From the NCBI GenBank assembly GCA_013112715.1, contig JABFGB010000010.1, positions 62,001 through 126,000 of the forward strand: a stretch of DNA of 64,000 bases. The letters run 5' to 3'. Source of the DNA: Chloroflexota bacterium (GTDB lineage Bacteria > Chloroflexota > Anaerolineae > Aggregatilineales > J027). Positions 1 through 64,000 of the stretch are shown piece after piece. Under the pieces are notes generated by a model that ran no database searches, was not told the DNA's origin, and saw nothing but the letters and a program-made list of their open reading frames with translations. The position numbers and the translations under genes are program-made. Positions within the stretch are counted from its first letter, which is position 1. Each line of letters opens with the position of its first letter.

Positions 1-1246
1 CATCGGAACTGGCAGAGCCAAGCAGAATAGTGAATTCACCGACGAAGCCGTTCAAACTGGGGAGGCCCATGCTGGACAGCGAAATCACCAGCGCGATACC
101 GCTGAATACGGGCATGACCTTCCAGATACCACCGAAGGCGTTAATCGCTTTGGTGTGGCGGCGGTCATACAAAATCCCGACCAGCGCGAACAAACCACCC
201 GTGCTGATGCCGTGATTCACCATTTGCAGCACCGCGCCTTGTACCCCACTGCTAGTCAGCGAGAAAATGCCCAATACCACAAAACCGAGGTGGCTGACCG
301 AGGTATAGGCGACCAATTTCTTGACATCGGTTTGAGCATAGGCCACCCACGCGCCGTATATAATGCCGATCACCGCGAGGGCTGCAATCCAAGGGGCAAA
401 ATCGGCGGCGGCATTCGGGAAAAAGCCCAGATTAAACCGGATCAACCCATATGTCCCCAATTTCAGCAAGATACCCGCTAGGATGATTGAACCAGCAGTG
501 GGGGCTTGGACGTGGGCATCCGGCAGCCATGAGTGCAGCGGCCACAGCGGAACTTTGATGGCGAACGCGATGAAGAAGCCCAAGAAGAGCAGGCGTTCCG
601 TGTCGGTGCCAAAGCTCAACGCGCCGCTTTGCACCATCTCGGTAATCACCTTTACGTCGAATGTGCCTGCTTCGTTCCCCAGCCACAAAATCGCCAGCAG
701 CATCAGAATGGAGCCAGCCATCGTGTACAGGAAGAACTTGACCGCCGCATAGCGCCGTTCTTCACCGCCCCAAATTCCGACGAGGAAGTACATCGGGACA
801 AGGGTTAGTTCCCAAAACACATAGAACAAGAACATGTCCTGCGCCACGAACACACCGAGCATCGCAAATTCGATGAGCAGCATAAACAGGTAGTAGAGCC
901 GTATGCGTTCGTGGATCATGTTGAAGGAAATCAGGATTGATAGGGGCATGATGAAGGTGGTCAACATGACCAACCAAATACTAATGCCATCTATCCCGAC
1001 ATGATAATAAATCCCAAAGGTGGGAATCCATTCGGCAATGTGCTCTGATTGCAGCCCGGTTTCGTCACTCTTAAATTGGGCCAGCAGCAAAATGGAGAAG
1101 CCGAGGGTAATGAGAGAGGTAATCAACGCCCCCCATTTAATCCGCTCATCACTCAGCTTGTTTAAAAACAGCAGAATGAAAAAGCCGACCATCGGCGCAA
1201 AGAGAGTGACGCTTGTTAGCGAAACGCCTGTTGTTTCGAGTTGCAT
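1..1246 (-). CDS. nuoM: NADH-quinone oxidoreductase subunit M, 3' end outside window
   Basis: Proton-pumping, antiporter-like membrane subunit of complex I. About 415 residues are visible; the C-terminus lies beyond the left edge. Translation shows many hydrophobic helices and the family's conserved Glu-bearing segment (FWELTLVPMYFLVG), the PLHSWLPDAHVQAPTAGS motif and the KKLVAYTSVSHLGFV motif. An in-frame TGA lies two codons upstream of the ATG and a GGAG sits ten bases before it, so the start is firm. It is separated from nuoL by 21 bases and is the last nuo gene seen; nuoN would be expected further left. Confidence 0.95.
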   Translation of the reverse strand, partial: MQLETTGVSLTSVTLFAPMVGFFILLFLNKLSDERIKWGALITSLITLGFSILLLAQFKSDETGLQSEHIAEWIPTFGIYYHVGIDGISIWLVMLTTFIMPLSILISFNMIHERIRLYYLFMLLIEFAMLGVFVAQDMFLFYVFWELTLVPMYFLVGIWGGEERRYAAVKFFLYTMAGSILMLLAILWLGNEAGTFDVKVITEMVQSGALSFGTDTERLLFLGFFIAFAIKVPLWPLHSWLPDAHVQAPTAGSIILAGILLKLGTYGLIRFNLGFFPNAAADFAPWIAALAVIGIIYGAWVAYAQTDVKKLVAYTSVSHLGFVVLGIFSLTSSGVQGAVLQMVNHGISTGGLFALVGILYDRRHTKAINAFGGIWKVMPVFSGIALVISLSSMGLPSLNGFVGEFTILLGSASSD

Positions 1247-1267
1247 CCGTCAATAACTCCCAGCAAC

Positions 1268-3652
1268 CTAAATTCCCAGCAGATCACGCAGCGTGGGAAG
1301 CAGAATAATTACGATGACTAACAGTACGCCCATCATCAGAGAGAGCGCATAGGTACGCACATAGCCTGTTTGGGTCTTACGCAGCCGTGATGCCGCCGCC
1401 AAAACACCTGTTGCCAGCGACATAAACCCTTTGTCCACCACTTGGCGATCAATCGGTTGGCTGATGACATCCGCCGCGCCTTGGAAGCCTTGCCCAATGA
1501 TGCGGTCATGGAAGAAGTTGTGCCAGAAATCCCAGTCAATAGTATTGGCAAGGAATCGCGCTGCCCCTTGGAAAGGATAGACGATGTATTTGAAATAGGC
1601 TTCGTCCCAATAGAGTTTGGCATTTGAGAGGGCAAACAAGGGTTGGTATTGCCCTGTCTCCAACGGGTCTTTTTCCATTGGAATAGGCATTGGCTTACGA
1701 TAGATCGAGTCCGCTATGCCAATCATGGCTAGGGCGATACCCGTCGCTAGAATTGCCATAAACCAATTAAACGAGCCAGCATGAGCATGGATGACACTTT
1801 CTTCAAGGAACAGCGTGAAGCGGTGTTCTCCGAAGAGCCAGCCAAACAATGGGAAGCCTTTTGGCGCGTTAATAATGAACCCAATAAGGAACGTCCCTAT
1901 CGCTAAAATCGCCAGCGGGGTTGTCATCAAGGCCGAACTTTCTGGAGCATGTTCAGCGGCAGCCGTGCGCGGTTTGCCAAAAAATACGAGGCAGATTTGA
2001 CGCCACGTATAGAAGGCAGTCATCGCGGCGGCGGCAAGTAATACCGCTATTGCCAGATACCCTTTGAGTTCGCCTTCGTCAAAACCGACGGTAAAGGCAT
2101 CTGCGATGATTTCATCTTTTGACCAGAAACCCGCGAATGGGAAAATGCCTGCTAGAGCCAGCCCACCAACCAAATATGTCAAGTAGGTGAGGCCCATCTT
2201 GTGGCGCAGACCACCCATATTTCGCATGTCTTGGGGGTCGAATTCATGGTCATCATGATGGGTGTGGGTCTCATGTTCGTCATGAGCCTCATGCTCGGCG
2301 TGTTCATCGTGTTCGTCGTGACCGTGACCATGTTCATGCGCGTGGTGGTGTCCATGCTCCATCGCGTGAATGACCGAGCCGGAGCCGAGGAACAACAGCG
2401 CCTTAAAAAAGGCATGGGTGACAAGGTGGAACATCGCAGCGGCATAGGCCCCCAACCCGACGGCGGCGACCATAAACCCTAATTGGCTGACCGTCGAATA
2501 GGCCAGCACTTTCTTGATGTCCCATTGCCCCAACGCCATAAACCCGGCGGCGAAGGCGGTTGAAATCCCGATTATCGTCACGACAAATGAGGTGAGGTCG
2601 GAGTTATAGAAGAACGAATTTGACCGCACCATCATGTAAATCCCGGCTGTCACCATCGTCGCGGCGTGGATCAAGGCACTGACGGGGGTTGGGCCTGCCA
2701 TCGCGTCGGGCAGCCATACAAACAGTGGAATTTGGGCGCTCTTACCTGTCGCCCCAAGCAGGAAAAACAGGGTAATCAGGGTGATGACGGCATCAAAGTC
2801 GAGGTCAATTGAACCAAAACTGACTTTATGATTGCCTTCCTCAAACCACAATTCGGCCTGTGTATAAATACCGTGAATTTCACTGCCTGATTCGACATGG
2901 GTCGCTTCTTCACCAGCATGTTCGCCTTCTATCCCTTCGACAGCAAAGACGGGTGGGGGGGCTTCATCATGTTCCAGATGGATGACCTCGTGGGGCTTGT
3001 AATAATCGAGCGTGCCAAACGTCCAGAAGGTCAGGAAAATTCCCATCAATAGGCCAAAGTCGCCGATACGGTTGACGATGAACGCCTTGCGTGCCGCGTT
3101 ACTGTTCGACCAACCGACTGTGCCTTCGGTGGGATGTTTGCCCGGTTTATCGAACCAGAAGCCGATCAATAGGAACGAACACAAACCCACGCCTTCCCAG
3201 CCGACGAACATCACCAAGAGGTTATTGCCCGTCACCAGAATCAGCATGAACATCAAAAACAGGTTCAAATAGACAAAGAAGCGCGGGAAGCGTTCATCAC
3301 CGTGCATATAGCCAGTGGCATAAATGTGGATGAGCGTTCCGACCCCGGTCACTACCAGCATCATGGTGACGCTGAGGGTGTCGACGCGGAACTGCCAAGG
3401 AATATCAATGCCTGCTGAGGGGATAGAAATCCATGAGTGAATCAGCGGGGCGTTGACGATGGCAGGTTCGTAGTGTTGATCCACCAATGTGGCCCATAGT
3501 ATCAGCGCGACGACAAACGCAAATGCGCTGGCACTGACCGCAATGAATCCGGCGCCTTTTTCGCCTAGCTTTTTACCAAAAAAGAGGTTAATCAACATCC
3601 CGAACAGGGGGACGATGACCACCAGTGAAACCGCAGAATAAAAACCTTCCAT
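1268..3652 (-). CDS. nuoL: NADH-quinone oxidoreductase subunit L
   Basis: Distal antiporter-like proton-pumping subunit of complex I, 794 aa, longer than the usual 610-680. Visible family motifs are VGWEGVGLCSFLLIGFWF, the channel segment PDAMAGPTPVSALIHAATMVTAG, and VTHAFFKALLFLGSGSVIHAM. The extra length comes mainly from two hydrophilic insertions. An acidic one lies near residues 220-275. A strikingly His/Asp/Glu-rich loop of about 40 residues with some 18 histidines lies near 430-472, just before the conserved DMRNMGGLR segment. The C-terminal long lateral helix region is present. Its place in the nuo operon, between nuoK and nuoM, is canonical. Confidence 0.97.
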   Translation of the reverse strand: MEGFYSAVSLVVIVPLFGMLINLFFGKKLGEKGAGFIAVSASAFAFVVALILWATLVDQHYEPAIVNAPLIHSWISIPSAGIDIPWQFRVDTLSVTMMLVVTGVGTLIHIYATGYMHGDERFPRFFVYLNLFLMFMLILVTGNNLLVMFVGWEGVGLCSFLLIGFWFDKPGKHPTEGTVGWSNSNAARKAFIVNRIGDFGLLMGIFLTFWTFGTLDYYKPHEVIHLEHDEAPPPVFAVEGIEGEHAGEEATHVESGSEIHGIYTQAELWFEEGNHKVSFGSIDLDFDAVITLITLFFLLGATGKSAQIPLFVWLPDAMAGPTPVSALIHAATMVTAGIYMMVRSNSFFYNSDLTSFVVTIIGISTAFAAGFMALGQWDIKKVLAYSTVSQLGFMVAAVGLGAYAAAMFHLVTHAFFKALLFLGSGSVIHAMEHGHHHAHEHGHGHDEHDEHAEHEAHDEHETHTHHDDHEFDPQDMRNMGGLRHKMGLTYLTYLVGGLALAGIFPFAGFWSKDEIIADAFTVGFDEGELKGYLAIAVLLAAAAMTAFYTWRQICLVFFGKPRTAAAEHAPESSALMTTPLAILAIGTFLIGFIINAPKGFPLFGWLFGEHRFTLFLEESVIHAHAGSFNWFMAILATGIALAMIGIADSIYRKPMPIPMEKDPLETGQYQPLFALSNAKLYWDEAYFKYIVYPFQGAARFLANTIDWDFWHNFFHDRIIGQGFQGAADVISQPIDRQVVDKGFMSLATGVLAAASRLRKTQTGYVRTYALSLMMGVLLVIVIILLPTLRDLLGI

Positions 3653-3684
3653 AAATTTACGAGGCCCCGTTCTGAATTACCGGA

Positions 3685-3999
3685 TTAACCCTGCAACGCA
3701 TGTAAATCGTCCACATCGGTGCTTTGTCTGGTGCGGTAGATGGTGACAATTAAGGCCAACCCGACTGCAACTTCGGCAGCAGCGACGGTCATCACAAAAA
3801 ACACCATCAAATGCGCGTCCATCTGATTCCACTGGCGGGCAAAGGCCACCAACGCCAAGTTCGCTGAGTTCAGCATTAACTCAATGGACATGAAGATCAA
3901 GATGGCATTCCGACGCAGCAGTACACCCATTGAGCCGAGTGTAAACAACACCGCGCTCAACAATACATATAATTCGGTAGCGACTTCTGGCTTATCCAT
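3685..3999 (-). CDS. nuoK: NADH-quinone oxidoreductase subunit K
   Basis: Small three-helix membrane subunit of complex I, 104 aa (family about 100). The translation [20 protein letters not shown] runs into [23 protein letters not shown], which holds the conserved membrane glutamate of the NuoK second helix ([10 protein letters not shown]), and a third helix with a second acidic position ([13 protein letters not shown]). The reading frame is open further upstream into nuoJ, but the start at 3999 is preferred: it has GAGGGAAGG just before it and matches the family N-terminus. It follows nuoJ by ten bases. Confidence 0.96.
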
Positions 4000-4009
4000 A
4001 ACCTTCCCT

Positions 4010-5311
4010 CTAATCACCGCTGCTATCGGCTGGGTTTTTGCGTAAGGACTGCATATATTCTTCGACCGTTGGGTTGCCGGGAACATTTGCCATACGACGG
4101 CGGAAACGCGGCTTCTTGGGTGTTTCATGTTGTTTGGTCAACACAATCACGCCAACCATCGCCGTCAGCAGCAGCAGGCCGATCACTTCAAATGGCAACA
4201 GGTAATCGGTAAACAGCAGTTGACCCATCCCCTCTGCACTACCAAAATCAGGATTGTTATCGAGTGCGAACCACAAAATTTTGGGGCGGATTGTGCTACC
4301 CGTTGTATCTTGGGTCACGACCCACAGCACCCCGGTATTTTGGTCAATGACTTTTTTATCTACCTGTACCAGCGCGTCAAGGTCAAGTTTTTCGTCGGTA
4401 TCACCGCGTTCATCAATGGCGGCCCGAATATGACCTTGAGGATAGGTCGCTAGGGTATATTCGCCCTCTTTTATTTCAAAATGGGCGGCTTGACCATAAT
4501 CGAGACTCTTGACCAGCACCATCGGGTCGTCCCCCGGCTCGGTGATGTCCGCGACTTCAATTGGGCAACTTGTTGAACCATCGGCGCAGGGAATGGCGTG
4601 GACTAGCGTCAGGCGGGCAAAGTCTTTTTCGTCGTTCGGGTCAATGCGTCCTTCGATCTGCAACGCCTGTACTCCACTATTAGTAGCGTCGGCAGTCAAG
4701 ACATACGAGAGGACTCCATTACCTGCCAGAAAAACTGGGGTTTCCAGCACAATATTTTCTGGGAGCAACTCGGCCTCATGCGGAACGACCTGTGCGGTAT
4801 AGCTGCCCGCTGGAAATTCCTCAAAGTCGGAGGCTTCTCGATAGAGCAAATCCGAGACCACCTTATCGCCATCAATGTACACATCTACTGCATCGGTTCC
4901 AGCGGCAGCGTGAACAAAACGGAAAATGGGTTCGGCGGGTTCGGGTTCGCTGGTATCAAGGTCGCTGCGGATAATGGCGAGACCAGCCACAAACAAAATT
5001 ACCATCGTGATGCCAAGTGTAGCAGGAGCCAGCCATGTAAAGCGCTGTGTCTCTTGGGGTAAAACACGCTCGGCACCCATCAACATGATCACGAATAGGA
5101 ATAAGACCATGATCGCGCCTGCGTAGACCGTAATTTGCACGGCAAACAGGAACGGTGCATTGAGCATTAGATAGAGAAACGCCACACACGCAAAGTTTAT
5201 AATGAGGAACAATGCACTGTGTACGGCATTTTCACTAATCAGCATCATGACGGCGGCAAGGATCGAAAGCGCCCCAATCATGATAAACAGAGCTAATTCT
5301 GTGCCTACCAT
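4010..5311 (-). CDS. nuoJ: NADH-quinone oxidoreductase subunit J with inserted DUF4397-like domain
   Basis: NuoJ is a five-helix membrane subunit of complex I, normally 165-200 aa; this one has 433. Residues 1-115 give the first four helices, including the family segment [22 protein letters not shown] (54-75). Helix five is at 366-392. Between them residues about 117-355 form a soluble, beta-rich insert. It opens with [18 protein letters not shown] (131-148) and has a second similar start, [15 protein letters not shown] (232-246), the pattern of DUF4397 repeats (R-x-x-H-A-x-P-x-A-x-x-V-D-V-Y-x-D-G). By the known NuoJ topology the helix 4-5 loop faces the periplasmic side, where DUF4397 domains are normally found. 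The frame is continuous with no stop, so this is a real fusion in this assembly. Confidence 0.95.
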
Positions 5312-5424
5312 TCGAAAATGTCCTGTAGATTAAAACAACGGGTGGCGTCAGACCCGTGAAGTTTATCGCAATCTTGTTCCAACGCCAAATTAACGAAATT
5401 CAAGTTTTACTACCCCACATAAAG

Positions 5425-5451
5425 CCCCTCGCCAACCTTGTCGGAGAGGGG
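5425..5451. other. Hairpin in the nuoI-nuoJ spacer
   Basis: The 153-base space between nuoI and nuoJ is the longest inside the operon. It holds a CCCCTC/GAGGGG stem (5425-5430 with 5446-5451). There is no T-run after it on the minus strand, so it is more likely an RNA-processing or stability element than a terminator. Similar CCCCTC/GAGGGG stems recur at about 56531-56557 and 63836-63865. Confidence 0.4.
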
Positions 5452-5464
5452 TGTTGAGATTCGG

Positions 5465-5959
5465 TTATTTCGGATTTTCCATGTCTGGAATGGGCCGATC
5501 ATAGCTGTGTGGCTCCACCTGATGGGGTGTATCTTGCCCCCCCGGCGGCACCGGATCAATCAACATGTCTTTGGTGTAGATCGAGTCGCGCCGATCCGTG
5601 AAACTCAATTTGTATTCATGTTCCAATACAATGGCTTCGGTGGGGCAGGCATCCTCGCAATACCCACAGAAGATGCAGCGCAGCATGTTGATTTCATAGG
5701 TTTTGGCATAGCGCTCACCGGGGCTATAACGCTCATCATCAGTGTTTTCGGCAGCCTCGACCCAAATGGCATCAGCAGGGCAGGCGGCGGCACACAGCGC
5801 ACACCCAATACATTTTTCCATCCCGTTTTCATAACGCTTCAGCGCATGGCGGCCCTTGTAGCGTTCGCGCACAGGCCGTTCAACTTCAGGATATTGAAAG
5901 GTCGCTTTTTCCTGAAGCACATGCTTGATGGTGGTCATCAATCCATTAATCAAACCCAT
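5465..5959 (-). CDS. nuoI: NADH-quinone oxidoreductase subunit I (2x[4Fe-4S])
   Basis: Peripheral-arm subunit that carries clusters N6a and N6b toward the quinone site. 164 aa. Two ferredoxin-type motifs are complete: C50-IG-C53-AL-C56-AAA-C60-P and C95-IF-C98-GY-C101-EDA-C105-P. The C-terminal tail (about 30 residues, Pro/Asp rich) is typical of long NuoI forms. It starts 29 bases after nuoH. Confidence 0.97.
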   Translation of the reverse strand: MGLINGLMTTIKHVLQEKATFQYPEVERPVRERYKGRHALKRYENGMEKCIGCALCAAACPADAIWVEAAENTDDERYSPGERYAKTYEINMLRCIFCGYCEDACPTEAIVLEHEYKLSFTDRRDSIYTKDMLIDPVPPGGQDTPHQVEPHSYDRPIPDMENPK

Positions 5960-5988
5960 CGTGTCTACCCTTTTCTTACCCGTACCGA

Positions 5989-7326
5989 CTATGATTTTGA
6001 ACTACCGGGTCGGAGATTCTTGGCGGCTTCATACGCCACAAATGGGATGGACAGGATACCCCCCACAAATTGCAGCACATAATAGCCGAGGCCGACTTTT
6101 TCTGATTCAACTTCGTCTATGTTAAGCACGGTTTCCGGCGTGGTGCTGCGATTAAACAGATAGCCCAGCGCACCAACAATCACAAAGAGGATTGCCACTG
6201 AAATTAGATAGGCAGTGGGGCCACCTTCTTGCTCAATCACAATTGAAACGGCTGTCCATGCGACGGCCAGCATTGAGAGAGGCAGGAGGACTTTCCACCC
6301 AAAGGCCATCAAGCGGTCATACCGGGGGCGGAAGATGCTCCCACGCACCCAGACCATAATAATCAGGAAGGGGATGACCTTGCCGATGAGCACTGGCAGG
6401 GCCAACAGCGGCGCACCTTGCACGAGGCCGAACCCGTCGTGATAGCCACCCATAAACATGGTGATGAAAATGACCGAGATGCCAATCATGTTGACGTATT
6501 CGGCAAGGAAGAACATAGCGAATTTCATGCCGCTGTATTCCGTGATATGGCCTGCTACCAATTCCTGTTCCGCTTCTGGCATGTCAAACGGCGCACGGCT
6601 GATTTCGGCCATTAGGGCGATGAACATAATAATCGCGGCAAGGGGGTTCTGGAAAATGAACCATTTAAGGAATAGGCCCGATTGTTCGCCGATGATGTCG
6701 CCAATGCTCATCGAACCCGCCAGCATAATCGGTACAGCAAAAACCGTTCCGAGGCTGAGTTCATAACTTATCATGCTGGCACTGGCCCGCAACGCTCCCA
6801 ACAGCGCATATTTGTTGTTGCTGGCCCAGCCTGCAAGGGTGATGCCATAGACGCTGATGCTGGTCACGGCCAACAGCCACAGTACGCCGACATTGACATC
6901 GGTAAAGCCCTGCGCCATCTCGTACCACTTGTCATCAAACCAAGGAACATAGATATTCGGGCCAAGCGGCACAACGGCCAAGACAATCAGCGATGGGACG
7001 AGTTTGAGTAGCGGGGCAAAGGAATAAACGGCTCGATCTGCCCCATCTGGAATAATTTCTTCCTTGAAGATCAGCTTTACCCCTTCTGACACGGGTTGCA
7101 GCAGACCTTTGGGGCCAGCCCGATTTGGCCCAAGCCGAGATTGCATAAAACTGATGAAGCGGCGTTCCAGCACGGTTGTATAGGCGAACCCAGTCAGCAG
7201 CACAAAAAAGACCAACAAGGTCGTGACGATAGCATGAACCGTTGAGCAGGTCGAATTGCTGGAACACGCAACAATTGAGTTGGGGTCATTTGGCCCCATT
7301 AAGAGTTGTTCAAGAAAGTCCATCAT
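5989..7326 (-). CDS. nuoH: NADH-quinone oxidoreductase subunit H
   Basis: Membrane subunit that forms part of the quinone chamber. 445 aa against a usual 320-350; the extra length is an N-terminal helix and a C-terminal extension that ends with another hydrophobic stretch. Family landmarks are ERRFISFMQSRLGPNRAGP, ELSLGTVFAVPIML, the acidic quinone-site loop AEISRAPFDMPEAEQELVAG, and FIIMVWVRGSIFRPRYDRLM. Two tandem ATGs (7326 and 7323) are possible starts, five and eight bases after the nuoG stop, so translation is probably coupled. Confidence 0.96.
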   Translation of the reverse strand: MMDFLEQLLMGPNDPNSIVACSSNSTCSTVHAIVTTLLVFFVLLTGFAYTTVLERRFISFMQSRLGPNRAGPKGLLQPVSEGVKLIFKEEIIPDGADRAVYSFAPLLKLVPSLIVLAVVPLGPNIYVPWFDDKWYEMAQGFTDVNVGVLWLLAVTSISVYGITLAGWASNNKYALLGALRASASMISYELSLGTVFAVPIMLAGSMSIGDIIGEQSGLFLKWFIFQNPLAAIIMFIALMAEISRAPFDMPEAEQELVAGHITEYSGMKFAMFFLAEYVNMIGISVIFITMFMGGYHDGFGLVQGAPLLALPVLIGKVIPFLIIMVWVRGSIFRPRYDRLMAFGWKVLLPLSMLAVAWTAVSIVIEQEGGPTAYLISVAILFVIVGALGYLFNRSTTPETVLNIDEVESEKVGLGYYVLQFVGGILSIPFVAYEAAKNLRPGSSKS

Positions 7327-7331
7327 GGCAT

Positions 7332-9923
7332 TTAATCCCCAGTTGCAGCTAGTGCTTGGGCAACTTTTTCAATACTGCCTGCGACCATTGGCACAAATGG
7401 GCCGGGTTGCTCGCTTAGGCATTTGGGCAGGGTAATCACCCCCGCCGGAATCGTTTCATTTACGATGACCTGAACGGTGAGACTGGCACCTTCGAGATTC
7501 ATTTCAACCGTGTCCCCGTCCTGAAGTTTCAGTTTTTGGGCATCGGCAGGGTTGAAATTGGCATGGGCGGGTGGAATACGCAGGGACATAATCTCACTGC
7601 GGACGAACAGCATCCCCCGGTCATACAATAGGGTCGTGGGCACAACCAGCAGCCCCTTCGCCTTCGATTTTTCAGCGGTAACAGCGGCGACCTTCAACTT
7701 GGCCTCGGCGTTTTCCGCTAATACAGGCCACTGCACTCCAATTCCGCCCGTGTTTTGATAAGCCGTTCCACCATAATATTGGTCGGTGCCGCCGACATCC
7801 GGGAATTGGCGTTCCACTTGGGCAAGATTTTTGTAGCCCATCACGCTGTAGGCGGTTACTGATTTCGTAATTTCGGCCATCACCGCACCTGCTGAAACTT
7901 TGGCGGTGGTTTTATCAATGGCATGGCGCACTTGGGTGAAAATCTTCCAATCGGGCAAACTTTCCCCAATGACCCCTTGCGCCGCATAAAACCGCTGTAC
8001 CCGCCGTTCACCACTGGTGAATGTACCTTCACGCTCGGCAAAACTTTGCTGGGGCAGCACGACATCGGCGATTTCAGTGGTGGCGGTGTCAAATTGGGAG
8101 GTGACGACCACAAAATCGGCGTTCTTGAGATTGGCGGCGGCGATGTCCTCCCCGACTGGGTTGCAGCCTGCCACAATCAGCACAGACGGGGGATTTTGCA
8201 GCAGTTCGGCAGTGGCTTCAGCCGTATAGCCAAGATCAATCGCGCCCTGTGTATTGGCACCCGGCCAGACTGGAATGAGGCCGTTATTGGTGCGTCCGAC
8301 ATGGCCGGTCAAAATCAAGACATTCGCGCAGGCTTGCATCAATTCGGCGTGTTGGGCCAAGGTCACGCCTTCCGCACCGCAGAACACGACCACATTATCC
8401 GCACCTGCAATGGCTTCGGCAGCTGCGGCGTAACGGTCATCGGCCTTCACCTTCTTGAGGGCTTTTTGCAAATCGGCAAAACCTTCGGCGCGGTCTGCTT
8501 TGTGATGGCTGTCGCTGACGATATGGGCCGTCAGACTGTTGACTGCGCCCACTGCGTCGCCAAAGTCATAACGCAGCGAGAACTTAGCATACCGATCCAT
8601 TTTAGTCGGGCGACCATTCAAGACGACCACCGTCGCGCCACGATCACGGGCTGCCTTTGCACGTAGCCACCAAATGGGCGCTTCTTCTTCAAGGTCGGTA
8701 GCAACGAGCACAATGACGGTGCCCTTGCCCATCGTATTAAAGTTTGACCCTTTGGCAATACCGACCTGCTTGACGACTTCACCACCGCTCATCGTCGCAG
8801 GCCAAATCCCCAATGATTTTTCGCTACCGCCTGCTGCCAAGACTAATTGACGCAGTTCCCATAGGTCTTCATTCGAGAGACCGGGGCCAGCAATCGCGCC
8901 GACACTGGCCGCACCCTTCAATTTATCAATGATCTGTTTGAAGGCTTTGTCCCAAGTCGTTTCGATTAGGGTATTCTTTTCGCGGTGCAGAGGGGCGACC
9001 AAACGATCTGCATGGCGGCTGTGATGATGGCCGAAGCGGGTCTTATCAGAAATCCAGATTTCATTGACGTATTCGTTCTGGCGCGGCATGACCCGTTTGA
9101 TGATGACGACCCCACCTGAATCGCGGTCTAGGCGGGTGCTGAGGCTGATATTTGCACCTTCTGGGCCATAGGGGTCAATGCTGGGGACTTCTTTAAGCTC
9201 CCACGGACGCGCTCCAAAGCGGAAGTCTGCGGTTGTTAATGCCCCCACCGGGCAAATATCGGTGGTGTTGCCGCTGAATTTGCTATCGAAGGGTGGGTCG
9301 GAGACGGTGACAATTTGTAAGGCACGTCCGCGTTCATGGAAGGCCAACACATCGTCACCTGCCAATTCGTCGGAGAAGCGAATGCAGCGAGCACATTGGA
9401 TGCAGCGTTCACGGTCAAGATAAATCAATTCCCCCAGCGGCACATGCTTGGCGAGGTGCATCTTATCTTCAAAATAGAAGACCGACACCCCCGGCCCATG
9501 CCGCATGGTCAGATTTTGCAGTGGACATTCACCGCCCTTATCACAAATTGGGCAATCCAGCGGGTGGCTGGTCAGCAAAAATTCGACAATATCTTCGCGG
9601 GCTTCCGTGACCTGTTCGGTATTGGTGCGGATGGCAAGGCCGTCATAGACCGTTTGGGTACAGGCGGTCTGCATTTTGGGCATCCAGCGAATTTTCGGGC
9701 TGCCCTGCTCATCCAACAGTACCGCGCCGGATTCTTTATCTTTCTCAACCGACCCCATCTCCACCAGACACATACGGCACATGCCCACCGGAGCCATTTT
9801 GGGATGATAGCAAAACACAGGAATATCATTGTCAGCATAAAACTTGGCAACATCTACCAAGTTTGTCCCCGCCGGAACTTCATAGCCGACGCCATCTATA
9901 TAAATTGTTACCAGTTTACTCAT
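7332..9923 (-). CDS. nuoG: NADH-quinone oxidoreductase subunit G (Fe-S / molybdopterin-fold)
   Basis: Largest peripheral-arm subunit, 863 aa. The N-terminal [2Fe-2S] domain has CYHPKMAPVGMCRMC (38-52) and a later Cys. The His-Cys3 cluster segment HPLDCPICDKGGEC is followed by the 4Fe-4S pair CIQCARCIRF and CPVGAL. A molybdopterin-oxidoreductase-type domain follows, without evidence for a cofactor in this family, then a C-terminal aspartate-decarboxylase-like barrel (HANFNPADAQKLKLQDGDTV). NuoG passes electrons from NuoE/F to NuoI. It is preceded in the operon by a small TPR gene instead of abutting nuoF. Confidence 0.96.
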   Translation of the reverse strand: MSKLVTIYIDGVGYEVPAGTNLVDVAKFYADNDIPVFCYHPKMAPVGMCRMCLVEMGSVEKDKESGAVLLDEQGSPKIRWMPKMQTACTQTVYDGLAIRTNTEQVTEAREDIVEFLLTSHPLDCPICDKGGECPLQNLTMRHGPGVSVFYFEDKMHLAKHVPLGELIYLDRERCIQCARCIRFSDELAGDDVLAFHERGRALQIVTVSDPPFDSKFSGNTTDICPVGALTTADFRFGARPWELKEVPSIDPYGPEGANISLSTRLDRDSGGVVIIKRVMPRQNEYVNEIWISDKTRFGHHHSRHADRLVAPLHREKNTLIETTWDKAFKQIIDKLKGAASVGAIAGPGLSNEDLWELRQLVLAAGGSEKSLGIWPATMSGGEVVKQVGIAKGSNFNTMGKGTVIVLVATDLEEEAPIWWLRAKAARDRGATVVVLNGRPTKMDRYAKFSLRYDFGDAVGAVNSLTAHIVSDSHHKADRAEGFADLQKALKKVKADDRYAAAAEAIAGADNVVVFCGAEGVTLAQHAELMQACANVLILTGHVGRTNNGLIPVWPGANTQGAIDLGYTAEATAELLQNPPSVLIVAGCNPVGEDIAAANLKNADFVVVTSQFDTATTEIADVVLPQQSFAEREGTFTSGERRVQRFYAAQGVIGESLPDWKIFTQVRHAIDKTTAKVSAGAVMAEITKSVTAYSVMGYKNLAQVERQFPDVGGTDQYYGGTAYQNTGGIGVQWPVLAENAEAKLKVAAVTAEKSKAKGLLVVPTTLLYDRGMLFVRSEIMSLRIPPAHANFNPADAQKLKLQDGDTVEMNLEGASLTVQVIVNETIPAGVITLPKCLSEQPGPFVPMVAGSIEKVAQALAATGD

Positions 9924-9971
9924 AACTTGTCGCAGCCCTTTTTTGAGCTATAAAACCACTTCGATGTTCAT

Positions 9972-10229
9972 TCAAAAAAATCCTGTACCTGCCTGCCGCA
10001 AGCCTTGTCGGGCGCGGTCAATCAGGGCTTGTTGCAAATAACCCCAGTCACTTGCTTCCAACTCCGCCATCCCCAACAAGATGGCCTGCTCAAAATCGGC
10101 TTGGGCGGCTGCGCGGTCATCGGCGGCAAGCCAGTATTCGCCACGCAGCACGTAGTTTACCGCAGCGTCGGGGTGTTGCTCAATGGCCCGATTCAACAAC
10201 CGCAAGCGCATCTCTACGTTGTTTGTCAT
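9972..10229 (-). CDS. Small TPR-like protein within the nuo operon
   Basis: 85-aa soluble protein. Residues about 7-55 read as one and a half tetratricopeptide-type helical pairs (LLNRAIEQHPDAAVNYVLRG, then AAAQADFEQAILLG), rich in Ala/Leu/Glu with no signal peptide. Its ATG overlaps the nuoF stop in a TAATG junction, so it is translated by coupling to nuoF and made with the complex I subunits. It is not a conserved complex I subunit. An assembly-factor or chaperone role for the NuoE/F/G module is inference from position only. Confidence 0.75.
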   Translation of the reverse strand: MTNNVEMRLRLLNRAIEQHPDAAVNYVLRGEYWLAADDRAAAQADFEQAILLGMAELEASDWGYLQQALIDRARQGLRQAGTGFF

Positions 10230-11560
10230 TAATCACCCGCTGGTTCTGCTACCTCTTCCAACTGCTTTTTGACTGGGGCAGGTTGTTTGGGTTTGGCCGC
10301 CGGAGCAGGGGTCTTGATGTAGGCCACGTATTCACTGCGGAAATGTTTCAGAGTGGCAAGAATAGGATTGATCGCAAAGTCGTTCAAGGCGCACAGGCTC
10401 TTGCCATTCATCTGCTTGGCGACATTTTCCAATTTTTCAAGATCGAGCATGGTCGCTTGGCCGTGAATGACATGCTCCATTAATTTCGCCAGCCAGTGTG
10501 TCCCCTCACGACAGGGCGTGCATTTGCCACAGCTTTCATGCTTAAAGAATTTAATCATCTTATAAGCGGCCCACACCATATCCGTGCTTTCGTCCATCAA
10601 AATGAACGAAGCCGAACCGAGGGTTGACCCCAATTTGCCAAGCGCCTCGTAGGTCATGGGTGTATCCAGCATTTGTTCAGTCACCGGGATGACCGGGCCG
10701 GATGCACCGGAGGGCAACAGGGCTTTAAAGGCTTTATTTGTGCCTGTGCCACCCGCCTTATCAAACAGCAGTTCACGGAAAGTCGTCCCCAGCGGCACTT
10801 CATAATTACCGGGACGCGCCACATGCCCACTGACGCTAAAAATCTTGGGGCCGGGGCTTTCGGGTGTGCCGATTTTTTTATATTCCGCCGCGCCGTTGAC
10901 GAGGATCCAAGGCACGTTGGCAAGCGTTTCGACGTTATTGACGACGGTGGGTTCATAATAGAGACCGCCGCCTTTTTGGGCCGGGAAGGGTGGACGGACA
11001 CGCGGCTGACCCAAGAAGCCTTGCAAGCTGTTTAGCAGGGCGCTTTCTTCCCCACAGATATAGGCCCCTGCGCCGAGATGGACAAACATATCACATGACC
11101 AATTACCGCCGAGGATGTTTTGACCAATCAGATTTTGCTGGCGGGCTTCGGCAATACAGGCTTCGAGGTTATGAGCCAAATCCCAAAACTCACCCCGGCA
11201 GTAGATATAAACCGCCGTTGCTTGGATGGCATAGGCACAGATCATCGCCCCTTCAATCAATTGATAGGGGTTCTTTTCCATAATCTGGCGGTCTTTAAAG
11301 GTGCCGGGTTCGCTTTCGTCGGCGTTCACCACCACATATTTCACAGGTTCGTTTTTGGGGATAAAGCTCCATTTACGACCTGCGCTGAACCCCGCGCCCC
11401 CACGTCCACGCAAATTGGAGTCAATCACAATATTGATAACTTCGTCGGGGGTATGCTGTGTAACGGCCTTTTTAAAGCCTTCCCATCCCCCATTGGCGGT
11501 GTATACGTCCAATTTGCCAATATCGGGAATGTCCAAATCGCGCAAGAGAATGTATGCCAT
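10229..11560 (-). CDS. nuoF: NADH-quinone oxidoreductase subunit F (NADH/FMN binding)
   Basis: Oxidises NADH through FMN and passes electrons to the [4Fe-4S] cluster N3. The glycine-rich nucleotide segment GRGGAGFSAGRKWSF and YVVVNADESEPGTFKDR identify the FMN/NADH site. ESCGKCTPCREG plus a downstream Cys (NGKSLCALNDFA) bind N3. The C-terminal about 35 residues are Pro/Ala/Lys rich. ATG at 11560 (443 aa, MAYILLRDLD) is preferred over a TTG two codons upstream because AGG lies six to eleven bases before it. It follows the small membrane gene and leads into the TPR gene. Confidence 0.95.
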   Translation of the reverse strand: MAYILLRDLDIPDIGKLDVYTANGGWEGFKKAVTQHTPDEVINIVIDSNLRGRGGAGFSAGRKWSFIPKNEPVKYVVVNADESEPGTFKDRQIMEKNPYQLIEGAMICAYAIQATAVYIYCRGEFWDLAHNLEACIAEARQQNLIGQNILGGNWSCDMFVHLGAGAYICGEESALLNSLQGFLGQPRVRPPFPAQKGGGLYYEPTVVNNVETLANVPWILVNGAAEYKKIGTPESPGPKIFSVSGHVARPGNYEVPLGTTFRELLFDKAGGTGTNKAFKALLPSGASGPVIPVTEQMLDTPMTYEALGKLGSTLGSASFILMDESTDMVWAAYKMIKFFKHESCGKCTPCREGTHWLAKLMEHVIHGQATMLDLEKLENVAKQMNGKSLCALNDFAINPILATLKHFRSEYVAYIKTPAPAAKPKQPAPVKKQLEEVAEPAGD

Positions 11561-11567
11561 GTCCAAC

Positions 11568-12080
11568 CTATCCTGTAAATCCTATTTCAGTGTTTGTATT
11601 TTTATCTGTCATCAACCAGCCTATGACGGCCCCTAAAAAAATGGGGGTGTAGCCCGCGATGGCGACTATTGGCCCAATGACAATCCCTAGTCCAATCGAA
11701 TAGAAGAGACCATACAATCCAATGACCATCAGGGGGAGGTAAAATACACGCTCGCCCCACCATGCCAACCCCAACAGCAGCAGCACCCCCATAATTATCG
11801 AAATATAGGCTACTGCGTCCACCATGCGCCGCGCTAGATAAGCGGGGGGACGTTCCACTTCAATTTCTGCCCCATTCAAAGTCGGCCTGTCTTTGCCCGT
11901 CATGCGATTCCAATGGGAAACACGCTGACTAGGATCAGAATTGAGGTAATCAGGCGGCCATTTCGCGTTAAAAAGGGCGAATGCCACTAAAAAGAATCCT
12001 ATAATGAGTAATGGCAAACTTACCCAAACCGCGCCCCGTTGATCGTCTTGATCTACTCTCGGGTCTGGCCTAAATTCCAT
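11568..12080 (-). CDS. Predicted four-helix membrane protein, nuo operon
   Basis: 170 aa, family not recognised. After a charged N-terminus (FRPDPRVDQDDQRG) there is one helix (about 18-38), a hydrophilic loop of some 45 residues (NAKWPPDYLNSDPSQRVSHW onward), then three closely packed hydrophobic segments from about 88 to 160. Its start overlaps the end of the GNAT gene by 11 bases and it is followed eight bases later by nuoF, so it is expressed with complex I. Nothing in the sequence gives a function. Confidence 0.7.
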   Translation of the reverse strand: MEFRPDPRVDQDDQRGAVWVSLPLLIIGFFLVAFALFNAKWPPDYLNSDPSQRVSHWNRMTGKDRPTLNGAEIEVERPPAYLARRMVDAVAYISIIMGVLLLLGLAWWGERVFYLPLMVIGLYGLFYSIGLGIVIGPIVAIAGYTPIFLGAVIGWLMTDKNTNTEIGFTG

Positions 12081-12507
12081 CGGTTATCCGTTTGGTAACG
12101 TACACCATATCCTCATGGACATGGTAGCCTGCCCGCTTAAACGTGGCGAGGCTGGCTATGTTGTCGGTCTCAATCATCGCGGCATAAATGCCAATGCCCT
12201 CGGATGCGAGATACTCCTCAGCGGCCTTCACCAACTGCCCGCCGATGCCCTGTCCGCGAAAATCGGGATGCACCGCCAGACGATTCACCCAGCCTTTACG
12301 GGTATCGTGGGTCGCCATCACCAGCCCAATCAACTGTTCACCTTCATAGATGCCAATGACGGCTTGAATGCCACGTGCCATTTGTTGTTCAAAGGCTTCA
12401 CGAGAATCACGCCCGGTGGGTTTGACAGTGGTCAAGCCAGCGGCTTTCCATAAATCCATGATGGCGTCGTAATCGTTGACGGTCAGGCGAACAGGTGCGG
12501 AAGGCAT
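12070..12507 (-). CDS. GNAT-family N-acetyltransferase, nuo operon
   Basis: 145 aa. The acetyl-CoA-binding core is clear: RLAVHPDFRGQGIGGQLVKAA (motif A, R/Q-x-x-G-x-G/A with the RGQGIG loop near residues 84-89), followed by AAMIETDNIASLATFKRAGYHV (motif B). Substrate cannot be told. It sits between nuoE and nuoF, 15 bases after nuoE, and overlaps the next gene, so it is cotranscribed with the respiratory subunits. Possible jobs are protein or small-molecule acetylation; the association with complex I is only positional. Confidence 0.88.
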   Translation of the reverse strand: MPSAPVRLTVNDYDAIMDLWKAAGLTTVKPTGRDSREAFEQQMARGIQAVIGIYEGEQLIGLVMATHDTRKGWVNRLAVHPDFRGQGIGGQLVKAAEEYLASEGIGIYAAMIETDNIASLATFKRAGYHVHEDMVYVTKRITDGI

Positions 12508-12522
12508 TTAGAGACGCTCCGA

Positions 12523-13014
12523 TTAATCCGCAGCCGAATCTTTGGCGTCGGCCCGCCACTGATCGAGCAATGCTTTCATCTTGTCCATGTCCAAATTTTC
12601 GACATAGTGAAAATTGCATTGCAGCATCGGCGCTTTGTCGCAGGCAGCAAGGCACATCACATGCTCCACTGTGAACATGCCGTCCTCAGTTGTGCCACCC
12701 TCTTCAATCCCAAGATGTTGCAACAGCGCTTCATGGAATTGATCGGCGCCGCGCAGGGCACAGGGAAAGTCAGTACATACCTGTAGCCAATATTTGCCTT
12801 TGGGTTTTTCCGAATACATCGTATAAAAACCCGCGATGCTTTTGACCTGTGTGGGGTCAATTTCGCACAGTACGGCGACTTCTTCAATGGCTTCGGGTGA
12901 TACCCAGCCAAATTCTTCCTGCGCGACATATAACAGCGGCATCACCGCCGAGCGTTTGTCAGGATATTTGCTGAAAATTTTTTGGATACGTTCCGCGTAT
13001 TTTTCTGCCAGCAC
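12523..13014 (-). CDS. nuoE: NADH-quinone oxidoreductase subunit E ([2Fe-2S])
   Basis: Thioredoxin-fold [2Fe-2S] subunit (cluster N1a) that pairs with NuoF. 163 aa. The four ligands have the family spacing: C80-x4-C85 and C121-x3-C125. The N-terminal helical part (PLLYVAQEEFGWVSPEAIEEVA) is typical. It starts with GTG, with GGAG eight bases upstream. It follows nuoD after a 96-base spacer that contains a hairpin. Confidence 0.95.
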   Translation of the reverse strand: MLAEKYAERIQKIFSKYPDKRSAVMPLLYVAQEEFGWVSPEAIEEVAVLCEIDPTQVKSIAGFYTMYSEKPKGKYWLQVCTDFPCALRGADQFHEALLQHLGIEEGGTTEDGMFTVEHVMCLAACDKAPMLQCNFHYVENLDMDKMKALLDQWRADAKDSAAD

Positions 13015-13074
13015 AATCTTTTCTCCGGCATGTTGGATGGCTTACCCATCCCGTCTAATCATCTTTGTTTTCGT

Positions 13075-13100
13075 AGGGGTAGGGTCTCAGACCCACCCCT
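13075..13100. other. Hairpin in the nuoD-nuoE spacer
   Basis: The two-part stem AGGGGT/ACCCCT and GGGT/ACCC (13075-13100) lies inside the operon. It is followed by TTTTT on the plus strand but not on the minus strand, where nuo is transcribed. It is therefore not expected to stop nuo transcription; a role in RNA processing between the nuoA-D and nuoE-G parts is possible but unproven. Confidence 0.45.
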
Positions 13101-13110
13101 TTTTGCTTTC

Positions 13111-14367
13111 CTATCTATCGCAATCCCCCAGCACAATGTCAATGCTGCCGATAATCCCTACGAGATCGGCAATCATGTGATTCTTGGCAAGTTTTTCCAA
13201 TGCGCTGAGATTGACAAACGATGGGGTGCGGAAATGGACACGCATGGGGTTGGGTGATCCATCGCTGGCGAGGAAACAGCCCAGTTCGCCACGTGGCCCT
13301 TCAATTGAAACATACACTTCACCTTTGGGTGGACGGAAGCCCTCTGTCCACAGCTTGAAGTGATGAATGACCGCTTCCATGCTGCGGCCTAGTTCGGCAC
13401 GCGGCGGCGGCACATATTTGCGATTGTCCGAACGGAACGGCCCTTTTTCTTTTTGCAGACGTTTCATGCCCTGTTCGATAATCCGCAAACTTTGGCGCAT
13501 TTCGGCAATCCGCACGATGAAACGGTCATACACATCGCCGTGCTGCCCCAACGGGACATCAAATTCAAACTGCTCATACGAGGAGTAGGGCATCGCTTTG
13601 CGGATATCCCAATTAACCCCTGAGCCACGTAGGGCCGCCCCGGTTAACCCATAGGCGACGGCATCTTCCGCGCTGATGAATCCAATCCCCTGCGTTCGGT
13701 CTACAAACACTGGGTTTTGGGTGATGATTTTGTCATAGTCGTCAATCTTGGCCGGGAAGGTATCCAGTACATTTTGGACAGCGCCTTCAAATTCATCCGG
13801 CAGATCGCGCCAGAGGCCACCCGGACGGAAGTAGGTGCTCATCATGCGCTGGCCCGAAACCATCTCAAAAATATCGAGCAGCACTTCCCGTTCACGGAAG
13901 GCATAGGTCATGGTGCTGGTCACACCCAAGTCCAACCCACCAATGCCCATCCAGACCAGATGGCTGTTGATACGGGTCAGTTCCGCCAACACCACGCGGG
14001 CAATTTGGGCACGCATGGGCACATCGAGTTCAAACAGCTTTTCCATCGCAAGACAATAGACCAGACCATTCCCCATCGGGTTGAGATAATCCATGCGGTC
14101 TGTCATGACGATGGATTTCTCGTAGGTCTTGTACTCCATATTCTTTTCAATGCCCGTATGGAGAAAGCCGACATCGGGAATACAGCTTAGGACTTCTTCG
14201 CCTTCGAGTTCAAGGATGACACGCAAAACGCCGTGCGTGCTGGGGTGCTGTGGCCCCATATTGAGAATCATGCTCTCGCCCGTAAAGGCTTTTTCTGAAA
14301 CCAGCCCTTTTAACTCTTCAATATTGCCTTCCCAGACGGCATGGTGCGTTTGAGGGTCTGCGGTCAT
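13111..14367 (-). CDS. nuoD: NADH-quinone oxidoreductase subunit D (49 kDa)
   Basis: Peripheral-arm subunit that shapes the quinone-binding pocket with NuoB. 418 aa. Landmarks are ILNMGPQHPSTHGVLRVILEL (quinone-site His), DVGFLHTGIEKNMEYKTYEK, DRMDYLNPM, and the C-terminal SPNPMRVHFRTPSFVNLSALE with DIVLGDCDR at the end. It descends from NiFe-hydrogenase large subunits but lacks the metal cysteines. It follows nuoC by 12 bases. Confidence 0.97.
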   Translation of the reverse strand: MTADPQTHHAVWEGNIEELKGLVSEKAFTGESMILNMGPQHPSTHGVLRVILELEGEEVLSCIPDVGFLHTGIEKNMEYKTYEKSIVMTDRMDYLNPMGNGLVYCLAMEKLFELDVPMRAQIARVVLAELTRINSHLVWMGIGGLDLGVTSTMTYAFREREVLLDIFEMVSGQRMMSTYFRPGGLWRDLPDEFEGAVQNVLDTFPAKIDDYDKIITQNPVFVDRTQGIGFISAEDAVAYGLTGAALRGSGVNWDIRKAMPYSSYEQFEFDVPLGQHGDVYDRFIVRIAEMRQSLRIIEQGMKRLQKEKGPFRSDNRKYVPPPRAELGRSMEAVIHHFKLWTEGFRPPKGEVYVSIEGPRGELGCFLASDGSPNPMRVHFRTPSFVNLSALEKLAKNHMIADLVGIIGSIDIVLGDCDR

Positions 14368-14379
14368 TTCACTACCTGC

Positions 14380-14901
14380 CTATTTCTTTGCAAACGGCTT
14401 GTGTTTGGCAATTTCATCATAGTTGAAGGAGAACTGCACCGTTTCATACCCCAGCGGGTAATCTTTGCGCTGTGGATGGCCCTGCCAATCATCGGGCATA
14501 AAGATGCGGCGCATGTCGGGATGACCGGAAAATACGATACCCATCATGTCATAGGCTTCGCGCTCTTCCCAATTCGCACTCGGCCAAAGTTGGGTCATCG
14601 AGGGAACCGGGGCATCGCCATCGCTCCACAGCACTTTGAGACGCAGGCGGCGGTTAAACACCATTGAATAGAGGTGATAACACAGACCGAAACGCGGCTC
14701 GGCAGGATAATAATCTACAGCCGTGATGTCGGACAGCAGGTTATATTTCAGGCCTTCCGCATCGCGCAGGTGTTGGGCAACCTCAATGATTTTCTCAGCT
14801 TTGACAATTACGGTCAGTTCGCCGCGAAATTCTTCTGAGCCTTCAATCGCATCACCGAAGGTATCTATCAGGGTTTGTTTGGGATCAAGGGGTTGTGACA
14901 T
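14380..14901 (-). CDS. nuoC: NADH-quinone oxidoreductase subunit C (30 kDa)
   Basis: Peripheral subunit of complex I, 173 aa, not fused to nuoD here. Signature segment: WPSANWEEREAYDMMGIVFS, then GHPDMRRIFMPDDWQGHPQR and KDYPLGYE, the canonical NuoC C-terminus. It lies between nuoB and nuoD with ten and twelve bases of spacing. Confidence 0.96.
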   Translation of the reverse strand: MSQPLDPKQTLIDTFGDAIEGSEEFRGELTVIVKAEKIIEVAQHLRDAEGLKYNLLSDITAVDYYPAEPRFGLCYHLYSMVFNRRLRLKVLWSDGDAPVPSMTQLWPSANWEEREAYDMMGIVFSGHPDMRRIFMPDDWQGHPQRKDYPLGYETVQFSFNYDEIAKHKPFAKK

Positions 14902-14911
14902 GGTTCTATCC

Positions 14912-15400
14912 CTACTTCCCTGCCCATTCGTACCACTTCATTTCCTTGACTTTTTCGTGCAAGGTCATGAAGCCATGAATCAGTTGCTCGGGGCGGGGTG
15001 GGCAGCCAGCAACATACACATCTACCGGCACGATTTCATCCACGCCTTGCACAATCGCATAGTTGTTGAAGACTCCGCCGCAGGAGGCACAGTCCCCCAT
15101 CGCTAGCACCCACTTGGGTTCGGGCATTTGATCATACAGTTGACGCAGCACGGGGGCCATTTTGCGGCTAACCCGTCCGGCCACAATCATCAAATCGGCT
15201 TGGCGTGGACTGGCCCGCATCAGTTCCATCCCAAAGCGCGAGGCATCATAATAGGGCGCTTGGGTACTCATCATTTCAATGGCGCAGCACGCCAGACCAA
15301 ACAACATCGGCCACATCGCACGGGTGCGGCCCCAATTCACAGCGTCTTCCAACTTGGTAGTGACGACGCCTAGATTGCCAAGTTTGCTGCTTACTCCCAT
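14912..15400 (-). CDS. nuoB: NADH-quinone oxidoreductase subunit B (cluster N2)
   Basis: Holds the terminal [4Fe-4S] cluster N2 next to the quinone site. The tandem cysteines [11 protein letters not shown] (C38, C39) are followed by GDCASCGG and VAGCPPRPE, the remaining ligands. An ATG at 15421 is in frame, but GGAGG lies six bases before the ATG at 15400, giving 162 aa and a ten-base overlap with the end of nuoA. That start is used here; the overlap suggests coupled translation. Confidence 0.96.
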
Positions 15401-15747
15401 TCCAGACCTCCAATTAACCATTCATACGCGAAACCGATGGTCAAGATGAAGAAAAAGACACCCATCACCAATAAACCATAAAGTCCTAAGTCGCGGAAAA
15501 TGACTGCCCAAGGCAGGAAAAAGATCACTTCAATATCGAACAAAATGAATAACATGCCCACACGATAGAACTTGATTGGCACTTTTCGCATCCCACCGCC
15601 GATGGGCCGCATTCCACTTTCATAGACCGCTTGCTTGCGGGGTTCGGGATGATAGGGACCAAAGATACGGGACAGGAAAATGATCAGAATACCGACGCCA
15701 GTCGCCAACAAGAATAAGGGCAGGATGGGAGCGTAATCAGATAACAC
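15391..15747 (-). CDS. nuoA: NADH-quinone oxidoreductase subunit A
   Basis: First gene of the operon. 118 aa, three helices; [20 protein letters not shown] is the conserved NuoA loop and [21 protein letters not shown] the second helix with its conserved acidic pair. It starts with GTG, with GGAG seven bases upstream. A sigma-70-like promoter lies 56-84 bases upstream. Confidence 0.96.
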
Positions 15748-15802
15748 TGTCGTCTCCGAACATGATTGCGATTGTTCAATTTAGCACAATTGAGTGATGA
15801 GA

Positions 15803-15831
15803 AGTTTAACATCCGTATGAATAACTGTCAA
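15803..15831 (-). promoter_or_regulatory. Candidate sigma-70 promoter of the nuo operon
   Basis: On the minus strand TTGACA (15831-15826), a 17-base spacer, then TAAACT (15808-15803). The -35 is perfect and the -10 matches four of six positions. The start point would lie about 50 bases before the nuoA GTG. Confidence 0.45.
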
Positions 15832-16003
15832 ACTTATTCAAAAAATTCACTTAACCGGATTTAATCCTCTACCAACCAATTTGCGACGGAAGTTTAACAC
15901 ACCACTCAACATCTAGCCAAACGATTTCTCGTGTCAAAACTACCAGCCATTTTTTGTAAATCTATACGGTGAATTCTTGTTCCATCGCTATAGAACAAAT
16001 TTG

Positions 16004-16032
16004 TTGACAATTTTTGGGGTGTTGAATATCAT
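16004..16032 (+). promoter_or_regulatory. Candidate strong sigma-70 promoter for the BRO-N nuclease gene
   Basis: TTGACA (16004-16009), 17-base spacer, TATCAT (16027-16032). Five of six -10 bases match the consensus. Transcription would begin near 16040, leaving a leader of about 97 bases with a stem and a perfect palindrome. Confidence 0.55.
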
Positions 16033-16088
16033 CAATAGCATATTGGAAAGAAAGCCCTGACCTTTTCGACCAAGGCCAGAGCCACGCA

Positions 16089-16102
16089 ACTGTAGCTACA
16101 GT
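16089..16102. promoter_or_regulatory. Perfect 14-bp palindrome upstream of the BRO-N nuclease gene
   Basis: ACTGTAGCTACAGT is its own reverse complement. It lies in the predicted leader, 35 bases before the ATG. It could be an operator for a dimeric repressor or a short RNA stem. It contains CTGT and ACAG half-sites like those of E. coli LexA, but with four rather than eight bases between them, so it is not a standard SOS box. Confidence 0.5.
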
Positions 16103-16136
16103 GCAGTAACTAATCACAAATGAAAGGATACATAAA

Positions 16137-16787
16137 ATGTCCGGTCTTGAACAGTTTCAAGAGTTCGATGATACGATTCGCAAGGTTGCCATTAATGGAG
16201 TGATGTACTTTTCTGTTATTGATGTTTTCAAGAATTACGGTTCTGGTAGTACCGATGTTCATAAGGAGTGGGAACGGGCGAAGGAACGGCTTGAGGAAGA
16301 GGGATTCGAGGTCGGATCTCATCTAAAGTTACACCAATTCTCCGGTCAGGGGCAGCGCCAAACTCCTTTAATTACAATGGAAATTTGGCGCAAAATGGTG
16401 TCAATTCTTGGAACGTCACATTTTTCCCAAAATAAGCAATCCAAAGCTGAAGTTACTCAATTACATCCATTGGTTGGTATATTTCTAGCCAATCAGGGGT
16501 GGGAATTCGAACACCACTACAAACTGCCATCAGGCAAAATTATTGATGTAGTTGCATGGAATGGCCCACAAACCCAAATTATTGAATGTAAAACAAACTT
16601 GATGGATGACCAGAAACTTTTCGGGGCTATTGGACAAGTGCTATGTTATTGCAGTGAGTTCAAAATGGATTCACAACCCACTTTGGCGACCTACAAGGGT
16701 AAAATTACGCTTTATGGATTGGAGTGTTGCCATGATATGGACATTCAAATAATTGAGATTGCGCCGCCTTATACAGAGTTCGGGTGA
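16137..16787 (+). CDS. BRO-N-like / PD-(D/E)XK nuclease fusion protein
   Basis: 216 aa. Residues about 12-97 look like a BRO-N (phage antirepressor-type DNA-binding) domain: INGVMYFSVIDVFKNYG, then a WERAKERLEEEG helix and LKLHQFSGQGQRQTPLITME. Residues about 112-185 look like a PD-(D/E)XK nuclease core: LPSGKIIDVVAW, then QIIECKT (the ExK motif) and AIGQVLCY, matching the Q-x-x-x-Y helix of restriction-like folds. AAAGGA lies nine bases before the ATG. Base composition is more AT-rich than its neighbours, and it stands alone with its own promoter and terminator, so recent acquisition is likely. Domain calls are by motif; function (restriction, recombination or defence) is inference. Confidence 0.75.
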   Translation: MSGLEQFQEFDDTIRKVAINGVMYFSVIDVFKNYGSGSTDVHKEWERAKERLEEEGFEVGSHLKLHQFSGQGQRQTPLITMEIWRKMVSILGTSHFSQNKQSKAEVTQLHPLVGIFLANQGWEFEHHYKLPSGKIIDVVAWNGPQTQIIECKTNLMDDQKLFGAIGQVLCYCSEFKMDSQPTLATYKGKITLYGLECCHDMDIQIIEIAPPYTEFG

Positions 16788-16804
16788 ATGATTGGCGCAA
16801 AAGA

Positions 16805-16829
16805 GGGTCAGTCTGAGCCTGACTGACCC
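16805..16829. other. Perfect 9-bp hairpin after the BRO-N nuclease gene
   Basis: GGGTCAGTC and GACTGACCC are separated by seven bases (16805-16829), 18 bases after the stop codon. No T-run follows; a stronger terminator lies 32 bases further on. Confidence 0.5.
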
Positions 16830-16860
16830 CTATGAAATTCCATCGGTGCGCCAGTTTGTA

Positions 16861-16887
16861 GGGACGAGGTTATGACTCGCCCTTTTT
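16861..16887 (+). terminator. Rho-independent terminator of the BRO-N nuclease gene
   Basis: GGGACGAG pairs with CTCGCCC (one bulge), loop of seven, followed by TTTTT (16883-16887). Confidence 0.65.
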
Positions 16888-16942
16888 GTTGAATCCGATA
16901 TACCTCAATTGAGGAGGGCAATCAAATACTTGCCCGTGCTAA

Positions 16943-17761
16943 TCAAGGCGTGGCGTAAAATGTGTATCTGTAGGTATGCGCGGGTGGAATCCCCTCAAAA
17001 ATGACCACATGCACTTTGCCATCTTTTAGCGGCCCGACATTGACTTGATATTCGCCTGTGGTGAGTTTGTATACACTGATGGTGTCTACACGGGCAATCA
17101 AAAGATTTTCGGAAGGAAATTCGGGTAGTGCCGCCAATTCCGCTTTCGTTATATAAAGGGCAGGTTGCCAAATTGCATGTTCATTCAGCGCCCATATCTC
17201 AATAAATAGTTTGCCATCGCACACTGCCGCAAAAGTGGGGCTATAGATGACCACAGGTATCGTTGCTACCCGCCACAACCCCGCTGCTTCCTCTGTAGCA
17301 AATGGATTGTTGGGTGGGGGTACGGGGGGCGTTGCGATGTTAATTCCTACCGTCAGCGTGTAACTCATGGTGTTGCCAGAGGGGCTAGGGCTGTGGGCGC
17401 ATCCAATCCGCACGACAATCAGCAGATTGCCTGCCACGGTCGCTTGGGCGGTGTAATGGGTGGTGCCTGAAAATAAGAATCCTGAGTAGGGGATAGGATA
17501 AGTTGTGCCGTCTATTTCAATCTCAAGCAGCGTAATCCCACACCCAATCGTGCCTCCATAATCGAGGGTGACATCCAAAAGATCACCTGCCTCAACTGGA
17601 ATAGGATGCGTTTGGGAAGACGGCCCGCTTGGGGTTGGGCCACTTGCTACAAGGCCAGTAAAAACGTGGGTAGTGGGAGGGGTCCCATGCACTGACCCTA
17701 GCTCAAATCCAAACGTATACAATAGAGCCGCAATGAGCAATAAACGCCGAATGTGTCTCAT
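16943..17761 (-). CDS. Secreted protein of unknown function
   Basis: 272 aa with a clear Sec signal peptide (RRLLLIAALLYTFGF, cleavage expected near residue 26). The mature part is rich in Thr, Pro and beta-forming residues with cysteines at TIGCGITL and VRIGCAHSPSPSG that could form a disulphide. Residues about 50-135 resemble a beta-sandwich of the type used to handle gas or flow of a binding surface, but no family is recognised; residues about 170-270 form a second domain (VWALNEHAIW, ITKAELAALPEF). It stands alone on the minus strand. Confidence 0.7.
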   Translation of the reverse strand: MRHIRRLLLIAALLYTFGFELGSVHGTPPTTHVFTGLVASGPTPSGPSSQTHPIPVEAGDLLDVTLDYGGTIGCGITLLEIEIDGTTYPIPYSGFLFSGTTHYTAQATVAGNLLIVVRIGCAHSPSPSGNTMSYTLTVGINIATPPVPPPNNPFATEEAAGLWRVATIPVVIYSPTFAAVCDGKLFIEIWALNEHAIWQPALYITKAELAALPEFPSENLLIARVDTISVYKLTTGEYQVNVGPLKDGKVHVVIFEGIPPAHTYRYTFYATP

Positions 17762-18087
17762 CAGAATACTCCTTTACGTTTTAGGGTAGTTTGGAGCAGG
17801 GCAGCAAAGCAGGAGGCCAACAGGTGCAACAATACAATGAAGGCTGCGGTGGGGTAGCAACCTCATGTTGAATAACCTCCTAGGTTACTGATTGATTTTA
17901 CGTCTCTATCAGTGCAGAGGCAGTGATTTTTAGCACCATTTTTGCGTGTTAAAGATGGCGCGTCGTGTGTCGAACGTGACTTTCTTGAATTTAGCCCATT
18001 CACGCCATAATACCCAACCATAAATCCGTAAACGCCGTTACGGATTTATGACGGATAATTATATTTGATCTTGATTCTTGGCGGAGG
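17762..18087. other. Intergenic region, hairpin only
   Basis: 326 bases with no coding sequence that can be supported. It contains the promoter region of the secreted protein gene, a short AACCT/AGGTT inverted repeat near 17870, and the strong hairpin listed separately at 18019-18050. Confidence 0.5.
18019..18050 (-). terminator. Perfect 13-bp hairpin, likely terminator of the PucR-type gene
   Basis: CATAAATCCGTAA (18019-18031) pairs exactly with TTACGGATTTATG (18038-18050) around a six-base loop. It lies 38 bases after the stop of the PucR-type regulator. There is no long T-run on the minus strand, so termination is probable but not certain. Confidence 0.55.
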
Positions 18088-19797
18088 CTATTCTTGCAAA
18101 TTGAGGGCTTCGAGCAGTTGATAGGCTTTGATGGCGAGATGCAGATTCAACTGCACGTCGGCGTCGTCCATATCGAGTTGGGTGATCTCGGCGATGCGGT
18201 TTAAGCGATAGACCAATGTATTGCGATGCACATTTAACTGCTTGGCCGTCGCTGCCATGTTGCCGTTATTGCCGAAATAGACCGACATCGTAAGCAGCAA
18301 GTCGCTATGATTTTGAGCATCATACGACAAAATATCAGACAGCCAGTCTTGGCAGAAGCCCTGCAAATGGCGATGGTCTTGTACATTCAGCAGCAGCTTG
18401 CTCAGGCTCAAATCGCCAAAAAAGCTGGAACGTGTCCCATCCCAAATTTGCTCTGTCAAGGTTAGGGCGCGTTCGGCCTCATCAAAAGAACGGCGGATTT
18501 CGGTCAGGCCCAAGCCGGGTCGCCCCACGCCACACACGACATTCCCCCCCAATGTTTCCGACATTTTTTCGCAGATGCTCTTGGCATATTGTTTCATACG
18601 TCCGGTGTGTTGAGCACGTTCCAATGGTAGGAACAAAATGGTGCGGTCGGCGTGTTGGCCCACAATAGCAGAAATCCGACGCATACTAACCTCATGTTTG
18701 ACATGCTCGGTCAATTGTTCAGGCCGGATCGGTTTTGGTGGGCGTTTAGGATTGCGCCCCGGTGTCCAGCGCATGACCACAATCACATAGACCTGCTCGG
18801 CACTGTAGCCCGTTTGCTCGGCACGGGCCAAGATCATATGGTCGTCACTAGAATAGCCTTCCAACCATGATGAAATCCAATCGCTACGGGAGCGTTTTTC
18901 AGTGGCTTCATTCGCCCGCAGTTTCGACAGCAGCAATCCGCACACAATCGCCCCACGATTCAGCGTAATGTGGGTGAATTCATCCGTCTCGGTACGGGTC
19001 TTAAGCGCTGTCAGGTAGCCAATGACTTCATTATCGGCATGCAGGGCGATGCTCAGGCTCTGGGTACTTTCCAAAATGGAGCTATCCATGCGCGTGGGGC
19101 GGGCATTGTCAGCAAAATGGGCCACTAATCCGCTGTCTTGCAGCATCATATAGTGTTGATGCCATTGCAGCAATTTTTCCGACTCCCCATCGGGAAGGCC
19201 ATAAACCAAGCGCAGTCGTCGGGCGTCGTGCAGAAACACGGGCAGGCGGGTGATGTTGGCGAGGGTTTTGACCACCTGCGGCAGGCCATGATTGCTGGTG
19301 ACATGCCGCGTCAATTCCTGTTGGAGTTCTTGGTCGCGCTGTTCGAGGATACTTTGGCGTTCCATCAAGAAACGAATAATGCCGCGTTCGACCTTTTCCG
19401 CGGAGGCATCTTCTGGCAGATAAATAACGGCCATCTGATAACGGGCAGCGGCTTCAAATGCGAGGACACTGACAACCCCTTGAATACACAAGACCCGCAC
19501 CCGCGTTTCAGCAAGTTTGCTGATAATCCATGTCATATCGCGGTCAGCGTCTTTACGATTTTCAGATGTTCCGAGTGGGACGATGATAAATTCACCCTCG
19601 GCGGCACTATTCAAGGAGGCTGGTTCAGGGGCGACCAAGCGTGCCCAGTTGACCCGCGCTTCATCACTGCCACTGACCAGAAACGCCCCGTTTGGCAAGA
19701 TATTCTGGTCAAATAAAGTTCGCAGCGGAACCGAAGGCATGGGCAATTTCATCGCCCGAAATCTAGAGGTAAGGGCTGAGTTACTAATCAATGACAT
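18088..19797 (-). CDS. PucR/CdaR-family transcriptional regulator
   Basis: About 569 aa. The C-terminal 60 residues are the PucR helix-turn-helix: NNGNMAATAKQLNVHRNTLVYRLNRI, with the family's HRNTL-Y-RL signature. The N-terminal about 130 residues match the purine-catabolism-type input domain. The middle part (about 190-330) looks GAF-like, followed by a GGDEF-like CdaR segment. The frame extends upstream to a TTG at 19857; ATG 19797 is preferred, and ATG at 19752 or 19740 is also possible. The next gene on this strand is an M29 aminopeptidase 180 bases upstream; whether it is the target is unknown. Confidence 0.9.
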   Translation of the reverse strand: MSLISNSALTSRFRAMKLPMPSVPLRTLFDQNILPNGAFLVSGSDEARVNWARLVAPEPASLNSAAEGEFIIVPLGTSENRKDADRDMTWIISKLAETRVRVLCIQGVVSVLAFEAAARYQMAVIYLPEDASAEKVERGIIRFLMERQSILEQRDQELQQELTRHVTSNHGLPQVVKTLANITRLPVFLHDARRLRLVYGLPDGESEKLLQWHQHYMMLQDSGLVAHFADNARPTRMDSSILESTQSLSIALHADNEVIGYLTALKTRTETDEFTHITLNRGAIVCGLLLSKLRANEATEKRSRSDWISSWLEGYSSDDHMILARAEQTGYSAEQVYVIVVMRWTPGRNPKRPPKPIRPEQLTEHVKHEVSMRRISAIVGQHADRTILFLPLERAQHTGRMKQYAKSICEKMSETLGGNVVCGVGRPGLGLTEIRRSFDEAERALTLTEQIWDGTRSSFFGDLSLSKLLLNVQDHRHLQGFCQDWLSDILSYDAQNHSDLLLTMSVYFGNNGNMAATAKQLNVHRNTLVYRLNRIAEITQLDMDDADVQLNLHLAIKAYQLLEALNLQE

Positions 19798-19976
19798 GCC
19801 TGCTTTGCCTTTGCTTGGACATCCCAAAAGCGTAGCGTAAGACTTGTGAAATTGCAAACAAAGTTTCTACAAAACACTGAATACAGCAAATCGCGCAGGC
19901 TTTATACCAACGGGATATAAATTTCAGCAGCGAATGCTGGGTTGTAGGGTATATCAGAACGGCTTAAACTTAAATA

Positions 19977-21083
19977 CTAGACTTGGAATTGTCCATCTTT
20001 GTAAAATAGTTCGCCATCTACCAAAATTTCGCTCTCGTGGCGCATATCACAAATAAAATCCCAATGGATGCTAGACCGATTGAGGCTACCACTTTCGGGA
20101 TACCCCGCGCCAACAGCCATATGCAGCGTCCCGCCGATTTTTTCATCAAAGAGGATGCTCTTGGTAAACCGTTGGATACCATAGTTCGTACCGATGGCAA
20201 ATTCTCCCAAATAGCGTGACCCTTCGTCACTATCCAACTGGCTAATCAGATAATCCTCATTTTTCCTAGCAGTGGCCTTCACAACCTTGCCATTTTCAAA
20301 ATAGAATTCGACGCCTTCAACTTCGCGCCCATTTTTTACAGCGGGATAGCTGAATTTCACCCAGCCATTGACCGAATTTTCGACCGGACCCGTAAAAATT
20401 TCGCCGTCGGGCATGTTGGCATCGCCGTGACAATTGATGAACGTGCGTCCTTCAATCGAGACGGTCAGATCAATATTTGGGCCACGTGCCACCATTTGTT
20501 TTTTGCCGCGCAGCCAGTCCACCAAACGCGCTTGATTATCGCGTAGCTCTGACCAGCATTGAATGGGGTTGGGTTGGTCGGCAAAGGTCGCCATATAAAC
20601 AAAATCCTCATAGTCGCCGAGACTCATATCGGCGTCTTGGGCATAGGCGGGGCATGGATATTGCGTGACTGTCCATCGCAAACTGCCCTCAGCGCTGCGC
20701 TGCATATAAGTCTGCATCAATTCGCGGCGGGAATTTTGGCGGATGCGCTGCTTGGAAGGGTCAACTCCGGTCAAACCGCGTGTATTGCTGCTGGCCCGTA
20801 CCGCGATCATGGCATCAATTTGTTCCATCATGGCTTTTTCAATGGGCGCAATCCATTGCAGTTGATCTTCGTTGGCCTCGCGCAGGATAATTTCTTGAAT
20901 ATCATCGCTGCCCAAAAACACGGTTGGGTTGCCACCTGCCCGCAATACCTGTTCCACGACGGCATTCACCAGCGGTAAGCCGTTCACATCCCCATTGATG
21001 AGAACCCAATTGCCGGGTTGTACACCAATCGAGTAATTAACCAAAATATCCGCCAATTTTTGGGTGCGGGGGTCTGCCATCAT
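19977..21083 (-). CDS. M29-family metallo-aminopeptidase
   Basis: 368 aa, the full length of thermophilic-type M29 peptidases (AmpS/PepS). Signature segments are MPDGEIFTGPVENSVNGWV (metal-ligand Glu and catalytic Glu region), GEFAIGTN, and TLHMAVGAGYPESG followed by SSIHWDFICDM, which carry the remaining metal ligands (His, Glu, His, Asp). It is predicted to be cytoplasmic and to release N-terminal residues from peptides. Two tandem ATGs are possible; AGGAG lies three bases before the first and six before the second (21080), which may be the true start. Confidence 0.93.
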   Translation of the reverse strand: MMADPRTQKLADILVNYSIGVQPGNWVLINGDVNGLPLVNAVVEQVLRAGGNPTVFLGSDDIQEIILREANEDQLQWIAPIEKAMMEQIDAMIAVRASSNTRGLTGVDPSKQRIRQNSRRELMQTYMQRSAEGSLRWTVTQYPCPAYAQDADMSLGDYEDFVYMATFADQPNPIQCWSELRDNQARLVDWLRGKKQMVARGPNIDLTVSIEGRTFINCHGDANMPDGEIFTGPVENSVNGWVKFSYPAVKNGREVEGVEFYFENGKVVKATARKNEDYLISQLDSDEGSRYLGEFAIGTNYGIQRFTKSILFDEKIGGTLHMAVGAGYPESGSLNRSSIHWDFICDMRHESEILVDGELFYKDGQFQV

Positions 21084-21219
21084 CTACTCCTAAGTATGAA
21101 AGTGTAAGAGGCCTCTCTGAATATACTCGCCTCCACCTTAGTCTACAATAGATTTTTGTTGCTGCTCGGCTATACTTTGATGGGATGAGGACATCTGCTT
21201 GTCGAGAGGACAGCTATCC

Positions 21220-21954
21220 ATGTTGACCCCCAAACACACTCGAATTTGGGCCGGAATAGGCTTTTTGGTACTTTCGATCATGGGCGGTCTCTCGTTGCCA
21301 GCACGGGCAATTCAGGCTCCACCCACCTATACGCCCTATCCCACCTATACCCTTTACCCCACCTACACCCCATACCCGACCTATACGCCCTTTCCTACCA
21401 TCGCTCCTGCCGGAACGCCGGATGCACGGGTGACACTGCCGCCGCCGATTACTGATGACCAGATGGAGGGGATCGTACAGGAGTGGCGGATTGGCAGTCG
21501 CTATACACACGGCACAGGAGTCTTTAGTATGGCCGATTTGCCGGGGTGGGATCGCCAACAGCGCGGAGTGGTTGAGGAAGCGTATGTAGTCTACAGCAAT
21601 ATCCTGCTGGCAAGTTTTGTGGAGGTCGGTGTGGTGGAATGGTCTGGAGGCGGCAGCACCGACGCGGCACGGGATTGGTTTAATGAAGAGGCACTAGCAG
21701 AAATTTGGAGTGTGTATGATTCGTTCAAGGAGGTCAACAGTGAAAATTCAGGGGATACCCTGACATTGAATTATCTATTGATGTTCCGGCAAGCGCCATT
21801 TTTGGGTGAGGTCTATTTACATCCGCTGGGCAATCAGATTGTAGTGGTAACGATTGTTGTACCTGCCAATTCACCGCGCCTCATTACCCTCTTGCACAAA
21901 CTAATCATCCCGACTATCTTAGTCAATGAAGAATTTGAGGGTGAGGTAGCCTAA
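21220..21954 (+). CDS. Secreted protein with Pro-Thr-Tyr repeat linker
   Basis: 244 aa. The signal peptide (residues about 8-30, WAGIGFLVLSIMGGLSLPARA) is followed by four copies of a six-residue PTYTPY-type repeat (35-58), a Chloroflexota-style surface linker, and a globular domain of about 160 residues of unknown family (WRIGSRYTHGTGVFSMADLPGW, DAARDWFNEEALAEIW). The ATG at 21220 with an upstream AGAGG is preferred over a TTG seven codons earlier. Confidence 0.75.
   Translation: MLTPKHTRIWAGIGFLVLSIMGGLSLPARAIQAPPTYTPYPTYTLYPTYTPYPTYTPFPTIAPAGTPDARVTLPPPITDDQMEGIVQEWRIGSRYTHGTGVFSMADLPGWDRQQRGVVEEAYVVYSNILLASFVEVGVVEWSGGGSTDAARDWFNEEALAEIWSVYDSFKEVNSENSGDTLTLNYLLMFRQAPFLGEVYLHPLGNQIVVVTIVVPANSPRLITLLHKLIIPTILVNEEFEGEVA
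21322..21393 (+). repeat. Four 18-bp tandem repeats coding for PTYTPY units
   Basis: Units 21322-21339, 21340-21357, 21358-21375 and 21376-21393 each encode six residues and differ by a few bases each, mostly at third positions. Such in-frame arrays can change length by slippage. Confidence 0.8.
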
Positions 21955-22029
21955 AATTTCGTTGAAGGTTTAGCCCATGCTCATCAAAGCCTAATAGCGG
22001 GGGCCAAAATCCGAATTTCTACCTGACCT

Positions 22030-22221
22030 ATGACAAAAATCGCCCTAGTAATTGAAGCGGATCCAGATATGGCGGGTTTTTTGGCTACTGTCCTTAAACG
22101 CCGCTTTGATCAGGTGGTGGTTGCTGCCACGATTGGTGAAGTGTGGCGGTTGTTGCGCGTGATGCAGCTGTATCCCGACGTTTTACTCGGCCTGCCAGTC
22201 ATGTCTAGGGAATGGCCCTAG
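22030..22221 (+). pseudogene. Truncated response-regulator receiver domain
   Basis: 63 aa. The start looks like a receiver domain: IALVIEADPDMAGFLATVLKRR (acidic pair near residue 10), then a second helix and LYPDVLLGLPVM, which aligns with the strand carrying the phospho-Asp but has Gly/Leu in its place. The frame ends there, so half the fold is missing. It is a decayed fragment or a very short stand-alone protein. It runs convergently into the next gene, overlapping its stop by four bases. Confidence 0.5.
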
Positions 22222-22502
22222 TCTACCAATCTGGATACCGCAATCACGACGAGCGCCCCCACAAAGGCAACCAAGACATCCGCTGGGGTTAAGGTACCAC
22301 TTAGAATCTTGGGCAGTTCGTCATTCAAATTCAAAATATCAAATAGAAAACCACCGACCAATGCACCTAATACCCCTATCACGGTATTACGAATCCAATC
22401 AGACCTTTTAGTGGCTGCCTGCCCTCGCAGGATGGCCGCCGCCGCAGTTCCCGCTACTGCCCCGACAATCAATAAGGCCAAAATATCTTGCGATTCCATC
22501 AT
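22218..22502 (-). CDS. Small GlsB/YeaQ-like membrane protein
   Basis: 94 aa with three hydrophobic helices and the glycine-rich signature of the GlsB/YeaQ/YmgE (transglycosylase-associated) group: NTVIGVLGALVGGFLFDIL. It has a strong GGAGGGAA Shine-Dalgarno before tandem ATGs. It lies 12 bases after ybbR on the same strand, so it may be the third gene of the cdaA-ybbR operon. A clearer member of the family is at 30472-30747. The role is unknown; relatives are linked to envelope stress. Confidence 0.7.
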   Translation of the reverse strand: MMESQDILALLIVGAVAGTAAAAILRGQAATKRSDWIRNTVIGVLGALVGGFLFDILNLNDELPKILSGTLTPADVLVAFVGALVVIAVSRLVD

Positions 22503-22514
22503 TTCCCTCCGAGG

Positions 22515-23861
22515 TTATGGTCGGACTGCGATTTTACCGAAAATTTCGCTGGTCGGCGTAATTTCAGGTGTGGCAACTGGCACAAGTGTTACTGTAACGG
22601 TTTGCGGCTCGATTGTGACGGTTGCGACGTTTACTAATGAATCTTGGAGGAGGCGTACCTGTACGGGGACATCTATCTGCGGCCCGGCGGCACGACCACT
22701 CAAATCAATTGTCACGCTAATGTCCTCAATCGTTAGGGTCTCAATCAGGGGTTGTGGCCCAATCACGACCACACTGACAGAAGCGGGCAGCATGATCGCG
22801 GTCAGGGTTGGGTCAAGATTGGCAATCTGGATGGGGACTTCATCAAAGTTGGCGGTCCCAATACGGGGTGAGATGGCGATGGTCACAGTGATCAACTGCG
22901 TTTCGGATTGCAGTTGTACCCCATCCGGCAAAATGACCTGCACGTTGCGGCTAAAAGTGCCGGTTTGCCCAGTAATGTCAATGGGTTCGGTTTGGACGAT
23001 GCCACTCATCGCGTTAATGAGATTGGTATCGCCCTGTACGATGATGGTTTCGGGTTCAACAGTATACCCTTCGACACGATACCCCTCGGCGGGTTCGCCT
23101 GTGTAGACGGGTTGGACGGTTAACAATCCTTCTAAGGCTTGAATTTCCACCTCACAGGTGACGTTTTCAGGCTCAATGCTCAGTTGACCCAACAGGCGGT
23201 TATCAATGGCAGTGTTGTTCTCATCTACCAAAGTAACGGCACGGGTGATGCTGCGTGAGGCGGTATAGGATTGTAGATTGAGACGGGCTTGGGCGGCAAT
23301 CACCACATCTACTAAGGTCGCAGGGCCACTTACCAACACCTCCGGCGGGTTACATTTGGCCGGGGCAGTGGCGGGGTAGGAGTAACCGGGGGGAGGTTCG
23401 ACCACAACGATGGGCTGTACTTCGACATACCGTTCTTTGACCCGGACCATTTCAACCGAGATGGTGGCTGGCGAAATGCTAATGACCCGACCACGTGGCC
23501 CGTCGGATTTGATACGCCCCTCCAACTCAATTTCATATTGACCGGGAGCGAGACCGCGCAAATCAGCCCAAACTTCAATATCATTGCTTTGTAGGATGTC
23601 CCACGTGCTGCGCGGGGCCCGGATGGTGACACGGCTGGTACGGATTTCACCAGCAGTGGCGATATGAACAATATCGGGGTCTTCGATAAAGCGGATACTG
23701 ATGGTCTGGGCAAATTCGCGCTGTTGGATCGGGTTGGCTTCTAACGTGGCGATAATCCAAATGAGGAAGGCTAGTACCACCGAGGTCACGATCCACGCAC
23801 TGTTGGCGATGATAAACTGAATCGCGGGCAGTTTTAGGAGTTCTGCACGCAGACGGTTCAT
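22515..23861 (-). CDS. cdaR: YbbR-domain protein, regulator of c-di-AMP synthase
   Basis: 448 aa. One N-terminal membrane helix (about 20-42, AWIVTSVVLAFLIWIIATLE) anchors an extracytoplasmic chain of four to five YbbR repeats of about 80 residues. Recurrent patterns are VTIRAPRSTWDIL, VLVSGPATLVDVV, IIVQGDTNLINAM and VVVIGPQPLIETL, each ending with valine-rich strands (VTVTLVP). In Firmicutes such proteins bind and tune CdaA. Its ATG overlaps the cdaA stop by four bases (ATGA), which supports a paired function. Confidence 0.9.
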   Translation of the reverse strand: MNRLRAELLKLPAIQFIIANSAWIVTSVVLAFLIWIIATLEANPIQQREFAQTISIRFIEDPDIVHIATAGEIRTSRVTIRAPRSTWDILQSNDIEVWADLRGLAPGQYEIELEGRIKSDGPRGRVISISPATISVEMVRVKERYVEVQPIVVVEPPPGYSYPATAPAKCNPPEVLVSGPATLVDVVIAAQARLNLQSYTASRSITRAVTLVDENNTAIDNRLLGQLSIEPENVTCEVEIQALEGLLTVQPVYTGEPAEGYRVEGYTVEPETIIVQGDTNLINAMSGIVQTEPIDITGQTGTFSRNVQVILPDGVQLQSETQLITVTIAISPRIGTANFDEVPIQIANLDPTLTAIMLPASVSVVVIGPQPLIETLTIEDISVTIDLSGRAAGPQIDVPVQVRLLQDSLVNVATVTIEPQTVTVTLVPVATPEITPTSEIFGKIAVRP

Positions 23862-24727
23862 TGGCCGACGTTCCCTTCGCGGTTAATAAGACCGACCCAT
23901 CGCCGCAATTTTTCTAAGCGATTGGACTCAGCCGGAGAGGTATCTGAGACATCTTCTGGATTGGCACCATAAAAGGTCAGCAAAATGGTGGAAAGGCGGG
24001 TCGCATCTAAACGGCGAATCATGCGTCCGCCGTTGCTCACACTGATTTGGCCTGTTTCTTCAGAGACGGTTACAACCACCGCGTCGGAAATTTCCGACAT
24101 GCCCAAACTGGCGCGATGGCGAGTACCGAGTTTACGGTCGCCCAGATTCCGGCCTGAACTGAGGGGCAGCACACACGCTGCCGCCATGACCCGATCCCCC
24201 CGTACAATCACCGCGCCGTCATGTAGTTCGGTTTTGGGCCAAAAAATGGTCAGGAGGAGTTGAGGCGTGATTTCGCTGTCCAAATGGATGCCTGTGCTGA
24301 TAAATTCATCCAAGCGGTTTTGACGCTCGAGGACAATCAATGCACCATGTCGTCGTTCGGAGAGGCGTCCGGCGGCTTGGCAAATCGCATTGACCACCAT
24401 CTCGCGTTGGGTAATGGAATTTTGCCGGAAGCCCATGCTGGCACGGCCTAGTCGTTCAAAGGCGCGGCGCAGTTCCGGTTGGAAGATAATGGGGATGGCG
24501 ACGGTAGTCATGGTGATGATGCCCCGCAAAATCCAATTGAAGGCCACCAGATTGAGGATACTGCTTAACAGGCCGATGACGACCATAACCACGATGATGC
24601 CACGCAGTACCAGTAGGGTTTGCGTCCCCCGGACAAGGAACGAAGCCCCGAAAATCAACAATGCCACCAGTAAAATATCTATGATGGCTTGTGAATCAAT
24701 ACTCTGGATTGTCCAAACTAAGTCCAT
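23858..24727 (-). CDS. cdaA: Membrane diadenylate cyclase (c-di-AMP synthase)
   Basis: Makes c-di-AMP from two ATP. 289 aa. Three N-terminal helices (about 14-80) are followed by the DisA_N domain with the catalytic motifs DGAVIVRGD and LGTRHRASLGMSE (DGA and RHR of the family). The C-terminal about 50 residues are variable. It is translationally coupled to a YbbR gene downstream, the usual cdaA-cdaR arrangement. c-di-AMP generally controls potassium transport and wall stress; an antiporter gene lies at 40.5 kb, but no direct link is visible. Confidence 0.94.
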   Translation of the reverse strand: MDLVWTIQSIDSQAIIDILLVALLIFGASFLVRGTQTLLVLRGIIVVMVVIGLLSSILNLVAFNWILRGIITMTTVAIPIIFQPELRRAFERLGRASMGFRQNSITQREMVVNAICQAAGRLSERRHGALIVLERQNRLDEFISTGIHLDSEITPQLLLTIFWPKTELHDGAVIVRGDRVMAAACVLPLSSGRNLGDRKLGTRHRASLGMSEISDAVVVTVSEETGQISVSNGGRMIRRLDATRLSTILLTFYGANPEDVSDTSPAESNRLEKLRRWVGLINREGNVGQ

Positions 24728-24805
24728 GTTGGGTTAGTATTCCAGCGGCATCAAGGTCTTTCTGCGGTTATTATGGCTTAAATAAGCAAATGTCGAAAGT
24801 AGGGA

Positions 24806-25045
24806 TTAGGCCTCATCAGAAAACATGCCATCTTGTACCACTACACGGCTATAATAAATGGCGTCTTGCGAATTGAGACGGGGCGTATAGAAAACGTGCA
24901 GCAGTAGGTTGGTAAAATTCAATTTGAGGCGTGTCAATTCCCCCTCAACCAAAGCACAGGTTTCAGCAGGAATTTCGCCCCCGATTCCAGAGGTCATTTC
25001 GATTTCTTCACCCACCCGATCTAAAAGCACCCAATGTTCTAACAT
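24806..25045 (-). CDS. Small conserved-looking protein of unknown function
   Basis: 79 aa from the ATG at 25045 (a GTG seven codons upstream is also open). The sequence reads as an alpha/beta fold with amphipathic strands (HWVLLDRVGEEIEM, ALVEGELTRLKLNFTNLLLHVFY) and no membrane segment or signal. AAAGGG lies upstream. It stands between cdaA and a divergent gene. No family is recognised. Confidence 0.5.
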   Translation of the reverse strand: MLEHWVLLDRVGEEIEMTSGIGGEIPAETCALVEGELTRLKLNFTNLLLHVFYTPRLNSQDAIYYSRVVVQDGMFSDEA

Positions 25046-25173
25046 GAGTAACCCTTTGTTTGTCACTTTTATTCCTTATTATAAATCACCTCGGTGGAAT
25101 GCTGGTTGCGAATTAGCATTAGAATTGACTACACTTAGTCTTTGGAACTCTTAATTTAATTTCGGGGGTTGAG

Positions 25174-26307
25174 GTGTATACCGACCCATCAAGCTCAAGC
25201 TGGATATGTATTCACCCCAAGTTGGGGCTTTATCGCTATGAAGGGATGGCACAGCGACGTTCACTCCCCTCTAAGCCGATATTGTTTTTGCACGGCACAC
25301 TGTCTAGCCATCGCTCTTGGAGTAAGTTGGCGGAACAACTTTGGACTGAGGGGGCGAATTACATTTATGCGGTGGACGTTGAAAGCCTGCATAACGCCGT
25401 CACCATGCCCCAATTTTCGTTCTATCTAGCGGAGGTCATCCAATTTTTGTTGGATGTTGAGCGCGGTGGAGAATCCGAACTGGCGCTGATTGCGTATGCG
25501 GCAGGGGCGGTGAATGCGTATCGCTATTGGTTGGAATATGCCGATCAGTCGCGCCTCATGATGTTGTTCTTGATTGCTGCGCCGCATGACCGCACCACGT
25601 TTCCTTTGCTGAGGGAAATCTATATCAACGCCGGAGTGGAGAATAGTCAACCACGCCCATCGGATACATTTCAAAATTTCACACGGGTCGAGGCGGTACA
25701 GGCCCAATCCTCTACCGTGCTAGTCAATATTTTTGGGAATCTGATGGGGCCGGACTTTGACGGGGTAGTGCGTGGATTGCGTTTACCCGAAGCAATTAAT
25801 CAGGTATTGCCGCTGGATCATCAAAGCTTGAACAAAGATCAGCGGGTCGCCAAGATTATTTTGAGTCATTTGCAGGGTGAATATTATCAGGTCAAATTGA
25901 AACTGGTGGGTTTGCGGTTGCGCCGCGAGGATGGGGAAGGCTTATCCGGTCCAGTCGCGTTTGAGGTGGATCGCCATCGCACCCCGCCGGATACGGTGTT
26001 TCAGGGGATTACCGAACGGCTCTATTTGTTTGAAGAACGGGTTCCGCCGATCTACACAATGGCCTATCCGATCTCGGCGAGTTCGGCCACCATTACCTTA
26101 CAGTTACGAGATTTAAGCAATGTATCGAGCCGCCGCCGCCGCATGTATACCCGGCTGCATATCCCCTTGAAAAAAGACGAGGGCAGCATCCATTCCATGC
26201 AAGATAGCGAGGGATCGGATTTGTTGTGGCGGGTAACGTGTCAGCGGATGCCTATTGTCTTGGGTGAATGGTCGAAGGAACTGCCGGATATTGGACGGGG
26301 CATCTAG
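25174..26307 (+). CDS. Alpha/beta-hydrolase-fold protein with lost nucleophile
   Basis: 377 aa. Residues about 30-200 follow the alpha/beta-hydrolase pattern: KPILFLHGTLSSHRSW (oxyanion-loop HG at 40-41), then SELALIAYAAGAVNAYRYW where the nucleophile elbow G-x-S-x-G should be. Here it reads A-Y-A-A-G (107-111), with no serine. A histidine-bearing segment (LPLDHQSLN) near 210 could be the old catalytic His. The C-terminal about 150 residues look beta-rich. Starts with GTG after GGGGGTTGAG. It is followed 25 bases later by a degenerate PP2C-like gene on the same strand, a likely operon. A binding or scaffold role is inference. Confidence 0.75.
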   Translation: MYTDPSSSSWICIHPKLGLYRYEGMAQRRSLPSKPILFLHGTLSSHRSWSKLAEQLWTEGANYIYAVDVESLHNAVTMPQFSFYLAEVIQFLLDVERGGESELALIAYAAGAVNAYRYWLEYADQSRLMMLFLIAAPHDRTTFPLLREIYINAGVENSQPRPSDTFQNFTRVEAVQAQSSTVLVNIFGNLMGPDFDGVVRGLRLPEAINQVLPLDHQSLNKDQRVAKIILSHLQGEYYQVKLKLVGLRLRREDGEGLSGPVAFEVDRHRTPPDTVFQGITERLYLFEERVPPIYTMAYPISASSATITLQLRDLSNVSSRRRRMYTRLHIPLKKDEGSIHSMQDSEGSDLLWRVTCQRMPIVLGEWSKELPDIGRGI

Positions 26308-26332
26308 CGAGTTTGAAATATAGGGGAAATCA

Positions 26333-28603
26333 GTGAAATTAGAAGCCTTACTTGGTCATCTATTCGTCGTTGGAGGGCGCTCACTCAGCAGCAAACCGCC
26401 GGGGGCATTGGTACAGGTCGCCCCGCGCCGTGCCCATCGGACTCGTGAGAACGATACCCTGTTTGTTTTGATTACCCCGGCTGGGCAAGCCCAAGTCTCG
26501 GCGAGTTTTTATGAGAATTTGGCAAAGGTCGCCTCCGAGAATTATTTTAAGTCGCGGGTAGGGGTGACCGGGGCACTGCGTGAGGCGTTTAATGCCATTA
26601 ATGCCGCCATTCAGGAGCAGAATCAAAAACAGGCCACCGATTATCGAGCCGGGGCGTTGTTGATGGTCAAGCGCGGCGAAGAAATCTTTTTGGCACGGTC
26701 TGGCACAACCCTGTGTGTGTCGCGGCAGGCGGGCCAATATGTGACGTTTCCTGATGACCCCGACATGATTAATTTGATGCCGCTGGGGTCACAAACCAAC
26801 CCGGTGCTCGAATTTGCCCATTATGCACTGCAAGCCAACGATATGTTTGTGTTGGGAGATGCGGGTTTGGCAGTTGTGACCGATGAAATGTTGCAGAAAG
26901 CGACAGGTACAGGCGACATCAATCAGGTGTTGGAGATTTTGGAAAAGGCCGTACAGCGTCAAGCCTTTGCCTCGGTGGTTCAATTTGTCGGGCCGGATGG
27001 GGCGACTGCGCCCGCTGCACCGCCACAGTCAGTTGTGACTAACGCGACACCTGAAACCCATCCAGAGGCTGGCAGTGAAGCCATTCCAACGGCGGAATCG
27101 GTGGCCCCTGTTGAGCCAACCCAGTCGCCCGATACCGCGCCAATGGTCAGTGAAATCGGGCCTTCTAGCGATACAGTGGGATTAGAAATAGGGGAAGAAG
27201 CGCCGCCCCCCGCGCTATCGCGTTCCGAACCCTCGATTCCATCTGATACCCCCGCTGAGGAATCCGAGCAGTTAGGGATGTCACGCACGATGGTGGTGAC
27301 GGTGTTGATGCTGATTTCCAATGCACTGGCAGGGATTGCACGGGCGACCAATGCTGCCCTTGATCGTATTTTGCCTGAGCCGGAAGAGGGTCGGCGGGAT
27401 GGCAAGGTTGTGCCTATGAATGTGGTAGCGTTAATCGCTATTGTCGTGCCGACGATTATTGCGATTATCGTGGTGGGCTTGGTACTTTCCGAACGCGATA
27501 CGACCAATTTCGAACAATATCGCACGGATGCGGTGTCGGCAGTCGAAGAAGCCCGCACATTTGGGCAAGATACCAATAGCGACCCGAAGACCGGACTGGA
27601 ATTGTGGAATATTGCCTTGACGCTGACCCGTCGCGCCTACAACGAAGACCCAGAGGACAGTGAAATCCGCGAGATGTTGATTGAGGCCCAAAACAATATT
27701 GACCGCTATGACCGGGTGCGGCGGATACAGATCACAAAATTGCGCGAGTTTGGCGAGAATGCCGATTTGCGCGGGCCGATTATTTCCGCCAACACGGTGG
27801 ATATTTACACGCTCGATAAGGCACGGGGGGCGGTCTTTCACGATACACTGGACACCTCCGGGACAAACATTATCCAAGAACGCGATATTGCCGTTATTCA
27901 ACGGGGGATGCGGGTGCGGGAATTTACGGTTGCCAATCTGGTAGATATTGAATGGATTGGGAATGATGGCGGGGCTGACCAAGATAATGCACTGGCGGCA
28001 TTGGACGAAAATGGCCTGTTGATTACCTATAACCCGACCTTTCCACCCGCGACGGGGATTCAATTGGTGAAACCCCCTACGTGGAATCGTCCGGTAGCCA
28101 TTGCCCTATGGCGACAGAATTTTTATGTATTGGATGCGGGTGCGAATCAGGTCTGGCGTTATGAGCCGATAGATGGGGCGTATTCCGAACAACCCTCCGA
28201 ATATTTTGTTGGGAGCGAACGGCCTAATCTGACGGGGGCGGTGGATTTTGCGATTGACGATCAAGGCTCCATCTATATCCTGTTTGGGGACGGGTCGTTG
28301 GAAAAATATCGGGGTGGACAGCCGGAAACGTTCGATTGGTTCAATGCTCCGGTGGATGGATTTACCAATGGACGGGCGCTGTTTATTGATAACAACCCTA
28401 TTTCCTATTCGCTTTATGTCGTTGACCGCGTGCATCAAGGGGTGTACAAGGTGTCGTTTGGTGGCGAGGTCAATGATGGGTATAAGCCCGCTAATCAATT
28501 AAATGCGTTTGATAATCTGACCGGAGTGGCGGTGGATAGTTCGCGGGGATATGCGCGGATGTATGTGCTGTCGGGGAATTCGTTGTATTTGATTAGCCCA
28601 TAA
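26333..28603 (+). CDS. Membrane protein: degenerate PP2C-like domain, one TM helix, beta-propeller
   Basis: 756 aa, GTG start behind AGGGGA. Residues about 1-220 follow the PPM/PP2C fold (AGALLMVKRGEEIFLARSGTTL, NDMFVLGDAGLAVVTDEML), but the metal-site motifs GDS and SDG read ARSG and GDAG and the final DN is missing, so catalysis is unlikely. Residues about 225-310 are a Pro/Ser/Glu-rich linker. A hydrophobic stretch follows, then a clear helix at about 362-384 (VVALIAIVVPTIIAIIVVGLV). Residues about 390-470 look helical; residues 480-756 have repeats typical of NHL/SMP-type propellers (FAIDDQGSIYILFGDGSLEKY). It probably senses outside and relays inside, by inference from topology. Confidence 0.75.
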   Translation: MKLEALLGHLFVVGGRSLSSKPPGALVQVAPRRAHRTRENDTLFVLITPAGQAQVSASFYENLAKVASENYFKSRVGVTGALREAFNAINAAIQEQNQKQATDYRAGALLMVKRGEEIFLARSGTTLCVSRQAGQYVTFPDDPDMINLMPLGSQTNPVLEFAHYALQANDMFVLGDAGLAVVTDEMLQKATGTGDINQVLEILEKAVQRQAFASVVQFVGPDGATAPAAPPQSVVTNATPETHPEAGSEAIPTAESVAPVEPTQSPDTAPMVSEIGPSSDTVGLEIGEEAPPPALSRSEPSIPSDTPAEESEQLGMSRTMVVTVLMLISNALAGIARATNAALDRILPEPEEGRRDGKVVPMNVVALIAIVVPTIIAIIVVGLVLSERDTTNFEQYRTDAVSAVEEARTFGQDTNSDPKTGLELWNIALTLTRRAYNEDPEDSEIREMLIEAQNNIDRYDRVRRIQITKLREFGENADLRGPIISANTVDIYTLDKARGAVFHDTLDTSGTNIIQERDIAVIQRGMRVREFTVANLVDIEWIGNDGGADQDNALAALDENGLLITYNPTFPPATGIQLVKPPTWNRPVAIALWRQNFYVLDAGANQVWRYEPIDGAYSEQPSEYFVGSERPNLTGAVDFAIDDQGSIYILFGDGSLEKYRGGQPETFDWFNAPVDGFTNGRALFIDNNPISYSLYVVDRVHQGVYKVSFGGEVNDGYKPANQLNAFDNLTGVAVDSSRGYARMYVLSGNSLYLISP

Positions 28604-28610
28604 CTTTTGA

Positions 28611-28639
28611 CACGGGGCTAAAGCCGCCGTGCTGAATCT
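28611..28639. repeat. Structured intergenic repeat, copy 1
   Basis: 29 bases, 25 identical to 28... no other than the copy at 48883-48911. It folds as CACGG/CCGTG closing a GGCT/AGCC inner stem. The copies differ at a paired position in a compensatory way. It sits between the propeller gene and tsaD. Confidence 0.6.
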
Positions 28640-28674
28640 GGGATTTAAAAAATCTTTTGAAATCGTGTGAGTGA

Positions 28675-29754
28675 ATGACGCTGATACTTGGTATTGAAAC
28701 CTCGTGCGATGAAACGGCGGCGGCGGTGGTCGAAAATGGGCGCTGGCTGCGCTCGAATGTCATCGCCTCCCAAATTGATCTCCATGCCCAGTTTGGCGGC
28801 GTGTTCCCTGAAGTAGCGGCGCGTGCCCATATTGAGGCGATTAGCCTGATTGTGCATGAGGCCCTTGAAAAAGCCGGGGTGACGCTGGATGAGATTGACG
28901 CTCTTGCGCTGACTCGTGGGCCGGGATTGGCGGGGGCGCTGCTGGTGGGGGTCAATTTTGGGAAGGGCCTCGCATTAGGGCGCAATTTGCCCATCGTCGG
29001 GGTGAATCATCTGGAAGGGCACATTTATTCCAATTGGCTGACCGAACCCGAACGCGAAATTGTCTTCCCTGTTCTAAATCTGATCGTGTCGGGTGGGCAT
29101 ACCGAATTGGTGCTGATGACCGATCATGGCACGTATCAATTATTGGGCGAGACGATGGATGACGCGGCGGGGGAGGCGTTTGATAAAGTGGGGCGGTTGC
29201 TTGGTTTGCCCTATCCCGGCGGGCCATCTATCCAAAAAGCGGCGCAGAATGGCAATCCGACGGCCTATGATTTTCCGCGTGCCATGTTGGACGAAGGACT
29301 GGATTTCAGTTTTTCGGGATTGAAAACGGCGGTGATGCGGGCGGTGCGACCTCCCCAAACGGGCAAGCGGGTCGCCGGAGCAGAAAGCATGAAATCGGGT
29401 GAGATGCGGCCTGATATTTCGATTGCGGATGTCGCAGCGAGTTTTCAGGCGGCGGCGGTGGAGGTGCTGGTCAAGAAAACGGTGCAGGCGGCAGTGGCCT
29501 CCGATGTGACCGAGATTTTGATTTCGGGCGGGGTCAGCGCGAATGGGCCGCTGCGGGAAGCGATGAAACAGGCTGCGCCGATACCAGTCCGGTATCCACC
29601 CCTGTCGCTCTGTACCGATAATGCGGCGATGATCGCGGCGGCAGGCTACTATCGGTTTATGGCGGGGCAGCGCGATGATTTGGCGATGGATATACTCCCG
29701 ACATGGCCTCTGAATGAACTTTTACCGTATAATGGGGCTAATGGGAAAGGGTAG
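28675..29754 (+). CDS. tsaD: tRNA N6-adenosine threonylcarbamoyltransferase
   Basis: Transfers the threonylcarbamoyl group to A37 of ANN-decoding tRNAs, with TsaB/E partners. 359 aa. Landmarks are LGIETSCDETAAAVV (N-terminal ATP-fold), metal-binding GVNHLEGH (H-x-x-x-H), IVSGGHTELVLM, DDAAGEAFDKVGR, PYPGGP and the late ILISGGVSANGPLR with LCTDNAAMIAAAGYYR. The last about 22 codons (from 29668) are present again downstream at 30346-30410 with only synonymous changes, so the present C-terminus (ending NGANGKG) appears to have been replaced with that of an incoming copy. The Shine-Dalgarno is weak. Confidence 0.97.
   Translation: MTLILGIETSCDETAAAVVENGRWLRSNVIASQIDLHAQFGGVFPEVAARAHIEAISLIVHEALEKAGVTLDEIDALALTRGPGLAGALLVGVNFGKGLALGRNLPIVGVNHLEGHIYSNWLTEPEREIVFPVLNLIVSGGHTELVLMTDHGTYQLLGETMDDAAGEAFDKVGRLLGLPYPGGPSIQKAAQNGNPTAYDFPRAMLDEGLDFSFSGLKTAVMRAVRPPQTGKRVAGAESMKSGEMRPDISIADVAASFQAAAVEVLVKKTVQAAVASDVTEILISGGVSANGPLREAMKQAAPIPVRYPPLSLCTDNAAMIAAAGYYRFMAGQRDDLAMDILPTWPLNELLPYNGANGKG
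29668..29732 (+). repeat. tsaD 3'-end direct repeat, upstream copy
   Basis: 65 bases inside tsaD (codons from QRDDLAMD to LLPYN). It matches 30346-30410 at 60 of 65 positions; the first 35 or so bases are identical. All five differences are synonymous in the tsaD frame. Confidence 0.9.
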
Positions 29755-29758
29755 TCTG

Positions 29759-30322
29759 ATGCTGCACGAGAGGTTATATACCCCAACAGAATTTTTGGAA
29801 TTTGTTCAACAGCCCGAAAACGCGGGCCGCTGGTTTGAATTGGTGCAAGGGGAGATTGTTGAAGTGCCGCCACCCACGATTTTGCATACTTTGATTGGCA
29901 CGGCTTTTGCTCGATTTTTGGGGAATTTTGTGACGACCCATCATCTCGGTTATGTGACGGCGGATGGGGGGGCGTATATGTTGGGACCGGGCATGATCTA
30001 TGTGCCGGACGCGGCTTATATTTCCTATGAACGTGCCCCGCATGTGCCCGAAAAGTATTTTTTAGCAGCGCCCGATTTGGCGGTTGAAATTGTATCCCCA
30101 AACGACAAACCGCATGAGGTTCAAAAAAAAGTGGCGAATTATTTGGAGGCAGGGACAAGGTTGGTGTGGGTGGTCTATCCCGAAGAAAAAGCGGTCTATG
30201 TATGGCGTAAAGCCGATGAAGGCCAGATGCTGGTAAAAAAAGTTGACCTCAATGGCATTTTGGAGGGTGACGACGTGCTGCCGGGTTTTCAATTGGCGGT
30301 GCGCGATGTGTTTCCTGAGTAA
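29759..30322 (+). CDS. Uma2-family PD-(D/E)XK nuclease
   Basis: 187 aa. Matches the Uma2 (DUF820) pattern: TPTEFLEFVQQPENAGRWFELVQGEIVEVPPP, a catalytic PDAAYIS, then PDLAVEIVSPNDKPHEVQKKVANYLEAGTRLVWVVYPEEKAVYV with the E-x-V/K residues of the nuclease core. Substrate is unknown; the family is amplified in Chloroflexota and cyanobacteria. The ATG at 29759 follows the tsaD stop by four bases with AAAGGG just upstream; earlier in-frame ATGs lie inside tsaD. It is bounded on both sides by copies of the tsaD 3' end, so it looks like inserted cargo. Confidence 0.9.
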   Translation: MLHERLYTPTEFLEFVQQPENAGRWFELVQGEIVEVPPPTILHTLIGTAFARFLGNFVTTHHLGYVTADGGAYMLGPGMIYVPDAAYISYERAPHVPEKYFLAAPDLAVEIVSPNDKPHEVQKKVANYLEAGTRLVWVVYPEEKAVYVWRKADEGQMLVKKVDLNGILEGDDVLPGFQLAVRDVFPE

Positions 30323-30345
30323 CTACTTTTTACGATTGGGTGAGC

Positions 30346-30410
30346 CAGCGCGATGATTTGGCGATGGATATACTCCCGACGTGGCCGCTGAATGAACTGC
30401 TACCCTATAA
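30346..30410 (+). pseudogene. tsaD 3'-end direct repeat, downstream remnant
   Basis: In the tsaD frame this piece reads QRDDLAMDILPTWPLNELL followed by PYNKTTHTV and a TAG stop at about 30430. It is therefore a complete alternative TsaD C-terminus cut off from its gene. It differs from the copy in tsaD at five bases, none changing the protein. It most likely is the original 3' end of the resident tsaD, displaced by insertion of the Uma2 segment. Confidence 0.85.
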
Positions 30411-30415
30411 CAAAA

Positions 30416-30442
30416 CGACCCACACTGTGTAGGTGTAGGTCG
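30416..30442 (+). terminator. Hairpin after the displaced tsaD end
   Basis: CGACC/GGTCG and ACAC/GTGT with one mismatch between and a seven-base loop (30416-30442). It overlaps the stop of the displaced tsaD end, so it is plausibly the original tsaD terminator. There is no T-run. The next gene is convergent. Confidence 0.45.
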
Positions 30443-30471
30443 CTCTGGCAAGTTATGTGAAAATCGGGTGT

Positions 30472-30747
30472 TTAGACTTGGGCCGTCCCCCGCGCTGCTT
30501 TCAAAACGAAGAGCAGCACTAGCGCCCCAAAGAAGGCTACCAAGATGCTGGGGATGTTGATGCCGCTGACATCGCCCCCAATATTGAGCAGATCAAGAAC
30601 AAGACCGCCGATGACGCCGCCGAAGATGCCCACCATGATGTCTTCACCCAATGTTTGACCAGTGCGGGTGCCCATCACAACGCTGGCAAGCCAACCTGCA
30701 ATCGCGCCGACGACAACCCAAATGATGATGCCTGCTACTAAGCCCAT
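30472..30747 (-). CDS. GlsB/YeaQ/YmgE-family membrane protein
   Basis: 91 aa, three helices. Matches the family closely: IIIWVVVGAIAGWLASVVMG, then DIMVGIFGGVIGGLVLDLL and a final helix with VAFFGALVLLFVLKAARG. AGGAGGAAA lies upstream of the ATG. Relatives are small envelope-stress proteins with no known activity. A weaker relative is at 22218-22502. Confidence 0.9.
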   Translation of the reverse strand: MGLVAGIIIWVVVGAIAGWLASVVMGTRTGQTLGEDIMVGIFGGVIGGLVLDLLNIGGDVSGINIPSILVAFFGALVLLFVLKAARGTAQV

Positions 30748-31092
30748 TTCAATTTCCTCCTGCTGAGACTGCTTTCGAGAAGCAGTTGAGTTTCAGAATA
30801 GGTGTATGTTTAGAGAATACAAGCTCAGTGGTGTTCTTCCATGAACCGGGTGGGTCAAATCAGATTAGCCACATGGGGGATATTGAGGGGTACGAACTGG
30901 GCAGTTCGATGGGGAAATAGAGGACAACTGAAGTAGGCGAACGCCAACCAAATAACTTTACCATTCTTCGCATTCGTTATCATGCACATATATGGGCGGC
31001 TCACTTGACTATAGATATTATTTTGACATATTCTTTAGATGAGCTTTAGTGATATTCTATATTTAGATGTCTGGATAGCTTGGGAGCAAATG
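30748..31092. other. Intergenic region before the low-GC gene
   Basis: 345 bases with no supported gene. It contains the upstream region of the GlsB gene, an inverted repeat CGAACT-GGGC-AGTTCG (30893-30908) that resembles a Gram-positive LexA site but with six instead of four bases between CGAAC and GTTCG, and a weak promoter (TTGACA 31023-31028, TTTAGT 31045-31050) for the gene at 31093. Confidence 0.45.
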
Positions 31093-32169
31093 ATGAAATC
31101 TAAATTGCAAACTCAATCTGATGTGCTTGTTCGTGACATAATCTACTTTGACCTAGAAAAAACCATTTCAATTGCCAGTCAACTTGAAGGTGGTTTACGA
31201 CAAGAGATGCAATCTATTATCGAATCAGAGAATAGGGTTGAAACTAGGTTTGAGGTCGGCGTGCCAAAACTCGTTGGCAGTGATGCAGAAAAATCTAAGG
31301 CCGATAGAACATCCCAATCCGAAACAAAAATTGCTCATCATGACTTGCTAGTACGTGTAGAGGAAATCCTCTTTGAAAGAGGTGGAGCGCTTGATTTAAA
31401 TACATCCATAGCCCAATTGGGAGAGGATATAGAACAAGTTAGATCACAACTTTCTCAGACAATGTATGTTCGTGTGGAGGGTTGGGCACTAGTTCAAGAC
31501 TATAATCAAGTTAAAAAATTAATGAAGTCGTTAAAACCTTTACAGGAATTTGCAAGTAGAGCCTCCTTGCATCAACTTGCCGAAATGCCCGAATATAAAG
31601 AACTCCTTGCACAAATCGAGAACCTAAAGGAAAGGTTAAAACATGTGAAAGATGCAAGGGAAAAAAAGCAAATACGTGATGGACTGCATGAACTAGAAAA
31701 GACTAAACAGCAACTGGACGATAGCACAAAGCAAGAATGGCTACCAGATTGGCAGATAGAAGGGATTGAGACTTTAATAGATTCCTTTATGCCAAATCGT
31801 ATCATTCTCAGGCTATTCCCATTAAGTAAAGAACCTCAATTTCAAATTGTGGCAAACTTGAAAAGGGGGAGTTTTATAGATAAAGATATTGACAATTTTC
31901 TGTTTGCATATAGCAGTCAACCAAATGTGAAACTAAGTGTTATTGGACTCATTACTTCGATTCCAGATGTTGAAGGACATCCATTTTTTCCTCTTCAAAA
32001 TGATAACCGGGATGCTTCAAACCCAAATGATTTACTTAGCATTGAAACTGCTTTTGATGAGGTCTTTAATGTGTTGGTAAATATTGAACAGATAGGACGT
32101 TTTTCAAGTTATCCTAATGTCACTATCTACCCGCTAGCTTTATATAGAACCATTCAGGGTAAAGACTAG
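31093..32169 (+). CDS. Low-GC accessory protein, resembles DUF6414
   Basis: 358 aa from the ATG at 31093, chosen because GGGAG lies six bases upstream; open ATGs also exist at 31090 and 31039. The N-terminus (VLVRDIIYFDLEKTISIASQLEGG) resembles the R-(D/E)-F-I-Y-L-D...SQL-x-x-G start of DUF6414-type proteins; this is recognition by pattern, not a search. Residues about 155-215 are strongly charged and probably a coiled coil (ENLKERLKHVKDAREKKQIR). The C-terminus is alpha/beta. The gene is clearly AT-richer than its neighbours and lies between two 3'-end duplication scars, so recent transfer is likely. Confidence 0.7.
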   Translation: MKSKLQTQSDVLVRDIIYFDLEKTISIASQLEGGLRQEMQSIIESENRVETRFEVGVPKLVGSDAEKSKADRTSQSETKIAHHDLLVRVEEILFERGGALDLNTSIAQLGEDIEQVRSQLSQTMYVRVEGWALVQDYNQVKKLMKSLKPLQEFASRASLHQLAEMPEYKELLAQIENLKERLKHVKDAREKKQIRDGLHELEKTKQQLDDSTKQEWLPDWQIEGIETLIDSFMPNRIILRLFPLSKEPQFQIVANLKRGSFIDKDIDNFLFAYSSQPNVKLSVIGLITSIPDVEGHPFFPLQNDNRDASNPNDLLSIETAFDEVFNVLVNIEQIGRFSSYPNVTIYPLALYRTIQGKD

Positions 32170-32171
32170 CA

Positions 32172-32253
32172 TTACAAATCAGTCTCCACCAGAATCCCTT
32201 TATCTTACATAGCACCCATCAAGCCCTGCCATTGATCTTCACGCACGGCGACG
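32172..32253 (-). pseudogene. Decayed duplicate of the 3' end of the helicase-associated gene
   Basis: On the minus strand this reads as the last about 27 codons of the gene at 32638-34401: 68 of 72 bases (32182-32253) match 32648-32719, with 45 in a row identical. It ends with its own stop (TAA, after VETDL in place of VETEL). A CAG codon has become an internal TAA, and one Pro has become Leu. It lies after the 125-codon gene and belongs to no open gene. It is best read as the displaced original end of the upstream gene. Confidence 0.85.
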
Positions 32254-32263
32254 ACAACATGCC

Positions 32264-32641
32264 TCAAAATAGCTCAATTTGAATATGGGGATCAACTCTG
32301 AGTCGGATGCCATAGGGGATGGTTTGTTGTCCATCGTAGCGACTGCCGAATGTTTTAGCAGGTGCAAACTCAATAAATTCCCCTTGTGAATCTCCTTTTG
32401 TATATTTAATCACCCGTGCTCCGGCGCATTCCTTCAAGGCCACATGAAAGATAGGTGACCCAATACCATCTTGATAAAGGTCTATCCGAACATCACCGTC
32501 TAGTTGCCAGATGGTCAATAGAAGTTTTTGACCGGGGCGTATAACCTCAAAATGATGTGATGTCTCATATTCCCCGACTTCGGGTAAAACATTGAGCGTT
32601 GCAATAAATTCGGTTTCATCCCAGACAAAATCGGGTCTCAT
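32264..32641 (-). CDS. 125-aa protein of unknown function, inserted at a gene 3' end
   Basis: A soluble, beta-rich protein (FEVIRPGQKLLLTIWQLDGDVRIDLYQDG, then an acidic-aromatic C-terminus). No signal peptide or membrane segment and no family recognised. Its ATG overlaps the stop of the helicase-associated gene (ATGA), so it is translated by coupling to it. A decayed second copy of that gene's 3' end starts 11 bases after its stop, so this gene appears to be cargo inserted between the two. Confidence 0.65.
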   Translation of the reverse strand: MRPDFVWDETEFIATLNVLPEVGEYETSHHFEVIRPGQKLLLTIWQLDGDVRIDLYQDGIGSPIFHVALKECAGARVIKYTKGDSQGEFIEFAPAKTFGSRYDGQQTIPYGIRLRVDPHIQIELF

Positions 32642-34401
32642 AGTTCGGTCTCCACCGGAATCCCCTTATCCTGCATAGCACCCATCAAGCCCTGCCATTG
32701 ATCTTCACGCACGGCGACGGCCAATGGGCCAAGTTTAACCCCTAAGAAACGTCGGATTTCAGGGGTCTCCCAGATGACTTCCATCAAGGCTTCGGTGTCC
32801 ACACGCAGCACGATCATTTTTTGGATGACCGCCGATGCGCCCTGTGCCTTGCGCCAATTTTCGATCAGGGCGTGGACATGGGGAGGGATGGTGTGAACGG
32901 TACGCTGCAAAAAGGTCTCGACATTTTCTGGTTTGATGCCCTGCTGCTCGGCGCGTTTAAAGCCTTTGCTGTTGAGCAGATACACATAGGGGTCGGCGGG
33001 GTCGCCCCATTCGGTAAAACGGGCCAATTGGAAACGGTCAATGCGGCTGGCGGCACGCGGCACTAACAGTTTGCCGGACGCTTCGAGGGTGAGGGGTGTT
33101 TCGGGGTCTTTGCGGTTGGGCCAATCGCCGTGACCCGCCCATGCTTTGCCAAAGACGTTGAGATGGCAGGCAATCGGTATGCCGTCGGGGGTATCCATCC
33201 CCAAATCCACCAGACCGAGCCAATGCAGTGGGCCAGCAACGATAAATTTTAGGAGTGTCCCTTCAACGGCGTTCCAACTTTCAAAACCACGTAAATATTC
33301 CCCGGTGCGGCGTTCGCGGATGTACCAACTGGAATAATCGCCGCCCGGACGCTGAAAATCGGGTTCGACAGCTTTGATTTCTGCGACCAGCCCGTCCAAT
33401 GAGACCCATGTTTCACCCGTGACGGCCTCGAATACGCCACGCAGGGTTTCACGGGGGAGGGTCGGGTCATTTTGCCAGCCCGTCGCTTCGGGGTCGAGGC
33501 TGGGGACAAGCCAGAGTTCGTTATAGCCCTCGCTGGTGCGCCATGCATCCACCAAAGATTTGACTTGGGCAGTACGGATGCTTTCGAGCCATGTACGGGC
33601 AGTTTGGCGGACGGGCTGAAAAGTATTGTTGACGACGGCGATTAGGCCCATTTGCCCCGCTAATTGAATCAGTAAATCGAGCCGTGCATATTCTTTGGGC
33701 CCAACAAATTGAGCCATCAGGTCATCTTGGAGTTCATTGGCGAGATAACCCGATTCCAATCTCGTCTCATGTACCTGCAAATAGGCCAAGAGGGTCGTCA
33801 TGTCGTCTACCAGCGTCGTATCAGCTTTGTGTTGATGGGGCGGCGCTTCCATTTCAAGTTCGACTTCTTCGATGTCCTCGTCGTTTCCTTCGGTCAATGT
33901 TTCTTGTTCCTCATCGTCCTCATCGGGGAAATCATCGGGTTCGGCGCTGAGGTCATAACCTGTTTGGTGAATGGGCAGGACGGCGGCAAGGTCATCCGGC
34001 ACAAAAACATAGGGCTGCAACCCCGTTTTGCTCTCATCAAAGCCCATCGCCAACAGGCCGCGATAAAACAAAATCTCGCCAATGCCCTTTGGTGCAAGGT
34101 GGGGTTTTTCGCGTTCACGTGCGCCTGCACCGATCTGCCGAATCTCACCATACAATCGCCCAAACTGCACGGCGGGCATTTTGTGTTGACGCGAGGCCAA
34201 CAGCATTTGTAACGCGCCGCGCTCGGCATCACTCAGGCGACTCCATTCATGCTCGGCTTGGGCAGGGTTCAACATGGCTTCGGCAATACGTTCGGCGGCC
34301 ACTTTTTCATCGCGGGTGTCCAAATCCACGTCCCAACGGTTGGCGATAATTTGGAGCAGGTGCAGGTCATATTCAAAGAGGGTGGAGCGCAAATCGGTCA
34401 T
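32638..34401 (-). CDS. Helicase-associated (XPB-N/Helicase_C_3-like) domain protein without motor
   Basis: 587 aa. The N-terminal about 130 residues (LHLLQIIANRWDVDLDTRD, RLSDAERGALQMLLA) resemble the winged-helix region of actinobacterial helicase-associated proteins. An acidic stretch is at about 155-195. The C-terminal about 90 residues (PPHVHALIENWRKAQG, VLRVDTEALMEVIWETPEIRRFLG) match the PF13625-type helicase C-terminal domain. No Walker or DEAD motifs are present. It lies four bases after the cobalamin adenosyltransferase gene on the same strand. Function unknown. Its 3' end is duplicated downstream. Confidence 0.75.
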   Translation of the reverse strand: MTDLRSTLFEYDLHLLQIIANRWDVDLDTRDEKVAAERIAEAMLNPAQAEHEWSRLSDAERGALQMLLASRQHKMPAVQFGRLYGEIRQIGAGAREREKPHLAPKGIGEILFYRGLLAMGFDESKTGLQPYVFVPDDLAAVLPIHQTGYDLSAEPDDFPDEDDEEQETLTEGNDEDIEEVELEMEAPPHQHKADTTLVDDMTTLLAYLQVHETRLESGYLANELQDDLMAQFVGPKEYARLDLLIQLAGQMGLIAVVNNTFQPVRQTARTWLESIRTAQVKSLVDAWRTSEGYNELWLVPSLDPEATGWQNDPTLPRETLRGVFEAVTGETWVSLDGLVAEIKAVEPDFQRPGGDYSSWYIRERRTGEYLRGFESWNAVEGTLLKFIVAGPLHWLGLVDLGMDTPDGIPIACHLNVFGKAWAGHGDWPNRKDPETPLTLEASGKLLVPRAASRIDRFQLARFTEWGDPADPYVYLLNSKGFKRAEQQGIKPENVETFLQRTVHTIPPHVHALIENWRKAQGASAVIQKMIVLRVDTEALMEVIWETPEIRRFLGVKLGPLAVAVREDQWQGLMGAMQDKGIPVETEL

Positions 34402-34404
34402 GGG

Positions 34405-34962
34405 TTAACCTTCCTGTCGTGGTGAATGCCATGCAATATCGCCGACTCCAGCTTTGGCATTGGCGGCGCGGGCCACCACAAACAACCAATCGGAGAGACG
34501 GTTGAGATAACGCAACACAAATGGGCCAATCGGTTCTTCTTTTTGCAGCGAGACGACCCAGCGTTCGGCGCGGCGGCAAACGGTGCGGGCTTGATGCAGG
34601 GCCGATGCTCCGGTTGTCCCCCCCGGCACGATGAAATTTTTGAGGGGGTCGAGGGTGGCGTCTAATTGGTCTATGTCGTTTTCGAGGGCTGTCACCATTG
34701 CTTCATCCACACGCACCAGCCATGCTGCCTGAGCATCCATCGGCGTGGCAAGGTCGGCCCCGACGTGAAACAATTCCATTTGAATCCGCCCAACGAGGGT
34801 ATCTATTTCGCTGTCGAGGCCAAGCGCCCGTGCCAAACCCAATACGCTGTTGAGTTCGTCCACCGTGCCATAAGCGTGCAGGCGAAGATGGTCTTTGTCC
34901 ACACGCCCTGCCGCAAATAGGCTGGTTTGACCCGTATCACCCGTTTTGGTGTAAATTTTCAA
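34405..34962 (-). CDS. pduO: Cob(I)alamin adenosyltransferase, PduO/MMAB type
   Basis: Adds adenosyl from ATP to cob(I)alamin to make coenzyme B12. About 185 aa. The family N-terminus KIYTKTGDTGQTSLFAAGRVDK (ATP-binding P-loop-like) is present, then YGTVDELNSVLGLARAL, and FIVPGGTTGASALHQARTVCRRAER with LRYLNRLSDWLFVVAR, containing the conserved Arg/Asn/Asp residues. The TTG at 34962 is chosen as start: it is seven bases after GGAG and gives the family N-terminus; the frame is open to another TTG at 35016. The gene is upstream of, and nearly abuts, the helicase-associated gene. Confidence 0.92.
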   Translation of the reverse strand: MKIYTKTGDTGQTSLFAAGRVDKDHLRLHAYGTVDELNSVLGLARALGLDSEIDTLVGRIQMELFHVGADLATPMDAQAAWLVRVDEAMVTALENDIDQLDATLDPLKNFIVPGGTTGASALHQARTVCRRAERWVVSLQKEEPIGPFVLRYLNRLSDWLFVVARAANAKAGVGDIAWHSPRQEG

Positions 34963-35102
34963 GCCGCCACTCCATCTAAATACTTGTAACAAGGGCTTAA
35001 GCGCCTGCTTGTTCAATGAGACCTAATGAAAATCTGTTCTATTGATAGCGCCTGCTAGATTTTTTGGCAAGTGGGGAGTAGGCATTACGCCTCTTGTATG
35101 CA

Positions 35103-35132
35103 AATATGCAAAAATGTACAATATTGCATATT
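35103..35132. promoter_or_regulatory. Inverted repeat, candidate operator for the MFS gene
   Basis: AATATGCAA (35103-35111) and TTGCATATT (35124-35132) are perfect inverted arms with a 12-base spacer; ATGCAAAT also occurs directly before. It lies 72 bases upstream of the MFS exporter start and suits a dimeric repressor. No regulator gene adjoins it. Confidence 0.45.
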
Positions 35133-35204
35133 CGCTTGACCCGTACCATTTTATTGCCGGGCATTCAATTTATTTTTCAGCGACAGTACGGGTAATTTCA
35201 CACT

Positions 35205-36449
35205 ATGACGACACTCACCCAAATTCAAATGCCCCCGCAGGCGCGTACACTTGATGCTCTGCGCTATGACAACTTCCGTAAATTTTTCTTCGGTCAGTTG
35301 GTGTCGGTGTCGGGTACGTGGATGCAGCGGGTGGCGCAGGGGTGGCTTGTTTTCCATCTGACACAATCCGAATTGTGGTTAGGGTTGGTGGCTTGCGCTG
35401 CGGGTATCCCCACGCTGTTTTTTGCGCCATTTGCTGGTGTGTTGGTGGATCGTTATCCCCGTCGTCAAATCCTGCTGGCGACGCAGATTGCGCTGATGAT
35501 TATGGCCTTCATTTTGGCTGTGCTGACTTTTATGGATGTTGTCCAAGTGTGGCATGTCATGGTGCTGGCGGCGCTTTCGGGTGTCGCGGTGTCGTTTGAG
35601 GCCCCGTCACGCCATACCCTGATTAGTGATATGGTCGGACTTGAAAGCCTGAACAGTGGGATTGCGCTCAACTCGATCATGATGAATGCGTCGGCAGTGA
35701 CCGGGCCGACATTGGCAGGTATTTTGCTAATCGAGGTTGGGCCAGCGTGGTGTTTCATGCTGAACGCGGCCAGTTTCCTCGCCGTGATTATTTCGCTGCT
35801 GTTGATTCATATTCAAAATGTGACCCGCCGGATTGTCGATTTACACCCGCTGGAGCAGTTACGCGAAGGCCTATCCTTTTCACGCCATCACCCCACCATT
35901 CGGCCTCTGTTGATGCTGGCAGCATTTAACAGCGTGTTCGGCCTCAATATGGTGAATACACTCCTGCCTGCCTTCTCTGCTGAGGTACTAGACGCGCCAA
36001 AATCCGGGTTGGCGGCGATTGTCACCGCGATGGGCATTGGGTCAGTGATTGGTGGGACGGTTAATGTCGCCCTAGGAAGGCGTCTGGGGCGGGGGCGATT
36101 TGTGAGTGCGGCGACCTTTATCGCTCCGCTGTTAGTGCTGATTTTTTCGCGGTTGGCCTGTCTGCCGTTTAATATGTTCATCATTGGGCTTGCTGGATTC
36201 GGCTTTATGTCATTTTACGTGACGACCAATACCCTGATTCAGAGTCAAGTGATTGATGAGTATCGAGGGCGGGTGTTGAGCCTGTATACACTGACGTTTT
36301 TGGGACTAGCCCCATTGGGTGCGTTGTTCATCGGATCAACCGCCCAAGCGATCGGATCAGCCGAGGTGATGACCTTGTGTGCAGCTATTGACCTTATCGC
36401 TTGTATGTGGATTGTGACGCACGCTAGGGCTGTTCGGGTTTTGGTTTAA
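35205..36449 (+). CDS. MFS transporter, EntS-like exporter type
   Basis: 414 aa, about 11-12 membrane helices. The N-terminus YDNFRKFFFGQLVSVSGTWMQRVAQGWLVFHLT and the loop AGVLVDRYPRRQILLATQ (MFS motif A equivalent) place it in the MFS_3 group of drug and siderophore exporters. The second half repeats the pattern (SHHPTIRPLLMLAAFNS, DEYRGRVLSLYTLTFLGLAPLG). Substrate cannot be told. It stands alone with a possible operator upstream and a bidirectional hairpin downstream. Confidence 0.93.
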   Translation: MTTLTQIQMPPQARTLDALRYDNFRKFFFGQLVSVSGTWMQRVAQGWLVFHLTQSELWLGLVACAAGIPTLFFAPFAGVLVDRYPRRQILLATQIALMIMAFILAVLTFMDVVQVWHVMVLAALSGVAVSFEAPSRHTLISDMVGLESLNSGIALNSIMMNASAVTGPTLAGILLIEVGPAWCFMLNAASFLAVIISLLLIHIQNVTRRIVDLHPLEQLREGLSFSRHHPTIRPLLMLAAFNSVFGLNMVNTLLPAFSAEVLDAPKSGLAAIVTAMGIGSVIGGTVNVALGRRLGRGRFVSAATFIAPLLVLIFSRLACLPFNMFIIGLAGFGFMSFYVTTNTLIQSQVIDEYRGRVLSLYTLTFLGLAPLGALFIGSTAQAIGSAEVMTLCAAIDLIACMWIVTHARAVRVLV

Positions 36450-36452
36450 ATG

Positions 36453-36481
36453 TCAGTCGCTTACGTTTTGTAAGCGACTGA
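36453..36481. terminator. Perfect 12-bp hairpin between convergent genes
   Basis: TCAGTCGCTTAC (36453-36464) pairs fully with GTAAGCGACTGA (36470-36481) around GTTTT. It starts three bases after the MFS stop and lies 30 bases after the cytochrome gene's stop on the other strand. No T-run on either side, but position and strength suggest a shared terminator. Confidence 0.6.
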
Positions 36482-36510
36482 CTCACTTGATTTAGCCGAT
36501 TTATACCAGA

Positions 36511-38325
36511 TTATTTAAAATGACGGCGTAGAGCATCCTTTAGGGCTTGGCGTTGCGTTTCATATTCCTCTTCATCCAGATTGCCTGCTTCATATTCTTC
36601 ATCAAGCACCGCAATTTGGGCAATCAACTCCTCACGAGTGCCTTTGATATTCACCTTGCTGGCTGTGCTGGTCGTCGTTGTGCGCTGCCCAGCCAAAATC
36701 CGCGTCTTTTGTAGGTCGTAGAGCATGTACATGCCGCCTGCGACGACCAACAGAATGCCAATTCCCAAAATAAAATTGCGATTGTCTTGGAGGAAGGAAT
36801 TTTCATCATCTGTGCTGGTCGTGCCGGAACTTCCGCTGGTCGTTGAAGATGGGGTGTTCGGGCCGTCTTTCACCGTATATTGCACGACTGTGCCGACTGG
36901 AATGGCAGTGGGAATAGTGTACCCATTATAGGTAACGTCGTTGTTTAACGTGCGCGGGTCAGTGGGTTGGAATTGATCACCATCCAATTCAAGGCCACGA
37001 TCTTGAGCAACGAAGACCGAAAAGGCTTGCACTTCGTAATTAAAGGCTTGGACAACCGTCATGCTGCCATTGTAGGCTTTGTTGTAGGTGGCGAGAATCC
37101 CATCGTTCTTACCCGGATAAACAGGGGCGCTATCATAAAAGATGGTTCGCGTGCCCTCTTGGATTTGCTCAAAACGATCTGCTGTGCCCGCAAAGTCTTC
37201 AAGACGGGCATTCACAACATCATTCGGTAGGGTAATGGTCACGGTGCGATTGTCCTGACCGATGTAAATGCGGTCACTGTTATTGACAAACTCAAAAGTT
37301 TGGAGGATCAGCGAAGCCCCTTCGGCAGTCACGGCATCCACATAAACATCACTGGCCTCAATTTTAATATCTACCGGATCCGTCGTGGTTTCATAGATCA
37401 GGAAGGGTAGATTATAGCTACCATCCACTACATCTCCGACGATCAAACTCTGGGAAAATTGAGTGATGCCTGCATAGTCGGTCTGGACGGAAGCAATCGC
37501 GTTGGGATTGAGGGGCACATTATCAAAACTGTAGCTGCCATCAGCGGCCATTGTCGTCTCGGCACTGTAAATCTCTTGGGGCAGGCCATTATGATCGAGG
37601 GCCGCTACTCGAACTTTTAGCGTGAGGTCAGTAGGAAGTGTTCCGCCGGACGTGCCGTTGCTGACCGTGCCTTCTAATGTGAAGGTGTCGGTTACATCAA
37701 TTGCCTCATCTGTGGCAGCAAGGCTGGTTGTGGCGGGTTCTTCAGTTGCTGCTGGGGTAGATTCTGTGCCTCCAGCGGATGAGACTTCGGTTGGTGCTTC
37801 AGTAGGAACAGGGGTGCTGTCGGCGGGTTCTTCGGTGGTATCCGGTAGGGGCTGTGCGACAGCTTCGGTGGCGTTAGGCGCTGGTACATTCCCATCACGC
37901 AAGGCAAAGGCATAGGCAGCGACATTCCACATTTGGCTTTCGCTGAGGCGATTGCTCCAAGGGGGCATAATACAGGTCTCCTCACCGCGCTTGCCATCCC
38001 GCACAATCCCGAACCATGCTTCAACGGTGACATCATCTCCCCGTTCAGCGAGGGCGGGGACGGGGCAACTAATGCTGGCGGCGGTTGGGCCATCCCCAAG
38101 ACCTAAATCCCCATGACAGGGAGCACAGTTTGGGACATACAAATTCGCACCTGCCTGCAGATCAAATGAGGCCGGAGCGACAATAGTCGGGGTGACAGTT
38201 GCGGCCCGATTCATGCGTGTTGCCACGATTTCAGGCTCGGAGGATGTTTGGATACCACACCCGACTAGGACAATTCCAATCAGTAATAGGGCGATTGCCC
38301 ATAAATGACGACGAAGAAACGACAT
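36511..38325 (-). CDS. Membrane lipoprotein cytochrome c with C-terminal SHOCT-like tail
   Basis: 604 aa. A lipoprotein signal ends at LVGC (Cys23). Residues about 55-150 are a class I cytochrome c: CAPCH (67-71) for heme attachment and a methionine in CIMPPW as likely sixth ligand. A Thr/Pro/Glu-rich linker (about 155-230) follows, then two beta domains, the first like a carboxypeptidase-regulatory fold (LNPNAIASVQTDYAG). One helix is at about 505-530 (FILGIGILLVVAGGMYML), and the cytoplasmic tail (LDEEYEAGNLDEEEYETQR) is of the SHOCT/CcmI short-helix kind. AAGGAG precedes the ATG at 38325. The mix of external heme and internal tail is unusual; the partner is unknown. Confidence 0.85.
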   Translation of the reverse strand: MSFLRRHLWAIALLLIGIVLVGCGIQTSSEPEIVATRMNRAATVTPTIVAPASFDLQAGANLYVPNCAPCHGDLGLGDGPTAASISCPVPALAERGDDVTVEAWFGIVRDGKRGEETCIMPPWSNRLSESQMWNVAAYAFALRDGNVPAPNATEAVAQPLPDTTEEPADSTPVPTEAPTEVSSAGGTESTPAATEEPATTSLAATDEAIDVTDTFTLEGTVSNGTSGGTLPTDLTLKVRVAALDHNGLPQEIYSAETTMAADGSYSFDNVPLNPNAIASVQTDYAGITQFSQSLIVGDVVDGSYNLPFLIYETTTDPVDIKIEASDVYVDAVTAEGASLILQTFEFVNNSDRIYIGQDNRTVTITLPNDVVNARLEDFAGTADRFEQIQEGTRTIFYDSAPVYPGKNDGILATYNKAYNGSMTVVQAFNYEVQAFSVFVAQDRGLELDGDQFQPTDPRTLNNDVTYNGYTIPTAIPVGTVVQYTVKDGPNTPSSTTSGSSGTTSTDDENSFLQDNRNFILGIGILLVVAGGMYMLYDLQKTRILAGQRTTTTSTASKVNIKGTREELIAQIAVLDEEYEAGNLDEEEYETQRQALKDALRRHFK

Positions 38326-38475
38326 TCCCCAAATTCTCCTTACGGTAATTTTTTCAGAACAGGGGAATTTTACAGCACTGACCAGAAAAAGAAATATGCC
38401 CGCTGCAATTATCAGCATGGCATATTGTCATGAAAATCGGATTGGTGGAGGTTCGATACCTTCGTTTGAATGCGC

Positions 38476-39624
38476 TTATGGGATAATCAGCACCTGCCCA
38501 ACGTAGATGCGGCTATAGTTGTAGATATTATTGGCGGCAGCGATGGCGGCCATACTGACACCGAATCTCAGCGAAATGCGGTAGAGATTATCACCCGGCT
38601 GCACCACGTAAGTGCGGGTGGCGGGGGGTGGGGGTGTGCCGCCACTGGTAATAGGTAAGTTATACAGGTTGCCATTGGCGATAATGTACTTAACATTGAC
38701 CCAGCCTTGCAGCCCATTGGAAAGCTGCACCTGTACCCAACTGGTATCGGCATTACGCCCGATCAGGTTCATAACACCGCCACGTTGCAGGGTGGTGACA
38801 ATGGCGAAGTCGGGGGCAGGGCCAGAACGAATATTCAAAGCGCCTGTGTTCACCGTCGCACTGATTTGGCCGGGGATAGGGGTTGGGCCGCCGTCAAGAG
38901 CGGGTAGGCTAGTGATAGCAACATTTGGCTGAACATAGCTGGCGTTGACCCACCCGGAAATACCATTGCCGTTTACTGCAATCCATGTCGCCCCATGATT
39001 ACGGGCCGTCATATTTAAGACTTGGCCTTGATAGACCTTGCCAATTACGGGATAGGCTGTGCCGGGGCCGCTGCGAACATTCAGTTCGTTGGTCATCACG
39101 ATGGCACTAGGAACGACGGGTTGGGTGGGGTTGCCTCCAGAGACTTTTGTCCAACTGAGATAGACATAGGCGTCGCCGCTGAATTCCTGATAGTCCAATT
39201 GCAGGTGATGAACTCCTTCGCTCATGACATAATCAGCGGTCAAGGTTTGACCCGGCTTAGGGCTGGAGATGGTGTTAAACACGCTGTTTTGGAAGTCAAT
39301 GGTTAGCGCAATGGCATCGTCAGCCGTGACGGTGAAGCGATAGGTTCCGGCTGAGAAATAGGGATTTGACCCCCAACGTGCCGAGAAATTGTCGTATGGG
39401 ATGCCTGCCGCTGGTGAGCCGGTGCCCCAATTGAAGGCAACGGATTGTTCTTGGCGGGAAACCACAGCCGTCCCGGACAGGTAGGCGTTATTGAAATAGT
39501 CCCCAATCCAGTAGTTAGTAGCCTGTGCCGAATTATCTGCTGCAACTGGGCGCACGACAAGGGCAGACAACAGAATCAGAATGAATGATGTGGTGAGTGA
39601 AATGAGTTGAGTTACGCGGTTCAT
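38476..39624 (-). CDS. Secreted PA14-like, SH3b x2, LysM wall protein
   Basis: 382 aa. The signal peptide (LISLTTSFILILLSALVVRPVAA) is followed by a PA14-like carbohydrate-binding domain (about 35-150: YWIGDYFNNAYLSGTAV, YRFTVTADDAIALTID). Two bacterial SH3 domains come next (LNVRSGPGTAYPVIGKVYQG and LNIRSGPAPDFAIVTTLQRG), then one C-terminal LysM (YVVQPGDNLYRISLRFGVSM). No catalytic domain is visible, so it probably binds peptidoglycan or surface glycans. The ATG at 39624 has AGAGGAG upstream. Confidence 0.9.
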   Translation of the reverse strand: MNRVTQLISLTTSFILILLSALVVRPVAADNSAQATNYWIGDYFNNAYLSGTAVVSRQEQSVAFNWGTGSPAAGIPYDNFSARWGSNPYFSAGTYRFTVTADDAIALTIDFQNSVFNTISSPKPGQTLTADYVMSEGVHHLQLDYQEFSGDAYVYLSWTKVSGGNPTQPVVPSAIVMTNELNVRSGPGTAYPVIGKVYQGQVLNMTARNHGATWIAVNGNGISGWVNASYVQPNVAITSLPALDGGPTPIPGQISATVNTGALNIRSGPAPDFAIVTTLQRGGVMNLIGRNADTSWVQVQLSNGLQGWVNVKYIIANGNLYNLPITSGGTPPPPATRTYVVQPGDNLYRISLRFGVSMAAIAAANNIYNYSRIYVGQVLIIP

Positions 39625-39852
39625 GATGGTTGCACTCCTCTTGGATTGCTGAATTGCAATCACTCCCTTACATTTCTTAAATTAGCACTGCGCTGTTACA
39701 GCCCCATGTTGTGGGTGTTACAGCTTTGACACAGGCTGTTGCATGGTGGGAACTTTTCTAACCTGCTCTTTCTAAAATGGCTTGATGATGGCCTTTGACA
39801 GTGTTAGAAAAATTAACTGCATAGGTGAAACGCCTTGATCGTCGTCGTTGCG

Positions 39853-40203
39853 TCAGCTTGCCGTAGAGTTTTCGCTTCGGATAGGCGCAAAACTCATCGT
39901 CTGGCGCTTCAGTTCGGCGGTGAGGCGTTTGATTGGTTGCTTATCCACTCGATACATGAGATACCAGATAAGCATAATCACCGTGACAACAGTATTGAAG
40001 CTGTGCAACATCCAGACCGGGCCAATCGGCAGGGTGGTCACATACAGCCAATAGAGCAGATTGCCGACGTTATTCAGCCCGATGTTGAGCAAGCTGTAGG
40101 AGGCCATGTTTTTGGTGCGCCATGCCTTATAAAGCATTGGGAAGGTGGCCGACATAAAGATGAGACTGCAAACAGCCCCGGCAAGGATTTGTAGTTGGTG
40201 CAT
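39853..40203 (-). CDS. SemiSWEET/PQ-loop-like three-helix membrane protein
   Basis: 116 aa with three helices, the length of a SemiSWEET half-transporter that works as a dimer. The first helix and loop FMSATFPMLYKAWRTKNMASYS match the PQ-loop pattern, with the Pro-Gln replaced by Pro-Met. The second has NNVGNLLYWLYV with the pocket-type Asn/Trp. Relatives carry sugars; the substrate here is unknown. The basic C-terminal tail of about 30 residues is longer than usual. Confidence 0.75.
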   Translation of the reverse strand: MHQLQILAGAVCSLIFMSATFPMLYKAWRTKNMASYSLLNIGLNNVGNLLYWLYVTTLPIGPVWMLHSFNTVVTVIMLIWYLMYRVDKQPIKRLTAELKRQTMSFAPIRSENSTAS

Positions 40204-40366
40204 AGTGTCTTGTTAACCTAGCTAACTGTAGGGCGATTATGGCGAAGATAAAGACGAAAACTTGCCCGGTTGTGTTCCTCGTCTGTGCCGAATTCAGCCT
40301 AAGGACGGAGAGGTTTTAGACCTTTTGAGTAGGTAATTAGAATTCGATCTTCTAATGTTCATCTAA

Positions 40367-40397
40367 CACCCTTCAGGTAAGGTGAGGGCAGTTTTTT
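40367..40397 (+). terminator. Attenuator-like terminator in the antiporter leader
   Basis: CACC-TT pairs with AA-GGTG (one bulge, loop CAGGT), followed within ten bases by TTTTTT (40392-40397). It lies upstream of the leader ORF and the antiporter and has no gene on the plus strand before it, so it would act on the antiporter transcript. Confidence 0.5.
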
Positions 40398-40418
40398 AAT
40401 AACACTAAGGAGCTTCAC

Positions 40419-40508
40419 ATGATTCCTCCCAACTATCTCCATTTTTCCATGCCAAACCAGCAGGTATCCTTGTATCAGCACCACCGGATTGAAGGAGTCG
40501 TTACATGA
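40419..40508 (+). CDS. 29-codon leader ORF coupled to the antiporter gene
   Basis: ATG at 40419 has an ideal AAGGAG seven bases upstream, followed by 28 sense codons (MIPPNYLHFSMPNQQVSLYQ, then a short basic end) and a TGA that overlaps the antiporter ATG in ATGA. The peptide has no obvious membrane helix. It could be a regulatory leader peptide or simply the coupling device for antiporter translation. The strong ribosome site and exact overlap support that it is translated. Confidence 0.55.
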   Translation: MIPPNYLHFSMPNQQVSLYQHHRIEGVVT

Positions 40509-41755
40509 CCGAACTGCTACAACTTTTTCTTGCGGTTGCGATCATGATCGCTTTTGCAAAGGGAATGGGTTATCTCTCGATGCAAATGAACCAACCGGCT
40601 GTGTTGGGTGAATTGTTCGCAGGGCTTTTTCTTGGCCCGACCATCCTCGATTTGTTTGGCGACTCCTCTCTTTTTGCCAATAGTGCTACCGTTACCCACT
40701 CTATCATCGAATTTGCCGAAATTGGTGTCCTCTTGCTCATTTTTGGAGCAGGTCTAGAAATTGACCTCGAAAGTATGCTTGAAGTAGGCCGCCCGGCTGT
40801 ACTGGCGGGTGTTTTAGGTGTATTTGTGCCCGTCGTGATGATTGCCCCTGTCGCGGTTATGTTTGATTACGCAGCCGAAAAAGGGGTGTTTATCGGGTTG
40901 GTATTGGCTTCGATGAGTACCGCAATCAGCGCACAAGTGATGCTGGAATTAGGGGTGCTAAAAAGCCGTGAGGGCCTCACGTTATTAGGGGCTGCTCTCA
41001 TAGACGATATACTCCTAATTTTGATTGTCTCGCTCTTTTTAGCCATCAATCCCGGTGGTGTCGTTACGATTGAAGATACACGGGCCATCTGGGAAGTTGT
41101 GCTACGAATGGGTGGGTTCTTAATCATTGGCAGTTTGCTGTGTTGGCATTTCTTACCCAAACTCGCCAATCGTATTCAGAATACCTCAATCTCAGAAGGT
41201 GTTTTCGCCCTAGCTTTGGTAGCGACCCTCTTTATGTCCGTTGCGGCGGAGGCGATTGGGGGGATCGCGGCTATCGCGGGAGCGTTTATTGCTGGGGTTT
41301 CGATGGGACGTGCGCGACGAAGTGTGGTAGAGAAGGTAGAGCGCAGTCTGCACGCTGTCAACTATGGGCTGCTCGTCCCCTTATTCTTCATCAGCATTGG
41401 GTTAAAGGCAAATCTACGCGCGATAGACGGGGATATTTTGCCATTTGCCATCATTATGTTGGTATTGGCGATTATCAGCAAAGTCGTCGGGACATGGATT
41501 GGTACCCGACTAGGCGGGTTTGATAATTTAAGTGCTATTCGTGTAGGGTTTGGCATGATTAGTCGTGGCGAAGTAGGCTTAATCCTTGCAACGCTAGGGA
41601 TTAACAGCGGTATATTGGTACCAGATATTTTTGCCGTGCTGGTCATGGTGGTAGTTGTCACTACCATGATTACACCACCTTTGGTACGCTGGTCATTTAC
41701 GCGCAAAGCCGAAGAGATATTTGCCCGGCGTAGTGAACCTGAAATGCAGTTGTAA
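40505..41755 (+). CDS. CPA2-family monovalent cation:proton antiporter (Kef type)
   Basis: 416 aa, about 12 helices and no C-terminal nucleotide-binding domain. Family marks are NQPAVLGELFAGLFLGPTIL, EIGVLLLIFGAGLEIDLESML, GLVLASMSTAISAQVMLELG and the ion-binding-site region LLGAALIDDILLILIVSLFLA, with FISIGLKANL and ISRGEVGLILATLGIN later. It is expected to exchange Na+ or K+ for H+ at the cytoplasmic membrane. GGAGTCGTTAC precedes the ATG, which overlaps the leader ORF. It is followed 13 bases later by a PII-like gene. Confidence 0.93.
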   Translation: MTELLQLFLAVAIMIAFAKGMGYLSMQMNQPAVLGELFAGLFLGPTILDLFGDSSLFANSATVTHSIIEFAEIGVLLLIFGAGLEIDLESMLEVGRPAVLAGVLGVFVPVVMIAPVAVMFDYAAEKGVFIGLVLASMSTAISAQVMLELGVLKSREGLTLLGAALIDDILLILIVSLFLAINPGGVVTIEDTRAIWEVVLRMGGFLIIGSLLCWHFLPKLANRIQNTSISEGVFALALVATLFMSVAAEAIGGIAAIAGAFIAGVSMGRARRSVVEKVERSLHAVNYGLLVPLFFISIGLKANLRAIDGDILPFAIIMLVLAIISKVVGTWIGTRLGGFDNLSAIRVGFGMISRGEVGLILATLGINSGILVPDIFAVLVMVVVVTTMITPPLVRWSFTRKAEEIFARRSEPEMQL

Positions 41756-41768
41756 GGATATTAACCCC

Positions 41769-42137
41769 ATGTATCTTGTCATGTATATTTCGCACGATGT
41801 TGAGCAGGCAGATGCTGTTTTGGAGAAATGGATGGCGGCGGGTATAGAGGGTGCTACGATTATCGAAAGTGCGGGCCTCCGACAGATGAGCAATCATCTG
41901 CGGGATGATTTTAGCATCATGCCTACCCTTGCCAATTTGCTACGTGATACTGAAATCCATCATCGAACCTTATTTTCTGCTATTCGGGATGAGGCCCTTT
42001 TGCAAAAAGTCATTCAAACCACCACTGCTTATGTGGGTGATTGGGCAAAACCGGATGTGGGAATTCTTTTGGTACTGCCTTTGTTACAAGCGTATGGCCT
42101 AGAAAGAGGCGACCCCGCCAAAAAATCTAAAGGCTAG
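41769..42137 (+). CDS. PII-like small regulatory protein linked to the antiporter
   Basis: 122 aa. The N-terminus MYLVMYISHDVEQADAVLEK followed by WMAAGIEGATIIESAGLRQM matches the PII-like fold (strand, helix, then the G-x-T-x-x-E-S-x-G-x turn). A long T-loop-type insertion and helical C-terminus follow. The ATG has AAGGA eleven bases upstream. Position directly after the antiporter suggests a ligand-dependent regulator of it, as SbtB or PamA are for their transporters; this is inference. Confidence 0.7.
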   Translation: MYLVMYISHDVEQADAVLEKWMAAGIEGATIIESAGLRQMSNHLRDDFSIMPTLANLLRDTEIHHRTLFSAIRDEALLQKVIQTTTAYVGDWAKPDVGILLVLPLLQAYGLERGDPAKKSKG

Positions 42138-42172
42138 GCTGAATTGGACTAACTGCAAAGTTGGCGGATGGG

Positions 42173-42209
42173 AAGTTATGGGACTAAATACTTAACCCCA
42201 TAACTTTTT
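42173..42209 (+). terminator. Terminator after the antiporter/PII-like operon
   Basis: AAGTTATGGG (42173-42182) pairs with CCCATAACTT (42197-42206), followed by T-rich sequence (TTTTTCTTTTT). Thirty-five bases after the PII-like stop. The opposite strand's gene ends at 42214, so it may serve both. Confidence 0.75.
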
Positions 42210-42213
42210 CTTT

Positions 42214-43038
42214 TTATTTGAGGTAGTAATACAACTCGCCGGGTTGGAGGATTTTCAATTTTTGGCGCGGATTAACCTTCTCAAAGGCTTCGATGATATG
42301 GCTGAACGGGATGGCATTGTTCGGATAGAGATCGTTGTGACCGGGGATGACCACATCCCAACCCAGTTCTTTGGCTAAATGAGCGCCTTCCATCGGCATA
42401 AAATTGCCTAATATCCCTACTTGCTCCCGGAAATAATCACGGCCATTTAGCGCAATCATAGCGATGTCGGCGGTGGGCAGACCTTTGAGCATCTCAATAT
42501 AACCGGGGTAAACCAAGGTGTCCCCGCCATGATAGAAGGTAACGCCATTCCATTCGATGATGAAGCCTAACCAACGATAGCCTTTCTGCTCATCATATTC
42601 TTTTTCATAATGGGCAGAGGGGACAGGCGTAACCCGGCAGGTAGTTCCCGGTAAGGTGGTAGATTGGAGCGCAGGCGGAAAAATAACCCGATCATCCGCA
42701 ATATCCAAATCTGACAACAAATCTTTGCACCAGCCTGTGGTTACAAATTTGGCGTTAGGGGAGGCTTTGGCAATTGGGCCAACTGTTTTAGGGTCGAGGT
42801 GGTCGAGGTGTTCGTGACTGATGAAATAATAGCTGATGTGGGTGGCATGTTCGGGCAAGATCGGCGGGGGATAGCCGCGCACCCAAAATTCACCGAACTG
42901 CTCACGCACGACATCCGTCAGGCATGGGTCAATGTAAATTACCCCTTCAGTGCCCTTAATCGCCACGCCCATTTGTCCCAAGCCCCAAATCGCTAGGCTG
43001 TTGGGTAGGATGGGGGTTTGCTCAATTTGTGTTTTCAT
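42214..43038 (-). CDS. UlaG-like metallo-beta-lactamase-fold hydrolase
   Basis: About 274 aa. The metal motif H-x-H-x-D-H is FISHEHLDHLD, with a later His (VPSAHYEKEY), Asp in FYHGGDTLVYPG and a final His (VVIPGHNDL), all ligands of the MBL fold. The overall pattern follows UlaG-type lactonases (ascorbate-6-phosphate lactonase), but the true substrate is unknown and no ula genes adjoin. The ATG at 43038 is ten bases after AGGGA; a GTG three codons earlier is too close to it. Confidence 0.88.
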   Translation of the reverse strand: MKTQIEQTPILPNSLAIWGLGQMGVAIKGTEGVIYIDPCLTDVVREQFGEFWVRGYPPPILPEHATHISYYFISHEHLDHLDPKTVGPIAKASPNAKFVTTGWCKDLLSDLDIADDRVIFPPALQSTTLPGTTCRVTPVPSAHYEKEYDEQKGYRWLGFIIEWNGVTFYHGGDTLVYPGYIEMLKGLPTADIAMIALNGRDYFREQVGILGNFMPMEGAHLAKELGWDVVIPGHNDLYPNNAIPFSHIIEAFEKVNPRQKLKILQPGELYYYLK

Positions 43039-43084
43039 CAGTGGCACGTCCCTTTGATAAAAAGTTATGGTGCCTCTATTTTAG

Positions 43085-43106
43085 AGTGGAACAACCAAAA
43101 GGCGAA
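43085..43106 (-). repeat. Direct repeat of the kinase-gene 3' flank, downstream copy
   Basis: 22 bases identical to 43209-43230. It carries the distal arm of the kinase terminator and its flank, but not the partner arm, so it is a half-terminator remnant. The 102 bases between the repeats have no coding sequence. Confidence 0.7.
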
Positions 43107-43221
43107 TCGTCCCGAATTAGCCCACTGCTCTAAATTTCTTGGCAAGATTTTCCTCCAAACAATGGACTTAGCCCAATTGTTCGATAGGGAATTTCGATCG
43201 CTGGCTTAAGTGGAACAACCA

Positions 43222-43247
43222 AAAGGCGAACCGCTTGGCTCGCCTTT
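43222..43247 (-). terminator. Terminator of the Ser/Thr kinase gene
   Basis: On the minus strand AAAGGCGA (43247-43240) pairs with TCGCCTTT (43229-43222), loop of ten, followed by a short T-run. It starts 20 bases after the kinase stop. Its distal arm plus flank (43209-43230) is duplicated 124 bases further on. Confidence 0.65.
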
Positions 43248-43267
43248 GTACGAAATGATGGTTCGGA

Positions 43268-44095
43268 TTAGTGCGCTCTGTGGCCGCCAATCGAAAAATC
43301 GCCGACGGTTTGTTCGTAGAGCCACGCTTCGGTATACGCCTGCGAAAATTGGTGGGCAGTTTGGTAACGCTGCACTGGGTCAAAGTGGGTGGCTTTTTCA
43401 ATGACAGCCATAATACTGAGGGGCAGTACGTAGTCAAAAACAACAATGCCATTCGGCTCACGGTGGGGAAGATGGCCCATCAGCATTTCATAGAGGGTCA
43501 AGCCGAGCGCGTAGACATCGGAGTAAGAGCCTGCCGGGTCGCCAAAAATCTGCTCTGGAGCCATGTAATCAATGGTGCCGACCTGCGGTTCGACTTCGAC
43601 ATAGAGACCAGATTGCAGGATTTTGGATAGACCAAAATCGGCAACGAGCGGACGATCATTGCGATCAAACAGAATATTGTCGGGTTTGATGTCGAGATGG
43701 ATCACGCCGTTACGATGGGCGTAGTCAATTGCATCACACACTTCGCGCAGAATCCGTTCACTTTCATAAAAGGTCATCGGGCCATTTTGAAAACGATCCG
43801 CTAGTGTGCCATGTGGAGCTAACGGTGTCACCATATAGACTTCGGTATCCGTCATCCCCAGATCATAGACGGGCAGAATATTGGGGTGGTCGAGTTTGGC
43901 AAGTGTACGAGCTTCCCGGACAAACATTTGCACGAACCCGTCATTGATAGCATATTCAGGCCGAATCAATTTAAGGGCAACGGCGCGATCCAGATAACGA
44001 TCATAGGCCTGTGCGACGATTCCCATCCCCCCGGTGCCGAGGACGGTCAGGATTTCGTATCTTTGATTGAGAAGTTGACCTACTAAACCGTCCAC
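43268..44095 (-). CDS. Soluble Hanks-type Ser/Thr protein kinase, non-RD
   Basis: 275 aa, kinase domain only, no membrane helix. Motifs: GTGGMG glycine loop (20-25), VALKLI (ATP lysine), HLDIKPDNILFD catalytic loop, DFGLSK, and TIDYMAPEQ, then DVYALGLTLYEMLMGHLP. The usual HRD is HLD, so it lacks the activation-loop-sensing arginine and should be active without loop phosphorylation. Starts with GTG, GGAG seven bases upstream. It ends soon after subdomain XI; it has no PASTA or sensor part, so how it receives signals is unclear. Confidence 0.93.
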   Translation of the reverse strand: MDGLVGQLLNQRYEILTVLGTGGMGIVAQAYDRYLDRAVALKLIRPEYAINDGFVQMFVREARTLAKLDHPNILPVYDLGMTDTEVYMVTPLAPHGTLADRFQNGPMTFYESERILREVCDAIDYAHRNGVIHLDIKPDNILFDRNDRPLVADFGLSKILQSGLYVEVEPQVGTIDYMAPEQIFGDPAGSYSDVYALGLTLYEMLMGHLPHREPNGIVVFDYVLPLSIMAVIEKATHFDPVQRYQTAHQFSQAYTEAWLYEQTVGDFSIGGHRAH

Positions 44096-44470
44096 TTATG
44101 CACTCCAGTTTGTAAGAGGTATACCGCTGGTTTCTAAATTCTAAACCAAGTTGAGATAGAATAATGTGAAAATTAACGAAAGCAAGGGATTTTTCACAAA
44201 TTTTTGGGGAGATGGCTAGAATTTGTCTTTAAAAACGAAAAAAGTAATTCACAAGGACTAACCGAATTCGGTCAGACGCCCTCTCGCCAGACCTAGAAAT
44301 TGCGGTATGATTTTCACATAGCATATCGTCAAAACAGCAGTTTATAAGATGATAAAGCCAGTTTGGGATGGGTGGTTGAATTATCTCAATCGTTCTCCAA
44401 CTCTCCACACACATGTCATTGACAGGCAACCCAACTAGGCCTGAAAAAATGAAAGCGAGGAAATGAAACA
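44096..44470. other. Divergent intergenic region between kinase and aconitase
   Basis: 375 bases, AT-rich, no supported gene. The plus strand has TTGACA at 44419-44424 with TGAAAA 17 bases on (44442-44447), a weak promoter candidate for acnA. No clear hairpin, riboswitch or operator is visible. Confidence 0.5.
44419..44447 (+). promoter_or_regulatory. Weak candidate promoter for acnA
   Basis: A perfect -35 (TTGACA) and 17-base spacer, but the -10 (TGAAAA) matches only half the consensus. The leader would be very short, about 20 bases. Confidence 0.3.
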
Positions 44471-47206
44471 TTGAAACACGCAACTCAAGATACCTTTAAG
44501 GCCCGCACAAAACTGGATGTTCCGGGTAAATCAGTAGACTACTATCGGCTGGTAAAGCTGGCTGAGGCTGGCATTGGGCATATCCATGAACTGCCCTTTA
44601 GCATCAAAGTCCTCTTGGAAAACCTGCTTCGTCATGTGGATAACTATTCGGTTACACCAGAAAATGTCGAAGAACTTGCCAATTGGAATGCGGTAAGCCC
44701 TGCTCAAACGGAAATCGCATTCCGCCCAGCGCGAGTGGTATTGCAAGACTTCACAGGTGTGCCATCGGTGGTTGACCTTGCCGCGCTGCGTTCTGCGATG
44801 GGACGGTTGGGTGGTGATCCCAAACAAATCAACCCTACTATTCCAGTGGATTTGGTAATTGACCATTCGGTGCAGGTGGACTATTCCGGCTCACCCGAAG
44901 CGCTCACTCTGAATGCGGATTTGGAATTTCGGCGCAACTCGGAGCGCTATCAATTTTTGAAGTGGGGACGGAATGCGTTCAGCAATTTCCGGGTGGTGCC
45001 ACCCGCCACCGGGATTATCCATCAGGTGAATTTAGAATATCTGGCGAAGGGAGTCTTTGTCCGCACCGATGGGCAAGGGCAAGTTGCCATTCCCGATACA
45101 CTGGTCGGCACAGACTCCCATACCACGATGATTAATGCGCTAGGTGTACTGGGCTGGGGGGTCGGTGGGATTGAGGCCGAAGCTGTCATGCTCGGTCAAC
45201 CCATTTACATGCTGACGCCGGAAGTCATCGGCTTTAAGCTGTATGGCAAACTCCGCGAAGGGGTAACCGCCACCGACTTGACGCTCACCGTTGTACAAAT
45301 GCTCCGCAAGAAGGGCGTGGTAGATAAGTTCGTCGAGTTCTATGGAACGGGTCTATCCAACATCAGCCTTGCGGATCGGGCTACGATTGCGAACATGGCG
45401 CCTGAATATGGGGCGACGATGGGGTTCTTCCCGGTAGACAACGAAACACTGGTCTATCTACGCCGCACAGGTCGCACCGAAGAAGAAGTCAAACTGGTCG
45501 AGGTGTACTATAAATCGCAGGGGATGTTCCGCACCGATGAGACGCCTGACCCGGTGTTTACCGATACGCTGGAACTCGATCTCAGCACAGTCGAACCCAG
45601 CATGGCCGGGCCAAAACGTCCCCAAGACCGCGTGACCCTCAAAGCGATGAAAGAGGATTTTGAAAAATCCCTGCGTGCGCCCGTCGGGGCAAAAGGTTTT
45701 GGTTTGACCGAGGAACAAATTGCCTCCAAAGTGCTGATTCGTTCAGAAAATGGTCATAAGGCTGATCCGATTGAATTGACGCATGGATCGGTGGTGATTG
45801 CCGCCATCACAAGCTGTACCAATACTAGCAACCCTAGTGTGATGTTGGGGGCGGGTTTGTTGGCACGCAACGCCGTTAAGAAGGGCCTAAAAACGAAACC
45901 CTATGTCAAGACCAGCCTAGCCCCCGGTTCAAAGGTGGTCACGGAATACCTAAAACAATCCGGGGTACTGGAATATCTGGAACAACTCGGTTTCTATGTC
46001 GTTGGCTATGGCTGCACAACCTGTATCGGGAATACAGGGCCACTTTCAGCGGAAATCGTCGGTGCGATTAACGAAGGTGATTTGGTGGCGGCGGCTGTCC
46101 TGAGCGGTAATCGCAATTTTGAAGGCCGTATCCATCCCAATGTACGGGCCAACTTCCTTGCCTCACCGCCGCTGGTGGTGGCCTATGCGTTGGCCGGGAC
46201 GGTGGATATTGACCTTGAAAACGAGCCTTTGGGTTACGATCAAAATGATGATCCCGTTTTCTTGCGCGATATTTGGCCGAGCCAAGATGAAATCCTCCAA
46301 ACCGTGCGCGATTCCATCCACCCTGAGATGTATCATATGCACTATGGGCAGGTGTTTGGTGGCAACGAAACATGGAATGCCATTGAAGGCGCGGGTGGTG
46401 AAATGTTCGCATGGGATGAGGCCTCCACCTACATCCAAGAGCCACCCTTTTTCATGGATTTGAAGCCAGACCTTGAGCCATTGAGCAATATCGAAGGGGC
46501 GCGGGTGTTGGCCTTGTTCGGGGATAGCATCACGACAGACCACATCTCGCCTGCCGGGGATATTGCAAAGGACAGCCCGGCGGGTCGCTATCTGATTGAA
46601 CAGGGGGTTGAACTGCGCGATTTCAACAGCTATGGGGCACGGCGCGGCAATGACCGAGTGATGACACGCGGCACGTTTGCCAATATCCGCCTCAAGAATC
46701 AACTGGTCGCACCCAAAGAGGGTAGCTGGACGGAATATCTACCCGATGGTGAAATCTTGAGCATTTATGAAGCGGCCCAGCTTTATAAGGCTAAGAACAC
46801 GCCGCTGATTGTTGTGGCGGGTAAAGAATATGGGACGGGTTCAAGCCGCGACTGGGCTGCGAAGGGTTCCTATCTTTTAGGAATTAAGGCGGTCTTGGCG
46901 GAGAGCTTTGAACGTATTCACCGCAGCAATCTAGTGTTTATGGGCGTACTGCCGCTGCAATTTAAGGCGGGCCAGAATGCCCAGACCTTTAACCTGACGG
47001 GGCGCGAAGTGTATACAATTGAGATTCCCGATGATCTGCAACCCCTCCAAGAGGTGGTAGTACGGTTCACTCGTGAAGACGGCACGGAATCACAGTTTAC
47101 CGCGATTGCCCGTATCAACACCCCGGTTGAACTGGATTACTATCGAAATGGTGGTATCCTCAATACAGTGCTGCGTAACTTCCTACGTGAAGGCACGGTT
47201 GCATAA
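44471..47206 (+). CDS. acnA: Aconitate hydratase A
   Basis: Isomerises citrate and isocitrate in the TCA cycle, with a [4Fe-4S] cluster. 911 aa, normal for AcnA/IRP type. Visible: [62 protein letters not shown] (first cluster Cys), [13 protein letters not shown] (other two), [20 protein letters not shown], and [12 protein letters not shown] of the swivel domain. It starts with TTG: the family N-terminus begins here and no ATG follows for over 80 codons. The TTG overlaps the stop of a three-codon ATG ORF behind GAGG. Two more genes follow closely. Confidence 0.96.
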
Positions 47207-47213
47207 GGATACG

Positions 47214-48044
47214 ATGACGCTTAATCAGCATCAACGCCGCGAACTCCGGCTGATCCAAAACCACCTGCTCACCGAACAACGGCGGGCAGGTGCGGCCTAT
47301 GCTGGGTTTCATACGGCGGGGGTGGTGTTTCATCCGATTGAATTTGACCCAGCATACAGTCTGGTCATTCCACATCAGGGGATTACGTGGGCGCGGGGTG
47401 AGGATGTGCGCCGAGGATTTGACACACTCGAAGAACGGGGGCGCTGGCCTCATCTTCAATACTTGGACGCGCTTTTCCCCGACGCCTTTCAACGGCATCT
47501 TGAATTACACGGCTTTCAACATTATCTGAATACTCCTGTTTGGCTATATATGCCGCTGCATGGGCCGGTACCAGAGGGTGAAAAACCGTTTGGAACTGTG
47601 CCACTCGATCAACCCCATCTGCAAATCCAAGAAGCCGTCAGCCATGAAGATTTTGCGGTGTGGTGGCGTACCTATCGTGCTGGATACTATGGGGTAGATG
47701 ACCATGTGATTGACCCCAAAGCCGTTCAGCCTTTTGAAGAAGCCTTTCAACGTGGCGATGGGGTATTTTTGATTGGTCTTTATCACAGCTATCCTACAGC
47801 GGCCATTCAGGTGACGTTCGATCAAGGGGTGGCCCATGTGGATGAACCCGCAGTGGTCTGGCCGTGGGCGGGGTTTGGTATGGAGGAAACGCTGATTCAA
47901 ATGGCGGTGGAATTTGCCCAAACCAATGGCTGTGGTGTCATCTACAGCGTGGGTGTGCCAGAACACGATGCCCGCCTCTATCTACGCTTGGGGTTCATCC
48001 AAATTTCAAATATCGTGACGATTGTGGAGGCTGCAAAAAAATGA
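47214..48044 (+). CDS. GNAT-like acetyltransferase protein, aconitase operon
   Basis: 276 aa. Its length fits two GNAT-type halves: the first (about 1-120) is degenerate, and the second (about 140-275) has the fold's late strand and helix with FGMEETLIQMAVEFAQTNGCGVIYSVGVPEHDARLYLRLGF, where GNAT motif B resides; the acetyl-CoA loop R-x-x-G-x-G/A is not obvious. AAGGA lies five bases upstream of the ATG, seven bases after acnA, so it is cotranscribed. Its stop overlaps the next ATG. Substrate unknown. Confidence 0.7.
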   Translation: MTLNQHQRRELRLIQNHLLTEQRRAGAAYAGFHTAGVVFHPIEFDPAYSLVIPHQGITWARGEDVRRGFDTLEERGRWPHLQYLDALFPDAFQRHLELHGFQHYLNTPVWLYMPLHGPVPEGEKPFGTVPLDQPHLQIQEAVSHEDFAVWWRTYRAGYYGVDDHVIDPKAVQPFEEAFQRGDGVFLIGLYHSYPTAAIQVTFDQGVAHVDEPAVVWPWAGFGMEETLIQMAVEFAQTNGCGVIYSVGVPEHDARLYLRLGFIQISNIVTIVEAAKK

Positions 48045-48874
48045 CCTTAGCCCAATGGTACTTATTCCCGAACAGCAACCCGTCTGATCTCCAAACCCAG
48101 TTAAAAAACAGCCTGCAAGCATTGGGCTATACCTTTTATGACCCATTTGCGGGAGGGACAGGCACGCCCGTCGGGTTGCAGCAGCGCGTTCGTTGTTTCA
48201 TCGGGTCACTGGATGCCGGATGGTCACGGTTGATTTTTGCACCGAATGAAGTGTGGCCTGATGAGGTAGCCCGCGATATTCTGGCGGGGATGCCTGTCAT
48301 TAAAGCTATCTATACTTCAGCAGATCAGTTTGAAGTGGGCACAGTAGCGGATGGTATGGCCGGATTAATGGCCTTTTTGCGCTCCGGTTTAAGTGAGGCC
48401 GATTTGCAGCAGTCGGCAGTTATGACTGCGGTTCTGTCCACTGCCCAAACGACTGCCACGACATTGACCGATTTGCCACCTGAATTGCAGAAATATGCTC
48501 AAGAGCAGGGGGTGGATGCGGGGCAGGTGGACAAATTGATGCAGAAGATGTCAAAGGGTGTCTTTAAGAAAATGGGCAATGAGCAGGACGCCCAAAAGCA
48601 GGCAAAATCGGCAATTGCAGGTGTTCCCAAACAACCCGAAGTGGAATGGAACAGTCCAGCAGGGCAGGCATTACAGCGTGTGATGGCGTGTTTGACCGTG
48701 CCGGAAAAATGGATGCACCCCGATTGGAAAACATTGACCGGGGCCTATCAAGCAGCCCGCCAATTGCAGCGCGATCCTAAAGCCTTGATGCTGCCGGGGG
48801 ACAAACAAGCGATGGCCGCCCTGCCAAATTCGCTGGAATTCATTCCGCTGTACATGGGGAAAAAGAGTAGCTAG
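48041..48874 (+). CDS. Unknown protein, third gene of the aconitase operon
   Basis: 277 aa, soluble, coupled to the previous gene by an ATGA overlap. Residues 1-115 look like a compact alpha/beta domain (LAQWYLFPNSNPSDLQTQL, VRCFIGSLDAGWSRLIFAPN). Residues about 140-200 are Ala/Gln/Lys-rich helices (QKYAQEQGVDAGQVDKLMQK). The C-terminus ends with LEFIPLYMGKKSS. No family is recognised. Confidence 0.65.
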   Translation: MTLAQWYLFPNSNPSDLQTQLKNSLQALGYTFYDPFAGGTGTPVGLQQRVRCFIGSLDAGWSRLIFAPNEVWPDEVARDILAGMPVIKAIYTSADQFEVGTVADGMAGLMAFLRSGLSEADLQQSAVMTAVLSTAQTTATTLTDLPPELQKYAQEQGVDAGQVDKLMQKMSKGVFKKMGNEQDAQKQAKSAIAGVPKQPEVEWNSPAGQALQRVMACLTVPEKWMHPDWKTLTGAYQAARQLQRDPKALMLPGDKQAMAALPNSLEFIPLYMGKKSS

Positions 48875-48882
48875 AGACCACA

Positions 48883-48911
48883 CACGGGACTATAGTCGCT
48901 GTGCTGAATCT
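48883..48911. repeat. Structured intergenic repeat, copy 2
   Basis: 29 bases, 25 shared with 28611-28639. Fold: CACGG/CTGTG outer stem (one G-T pair) around GACT/AGTC. Two of the four differences keep the inner stem paired. It lies just after the aconitase operon and may terminate it. Confidence 0.6.
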
Positions 48912-48926
48912 ACACGAGACCTAATC

Positions 48927-49424
48927 TCAATCCTTTTTATCTTTTGCAAAAAGGGTCATCCAGTCCTCAACCTCTTTGGGTGAGAGGCGTGGATTGGCTT
49001 TTTTGCTTACGGCTTGTTGGGCCGCTTTGATTTTGGGGTTTACTTTAGGGGTAGCCTTCAATTGCGGGGCAAAATCATGGGCGGTAATGCAGCGCATCCC
49101 CACAATTTTGGCAATATCCGTCACCTCACTATCCGATGACACCACAATCCAACTGGCAGGGTCTTCCGTGCGGCGAATAATATCGCGCATGACGGCATCG
49201 GCGCTGCTGTGTTCGGAGGCAAATTTCACGATGACGCTGTGGGTTGAAAGGCGCGTTGAGATTTCCCCCGGCAGACCATGATCGAAGACCACGACCACTC
49301 GCTTGCCTACCCGACTGCTGAAACTGCGAAGTTTCAGGACTAATTTGGCCTCGTCATCGGGGTCATCTAGTTTTAGGTCGGGCATTTGGGCGATGAGGTT
49401 GTGCCCATCAATCAGGTAAGGCAT
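48927..49424 (-). CDS. YacP-like NYN-domain putative ribonuclease
   Basis: 165 aa. The PIN-like NYN fold is seen in LIDGHNLIAQMPDLKLDD (first acidic site), VVVVFDHGLPG (second), SADAVMRDIIRR and WIVVSSDSEVTDIAKIVG (third acidic site, SDxE). The C-terminal about 35 residues are Lys/Pro/Ala rich. YacP/Rae1 relatives cut mRNA on ribosomes. It stands alone. Confidence 0.88.
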   Translation of the reverse strand: MPYLIDGHNLIAQMPDLKLDDPDDEAKLVLKLRSFSSRVGKRVVVVFDHGLPGEISTRLSTHSVIVKFASEHSSADAVMRDIIRRTEDPASWIVVSSDSEVTDIAKIVGMRCITAHDFAPQLKATPKVNPKIKAAQQAVSKKANPRLSPKEVEDWMTLFAKDKKD

Positions 49425-49569
49425 TGGTTAAATCCTTTTTTGCTATATACCACAGTATAACAAAGAAGGTTTAAAAGCCCATGAGGAATTTTAAGAACCT
49501 GTACATTTGTTCTGAAATTGGTTACTATTGGCATCATAAACATTGAAAATGACATTAGGAATTTCAATC

Positions 49570-50244
49570 ATGCGGTGGTATGGATGGCTTGCAGTTCTGG
49601 TAGTAGTCATCATTGGTGGAGCGGTGCTGGTCGTTCTGGCGCTGGATGACCCCGAACTTGTGACGACTGAAGCCAATGTGATGAGCAGCGATTTGGAAGT
49701 GCCAGCTATCGGGTTTACGCAGGTCACGGGCGACTATGACTGGCAGTTCCCGCAAGATTTTGGCCCGCACCCTGACTTTCAGCGCGAACAGTGGGAAATC
49801 CAATCGGGTGAGGACTGCGAAATGTCATTTACCGTGTTGTTTGACCGGGCCAGTTTTGTCGCGGAGACATTTGCGCCTGAGCGTGAATCAGCATGGGCCA
49901 TGAATGGCATTCTACAGGCGACCCTTCGCGTAGAAGGCATTCAGACTGGGGAAGATATAGACGTGACCCGTTCCAGCAGGATGGCGGCAGAATTGGCAGG
50001 GGCGGATGAAAATCGGGTATGGGTTGAAGACTGGGTATGGAATTGGCTGGATGGCACATTGGTCATTGCCGACGAAGATGCCCGATTGGAATTGACCCTG
50101 AGCAATGAAAATGAAGCGACACCGATTGCTGAAATGGGCTGGAATGCCTATACGGTTGTGGGTGATGGGAGCGGAAAGATCGAACTAGGGGAACAGGCTA
50201 ACGAAATAAGCTGTTCCATCACAATTACCCATCGTTTTCAGTGA
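49570..50244 (+). CDS. Single-pass membrane-anchored protein of unknown function
   Basis: 224 aa from the ATG at 49570 (AGGA nine bases upstream); earlier starts are open. An N-terminal helix (WLAVLVVVIIGGAVLVVLAL) anchors a mainly acidic extracytoplasmic part with repeated Trp (DYDWQFPQDFGPHPDFQREQ, VWVEDWVWNWLDG). Two cysteines (EDCEMSF, ISCSITI) could bond. No family is recognised. Confidence 0.6.
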   Translation: MRWYGWLAVLVVVIIGGAVLVVLALDDPELVTTEANVMSSDLEVPAIGFTQVTGDYDWQFPQDFGPHPDFQREQWEIQSGEDCEMSFTVLFDRASFVAETFAPERESAWAMNGILQATLRVEGIQTGEDIDVTRSSRMAAELAGADENRVWVEDWVWNWLDGTLVIADEDARLELTLSNENEATPIAEMGWNAYTVVGDGSGKIELGEQANEISCSITITHRFQ

Positions 50245-50259
50245 AATTGAGAATCCCTT

Positions 50260-50511
50260 ATGGCTCACAAAAGCTCCTTTCAAAAACTGCTGGATTTCTT
50301 AGACCGTTTAGAGGATGAGGGGTTATGGTATCGTCTAACCCATAGTCGCCCTGAAACAATTTGCGTTTTTGTTGGTGTTCCCGGCGAACGGTGGGAAGTT
50401 GAGTTTTTTGCGGACGGACATATCGAATTTGAGCGGTTTAAGAGTTCCGGCGATATTGAGGATGAGAGCGTTTTAGAGCAGGTCATGAAGTGGTACATTG
50501 AGGCGAAGTGA
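50260..50511 (+). CDS. Conserved small protein, tandem copy 1
   Basis: 83 aa. Shares with the next gene the pattern SFQKLLDFLD-x-LEDEGLWYRL, then RPETICV and VPGERWEVEFFADGHIEFER; about 65% of aligned residues are identical. The conserved hydrophobic helix plus GERWEVEFF strand pair is also found in stand-alone genes of Chloroflexota and cyanobacteria. Function unknown; small paired proteins of this size are sometimes immunity proteins. It follows an unknown membrane protein gene by 15 bases. Confidence 0.75.
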   Translation: MAHKSSFQKLLDFLDRLEDEGLWYRLTHSRPETICVFVGVPGERWEVEFFADGHIEFERFKSSGDIEDESVLEQVMKWYIEAK

Positions 50512-50517
50512 ATAACT

Positions 50518-50802
50518 ATGTCACGCAAAAATTCATTTCAAAAACTGCTAGATTTTTTAGATCATTTAGAGGATGAGGGTTTGTGGTATCGCCTAGACCA
50601 TTTTCGTCCAGAGACTATCTGTGTATGTGTGGATGTGCCGGGTGAACGGTGGGAAGTGGAATTTTTTGCGGATGGGCATATCGAGTTTGAGCGGTTTAGA
50701 AGTGTGAATGGTATTGAACCCGATGGTGAATTAGAAAAGCATCTCAAGTTGCACACGGAAGATTACGAGAACGATGATGGCACCAACAATACTCAATCGT
50801 GA
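50518..50802 (+). CDS. Conserved small protein, tandem copy 2
   Basis: 94 aa, paralogue of the previous gene with a longer, acidic C-terminal tail (EDYENDDGTNNTQS). Six bases separate the two genes. Its end overlaps the start of mpg by 29 bases, so the group is cotranscribed with a DNA repair gene. The copies are close in protein but not identical in DNA, so the duplication is not very recent. Confidence 0.75.
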   Translation: MSRKNSFQKLLDFLDHLEDEGLWYRLDHFRPETICVCVDVPGERWEVEFFADGHIEFERFRSVNGIEPDGELEKHLKLHTEDYENDDGTNNTQS

Positions 50803-51379
50803 TTTTTATAGCCAAAATGCCTGTATGGTGGCGCGGGAACTGCTTGGCGCGAGGCTGGTCAGAAAGATTGACGGTCAGCGCATCAGCGGCATCATTGTCG
50901 AAACGGAAGCCTATACCGGGGTGGACGATCTGGCCTCTCATGGCCGCCTAAAACGTACCCCGCGCAATTTGCCGATGTATGAACACCCCGGCCATGCCTA
51001 TGTCTATCTTACCTATGGAATGCACTGGCTGTTGAACGTAGCATGTGAGCCAGAGGGGCACCCAGCGGCGGTCTTGCTGCGGGCGATAGAGCCAGTTGAG
51101 GGATTAGATTTAATGGCGGAGCGGCGGCCTAATCGTCCCACCAAAGAATGGACAAGTGGCCCAGCCCGTTTGACCCTAGCCATTGGTGTGGATGGTCGGC
51201 ACAATCGGGTGAACATAACCGATGAACAGGCTGGACTGTGGATTGAAAAAGGGACACCCATTGAAGATGCACAAGTTAGCACAGGCCCGCGCATCGGATT
51301 GGGCAAACGAGTCCCGGAGCCGTGGTTTAGTATGGCGTGGCGGTGGTGGATTAGCGATAATCCCTATGTGTCGCGCTAA
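50774..51379 (+). CDS. mpg: DNA-3-methyladenine glycosylase, AAG/MPG type
   Basis: Removes alkylated purines from DNA. 201 aa. Landmarks are LNRDFYSQNACMVARELLGARLVR, IIVETEAYTGVDDLASHGRLKRTPRN (catalytic Glu in VETEAY), GHAYVYLTYGMHWLLNVA and PAAVLLRAIEPVEG, then GPARLTLAIGVD and TGPRIGL. The family has a single-domain fold. Two tandem ATGs; it overlaps the previous gene by 29 bases. Confidence 0.95.
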   Translation: MMAPTILNRDFYSQNACMVARELLGARLVRKIDGQRISGIIVETEAYTGVDDLASHGRLKRTPRNLPMYEHPGHAYVYLTYGMHWLLNVACEPEGHPAAVLLRAIEPVEGLDLMAERRPNRPTKEWTSGPARLTLAIGVDGRHNRVNITDEQAGLWIEKGTPIEDAQVSTGPRIGLGKRVPEPWFSMAWRWWISDNPYVSR

Positions 51380-51402
51380 AGAAAGTCGAGAGGGAAAATT
51401 TC

Positions 51403-52014
51403 ATGGAAGGGGAAGTGCGGGTCAGTTGTGGTTCCATGTGCCGCTTGATGGTAGAGGAATCGTATTTGCTGTTGCTCAATCGCAACCGACGCCGCAAAGG
51501 AATTTATGAATTATCCCCGGTGGGCGGGGCGATTCAGGTGCAAAATGTGCAGGCCCTAGCCCCATTTGAAGCACGTTTAGAAAACCCCGATACCCATGAT
51601 TTGCGTTTTTCGATGCGCTCAGAACATCTCGATGCGTTCGGGGTGTGGTTTCGTAAACGCAAAGAACGTGAACTTGACCCATTCCGCGAAATCCGCGAAG
51701 AATTGGTGGATGAATCGGGTGTCTTGGCGGCGCTGCGCCCAGAAGACTTACGCATGGATTTTGTGAAGATTGTGCAAGATAGCAAACAAACCATGCGACA
51801 GGGCAAGACCGGTATCTTCACGTACTACTTTTTCGAAATTTTTGAGGTGAGACCGCGCTCAACTGATGTACTGCTGCGGCTCAAAAATCCCCCATTGAAT
51901 TCTGGGGTGGTGTTGTTGGATGAATCCACCGCACGCAAAGGCGAACCTTTGAAACTCCGTTTTGATGGCGAAGAGCGCACGGTGGGTTTAAACACGAGTT
52001 ATCTATTTCTTTGA
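51403..52014 (+). CDS. NUDIX protein of the SMODS-associated type
   Basis: 203 aa. YELSPVGGAIQV is the start of a NUDIX fold and DPFREIREELVDESGVL contains the core of the NUDIX box (R-E-x-x-E-E). The long insertion before it (about 45-80) and FTYYFFEIFEV follow the pattern of the Sa_NUDIX domain found next to CD-NTase defence genes. No CD-NTase or effector is nearby. GAGGGA lies eight bases before the ATG, 23 bases after mpg. It overlaps the convergent gene by 12 bases. Confidence 0.65.
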   Translation: MEGEVRVSCGSMCRLMVEESYLLLLNRNRRRKGIYELSPVGGAIQVQNVQALAPFEARLENPDTHDLRFSMRSEHLDAFGVWFRKRKERELDPFREIREELVDESGVLAALRPEDLRMDFVKIVQDSKQTMRQGKTGIFTYYFFEIFEVRPRSTDVLLRLKNPPLNSGVVLLDESTARKGEPLKLRFDGEERTVGLNTSYLFL

Positions 52015-52641
52015 GGCTCGACCAACCACTAGCACGCTCCCCAAAAGCAGCGGCGCGAATAGCAAACCGAGACACAATTCGAGTGGCCCAAATGATGATA
52101 TGGGATTGTTATTGACCTCTCCACCTGATTCGAATTCTTCGGATTCAGGCGTTGAGGAAGGAGCTATATCGGGCAATATGGGTGGATGTCCCACCGCGTC
52201 AATCACCCTTTGAATATTTTCGGGTGTGGACTGGGTAACGGCATCAAATTGGCTGGCATAGAAGGCTGTTAGTTGGCCGCTGGATGGATCACCCGACGCG
52301 AACAAGATGATGTTGTCACCCTCATAGACCATCGAAAGACACATTGAACTATAACCAAAATTGTTGACCGTGAGGATGCTTGGCCCGCCACCCCCTTTGA
52401 AATACTGTTTCACCTCAATCGTAGCTATGACAGGATAAAGACTAGAGTTGACCTCTATCACATGCCCTTCCAAGACAATTGGCGCAAATCCGACGCGATC
52501 TTCAAGGGTGTAATCCGGTAATCCGCCGGGGGGCGGGGTACAGGCATGGGCGGTTGGCGTGGAGCTAATCAATTGAGTGAATGCCAATAGGCCAGTCAAC
52601 AAAAAGACGACGCACATCAATCGAAATACAAAAATTTTCAT
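52003..52641 (-). CDS. Secreted, C-terminally anchored protein, paralogue A
   Basis: 212 aa. Signal peptide (CVVFLLTGLLAFTQLISS), a Cys-containing beta domain (ACTPPPGGLPDYTLEDRVGFAPIVLEG, IEVKQYFKGGG), a Ser/Glu/Asn-rich spacer (about 165-190), and a C-terminal helix followed by a basic tail (RASKK) for membrane retention. It is a tandem paralogue of the next gene upstream (52652-53269); both share APIVLxG, EVxxYFKGxG and SMC motifs. Family not recognised. Confidence 0.7.
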   Translation of the reverse strand: MKIFVFRLMCVVFLLTGLLAFTQLISSTPTAHACTPPPGGLPDYTLEDRVGFAPIVLEGHVIEVNSSLYPVIATIEVKQYFKGGGGPSILTVNNFGYSSMCLSMVYEGDNIILFASGDPSSGQLTAFYASQFDAVTQSTPENIQRVIDAVGHPPILPDIAPSSTPESEEFESGGEVNNNPISSFGPLELCLGLLFAPLLLGSVLVVGRASKK

Positions 52642-52651
52642 CGGTTAGCCC

Positions 52652-53269
52652 TCATGAATTGATGCGACGTTTGACCACGATGATTCCCATTGCCAGCGGC
52701 AGAAAACTCATTAAGCAAAGCTCTAGGATACTGGAAACATCATCTTCTTGCCCTGCTCCCTCGAAGGGCGGAATAGCTGAGGCAGCAGTTGGTGTAAAAG
52801 TGGCATTGGGGACAATCGGTTGCTGACCAGCGGCTTCGATTATTTGGTGGATCGTGTCTTCAGTGGCAGGAGCAGTCGCTATCCCATTAAAATAGTACGC
52901 CCCATAGTCACCTGTATTCCATTGACTGGCAAAAATGATGACTGGCCCACCGAGCATCAGTGGTGCTTGGCACATGCTGCCTATCCCATAGTGCATGACC
53001 GGGATAATCGCAGGGCCATCCCCTTTGAAATAACGATGCACCTCCACCTGCGCGGTAAGACCGCTATTGAGCGCGATGACTGTGCCTCCCAGCACAATGG
53101 GTGCTAGAGTTACTTTATCTTGAATGGTGTACTGGATGGGCGGTGGGCCGGGATTCGTGGCGGAAGTAGGGGTACAAGCATGAGCCGTATGGAAAGGACG
53201 GCCCAACGCCAATAAACCTATCAGCAAAAAAGCGATAGCACTGCCTTTGGAAAACCAATTTTGTATCAT
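52652..53269 (-). CDS. Secreted, C-terminally anchored protein, paralogue B
   Basis: 205 aa. Same layout as its neighbour: signal peptide (IAFLLIGLLALGRPFHTAHA), Cys-rich beta domain (ACTPTSATNPGPPP, VTLAPIVLGGTVIAL, QVEVHRYFKGDGPAIIPV), a short linker and a C-terminal anchor with KRRINS. It is the upstream gene of the pair, ten bases from paralogue A, so both are probably cotranscribed. Confidence 0.7.
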   Translation of the reverse strand: MIQNWFSKGSAIAFLLIGLLALGRPFHTAHACTPTSATNPGPPPIQYTIQDKVTLAPIVLGGTVIALNSGLTAQVEVHRYFKGDGPAIIPVMHYGIGSMCQAPLMLGGPVIIFASQWNTGDYGAYYFNGIATAPATEDTIHQIIEAAGQQPIVPNATFTPTAASAIPPFEGAGQEDDVSSILELCLMSFLPLAMGIIVVKRRINS

Positions 53270-53355
53270 GTTTCCCTCAGAAAACTATTTATTTTTGACT
53301 CCCACCCGTTTGATAGGACGATGGGGGATATAAAAAAGTTCCAATTTGGAGAAAC

Positions 53356-53385
53356 AAAAAAGGGTGTATCGTTTTGACACACCCC
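53356..53385 (-). terminator. Terminator of the L,D-transpeptidase gene
   Basis: On the minus strand GGGTGTGTC, loop, GATACACCC (one G-T pair), followed by TTTTTT. Twenty bases after the stop codon. Confidence 0.8.
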
Positions 53386-53405
53386 GAAAAATTCGTGATT
53401 TAGGT

Positions 53406-54476
53406 CTATTCGCCGCGATATTCACCACTTGACCATACATGAACGAAGGGGAGGGTATAGCCGCCGTCTTCGCTCCATTTGTAAACCCAGTGTGAATCGG
53501 TGATGCTCATATTGACGCAGCCATGACTGTGCCGATAGCCAAAGCCATCGTGCCAATAGGTGCCATGAATGCTGATGGAATTGTCAAAATAGAGGGTCCA
53601 CGGCACGTTTTCCAAACTATAGAAGTCCGTTTGGCCTTCCGCGCCGCTCATCGGGCCATTACGCAAGCGTGTCCAAGATTGGAAAGTCCCTTCATTAGTG
53701 CTCCATTCCGGCAGGCCGCTGGAAATGAGCGTGGCGAAAACGGGCGTGTCATTTTCATAAGCGACCAAGACCTGTTCAAAGAGGTCAACGGCGAACCAAC
53801 GACCCTTGACGCCTTCGGGACGGTCAATAAACAGTACCTTGCCGACATAAATTTGTTTGACCCACGCATCCGGCCCGATCAAATACCAGTTGTAGCCATT
53901 GACGACCACCGTCGCAAAGATGTTGACGCGAGTGTATTTCTCAAGGCGTTGAGCATCGGGGTTCTCGGCATAACCGGGGGCGACAGCAGGTTTCACCGGA
54001 TAGACAATCCACGCCATGGTGTATTTGGAATCGGGATTGACGAATACGCCAGAAAAACTGCTGGGGCGGGTGACGGCGGTATCACTTTCGCGCACCCATT
54101 CGCCCTCATTGATCTTAATCCAGCCGTCCTGTTGACCTTCGACAGAAACGTAATTAAATCCGGCGGCGATGGTGCGAATCACCGTACCATTGGGCGCGTT
54201 AAATACTTCTGTGCCGTTGGGATTGCTGAGGCGGCGGAAGGCAAAGCGGCTGATTTCCGGTTCATTGGGAGGGAGAGGGCGTACATCGGGTTCTTTGTGC
54301 AACAGCATTTCATCCAACAGGGTTTGATATTGCAGTACGGGCAATCCCGCACGGCATCCACCCGTATTAGGATTATCCAGACAGCCATCTGCATGGGCAG
54401 ACGTAGTAGGCAAAGCAGCAATCGTCAAACTTACGATAAAAATTGCGGTCAGTGTGAGCAGCAATAACCGTTTCAT
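53406..54476 (-). CDS. Secreted L,D-transpeptidase (YkuD fold)
   Basis: Cross-links or anchors peptidoglycan. 356 aa. Signal peptide (LLLLTLTAIFIVSLTIAALPTTSAHA). Residues about 75-135 look like an SH3-type domain (NGTEVFNAPNGTVIRTIAAG). The C-terminal catalytic domain has IHGTYWHDGFGYRHSHGCVNM, the H...SHGCVN signature with the nucleophile cysteine. The spacing of the histidine and cysteine is standard. It stands alone with a good terminator. Confidence 0.95.
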   Translation of the reverse strand: MKRLLLLTLTAIFIVSLTIAALPTTSAHADGCLDNPNTGGCRAGLPVLQYQTLLDEMLLHKEPDVRPLPPNEPEISRFAFRRLSNPNGTEVFNAPNGTVIRTIAAGFNYVSVEGQQDGWIKINEGEWVRESDTAVTRPSSFSGVFVNPDSKYTMAWIVYPVKPAVAPGYAENPDAQRLEKYTRVNIFATVVVNGYNWYLIGPDAWVKQIYVGKVLFIDRPEGVKGRWFAVDLFEQVLVAYENDTPVFATLISSGLPEWSTNEGTFQSWTRLRNGPMSGAEGQTDFYSLENVPWTLYFDNSISIHGTYWHDGFGYRHSHGCVNMSITDSHWVYKWSEDGGYTLPFVHVWSSGEYRGE

Positions 54477-54581
54477 CCGGGTTCTCCAATAAGATTCGAA
54501 TCTTCGAAGTATAGATACTATAGCATGGGCGGGGCTTACTTTTCCAACGGAAGCGCGGCGTTTGGATGACGATGGGTCAAC

Positions 54582-54616
54582 AAAAAGGGGCGCATCTTCG
54601 GAAAAGATACGCCCCT
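54582..54616 (-). terminator. Terminator of the methionine operon
   Basis: On the minus strand AGGGGCGTATCTT pairs with AAGATGCGCCCCT (one G-T pair), loop of five, followed by TTTTT. Thirteen bases after the last gene. Confidence 0.88.
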
Positions 54617-54628
54617 ATAGAAATCGGC

Positions 54629-56500
54629 TTATAAAGGTGTAGGCAGGGCCAGCGCGTCCACGATTTCGGCGGCAAGGTTATAGCGCCCAAACTGCGGCAT
54701 CAGATAGACCCCTTGTACCATGCCCTTGAGTTCGAGAATCAGTTCTTGGGCGATGTGTACGCCTTCCGTTGCGGCATTTTCACCTGCCCGTTCAATCCGA
54801 TCTTTGATGTTATCGGGGATGACGATGCCGGGAACTTCGTTGTGCAAGAAATTGCCATGCCGGGAACTATAGAGAGGCAAAATTCCAGCGAGAATGGGAA
54901 TCTCCAATTTGCCCATTAGTTCCTCATAGCGACGCAGAAATCTTTCGGCGGCGGCAGGCTCAAAAACAGGCTGTGTCAGCGCAAAATCCGCCCCTGAATC
55001 AATCTTCTTTTTCAGCAGATTGACCTCTTTATTCAAATCCGGCGGGTTGAAATTCAGAGCTGTCCCCACAAAGAAGCTGGTGGGCTGGCTTATGGAATTG
55101 CCGGCCTGATCCATGCCTTGATTAAACTGATGTTTGATGATTTTCAGCAGGCCAGTAGGCACGACATCATGATGATCGAAGGCGTCTGGGTAATCGCCGA
55201 TGTGAGTAGGGTCGCCCATCACCACAAAAATATTGCGTACTCCCAGCGCATGAGAGGCCAAGAGGTCGCCCTGTACACGGAGCAGATTGCGTCCCCGCGT
55301 GGGGAAGTGCAGTACGGTTTCCATGCCAATCTGGTCTTGGATAAAGTGCGCGACAGCCCAAGGGCTCATCCGCAACCGGGCCATCGGGCTATCCGAGACA
55401 TTGATAGTGTCTACCCCCGCGCTGTGCAGCATTTCGGCCGCAGCCAAGACCTTTTGAGCGACAAAGCTACGTGGGGGGGCCATTTCCACGGTGATAACAA
55501 ATTTACCCGCCTGCAATTTGCGCTGCAATTCAGTGGGCTGTTCCGGTACATCCACATCGCCATTGGCTTCGGCTTCAGGCAGGCTAACGAAGATGGCTGG
55601 GGTAGAAGATTGGTCATCGAGGGCCTTCCGCATGGCCTGAATATGCTGCGGGGTTGTGCCGCAACAACCACCAATAATGGTTGCCCCGGCTTCCACGAAC
55701 GACTTGGCATAGTCGCCAAAGTAATCCGGCGTGGCGGGGTATAACACACGGCCATTGACCATTTCGGGCCAGCCTGCGTTGGGCATTACCGAGAATCGTG
55801 CTTCGGGAACGGTGCGCTGCATTAGGGTCAAAATACGGCGCAGTTGCGATGGGCCGCTGCTGCAATTCACCCCAATCACATCCACTCCCGCTTGGTGCAA
55901 TGCTTTAGCGACGCTGGCGGGGGTATCGCCCATGAGGGTACGGTCATCGCGGGTGAAGGTCATGCTGGCAACAATTGGGATTTCAGCACGAACATCACGC
56001 GCAACCTTAATGGCGATTTCAATTTCACTGAGGTCACTGAAAGTTTCAAGCAAAATCAAATCTACCCCGCTGTGGATAAGGGCGCTGATCTGTTTGCGGA
56101 AGGCGTCGTAGGCTTGCTCTTCGCGTAGGCGCCCATACGGGGCAAGATGCACCCCCAATGGCCCAACCGACCCCGCGATATAGACGTTATCCCGGAAAGT
56201 CGCCTCAACCACGCGATGGGCCAATTCATAACCTGCCTGATTGATTTCGATGGTGTCATCTTGCAGGTTATATTCCTTCAACTTCAGCGGGTTGGCGCTA
56301 AAGGTATTGGTTTCGATGATTTCCGAACCCGCTTCAATATATTGGCGGTGGACATTGGCGACCAAGCCGGGGTCACTGACATTCAGGCTGTCGAAACACG
56401 CATGGAGGCGCACACCCGTTTGATGCAGCATCGTCCCCATGGCCCCATCAGCCAGAATTGGGCCTTGAGCCAGACGTTCGCGGAATGGAATTTTTGCCAT
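54629..56500 (-). CDS. Bifunctional homocysteine S-methyltransferase / methylenetetrahydrofolate reductase
   Basis: 623 aa. Residues 1-295 are a homocysteine methyltransferase with zinc motif GGCCGTTP (about 278-285) and an earlier Cys in GVNCSSGP. Residues about 320-620 are an MTHFR barrel (KFVITVEMAPPRSFVAQKV, NIFVVMGDP, NFNPPDLNKEVNLLKKKIDSGADFALTQPVFEPAAAERF). It resembles B. subtilis YitJ, which makes 5-methyl-THF for MetH. It is cotranscribed downstream of metH (72-base spacer) under the SAM-I riboswitch and may take over methyl transfer. Confidence 0.94.
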   Translation of the reverse strand: MAKIPFRERLAQGPILADGAMGTMLHQTGVRLHACFDSLNVSDPGLVANVHRQYIEAGSEIIETNTFSANPLKLKEYNLQDDTIEINQAGYELAHRVVEATFRDNVYIAGSVGPLGVHLAPYGRLREEQAYDAFRKQISALIHSGVDLILLETFSDLSEIEIAIKVARDVRAEIPIVASMTFTRDDRTLMGDTPASVAKALHQAGVDVIGVNCSSGPSQLRRILTLMQRTVPEARFSVMPNAGWPEMVNGRVLYPATPDYFGDYAKSFVEAGATIIGGCCGTTPQHIQAMRKALDDQSSTPAIFVSLPEAEANGDVDVPEQPTELQRKLQAGKFVITVEMAPPRSFVAQKVLAAAEMLHSAGVDTINVSDSPMARLRMSPWAVAHFIQDQIGMETVLHFPTRGRNLLRVQGDLLASHALGVRNIFVVMGDPTHIGDYPDAFDHHDVVPTGLLKIIKHQFNQGMDQAGNSISQPTSFFVGTALNFNPPDLNKEVNLLKKKIDSGADFALTQPVFEPAAAERFLRRYEELMGKLEIPILAGILPLYSSRHGNFLHNEVPGIVIPDNIKDRIERAGENAATEGVHIAQELILELKGMVQGVYLMPQFGRYNLAAEIVDALALPTPL

Positions 56501-56572
56501 GTGAATTTACCTCATTCAACCTCGCCCCAACCCCTCCCTTAAAGCAGAGAGGGGCGTAGGCAATGGGCGTTA

Positions 56573-59500
56573 TTATGCGTTGACCAATTGTTCGACACGG
56601 CTAACCCCGACACTGTAATACTTGGCTTCGGGGTGATGGACGACAATGGCTGCGGTGGATTGTTCTGGCACCAATTGATAGGCGGCGGTCAGTTCCATGC
56701 CGAGTTTCTGAACGGTCTCCGGCAGCAATTGGAACACGATTTGATGGTCGTCCAAGTCGGGACAGGCGGGATAGCCCCAGCTATAACGTTTGCCCCGTTT
56801 GATGTTGATACCAAGTTCGTGGTTGATATGCTGATTGACAAAGTTCGCGGTAGCTTCGGCGGTTTGCACGGCCAACCCGTGAAAATAGTAAGCTTCGGTG
56901 TATTGGTCGGAGCCTTGCAGTTTATCAAAATATTCGGTTGCTACCGAGCCAGCCGTGACCACTTGCAAGGGACAGACATCCACTTTGCCGCTTTCGACAG
57001 AGGCGAAATAATCGCTGATGCACAGGAAATCGCCATTCGGCTGACGCGGGAAGCTAAACCGGGCGATTTCAACAGTGTCGCCATCGGCTTCCCATGCCTT
57101 TGGATCATAGATAATCAAGCTCTCCCCATCAGATTGGGCCGGGAAATAGCCATAGACGGCCTGCGGCTTGAGTGTACCTTTGCGGATGGCTTCCTGCTGC
57201 ATCCATGCAAGACGTTCCTCAAAGTCGGCCTGCAATTTTTCCCATTCCTTACCCTGTGTATTCTTGGCCCCCCAACTGAGCCGATAGAGTTCAGGTTTGT
57301 GCAGGTGCGGGAAGACGTTTTCCAGCGGGATGCTCAAAATGGTGCGTGTGCCCCAGAACGGCGGGGTTGGAATATCCGGCGCGGGCTGGACAGTTGATTT
57401 ACCACCGGCAGCGCTGGCAACTTCAGGTCGGGCACGGCCTAGTTCCTCATAGCCCTCGCTGATGATTTGCTCTAGGAAATCTTCGCGCTGATAGGGGTCG
57501 GTGAGTTTATCCATGACCTCCAAGCCCTCGAAGGCGTCCTTGCAATAGAACACCCCCGGCATATAGGGTTCTCCACCATCCTCCAAAAAGAGTATACGGC
57601 GACCAAAACGGCGATTGATTGCAGCACCGCCAACCAGCACCGGGAAATGCAAATTGCGCTTGGCAAGTTCGTTGACAATCAATGGCATCTGCTTGGATGT
57701 GCTGACGAGCAAGGCGCTCAGGCCAATCGCATCGGCGTTGTAGTCAATGGCGGCCTGAATAATCGTGTTGGCGGGAACTTGTTTGCCGATGTCATGCACG
57801 GTGTAGCCATTGTTGCTGAGGATGGTACGCACCAGATTTTTGCCGATGTCATGCACATCGCCATAAACTGTTGCCAGAACAACCGTGCCTTTGGTGGATC
57901 CCTCTTTGCGTTCGAGGAAGTTTTCCAGATAGGCGACGGCTTTTTTCATGACTTCGGCGCTTTGCAGCACAAACGGCAAAATCAGTTCGCCGGAGCCAAA
58001 TTTGTCGCCGACCTCTTTCATGGCAGGCAGGAGGACGTTATTCAACACCCCAACTGCACTTTGTCGGGTCAGGCAGTCGTCAATGAGTTCCTCTACACGA
58101 TCTTTCTTGCGGTGGACGATGTGCCAATGTAGGGCTTGTTCGGCAGTCATGCCCTCGGTGGGGTCGGCAACCGCACCGGATTCGAGGGCAATCTGGTTTT
58201 CCTCGAAATATTGGATAAATTTCGGCAGGGCGTCAATGTGGCGATTAAAAATCAGGTCGTTCGCCAATTGACGCTGATCTTCGGGGATTTCGGCATAGGG
58301 TTTTATATGCTTGGGATTGACAATCGCCATATCCAAACCCGCTTGCACACATTGATAGAGAAACACACTATCCAAAACGGCACGGGCGGCGGGCGAAATG
58401 CCGAAACTGACGTTGCTGACGCCGAGTGAGGTCAATACGCCGGGTAGATTGGCCTTCACTTGCCGGATGCCTTCAATCGTTTCTTTGGCGTCGTTGCGGA
58501 GTTCCTCTTGACCAGTGGTGACAGGGAAGGTCAACACGTCAAAAATCAAGTCGCCCGGTTTCATACCATAGTCATTCACACAAATGTCGTGGATACGGGT
58601 GGCGATTTCCAATTTGCGTTCAGCGGTGTGGGCCATGCCTGTTTCGTCTATCGTCAGGGCGATTACAGCAGCCCCATGTTTCAAGGCAATTGGCACAGTA
58701 CGCTCGATTTTGGCGAGGCCGTCTTCCAAATTGATGCTGTTGATGATGCCGCGTCCCGGATAAACCGCGAGGGCGGCTTCGGCAACATCCGCTTCAGTAG
58801 TATCAATCACCAGTGGGGCAGACACCGACATCGCCAATTTCTTGACGAGGGTACGCATCTGGTCGGCTTCGTCGCTGCGTTCGGTCAGAGCCACCCCAAC
58901 ATCCAAAATATGGGCGCCGCCTTCGACCTGATCCAGTGCGATATTCAAAATGCCGTCATAGTCGTTGTTGAGCAGCAGTTTTTTAACGGCGCGACTGCCT
59001 TGACTATTGACCCGTTCACCAATTAGGGTTGGGCCGGGGTCTTGAATCAGGCTGATGTTCCGCATGGCCGAGGCGACCTGTGGCTCGGTGGTTACTTCGC
59101 GGTGAGGGGCATGGCGATGGGGCTGACCTTTAGTAACGGCATCGCGCAGATGGGTGATGTGTTCGGGCGTCGTACCACAGCAGCCACCAACCACGCTGAC
59201 CCCCCAATCCACAAATTCTGCCATCATCTCAGAGAACGGTTCGGGCAGCATGGGATAGACGGCTTCACCATCTACGTTAATGGGCAGACCCGCATTCGGC
59301 AGGACGCTAATTGGTTTGGTGCTGTTTTCGACCAGATATTTAATGGGGGCACGCATGTGTTCCGGCCCAGTGGAGCAGTTAAGGCCGATGACATCTACGG
59401 GCAAGCCTTCCAAAATCGCCAGCGCCGCGCCGATTTCGGTACCAAGCAGCATACGACCACTGACGTCCAATGTCACCTGTACTTGCAGGGGAATACGCTG

Positions 59501-60088
59501 ACCGGATTGCTCAAAATAGCGGTTGATGCCATAGACCGCCGCGCGGACTTCCAAAATATCTTGGCTGGTTTCAATCAGCAGCACATCCGCGCCGCCTTCG
59601 ACTAACCCCTGTGCCTGTTCACCAAAAATATCAGCGAGTTGGTCATAGGTCACAGCACTGAGGCCGGGGTCATCGGAGGAGGGTAAAAATCCGCTAGGGC
59701 CGATGCTGCCTGCCACAAAACGCGGGATGCCAGTTTCGGCCTCAAAACGATCCGCCACTTTGCGGGCCAGTGATGCGGCGGCACGGTTGATTTCCAACAC
59801 TCGATCTTGCAGGCCGTATTCGCCAAGGGTGTGCCGATTGGAACGGAAGGTGTCAGTCTCGACGACTTCACAGCCTGCCGCAAAATAGCTGGCGTGGATG
59901 CTTTCAATCACATCGGGGCGAGTGATGACAAGGAAGTCGTTGCAGCCGTTGTATTGTTCACCGCCGAAATCATCCGCCGTGAGTTTGTGGCGCTGGATTT
60001 GCGTCCCCATCGCGCCGTCGAAGATCAGCACATGGTCGGCAATCGCGTCCAGATAGCGGCGGTTGGTAAAGATGCGCTCTTTGGTCAT
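56573..60088 (-). CDS. metH: Cobalamin-dependent methionine synthase
   Basis: Moves a methyl group from 5-methyl-THF through cobalamin to homocysteine. 1171 aa. Domains in order: homocysteine-binding (about 10-315, GLNCSTGP and GGCCGTTPEHI), pterin-binding (about 345-610, GERVNSQGSRAVKK, DVGVALTERSDEADQM), B12 cap and B12-binding (about 650-900, DVHDIGKNLVRTIL with the D-x-H-x-x-G cobalt ligand), and the AdoMet reactivation domain (WGYPACPDLDDHQIVFQLL). The ATG at 60088 has GGGAGA five bases upstream; the frame is open to 60202. It is the first gene after a SAM-I riboswitch. Confidence 0.96.
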   Translation of the reverse strand: MTKERIFTNRRYLDAIADHVLIFDGAMGTQIQRHKLTADDFGGEQYNGCNDFLVITRPDVIESIHASYFAAGCEVVETDTFRSNRHTLGEYGLQDRVLEINRAAASLARKVADRFEAETGIPRFVAGSIGPSGFLPSSDDPGLSAVTYDQLADIFGEQAQGLVEGGADVLLIETSQDILEVRAAVYGINRYFEQSGQRIPLQVQVTLDVSGRMLLGTEIGAALAILEGLPVDVIGLNCSTGPEHMRAPIKYLVENSTKPISVLPNAGLPINVDGEAVYPMLPEPFSEMMAEFVDWGVSVVGGCCGTTPEHITHLRDAVTKGQPHRHAPHREVTTEPQVASAMRNISLIQDPGPTLIGERVNSQGSRAVKKLLLNNDYDGILNIALDQVEGGAHILDVGVALTERSDEADQMRTLVKKLAMSVSAPLVIDTTEADVAEAALAVYPGRGIINSINLEDGLAKIERTVPIALKHGAAVIALTIDETGMAHTAERKLEIATRIHDICVNDYGMKPGDLIFDVLTFPVTTGQEELRNDAKETIEGIRQVKANLPGVLTSLGVSNVSFGISPAARAVLDSVFLYQCVQAGLDMAIVNPKHIKPYAEIPEDQRQLANDLIFNRHIDALPKFIQYFEENQIALESGAVADPTEGMTAEQALHWHIVHRKKDRVEELIDDCLTRQSAVGVLNNVLLPAMKEVGDKFGSGELILPFVLQSAEVMKKAVAYLENFLERKEGSTKGTVVLATVYGDVHDIGKNLVRTILSNNGYTVHDIGKQVPANTIIQAAIDYNADAIGLSALLVSTSKQMPLIVNELAKRNLHFPVLVGGAAINRRFGRRILFLEDGGEPYMPGVFYCKDAFEGLEVMDKLTDPYQREDFLEQIISEGYEELGRARPEVASAAGGKSTVQPAPDIPTPPFWGTRTILSIPLENVFPHLHKPELYRLSWGAKNTQGKEWEKLQADFEERLAWMQQEAIRKGTLKPQAVYGYFPAQSDGESLIIYDPKAWEADGDTVEIARFSFPRQPNGDFLCISDYFASVESGKVDVCPLQVVTAGSVATEYFDKLQGSDQYTEAYYFHGLAVQTAEATANFVNQHINHELGINIKRGKRYSWGYPACPDLDDHQIVFQLLPETVQKLGMELTAAYQLVPEQSTAAIVVHHPEAKYYSVGVSRVEQLVNA

Positions 60089-60134
60089 GGAATCTCCCAT
60101 TACTATTTTTGATGATATGGGCAAGGAGGTGGCG

Positions 60135-60173
60135 TAAAAACACCCCTCAATCGGGTACGGGTGATGAGGGGCG
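60135..60173 (-). terminator. Expression-platform terminator of the SAM-I riboswitch
   Basis: On the minus strand CGCCCCTCA pairs with TGAGGGGTG (60173-60165 with 60149-60141), followed by TTTTT (60139-60135). It lies between the aptamer and metH, so SAM binding should cause premature termination. Confidence 0.85.
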
Positions 60174-60201
60174 CTATAAGTTGCAGGCTTATGGGGCCAC
60201 A

Positions 60202-60305
60202 CTCATCTTCCAGAAAATCTGCCGGAATTGGCACCTTCCTTTGCTGATGAAACAAAGGGGTTGCTGCGGGTTCACTGGGCCGGTCCCTCCCCCGCTCTGG
60301 ATGAG
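60202..60305 (-). ncRNA. SAM-I (S-box) riboswitch aptamer
   Basis: On the minus strand the conserved blocks appear in order: CTCATC closing strand (60305-60300), CAGAGCGGGGGAGGGAC, CGGCCCAGTGAACCC, GCAGCAACC, AAGGTGCCAATTCC, GGCAGA, then GAAGATGAG, whose GATGAG closes P1. Arrangement and spacing fit S-box RNAs. It controls metH and the downstream fusion gene through the terminator at 60135-60173. Confidence 0.95.
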
Positions 60306-60455
60306 TATCGTTATTGTTAAGTTGTTTATCAATACCCCTGAATCGTAGCGAAATCAAGGCCAAAAGTCAAGCGGGGATTGTGAAATTAGTCAGTGTCGTC
60401 ACCTGCATGTGTATATATGTCATATAAGAATAAAAAAATTCCTGCAAAGGGAAAG

Positions 60456-60881
60456 ATGGACATTATTTTTCAGCTTTATAAACCGCTGTTTGTCATTTTG
60501 GGCGTGGCAATATTTTGTGTCATTGGTTGTATTGTCATCGTCGTAGCCGTGTTTGTGTTTGCGGATTGGGATGCTTGCAGAGATGATGTGTTTTCCCAAA
60601 TACCTGTATATCCTGATGCCACTTTGTTAGAGGGAAGCGATGAAACACCTCTTGGGCAGGCGGGTTCCTACCTAAGAACTTATGAAACGACAGCCGATTT
60701 TGAAGATGTTGCAGCATTTTTTGAACAACAAGGTTGTACTAAATTTGCACTTAGCCGGACTGAAGACTTCGATTGTACAAATAGTGGTGAACATTATTGG
60801 TACGGGGTCGAGATCAGTAAACAAGGCGAAAACACCTCATACAGGATGACATTCACTTGGAATTGCGGTATTCCAGATTAG
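60456..60881 (+). CDS. Single-pass membrane protein of unknown function
   Basis: 141 aa from the ATG behind AAAGGGAAAG (earlier starts are open). Helix at about 12-38 (FVILGVAIFCVIGCIVIVVAVFVF), then an extracytoplasmic domain with six cysteines (DACRDD, QGCTKF, DFDCTN, WNCGIPD) and an IPVYPDATLLEGSDETP segment that resembles periplasmic beta-domain proteins of Chloroflexota. AT-rich relative to metH. It diverges from metH; no family is recognised. Confidence 0.6.
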   Translation: MDIIFQLYKPLFVILGVAIFCVIGCIVIVVAVFVFADWDACRDDVFSQIPVYPDATLLEGSDETPLGQAGSYLRTYETTADFEDVAAFFEQQGCTKFALSRTEDFDCTNSGEHYWYGVEISKQGENTSYRMTFTWNCGIPD

Positions 60882-60957
60882 AGCAAGTTATCCGATGTTT
60901 TCATGGAGTTTTTTCTTACTGTGAAATCAAGGGACCTATCAGCTTGATTGTACCAAA

Positions 60958-61896
60958 TTATTCAATCTTGATTTCTATAGCCTGATAACGGATGTCAAAT
61001 CCATAGACTTTGACCAATGTGTCTACGATAAGGGTTGCAACGGTATAGTAATCAACAGCCTCGGAGACGATCAGCCAATCATAGGTGTAATATGAATTGA
61101 CTGAATTCCAGCCTAAGGCCTCTAATTGCTGTGATTGATTTGGATTGACTATTGGGATGATTCCTTTTAAGGTGCGTATTTCTGGGAGATTCATAAATTG
61201 GATTGGAAAGTTTCCATTAAAACCAAATTTTATCAGCCGAGCCAGATTATCTTTTGAATACAACAATTGTTTCAATTCTTTGGCAACCTGCGTTGCATGA
61301 TAGTCAGTTATAGCAGGCCCATTGTTGACCATATACAAGTCATCCCAAAAAGGAATTTCGCGGAAGTGTCCGTCATGTCTTTGTTCGTGACCAAATTCAT
61401 TGTAGAAGTAGTCAATCAGATTATTGCCATAACAAATAATGTCGGTCTGGACAATTGAAAACACTGGATTACCCGGTAATTGTGGCTCGGACGGGATAAA
61501 ACGGTGTCCATAAACTGGAATGAGACGCGGGGCTGCTGAAAAAAGTTGCTTTACTATTTCAACTGCGTCATCCATATTGGTTGGCATTTCTCCCCAAGTT
61601 TCTAGCCAATAAGGGATTTTTTGTTGGGTAACATCGAAAATAATCCCGTCCAGCAAAAACTCTTGGTGCTTTTCAATCAGTTTGCCACCTTCGGCACGCC
61701 AATTAGGGAAGTTTCTATATCCGCGATTGTCCTCAATGGGCAATACTCTTTGGAGTAACAATCTCAAGTCAGGTGGGAAACGAAACTCGCCTTCTTGCTC
61801 GATTTGATTTATTTCATTATCGGAAAGGCCGGGTTCAAGAATGATGCCCCATGAGGCGAGTTGAGCAATGAGTGTGTCTAAGTCGACTGGATTCAA
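60958..61896 (-). CDS. SMI1/KNR4 (SUKH) family protein
   Basis: 312 aa. Residues about 20-75 match SUKH: PGLSDNEINQIEQEGEFRFPPDLRLLLQRVLPI, then GYRNFPNWR. The middle has WLETWGEMPTNMDDAV and RFIPSEPQLPGNPVFS, other SUKH landmarks. The C-terminal about 110 residues are an added domain not recognised. SUKH proteins are often immunity proteins for secreted toxins; no toxin gene is visible here. The gene is AT-rich, suggesting transfer. It is upstream-linked to a small membrane gene 16 bases away. Confidence 0.85.
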   Translation of the reverse strand: MNPVDLDTLIAQLASWGIILEPGLSDNEINQIEQEGEFRFPPDLRLLLQRVLPIEDNRGYRNFPNWRAEGGKLIEKHQEFLLDGIIFDVTQQKIPYWLETWGEMPTNMDDAVEIVKQLFSAAPRLIPVYGHRFIPSEPQLPGNPVFSIVQTDIICYGNNLIDYFYNEFGHEQRHDGHFREIPFWDDLYMVNNGPAITDYHATQVAKELKQLLYSKDNLARLIKFGFNGNFPIQFMNLPEIRTLKGIIPIVNPNQSQQLEALGWNSVNSYYTYDWLIVSEAVDYYTVATLIVDTLVKVYGFDIRYQAIEIKIE

Positions 61897-61912
61897 AGGA
61901 TATACCTCGCTT

Positions 61913-62215
61913 TTAAAACCATCTGTTTCGCTCGCGTAAATATACTTGATGCCAACTCCACCCTAAGTTCATCCATATAAGAAAACCGGGGAATAAAAGA
62001 CAAAAGGCTAAAGGGGTTTCGGTCAAAGACCAAATCATGAATGAAATTCCTAAGAGTATGCCACCACTCAACATCAGCCGACCAAACCGAATTTCCTCCT
62101 CTCTAGTTAGTCTGTACGCGCTAAATCTCCATTTTCCAGCCATGAGCCTTTTGGAATTGAAAATCACGAGCGTTGTCCAAATAATTGCGAATAGAAATCC
62201 GGGTATACCGCTCAT
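61913..62215 (-). CDS. Small membrane protein beside the SUKH gene
   Basis: 100 aa with three hydrophobic stretches (IPGFLFAIIWTTLVIFN, LSGGILLGISFMIWSL, LAFCLLFPGFLIWMNLGW) joined by a basic loop. Same strand as the SUKH gene and directly upstream of it, so probably cotranscribed. No family or function is seen. Confidence 0.55.
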   Translation of the reverse strand: MSGIPGFLFAIIWTTLVIFNSKRLMAGKWRFSAYRLTREEEIRFGRLMLSGGILLGISFMIWSLTETPLAFCLLFPGFLIWMNLGWSWHQVYLRERNRWF

Positions 62216-62286
62216 AAGGCTATCTCGTTAACTTGCGATAGAATCACTTTGAGGAAACAAGGCCTTTGCATCTGAATATTCTGATT

Positions 62287-62625
62287 TCATAAGGGGCGAT
62301 TTACGCGAATAAGCTGCCCATCCATTTGTTGGTTATCTTCTAAAGCGGCATGGATTCGCTGGGCTTGAGCCGCGAAATCTGAATCAACGGTGCAGACGAT
62401 AATTCCCTTGTGGACTGAATTCTCATTGTGTAGGCGTATAAAATGTTTCCGATTGAGGGTCAACAAAATGCGTTCATGTTCAATTGCATAGGCCAGCACT
62501 TTATCATCTGGAATGGCTTGTCCGGCATTACCCGCTTCATAAGAGGTTAAGACATCATGGCCTAACTGTCGTAGTTCTTCAATTACGGGCAAGGGGAAAT
62601 TTTCATTGGCATAGATATTTGCCAT
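62287..62625 (-). CDS. DUF5615 PIN-like protein, probable toxin
   Basis: 112 aa. MANIYANENFPLPVIEELRQ, then LGHDVLTSYEAGNAGQAIPDD, KVLAYAIEHERILLTLNRKHF and GIIVCTVDSDFAAQA match the DUF5615 PIN-like fold, with acidic residues at each nuclease position. It is coupled to the preceding DUF433 gene: its ATG begins two bases after that stop; an ATG five codons earlier would overlap it. The pair is a toxin-antitoxin arrangement common in Chloroflexota and cyanobacteria. Confidence 0.85.
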   Translation of the reverse strand: MANIYANENFPLPVIEELRQLGHDVLTSYEAGNAGQAIPDDKVLAYAIEHERILLTLNRKHFIRLHNENSVHKGIIVCTVDSDFAAQAQRIHAALEDNQQMDGQLIRVNRPL

Positions 62626-62626
62626 C

Positions 62627-62956
62627 TTAGGCCGACTCATTTTCTTCGATCTGCTGCTCAATTTCTTGGCGATGGGCGCGATAATAGGCCCATGCGTTGG
62701 CTAAATCTTCAGCCCGTAACGTTGGATAACTCCGTAACAAATCTGCCTCTGTGATGCCAACCTGTCGCGCTCTGACCAAGACCCAAACCGGAATTCGAGT
62801 ACGCACGATACAAGGTTCGCCGCCAGAAACATCCTGATTGCTATCAATGCCGGGGAAGGCATCCCCTAAATCTTGTACAACCCATTGCAACACTTGGGCC
62901 TTTTCGCCGCGTGTCATACCCGCCAGAATTTGTTCTAGTCTCTCGATATTGGTCAT
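62627..62956 (-). CDS. DUF433 protein, probable antitoxin
   Basis: 109 aa. The DUF433 core is PGIDSNQDVSGGEPCIVRTR, IPVWVLVRARQVGITEADLLRSYPTLRAEDLANAWAYY, a helix-turn-helix-like region. The N-terminal about 40 residues are an extra helical part. First gene of the pair with the DUF5615 protein; it probably binds its own promoter. An inverted repeat lies 25 bases upstream of its start. Confidence 0.88.
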   Translation of the reverse strand: MTNIERLEQILAGMTRGEKAQVLQWVVQDLGDAFPGIDSNQDVSGGEPCIVRTRIPVWVLVRARQVGITEADLLRSYPTLRAEDLANAWAYYRAHRQEIEQQIEENESA

Positions 62957-62980
62957 GTGAATCACGGTTTCTCCAAAACA

Positions 62981-63025
62981 AAAATCACGCCCTCTCAATA
63001 GTTTACATCGAAAGGACGTGATTTT
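62981..63025. promoter_or_regulatory. Inverted repeat between two divergent toxin-antitoxin modules
   Basis: AAAATCACG (62981-62989) and CGTGATTTT (63017-63025) match fully, and inner CCT/AGG adds three pairs. It lies between the DUF433/DUF5615 pair and the HicB/HicA genes. On the minus strand it is a hairpin followed by TTTTTG, so it could be an operator or an attenuator. Confidence 0.5.
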
Positions 63026-63057
63026 CGGGGCACAAAATCCGCTTTAAAAATAGAATT

Positions 63058-63066
63058 TGGTACAAT
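63058..63066 (+). promoter_or_regulatory. Extended -10 promoter candidate for the hic cluster
   Basis: TGG followed by TACAAT (63061-63066), an extended -10 with five of six bases matching; no good -35. The leader would be about 24 bases, with GAAAGGAAC before the first HicB ATG. Confidence 0.4.
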
Positions 63067-63095
63067 CAATTCAGCCATAATGAAAGGAACATGCG

Positions 63096-63305
63096 ATGCG
63101 ACAGGTCATTTTAATTCCTGATGAAGATGGTGGGTATGCAGTCGAAGTCCCCAGTTTACCCGGTTGCATTAGTCAAGGCGATACGATTGACGAGGCGCTT
63201 GCCAATATTAAAGAGGCGATAGAACTGCACATTGCAGATATGATTTCGAATGGCGAAGAAGTACCAGAAGATTTTGCCGCGCCCATTCAGGTTATGGCGG
63301 TATGA
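63096..63305 (+). CDS. hicB: HicB-family antitoxin, first copy
   Basis: 69 aa. RQVILIPDEDGGYAVEVPSLPGCISQGDTIDEALANIKEAIELHI is the HicB N-terminal fold (YAVEVPSLPGC-x-S-x-G-x-T). No DNA-binding C-terminal domain is visible. GAAAGGAAC lies before the ATG. It overlaps hicA by four bases (ATGA). Confidence 0.9.
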   Translation: MRQVILIPDEDGGYAVEVPSLPGCISQGDTIDEALANIKEAIELHIADMISNGEEVPEDFAAPIQVMAV

Positions 63306-63595
63306 GCAAACGCGAGAAATTACGTCGCAAGTTAAGAAATAACCCCAAAGATGCGACTATACAGGAAGTCGAAACTTTGTTATCCCGTTTTGGCTTCAAA
63401 TTGGAGCGTATCAGTGGTAGCCATCATGTTTTTCGGTTTAGCGATGATGAACAGATACAGGTACGAAGTATTTCTGTTCCGCTACATGGTCGCAAAGTGA
63501 AAACCGTTTATGTCCAACAGGTGATAGAATTATTAGACGAACTATTCCCCGGAGAATTATCTAATGACGTAGATGGGGAGGAAACCGATGAATAA
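63302..63595 (+). CDS. hicA: HicA-family mRNA interferase toxin
   Basis: 97 aa. The double-stranded-RNA-binding-like fold is seen in EVETLLSRFGFKLERISGSHHVFRF (catalytic His in GSHH) and SVPLHGRKVKTVYVQQVIELL. It overlaps hicB upstream and the second HicB-like gene downstream (eight bases). The C-terminus is longer and more acidic than in minimal HicA. Confidence 0.9.
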   Translation: MSKREKLRRKLRNNPKDATIQEVETLLSRFGFKLERISGSHHVFRFSDDEQIQVRSISVPLHGRKVKTVYVQQVIELLDELFPGELSNDVDGEETDE

Positions 63596-63812
63596 AACCC
63601 TTGACCACTATATGTCTCTACCGTACACCATCGAAATCATTCCCGACGAGGGGGCGTGGTTTGTGCGTGTCAAAGAGTTGAAAGGCTGCATGACCGAAGT
63701 GGATGAGTGGGATGAGATATTGCCCATGATTGAGGATGCCAAACGGCTGTGGCTAGAGGTTGCACTTGAACATGGCGACCCCATTCCTGAGCCTGTCGGA
63801 GTTGCTGGTTAA
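63588..63812 (+). CDS. Second HicB-like protein
   Basis: 74 aa. SLPYTIEIIPDEGAWFVRVKELKGCMTEVDEWDEILPMIEDAKRLWLEVALEHGDPIPEP follows the HicB strand-helix pattern but differs from the first copy (about a quarter identical by eye). GGGGAGG lies before the ATG. A three-gene HicB-HicA-HicB order is unusual: one of the two may be the cognate antitoxin and the other an inactive or specialised relative. Confidence 0.75.
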   Translation: MNKTLDHYMSLPYTIEIIPDEGAWFVRVKELKGCMTEVDEWDEILPMIEDAKRLWLEVALEHGDPIPEPVGVAG

Positions 63813-63835
63813 TCAAATATTCTGAGGAAAAGTTA

Positions 63836-63865
63836 GCCCTCCCGATTGATACCAACCGAGAGGGC
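63836..63865. terminator. Hairpin between convergent genes
   Basis: GCCCTC (63836-63841) pairs with GAGGGC (63860-63865) around an 18-base loop. Position between the hic cluster and a convergent gene suggests a terminator; no T-run. Confidence 0.45.
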
Positions 63866-63873
63866 AAGTGCAT

Positions 63874-64000
63874 TTATTGGAAGAAGGTCTGCCGCAGCGA
63901 TTCGAGGATAAACAGCGCGTGCAGATTTCGACGATTGACCCCCGAAGTGAGGGCCGCATCGGTCAAATCCATCGAGCCGAAGCCGCCGACTGTGTATACC
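63874..64000 (-). CDS. C-terminal end of an unknown gene, cut by the right edge
   Basis: The last 41 residues are visible, ending at TAA 63876-63874. Readable parts are GGFGSMDLTDAALTSGVNRR and LHALFILESLRQTFFQ. The family cannot be told from so little. Confidence 0.55.
   Translation of the reverse strand, partial: VYTVGGFGSMDLTDAALTSGVNRRNLHALFILESLRQTFFQ

Follow-up and report, generated by a model that had tools for sequence, protein, structure and literature searches.

Many bacterial defence and toxin–antitoxin hotspots lack recombinases, and the entry route of single small genes is poorly documented. Some integrative islands restore the 3' end of the gene that they target, such as a tRNA gene, the tmRNA gene or guaA. 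Fungal mitochondria contain mobile-ORF hybrids (atp6 in Allomyces; atp6, atp9, cox2 and nad3 in Glomus), in which the insert consists of a foreign C-terminal end plus an ORF, so that a hybrid gene is formed and the native end is left downstream; mobility is driven by the ORF product, a homing endonuclease of LAGLIDADG or GIY-YIG type (PMC3630166). In HFIR, homology joins one end of the incoming DNA and the other end is joined illegitimately, with deletions of ~1 kb and microhomology of 3-10 bp (PMC3240628). Integrase-free hotspots are exchanged through their flanking core genes (Oliveira et al. 2017, PMC5635113).

The window analysed here, a 64,000-nucleotide stretch of a Chloroflexota genome (G000), contains a helicase-associated gene (hel) whose 3' end is present twice, on either side of a small cargo gene. 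The features of the locus are:

31039-32169, plus strand: DUF6414 gene, convergent with the hel remnant and absent from four sibling genomes
32179-32253, minus strand: outer copy of the hel 3' end, a remnant with an internal TAA (32205-32207) and an aligned stop codon (32172-32174)
32264-32641, minus strand: cargo gene of 125 amino acids, coupled to hel by ATGA, without a match in Pfam, NCBIfam or PADLOC
32645-32719, minus strand: inner, intact copy of the hel 3' end, delimited by repeat search
32638-34401, minus strand: hel, the host gene, 587 amino acids, helicase C-terminal-like, with a weak PF13625 match

The two copies form a direct repeat of 75 nt (70/75 identical, 93%), which contains the 72-base match that had been noticed from the letters alone (32182-32253 versus 32648-32719, 68/72 identical, same orientation). 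A BLAST comparison of the window with itself gave three repeats in all at E<1e-3. Because the hel-end repeat has an E value of 8e-25, and no other ungapped 75-mer match within the window exceeds 35/75 on the plus strand or 39/75 on the minus strand, the repeat is far beyond chance. The remnant stop aligns with the hel stop at 32638-32640 and the TAA upstream of it lies in frame on the minus strand. The 125-aa gene is indeed the sole gene between the copies and shares its ATGA with the hel stop codon. About 10 bases past the remnant lies the end of the DUF6414 gene, which is probably older cargo. The host gene has an orthologue in 59 of 61 related genomes; its product scores 32.2 bits against Pfam Helicase_C_3, slightly under the cut-off of 34.2 bits.

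A parallel layout had been noted at tsaD, on the other strand, and this is also present: 29661-29732 matches 30339-30410 over 72 nt at 89% identity, with a Uma2 gene between the copies. The tsaD features are:

28675-29754, plus strand: tsaD, host gene of the parallel event, with the new tail GANGKG
29714-30322, plus strand: Uma2 (PF05685) cargo gene behind tsaD, with a true start possibly downstream of 29714
30339-30410, plus strand: remnant of the tsaD 3' end, with the old tail KTTHTV behind it; a matching tail, KTTHTALV, is still on tsaD of G003

Comparison with four genomes of the same genus (siblings G001-G004) shows what this site looks like when it is unoccupied. Intact tsaD in G000, G001 and G004 ends ...LLPYNGANGKG, with Uma2 next. 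The tsaD of G003, ...LLPYNKTTHTALV, continues without a break into what lies behind the tsaD remnant in G000, G001 and G004. The G003 site could either never have received an insert or have been cleanly excised through the repeats. G004 carries a second, more decayed tsaD-end remnant (L036 about 11203-11279), between glsB-like and SIR2-like genes, which suggests repeated insertion behind tsaD. In G026, from another family of the same order, the tsaD end is copied 49/49 around a DUF433+DUF5615 pair (L188:1844-2711, G026:C189). Here the intact tsaD ends LTTG and the remnant continues as LTTAVAAKEQSDAR, so both old and new tails are visible. Widespread duplication of the tsaD end was rejected: 4 of 80 tsaD loci in the order are positive, in two lineages. 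The tsaD of G002 (L181 about 3320, G002:C31) stops early (..LNELT); a short insertion separates this end from an apparent old tail. XisH proteins lie behind tsaD in 3 of the 69 genes scanned.

In the family member G007 the ends of tsaD and hel adjoin directly, which marks the tsaD-hel interval as a place where DNA has been inserted between two core genes that converge. Its cargo turns over among the siblings, taking in SUKH, SIR2-like, EVE/REase-like, Uma2 and DUF6414 genes. Variable cargo between conserved core genes, a feature of integrase-free HR hotspots, is found in the siblings, and neither the window interval nor the siblings' cargo contains an integrase or transposase gene. The hel protein of G001-G004 is 87-95% identical to that of the window. 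Behind hel lie a SIR2-like gene in G004, an EVE/REase-like gene in G002 and two genes in G001 and G003: first a homologue of the 125-aa gene, next one of SUKH type, which is broken in G001. In G002, tsaD and hel are on different contigs. The original prediction was to be checked by seeing whether, in relatives, the end of hel adjoins the sequence before 32172; no sibling has the DUF6414 gene beside hel, and the gene is absent from all four. A sensitive self-search detected no hel remnant in G001-G004. The presence of the 125-aa homologue behind hel without a remnant in G001 and G003 fits the long-standing partnership that the prediction had named as its counter-case, but only in part. The homologue is just 51-52% identical, against 94-95% for the hel protein, and joins hel at a different junction, so that the two do not descend vertically from one insertion.

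The same anatomy recurs at two further core genes. At ruvX of G004 an end repeat of 133 nt (90% identity) encloses DUF5615+DUF433 cargo that lies opposite to ruvX (L297, G004:C1 near 451 kb). In G001 and G002, ruvX has a single copy of the duplicated segment with continuous flanks on both sides, that is, an empty site, and in G003 the DUF5615+DUF433 cargo is present and the remnant is absent. At ruvX of G000 the end repeat is 97 nt (74% identity) and surrounds a PIN protein gene and a gene for an 83-aa protein (L330, G000:C18 near 121.2-121.5 kb). One gene end has therefore received two cargos within one genus, DUF5615+DUF433 in G003 and G004 and PIN plus the 83-aa protein in G000. A MocR-like gene carries an end repeat of 54-58 nt around DUF5615+DUF433 in G003 (L320, G003:C164) and G004 (L302, G004:C19 near 140 kb); its new tail is common to G000, G001, G003 and G004, and the site is empty in G002.

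Direct repeats were also seen in other positions. In G003, 108-nt repeats of 84% identity (L318:955-1060 and 2211-2316, G003:C162) flank DUF5615+DUF433, 20 nt past the end of a thioesterase-like gene. In G000, a 136-nt upstream region is duplicated (79% identity) around a 117-aa ORF (G000:C3:32001-32136 and 32633-32767), perhaps a mirror case at the 5' end of a gene, and a 47-nt intergenic repeat (89% identity) surrounds a 68-aa ORF (G000:C10:5326-5372 and 5648-5694). The window itself has a further direct repeat of 182 nt at 81% identity (50259-50440 and 50517-50698).

The divergence between copies bears on which of them is foreign. The G000 ruvX remnant has 25/97 differences from the intact copy in the same genome and 13/97 from G003 ruvX, with a bootstrap of 1.000 (sites were simply resampled, here and below, which falls short of a full tree test). 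Because the remnant is nearer to G003 ruvX than to its own copy, simple local duplication is ruled out at this site. Decay of the remnant does not account for the result, because decay inflates the distance to everything. The MocR-like remnants in G004 and G003 are likewise nearer to another species' end than to their own copies (bootstraps 0.991 and 0.879). At hel the remnant differs from its own copy at 9/82 positions and from G001 at 9/82, and the intact end differs from G004 at 5/82. Remnant and intact copy have thus diverged like orthologues of different species, and the copy-grouping test, with a bootstrap of 0.454, favours neither grouping. These comparisons support a donor origin of the new end for G000 ruvX and for MocR; for hel we infer it. 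Two other pairs are nearly or fully identical, with 4/97 differences at G004 ruvX and 0/49 at G026 tsaD.

The 125-aa cargo gene is single-copy, and in the phylum its family is known at hel in three siblings only. A genome-wide element carrying it was accordingly rejected, and the check proposed at the outset, for the family behind other genes with duplicated 3' ends, found no example in the phylum. Carriage by phages was also rejected, with no match in phage records or viral contigs. Distant homologues (36-41% identity) occur on Burkholderiales replicons. The predicted structure is a poor all-beta model (pLDDT 48) whose best fold match is a CdiI immunity protein (E 0.095), and the fold assignment was set aside because the model is too poor to use. 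In G003 a SUKH gene adjoins the 125-aa homologue. The cargo most likely encodes a small immunity- or defence-type protein, an assignment that is weak, with the immunity role a guess.

Surveying 1527 ORFs of G000 gave hel and tsaD as the only clear short 3'-end duplications, the others being tandem paralogues or weak matches; the survey took in 2.0 of the 5.55 Mb of this draft genome and missed ruvX on C18, which was found later via DUF5615. With hel and tsaD alone in the survey and 4/80 tsaD loci in two lineages, gene-end duplication is uncommon but recurrent at certain gene ends. Uma2 was rejected as a general driver, as gene-end repeats among 30 Uma2 loci occur at the tsaD ones only. A text search of the literature did not turn up any previous account of scars of this kind in a bacterial chromosome, which is weak evidence.

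We favour, at a probability of roughly 0.55, the acquisition of the 125-aa gene by recombination through hel's own 3' end. We infer the following order of events at hel. Incoming DNA from a related strain would have carried a hel end followed by the cargo gene, and RecA-type recombination within that end would have joined it to resident hel. End joining, or a crossover in short homology, would have attached the far side at a point ~75 bp within the resident copy. The product would be hel with a donor-derived tail, the cargo and a defunct 75-bp remainder of the former end. The direct repeats would then permit clean loss by recombination, which could also account for the empty tsaD site of G003. 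In favour of this reading, the anatomy recurs at tsaD, ruvX and the MocR-like gene, with empty sites at tsaD and ruvX. The inserts at all four genes are 0.4-0.9 kb, consist of cargo only and contain no integrase or transposase genes. Against it, in no relative does hel run directly into what precedes 32172, and the copy-grouping test at hel does not decide between the origins. Recombination on one side would not by itself predict that the duplications cluster between 49 and 133 nt in length. The near-identical copies at G004 ruvX and G026 tsaD are as local target duplication would also give; repeats can be homogenised by gene conversion. The original proposal, that cargo arrived with a fresh 3' end and displaced the old one, is well supported for events of this kind in general, given the empty tsaD and ruvX sites and a G000 ruvX remnant that was not copied from the present intact end; for hel itself, no sibling provides a direct empty site.

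An unlikely alternative is a long target-site duplication, in which a gene end breaks in staggered fashion (nicks 50-130 bp apart) and takes up the cargo, fill-in copies the target, selection keeps readable genes and the new tail is simply the first bases of the insert. An empty ruvX site with one copy and both flanks intact is what this would leave, as are the identical copies in G026 and the similar ones at G004 ruvX. Cargo that lies opposite to the host gene in G004 and G003 needs no donor operon; the 47-bp repeat around the 68-aa ORF is intergenic, and the L318 repeat lies just past a gene end. Random breaks would not be expected to use tsaD and ruvX repeatedly, however, and the remnants of G000 ruvX and of MocR each have a closer match in another species' end than in their own intact copy. 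The regular length of 49-133 nt and the near-identical G026 and G004 copies leave room for target duplication, possibly as a first step before recombinational spread.

Two further readings are less probable still. It is improbable that the hel 3' end and the 125-aa gene, as an old hel partner, were duplicated in tandem and the second 125-aa copy then lost. The remnant-free homologue directly behind hel in G001 and G003 would fit such a history, as would a GAT codon common to the intact and remnant copies and absent in G001, G003 and G004. It would require a second deletion ending exactly at the stop codon of the remnant, past which there is no trace of a second 125-aa gene; the homologues are far more diverged than hel, and an identical two-step history would have to be assumed for each of the unrelated cargos at tsaD, ruvX and MocR. 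We consider it very unlikely that the gene 3' end is the attachment core of a site-specific element, like that of tRNA-gene islands, whose integrase was lost or acts in trans. In favour of it are a restored gene end, an att-like repeat length of 49-133 nt and, in G004, two stacked remnants of the tsaD end, which resemble tandem accretion. Such an element would have its own recombinase and a fixed att core, whereas the four targets are unrelated, no shared core or insert termini were seen and the 0.4-0.9 kb inserts hold no recombinase. No integrase family appears among the 25 commonest Pfam families listed for 69 genes, mostly the first gene past tsaD.

Acquisition through the host gene's own end shares features with each of the described systems. 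As in the mitochondrial hybrids, a C-terminal copy and a remnant surround an ORF, with sequence support for a foreign intact end at ruvX and MocR only; unlike them, the sites lie in a bacterial chromosome and the cargo is a 125-aa protein without a family match, Uma2 or DUF5615/PIN types, with no homing enzyme shown. As in HFIR, the favoured model would have one end of the incoming DNA joined by homology and the other illegitimately. The host gene runs continuously into a new end at all sites, but a stump of 49-133 bp remains of the resident gene end and, in place of a recipient deletion of insert-like size, tsaD and ruvX keep both flanks and one full target copy. The sites resemble integrase-free hotspots in that small defence-type cargo changes between fixed core genes without recombinases; double homologous exchange is scarless, whereas the sites here carry duplicated gene ends. 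With integrative islands they share a direct repeat of the target 3' end on both sides and a target that stays functional, and they differ in lacking an integrase, in their single-gene size and in their unrelated targets and repeat lengths. We regard the event as a variant form of recombinational gene uptake that has the anatomy of the mitochondrial hybrids and is not counted among those elements.

In these scars individual acquisitions can be read to the base, siblings supply empty sites and old tails, and a core gene is seen to gain a neighbour while staying unbroken. They also provide a search rule: a core-gene end repeated 1-2 kb downstream or nearer. More speculatively, and doubtful as it stands, there may be a RecA-dependent, integrase-free cassette cycle in which small toxin–antitoxin-like, nuclease or immunity genes, bounded by a copy of the last 50-130 bp of a core gene, would enter the same gene of other strains, give it a new tail and leave via the repeats, with tsaD, ruvX, hel and MocR as docking sites, which would make it the bacterial equivalent of the hybrids formed by mitochondrial mobile ORFs. 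Recurrence at other core genes in relatives points to an integrase-free route for adding small mobile genes.
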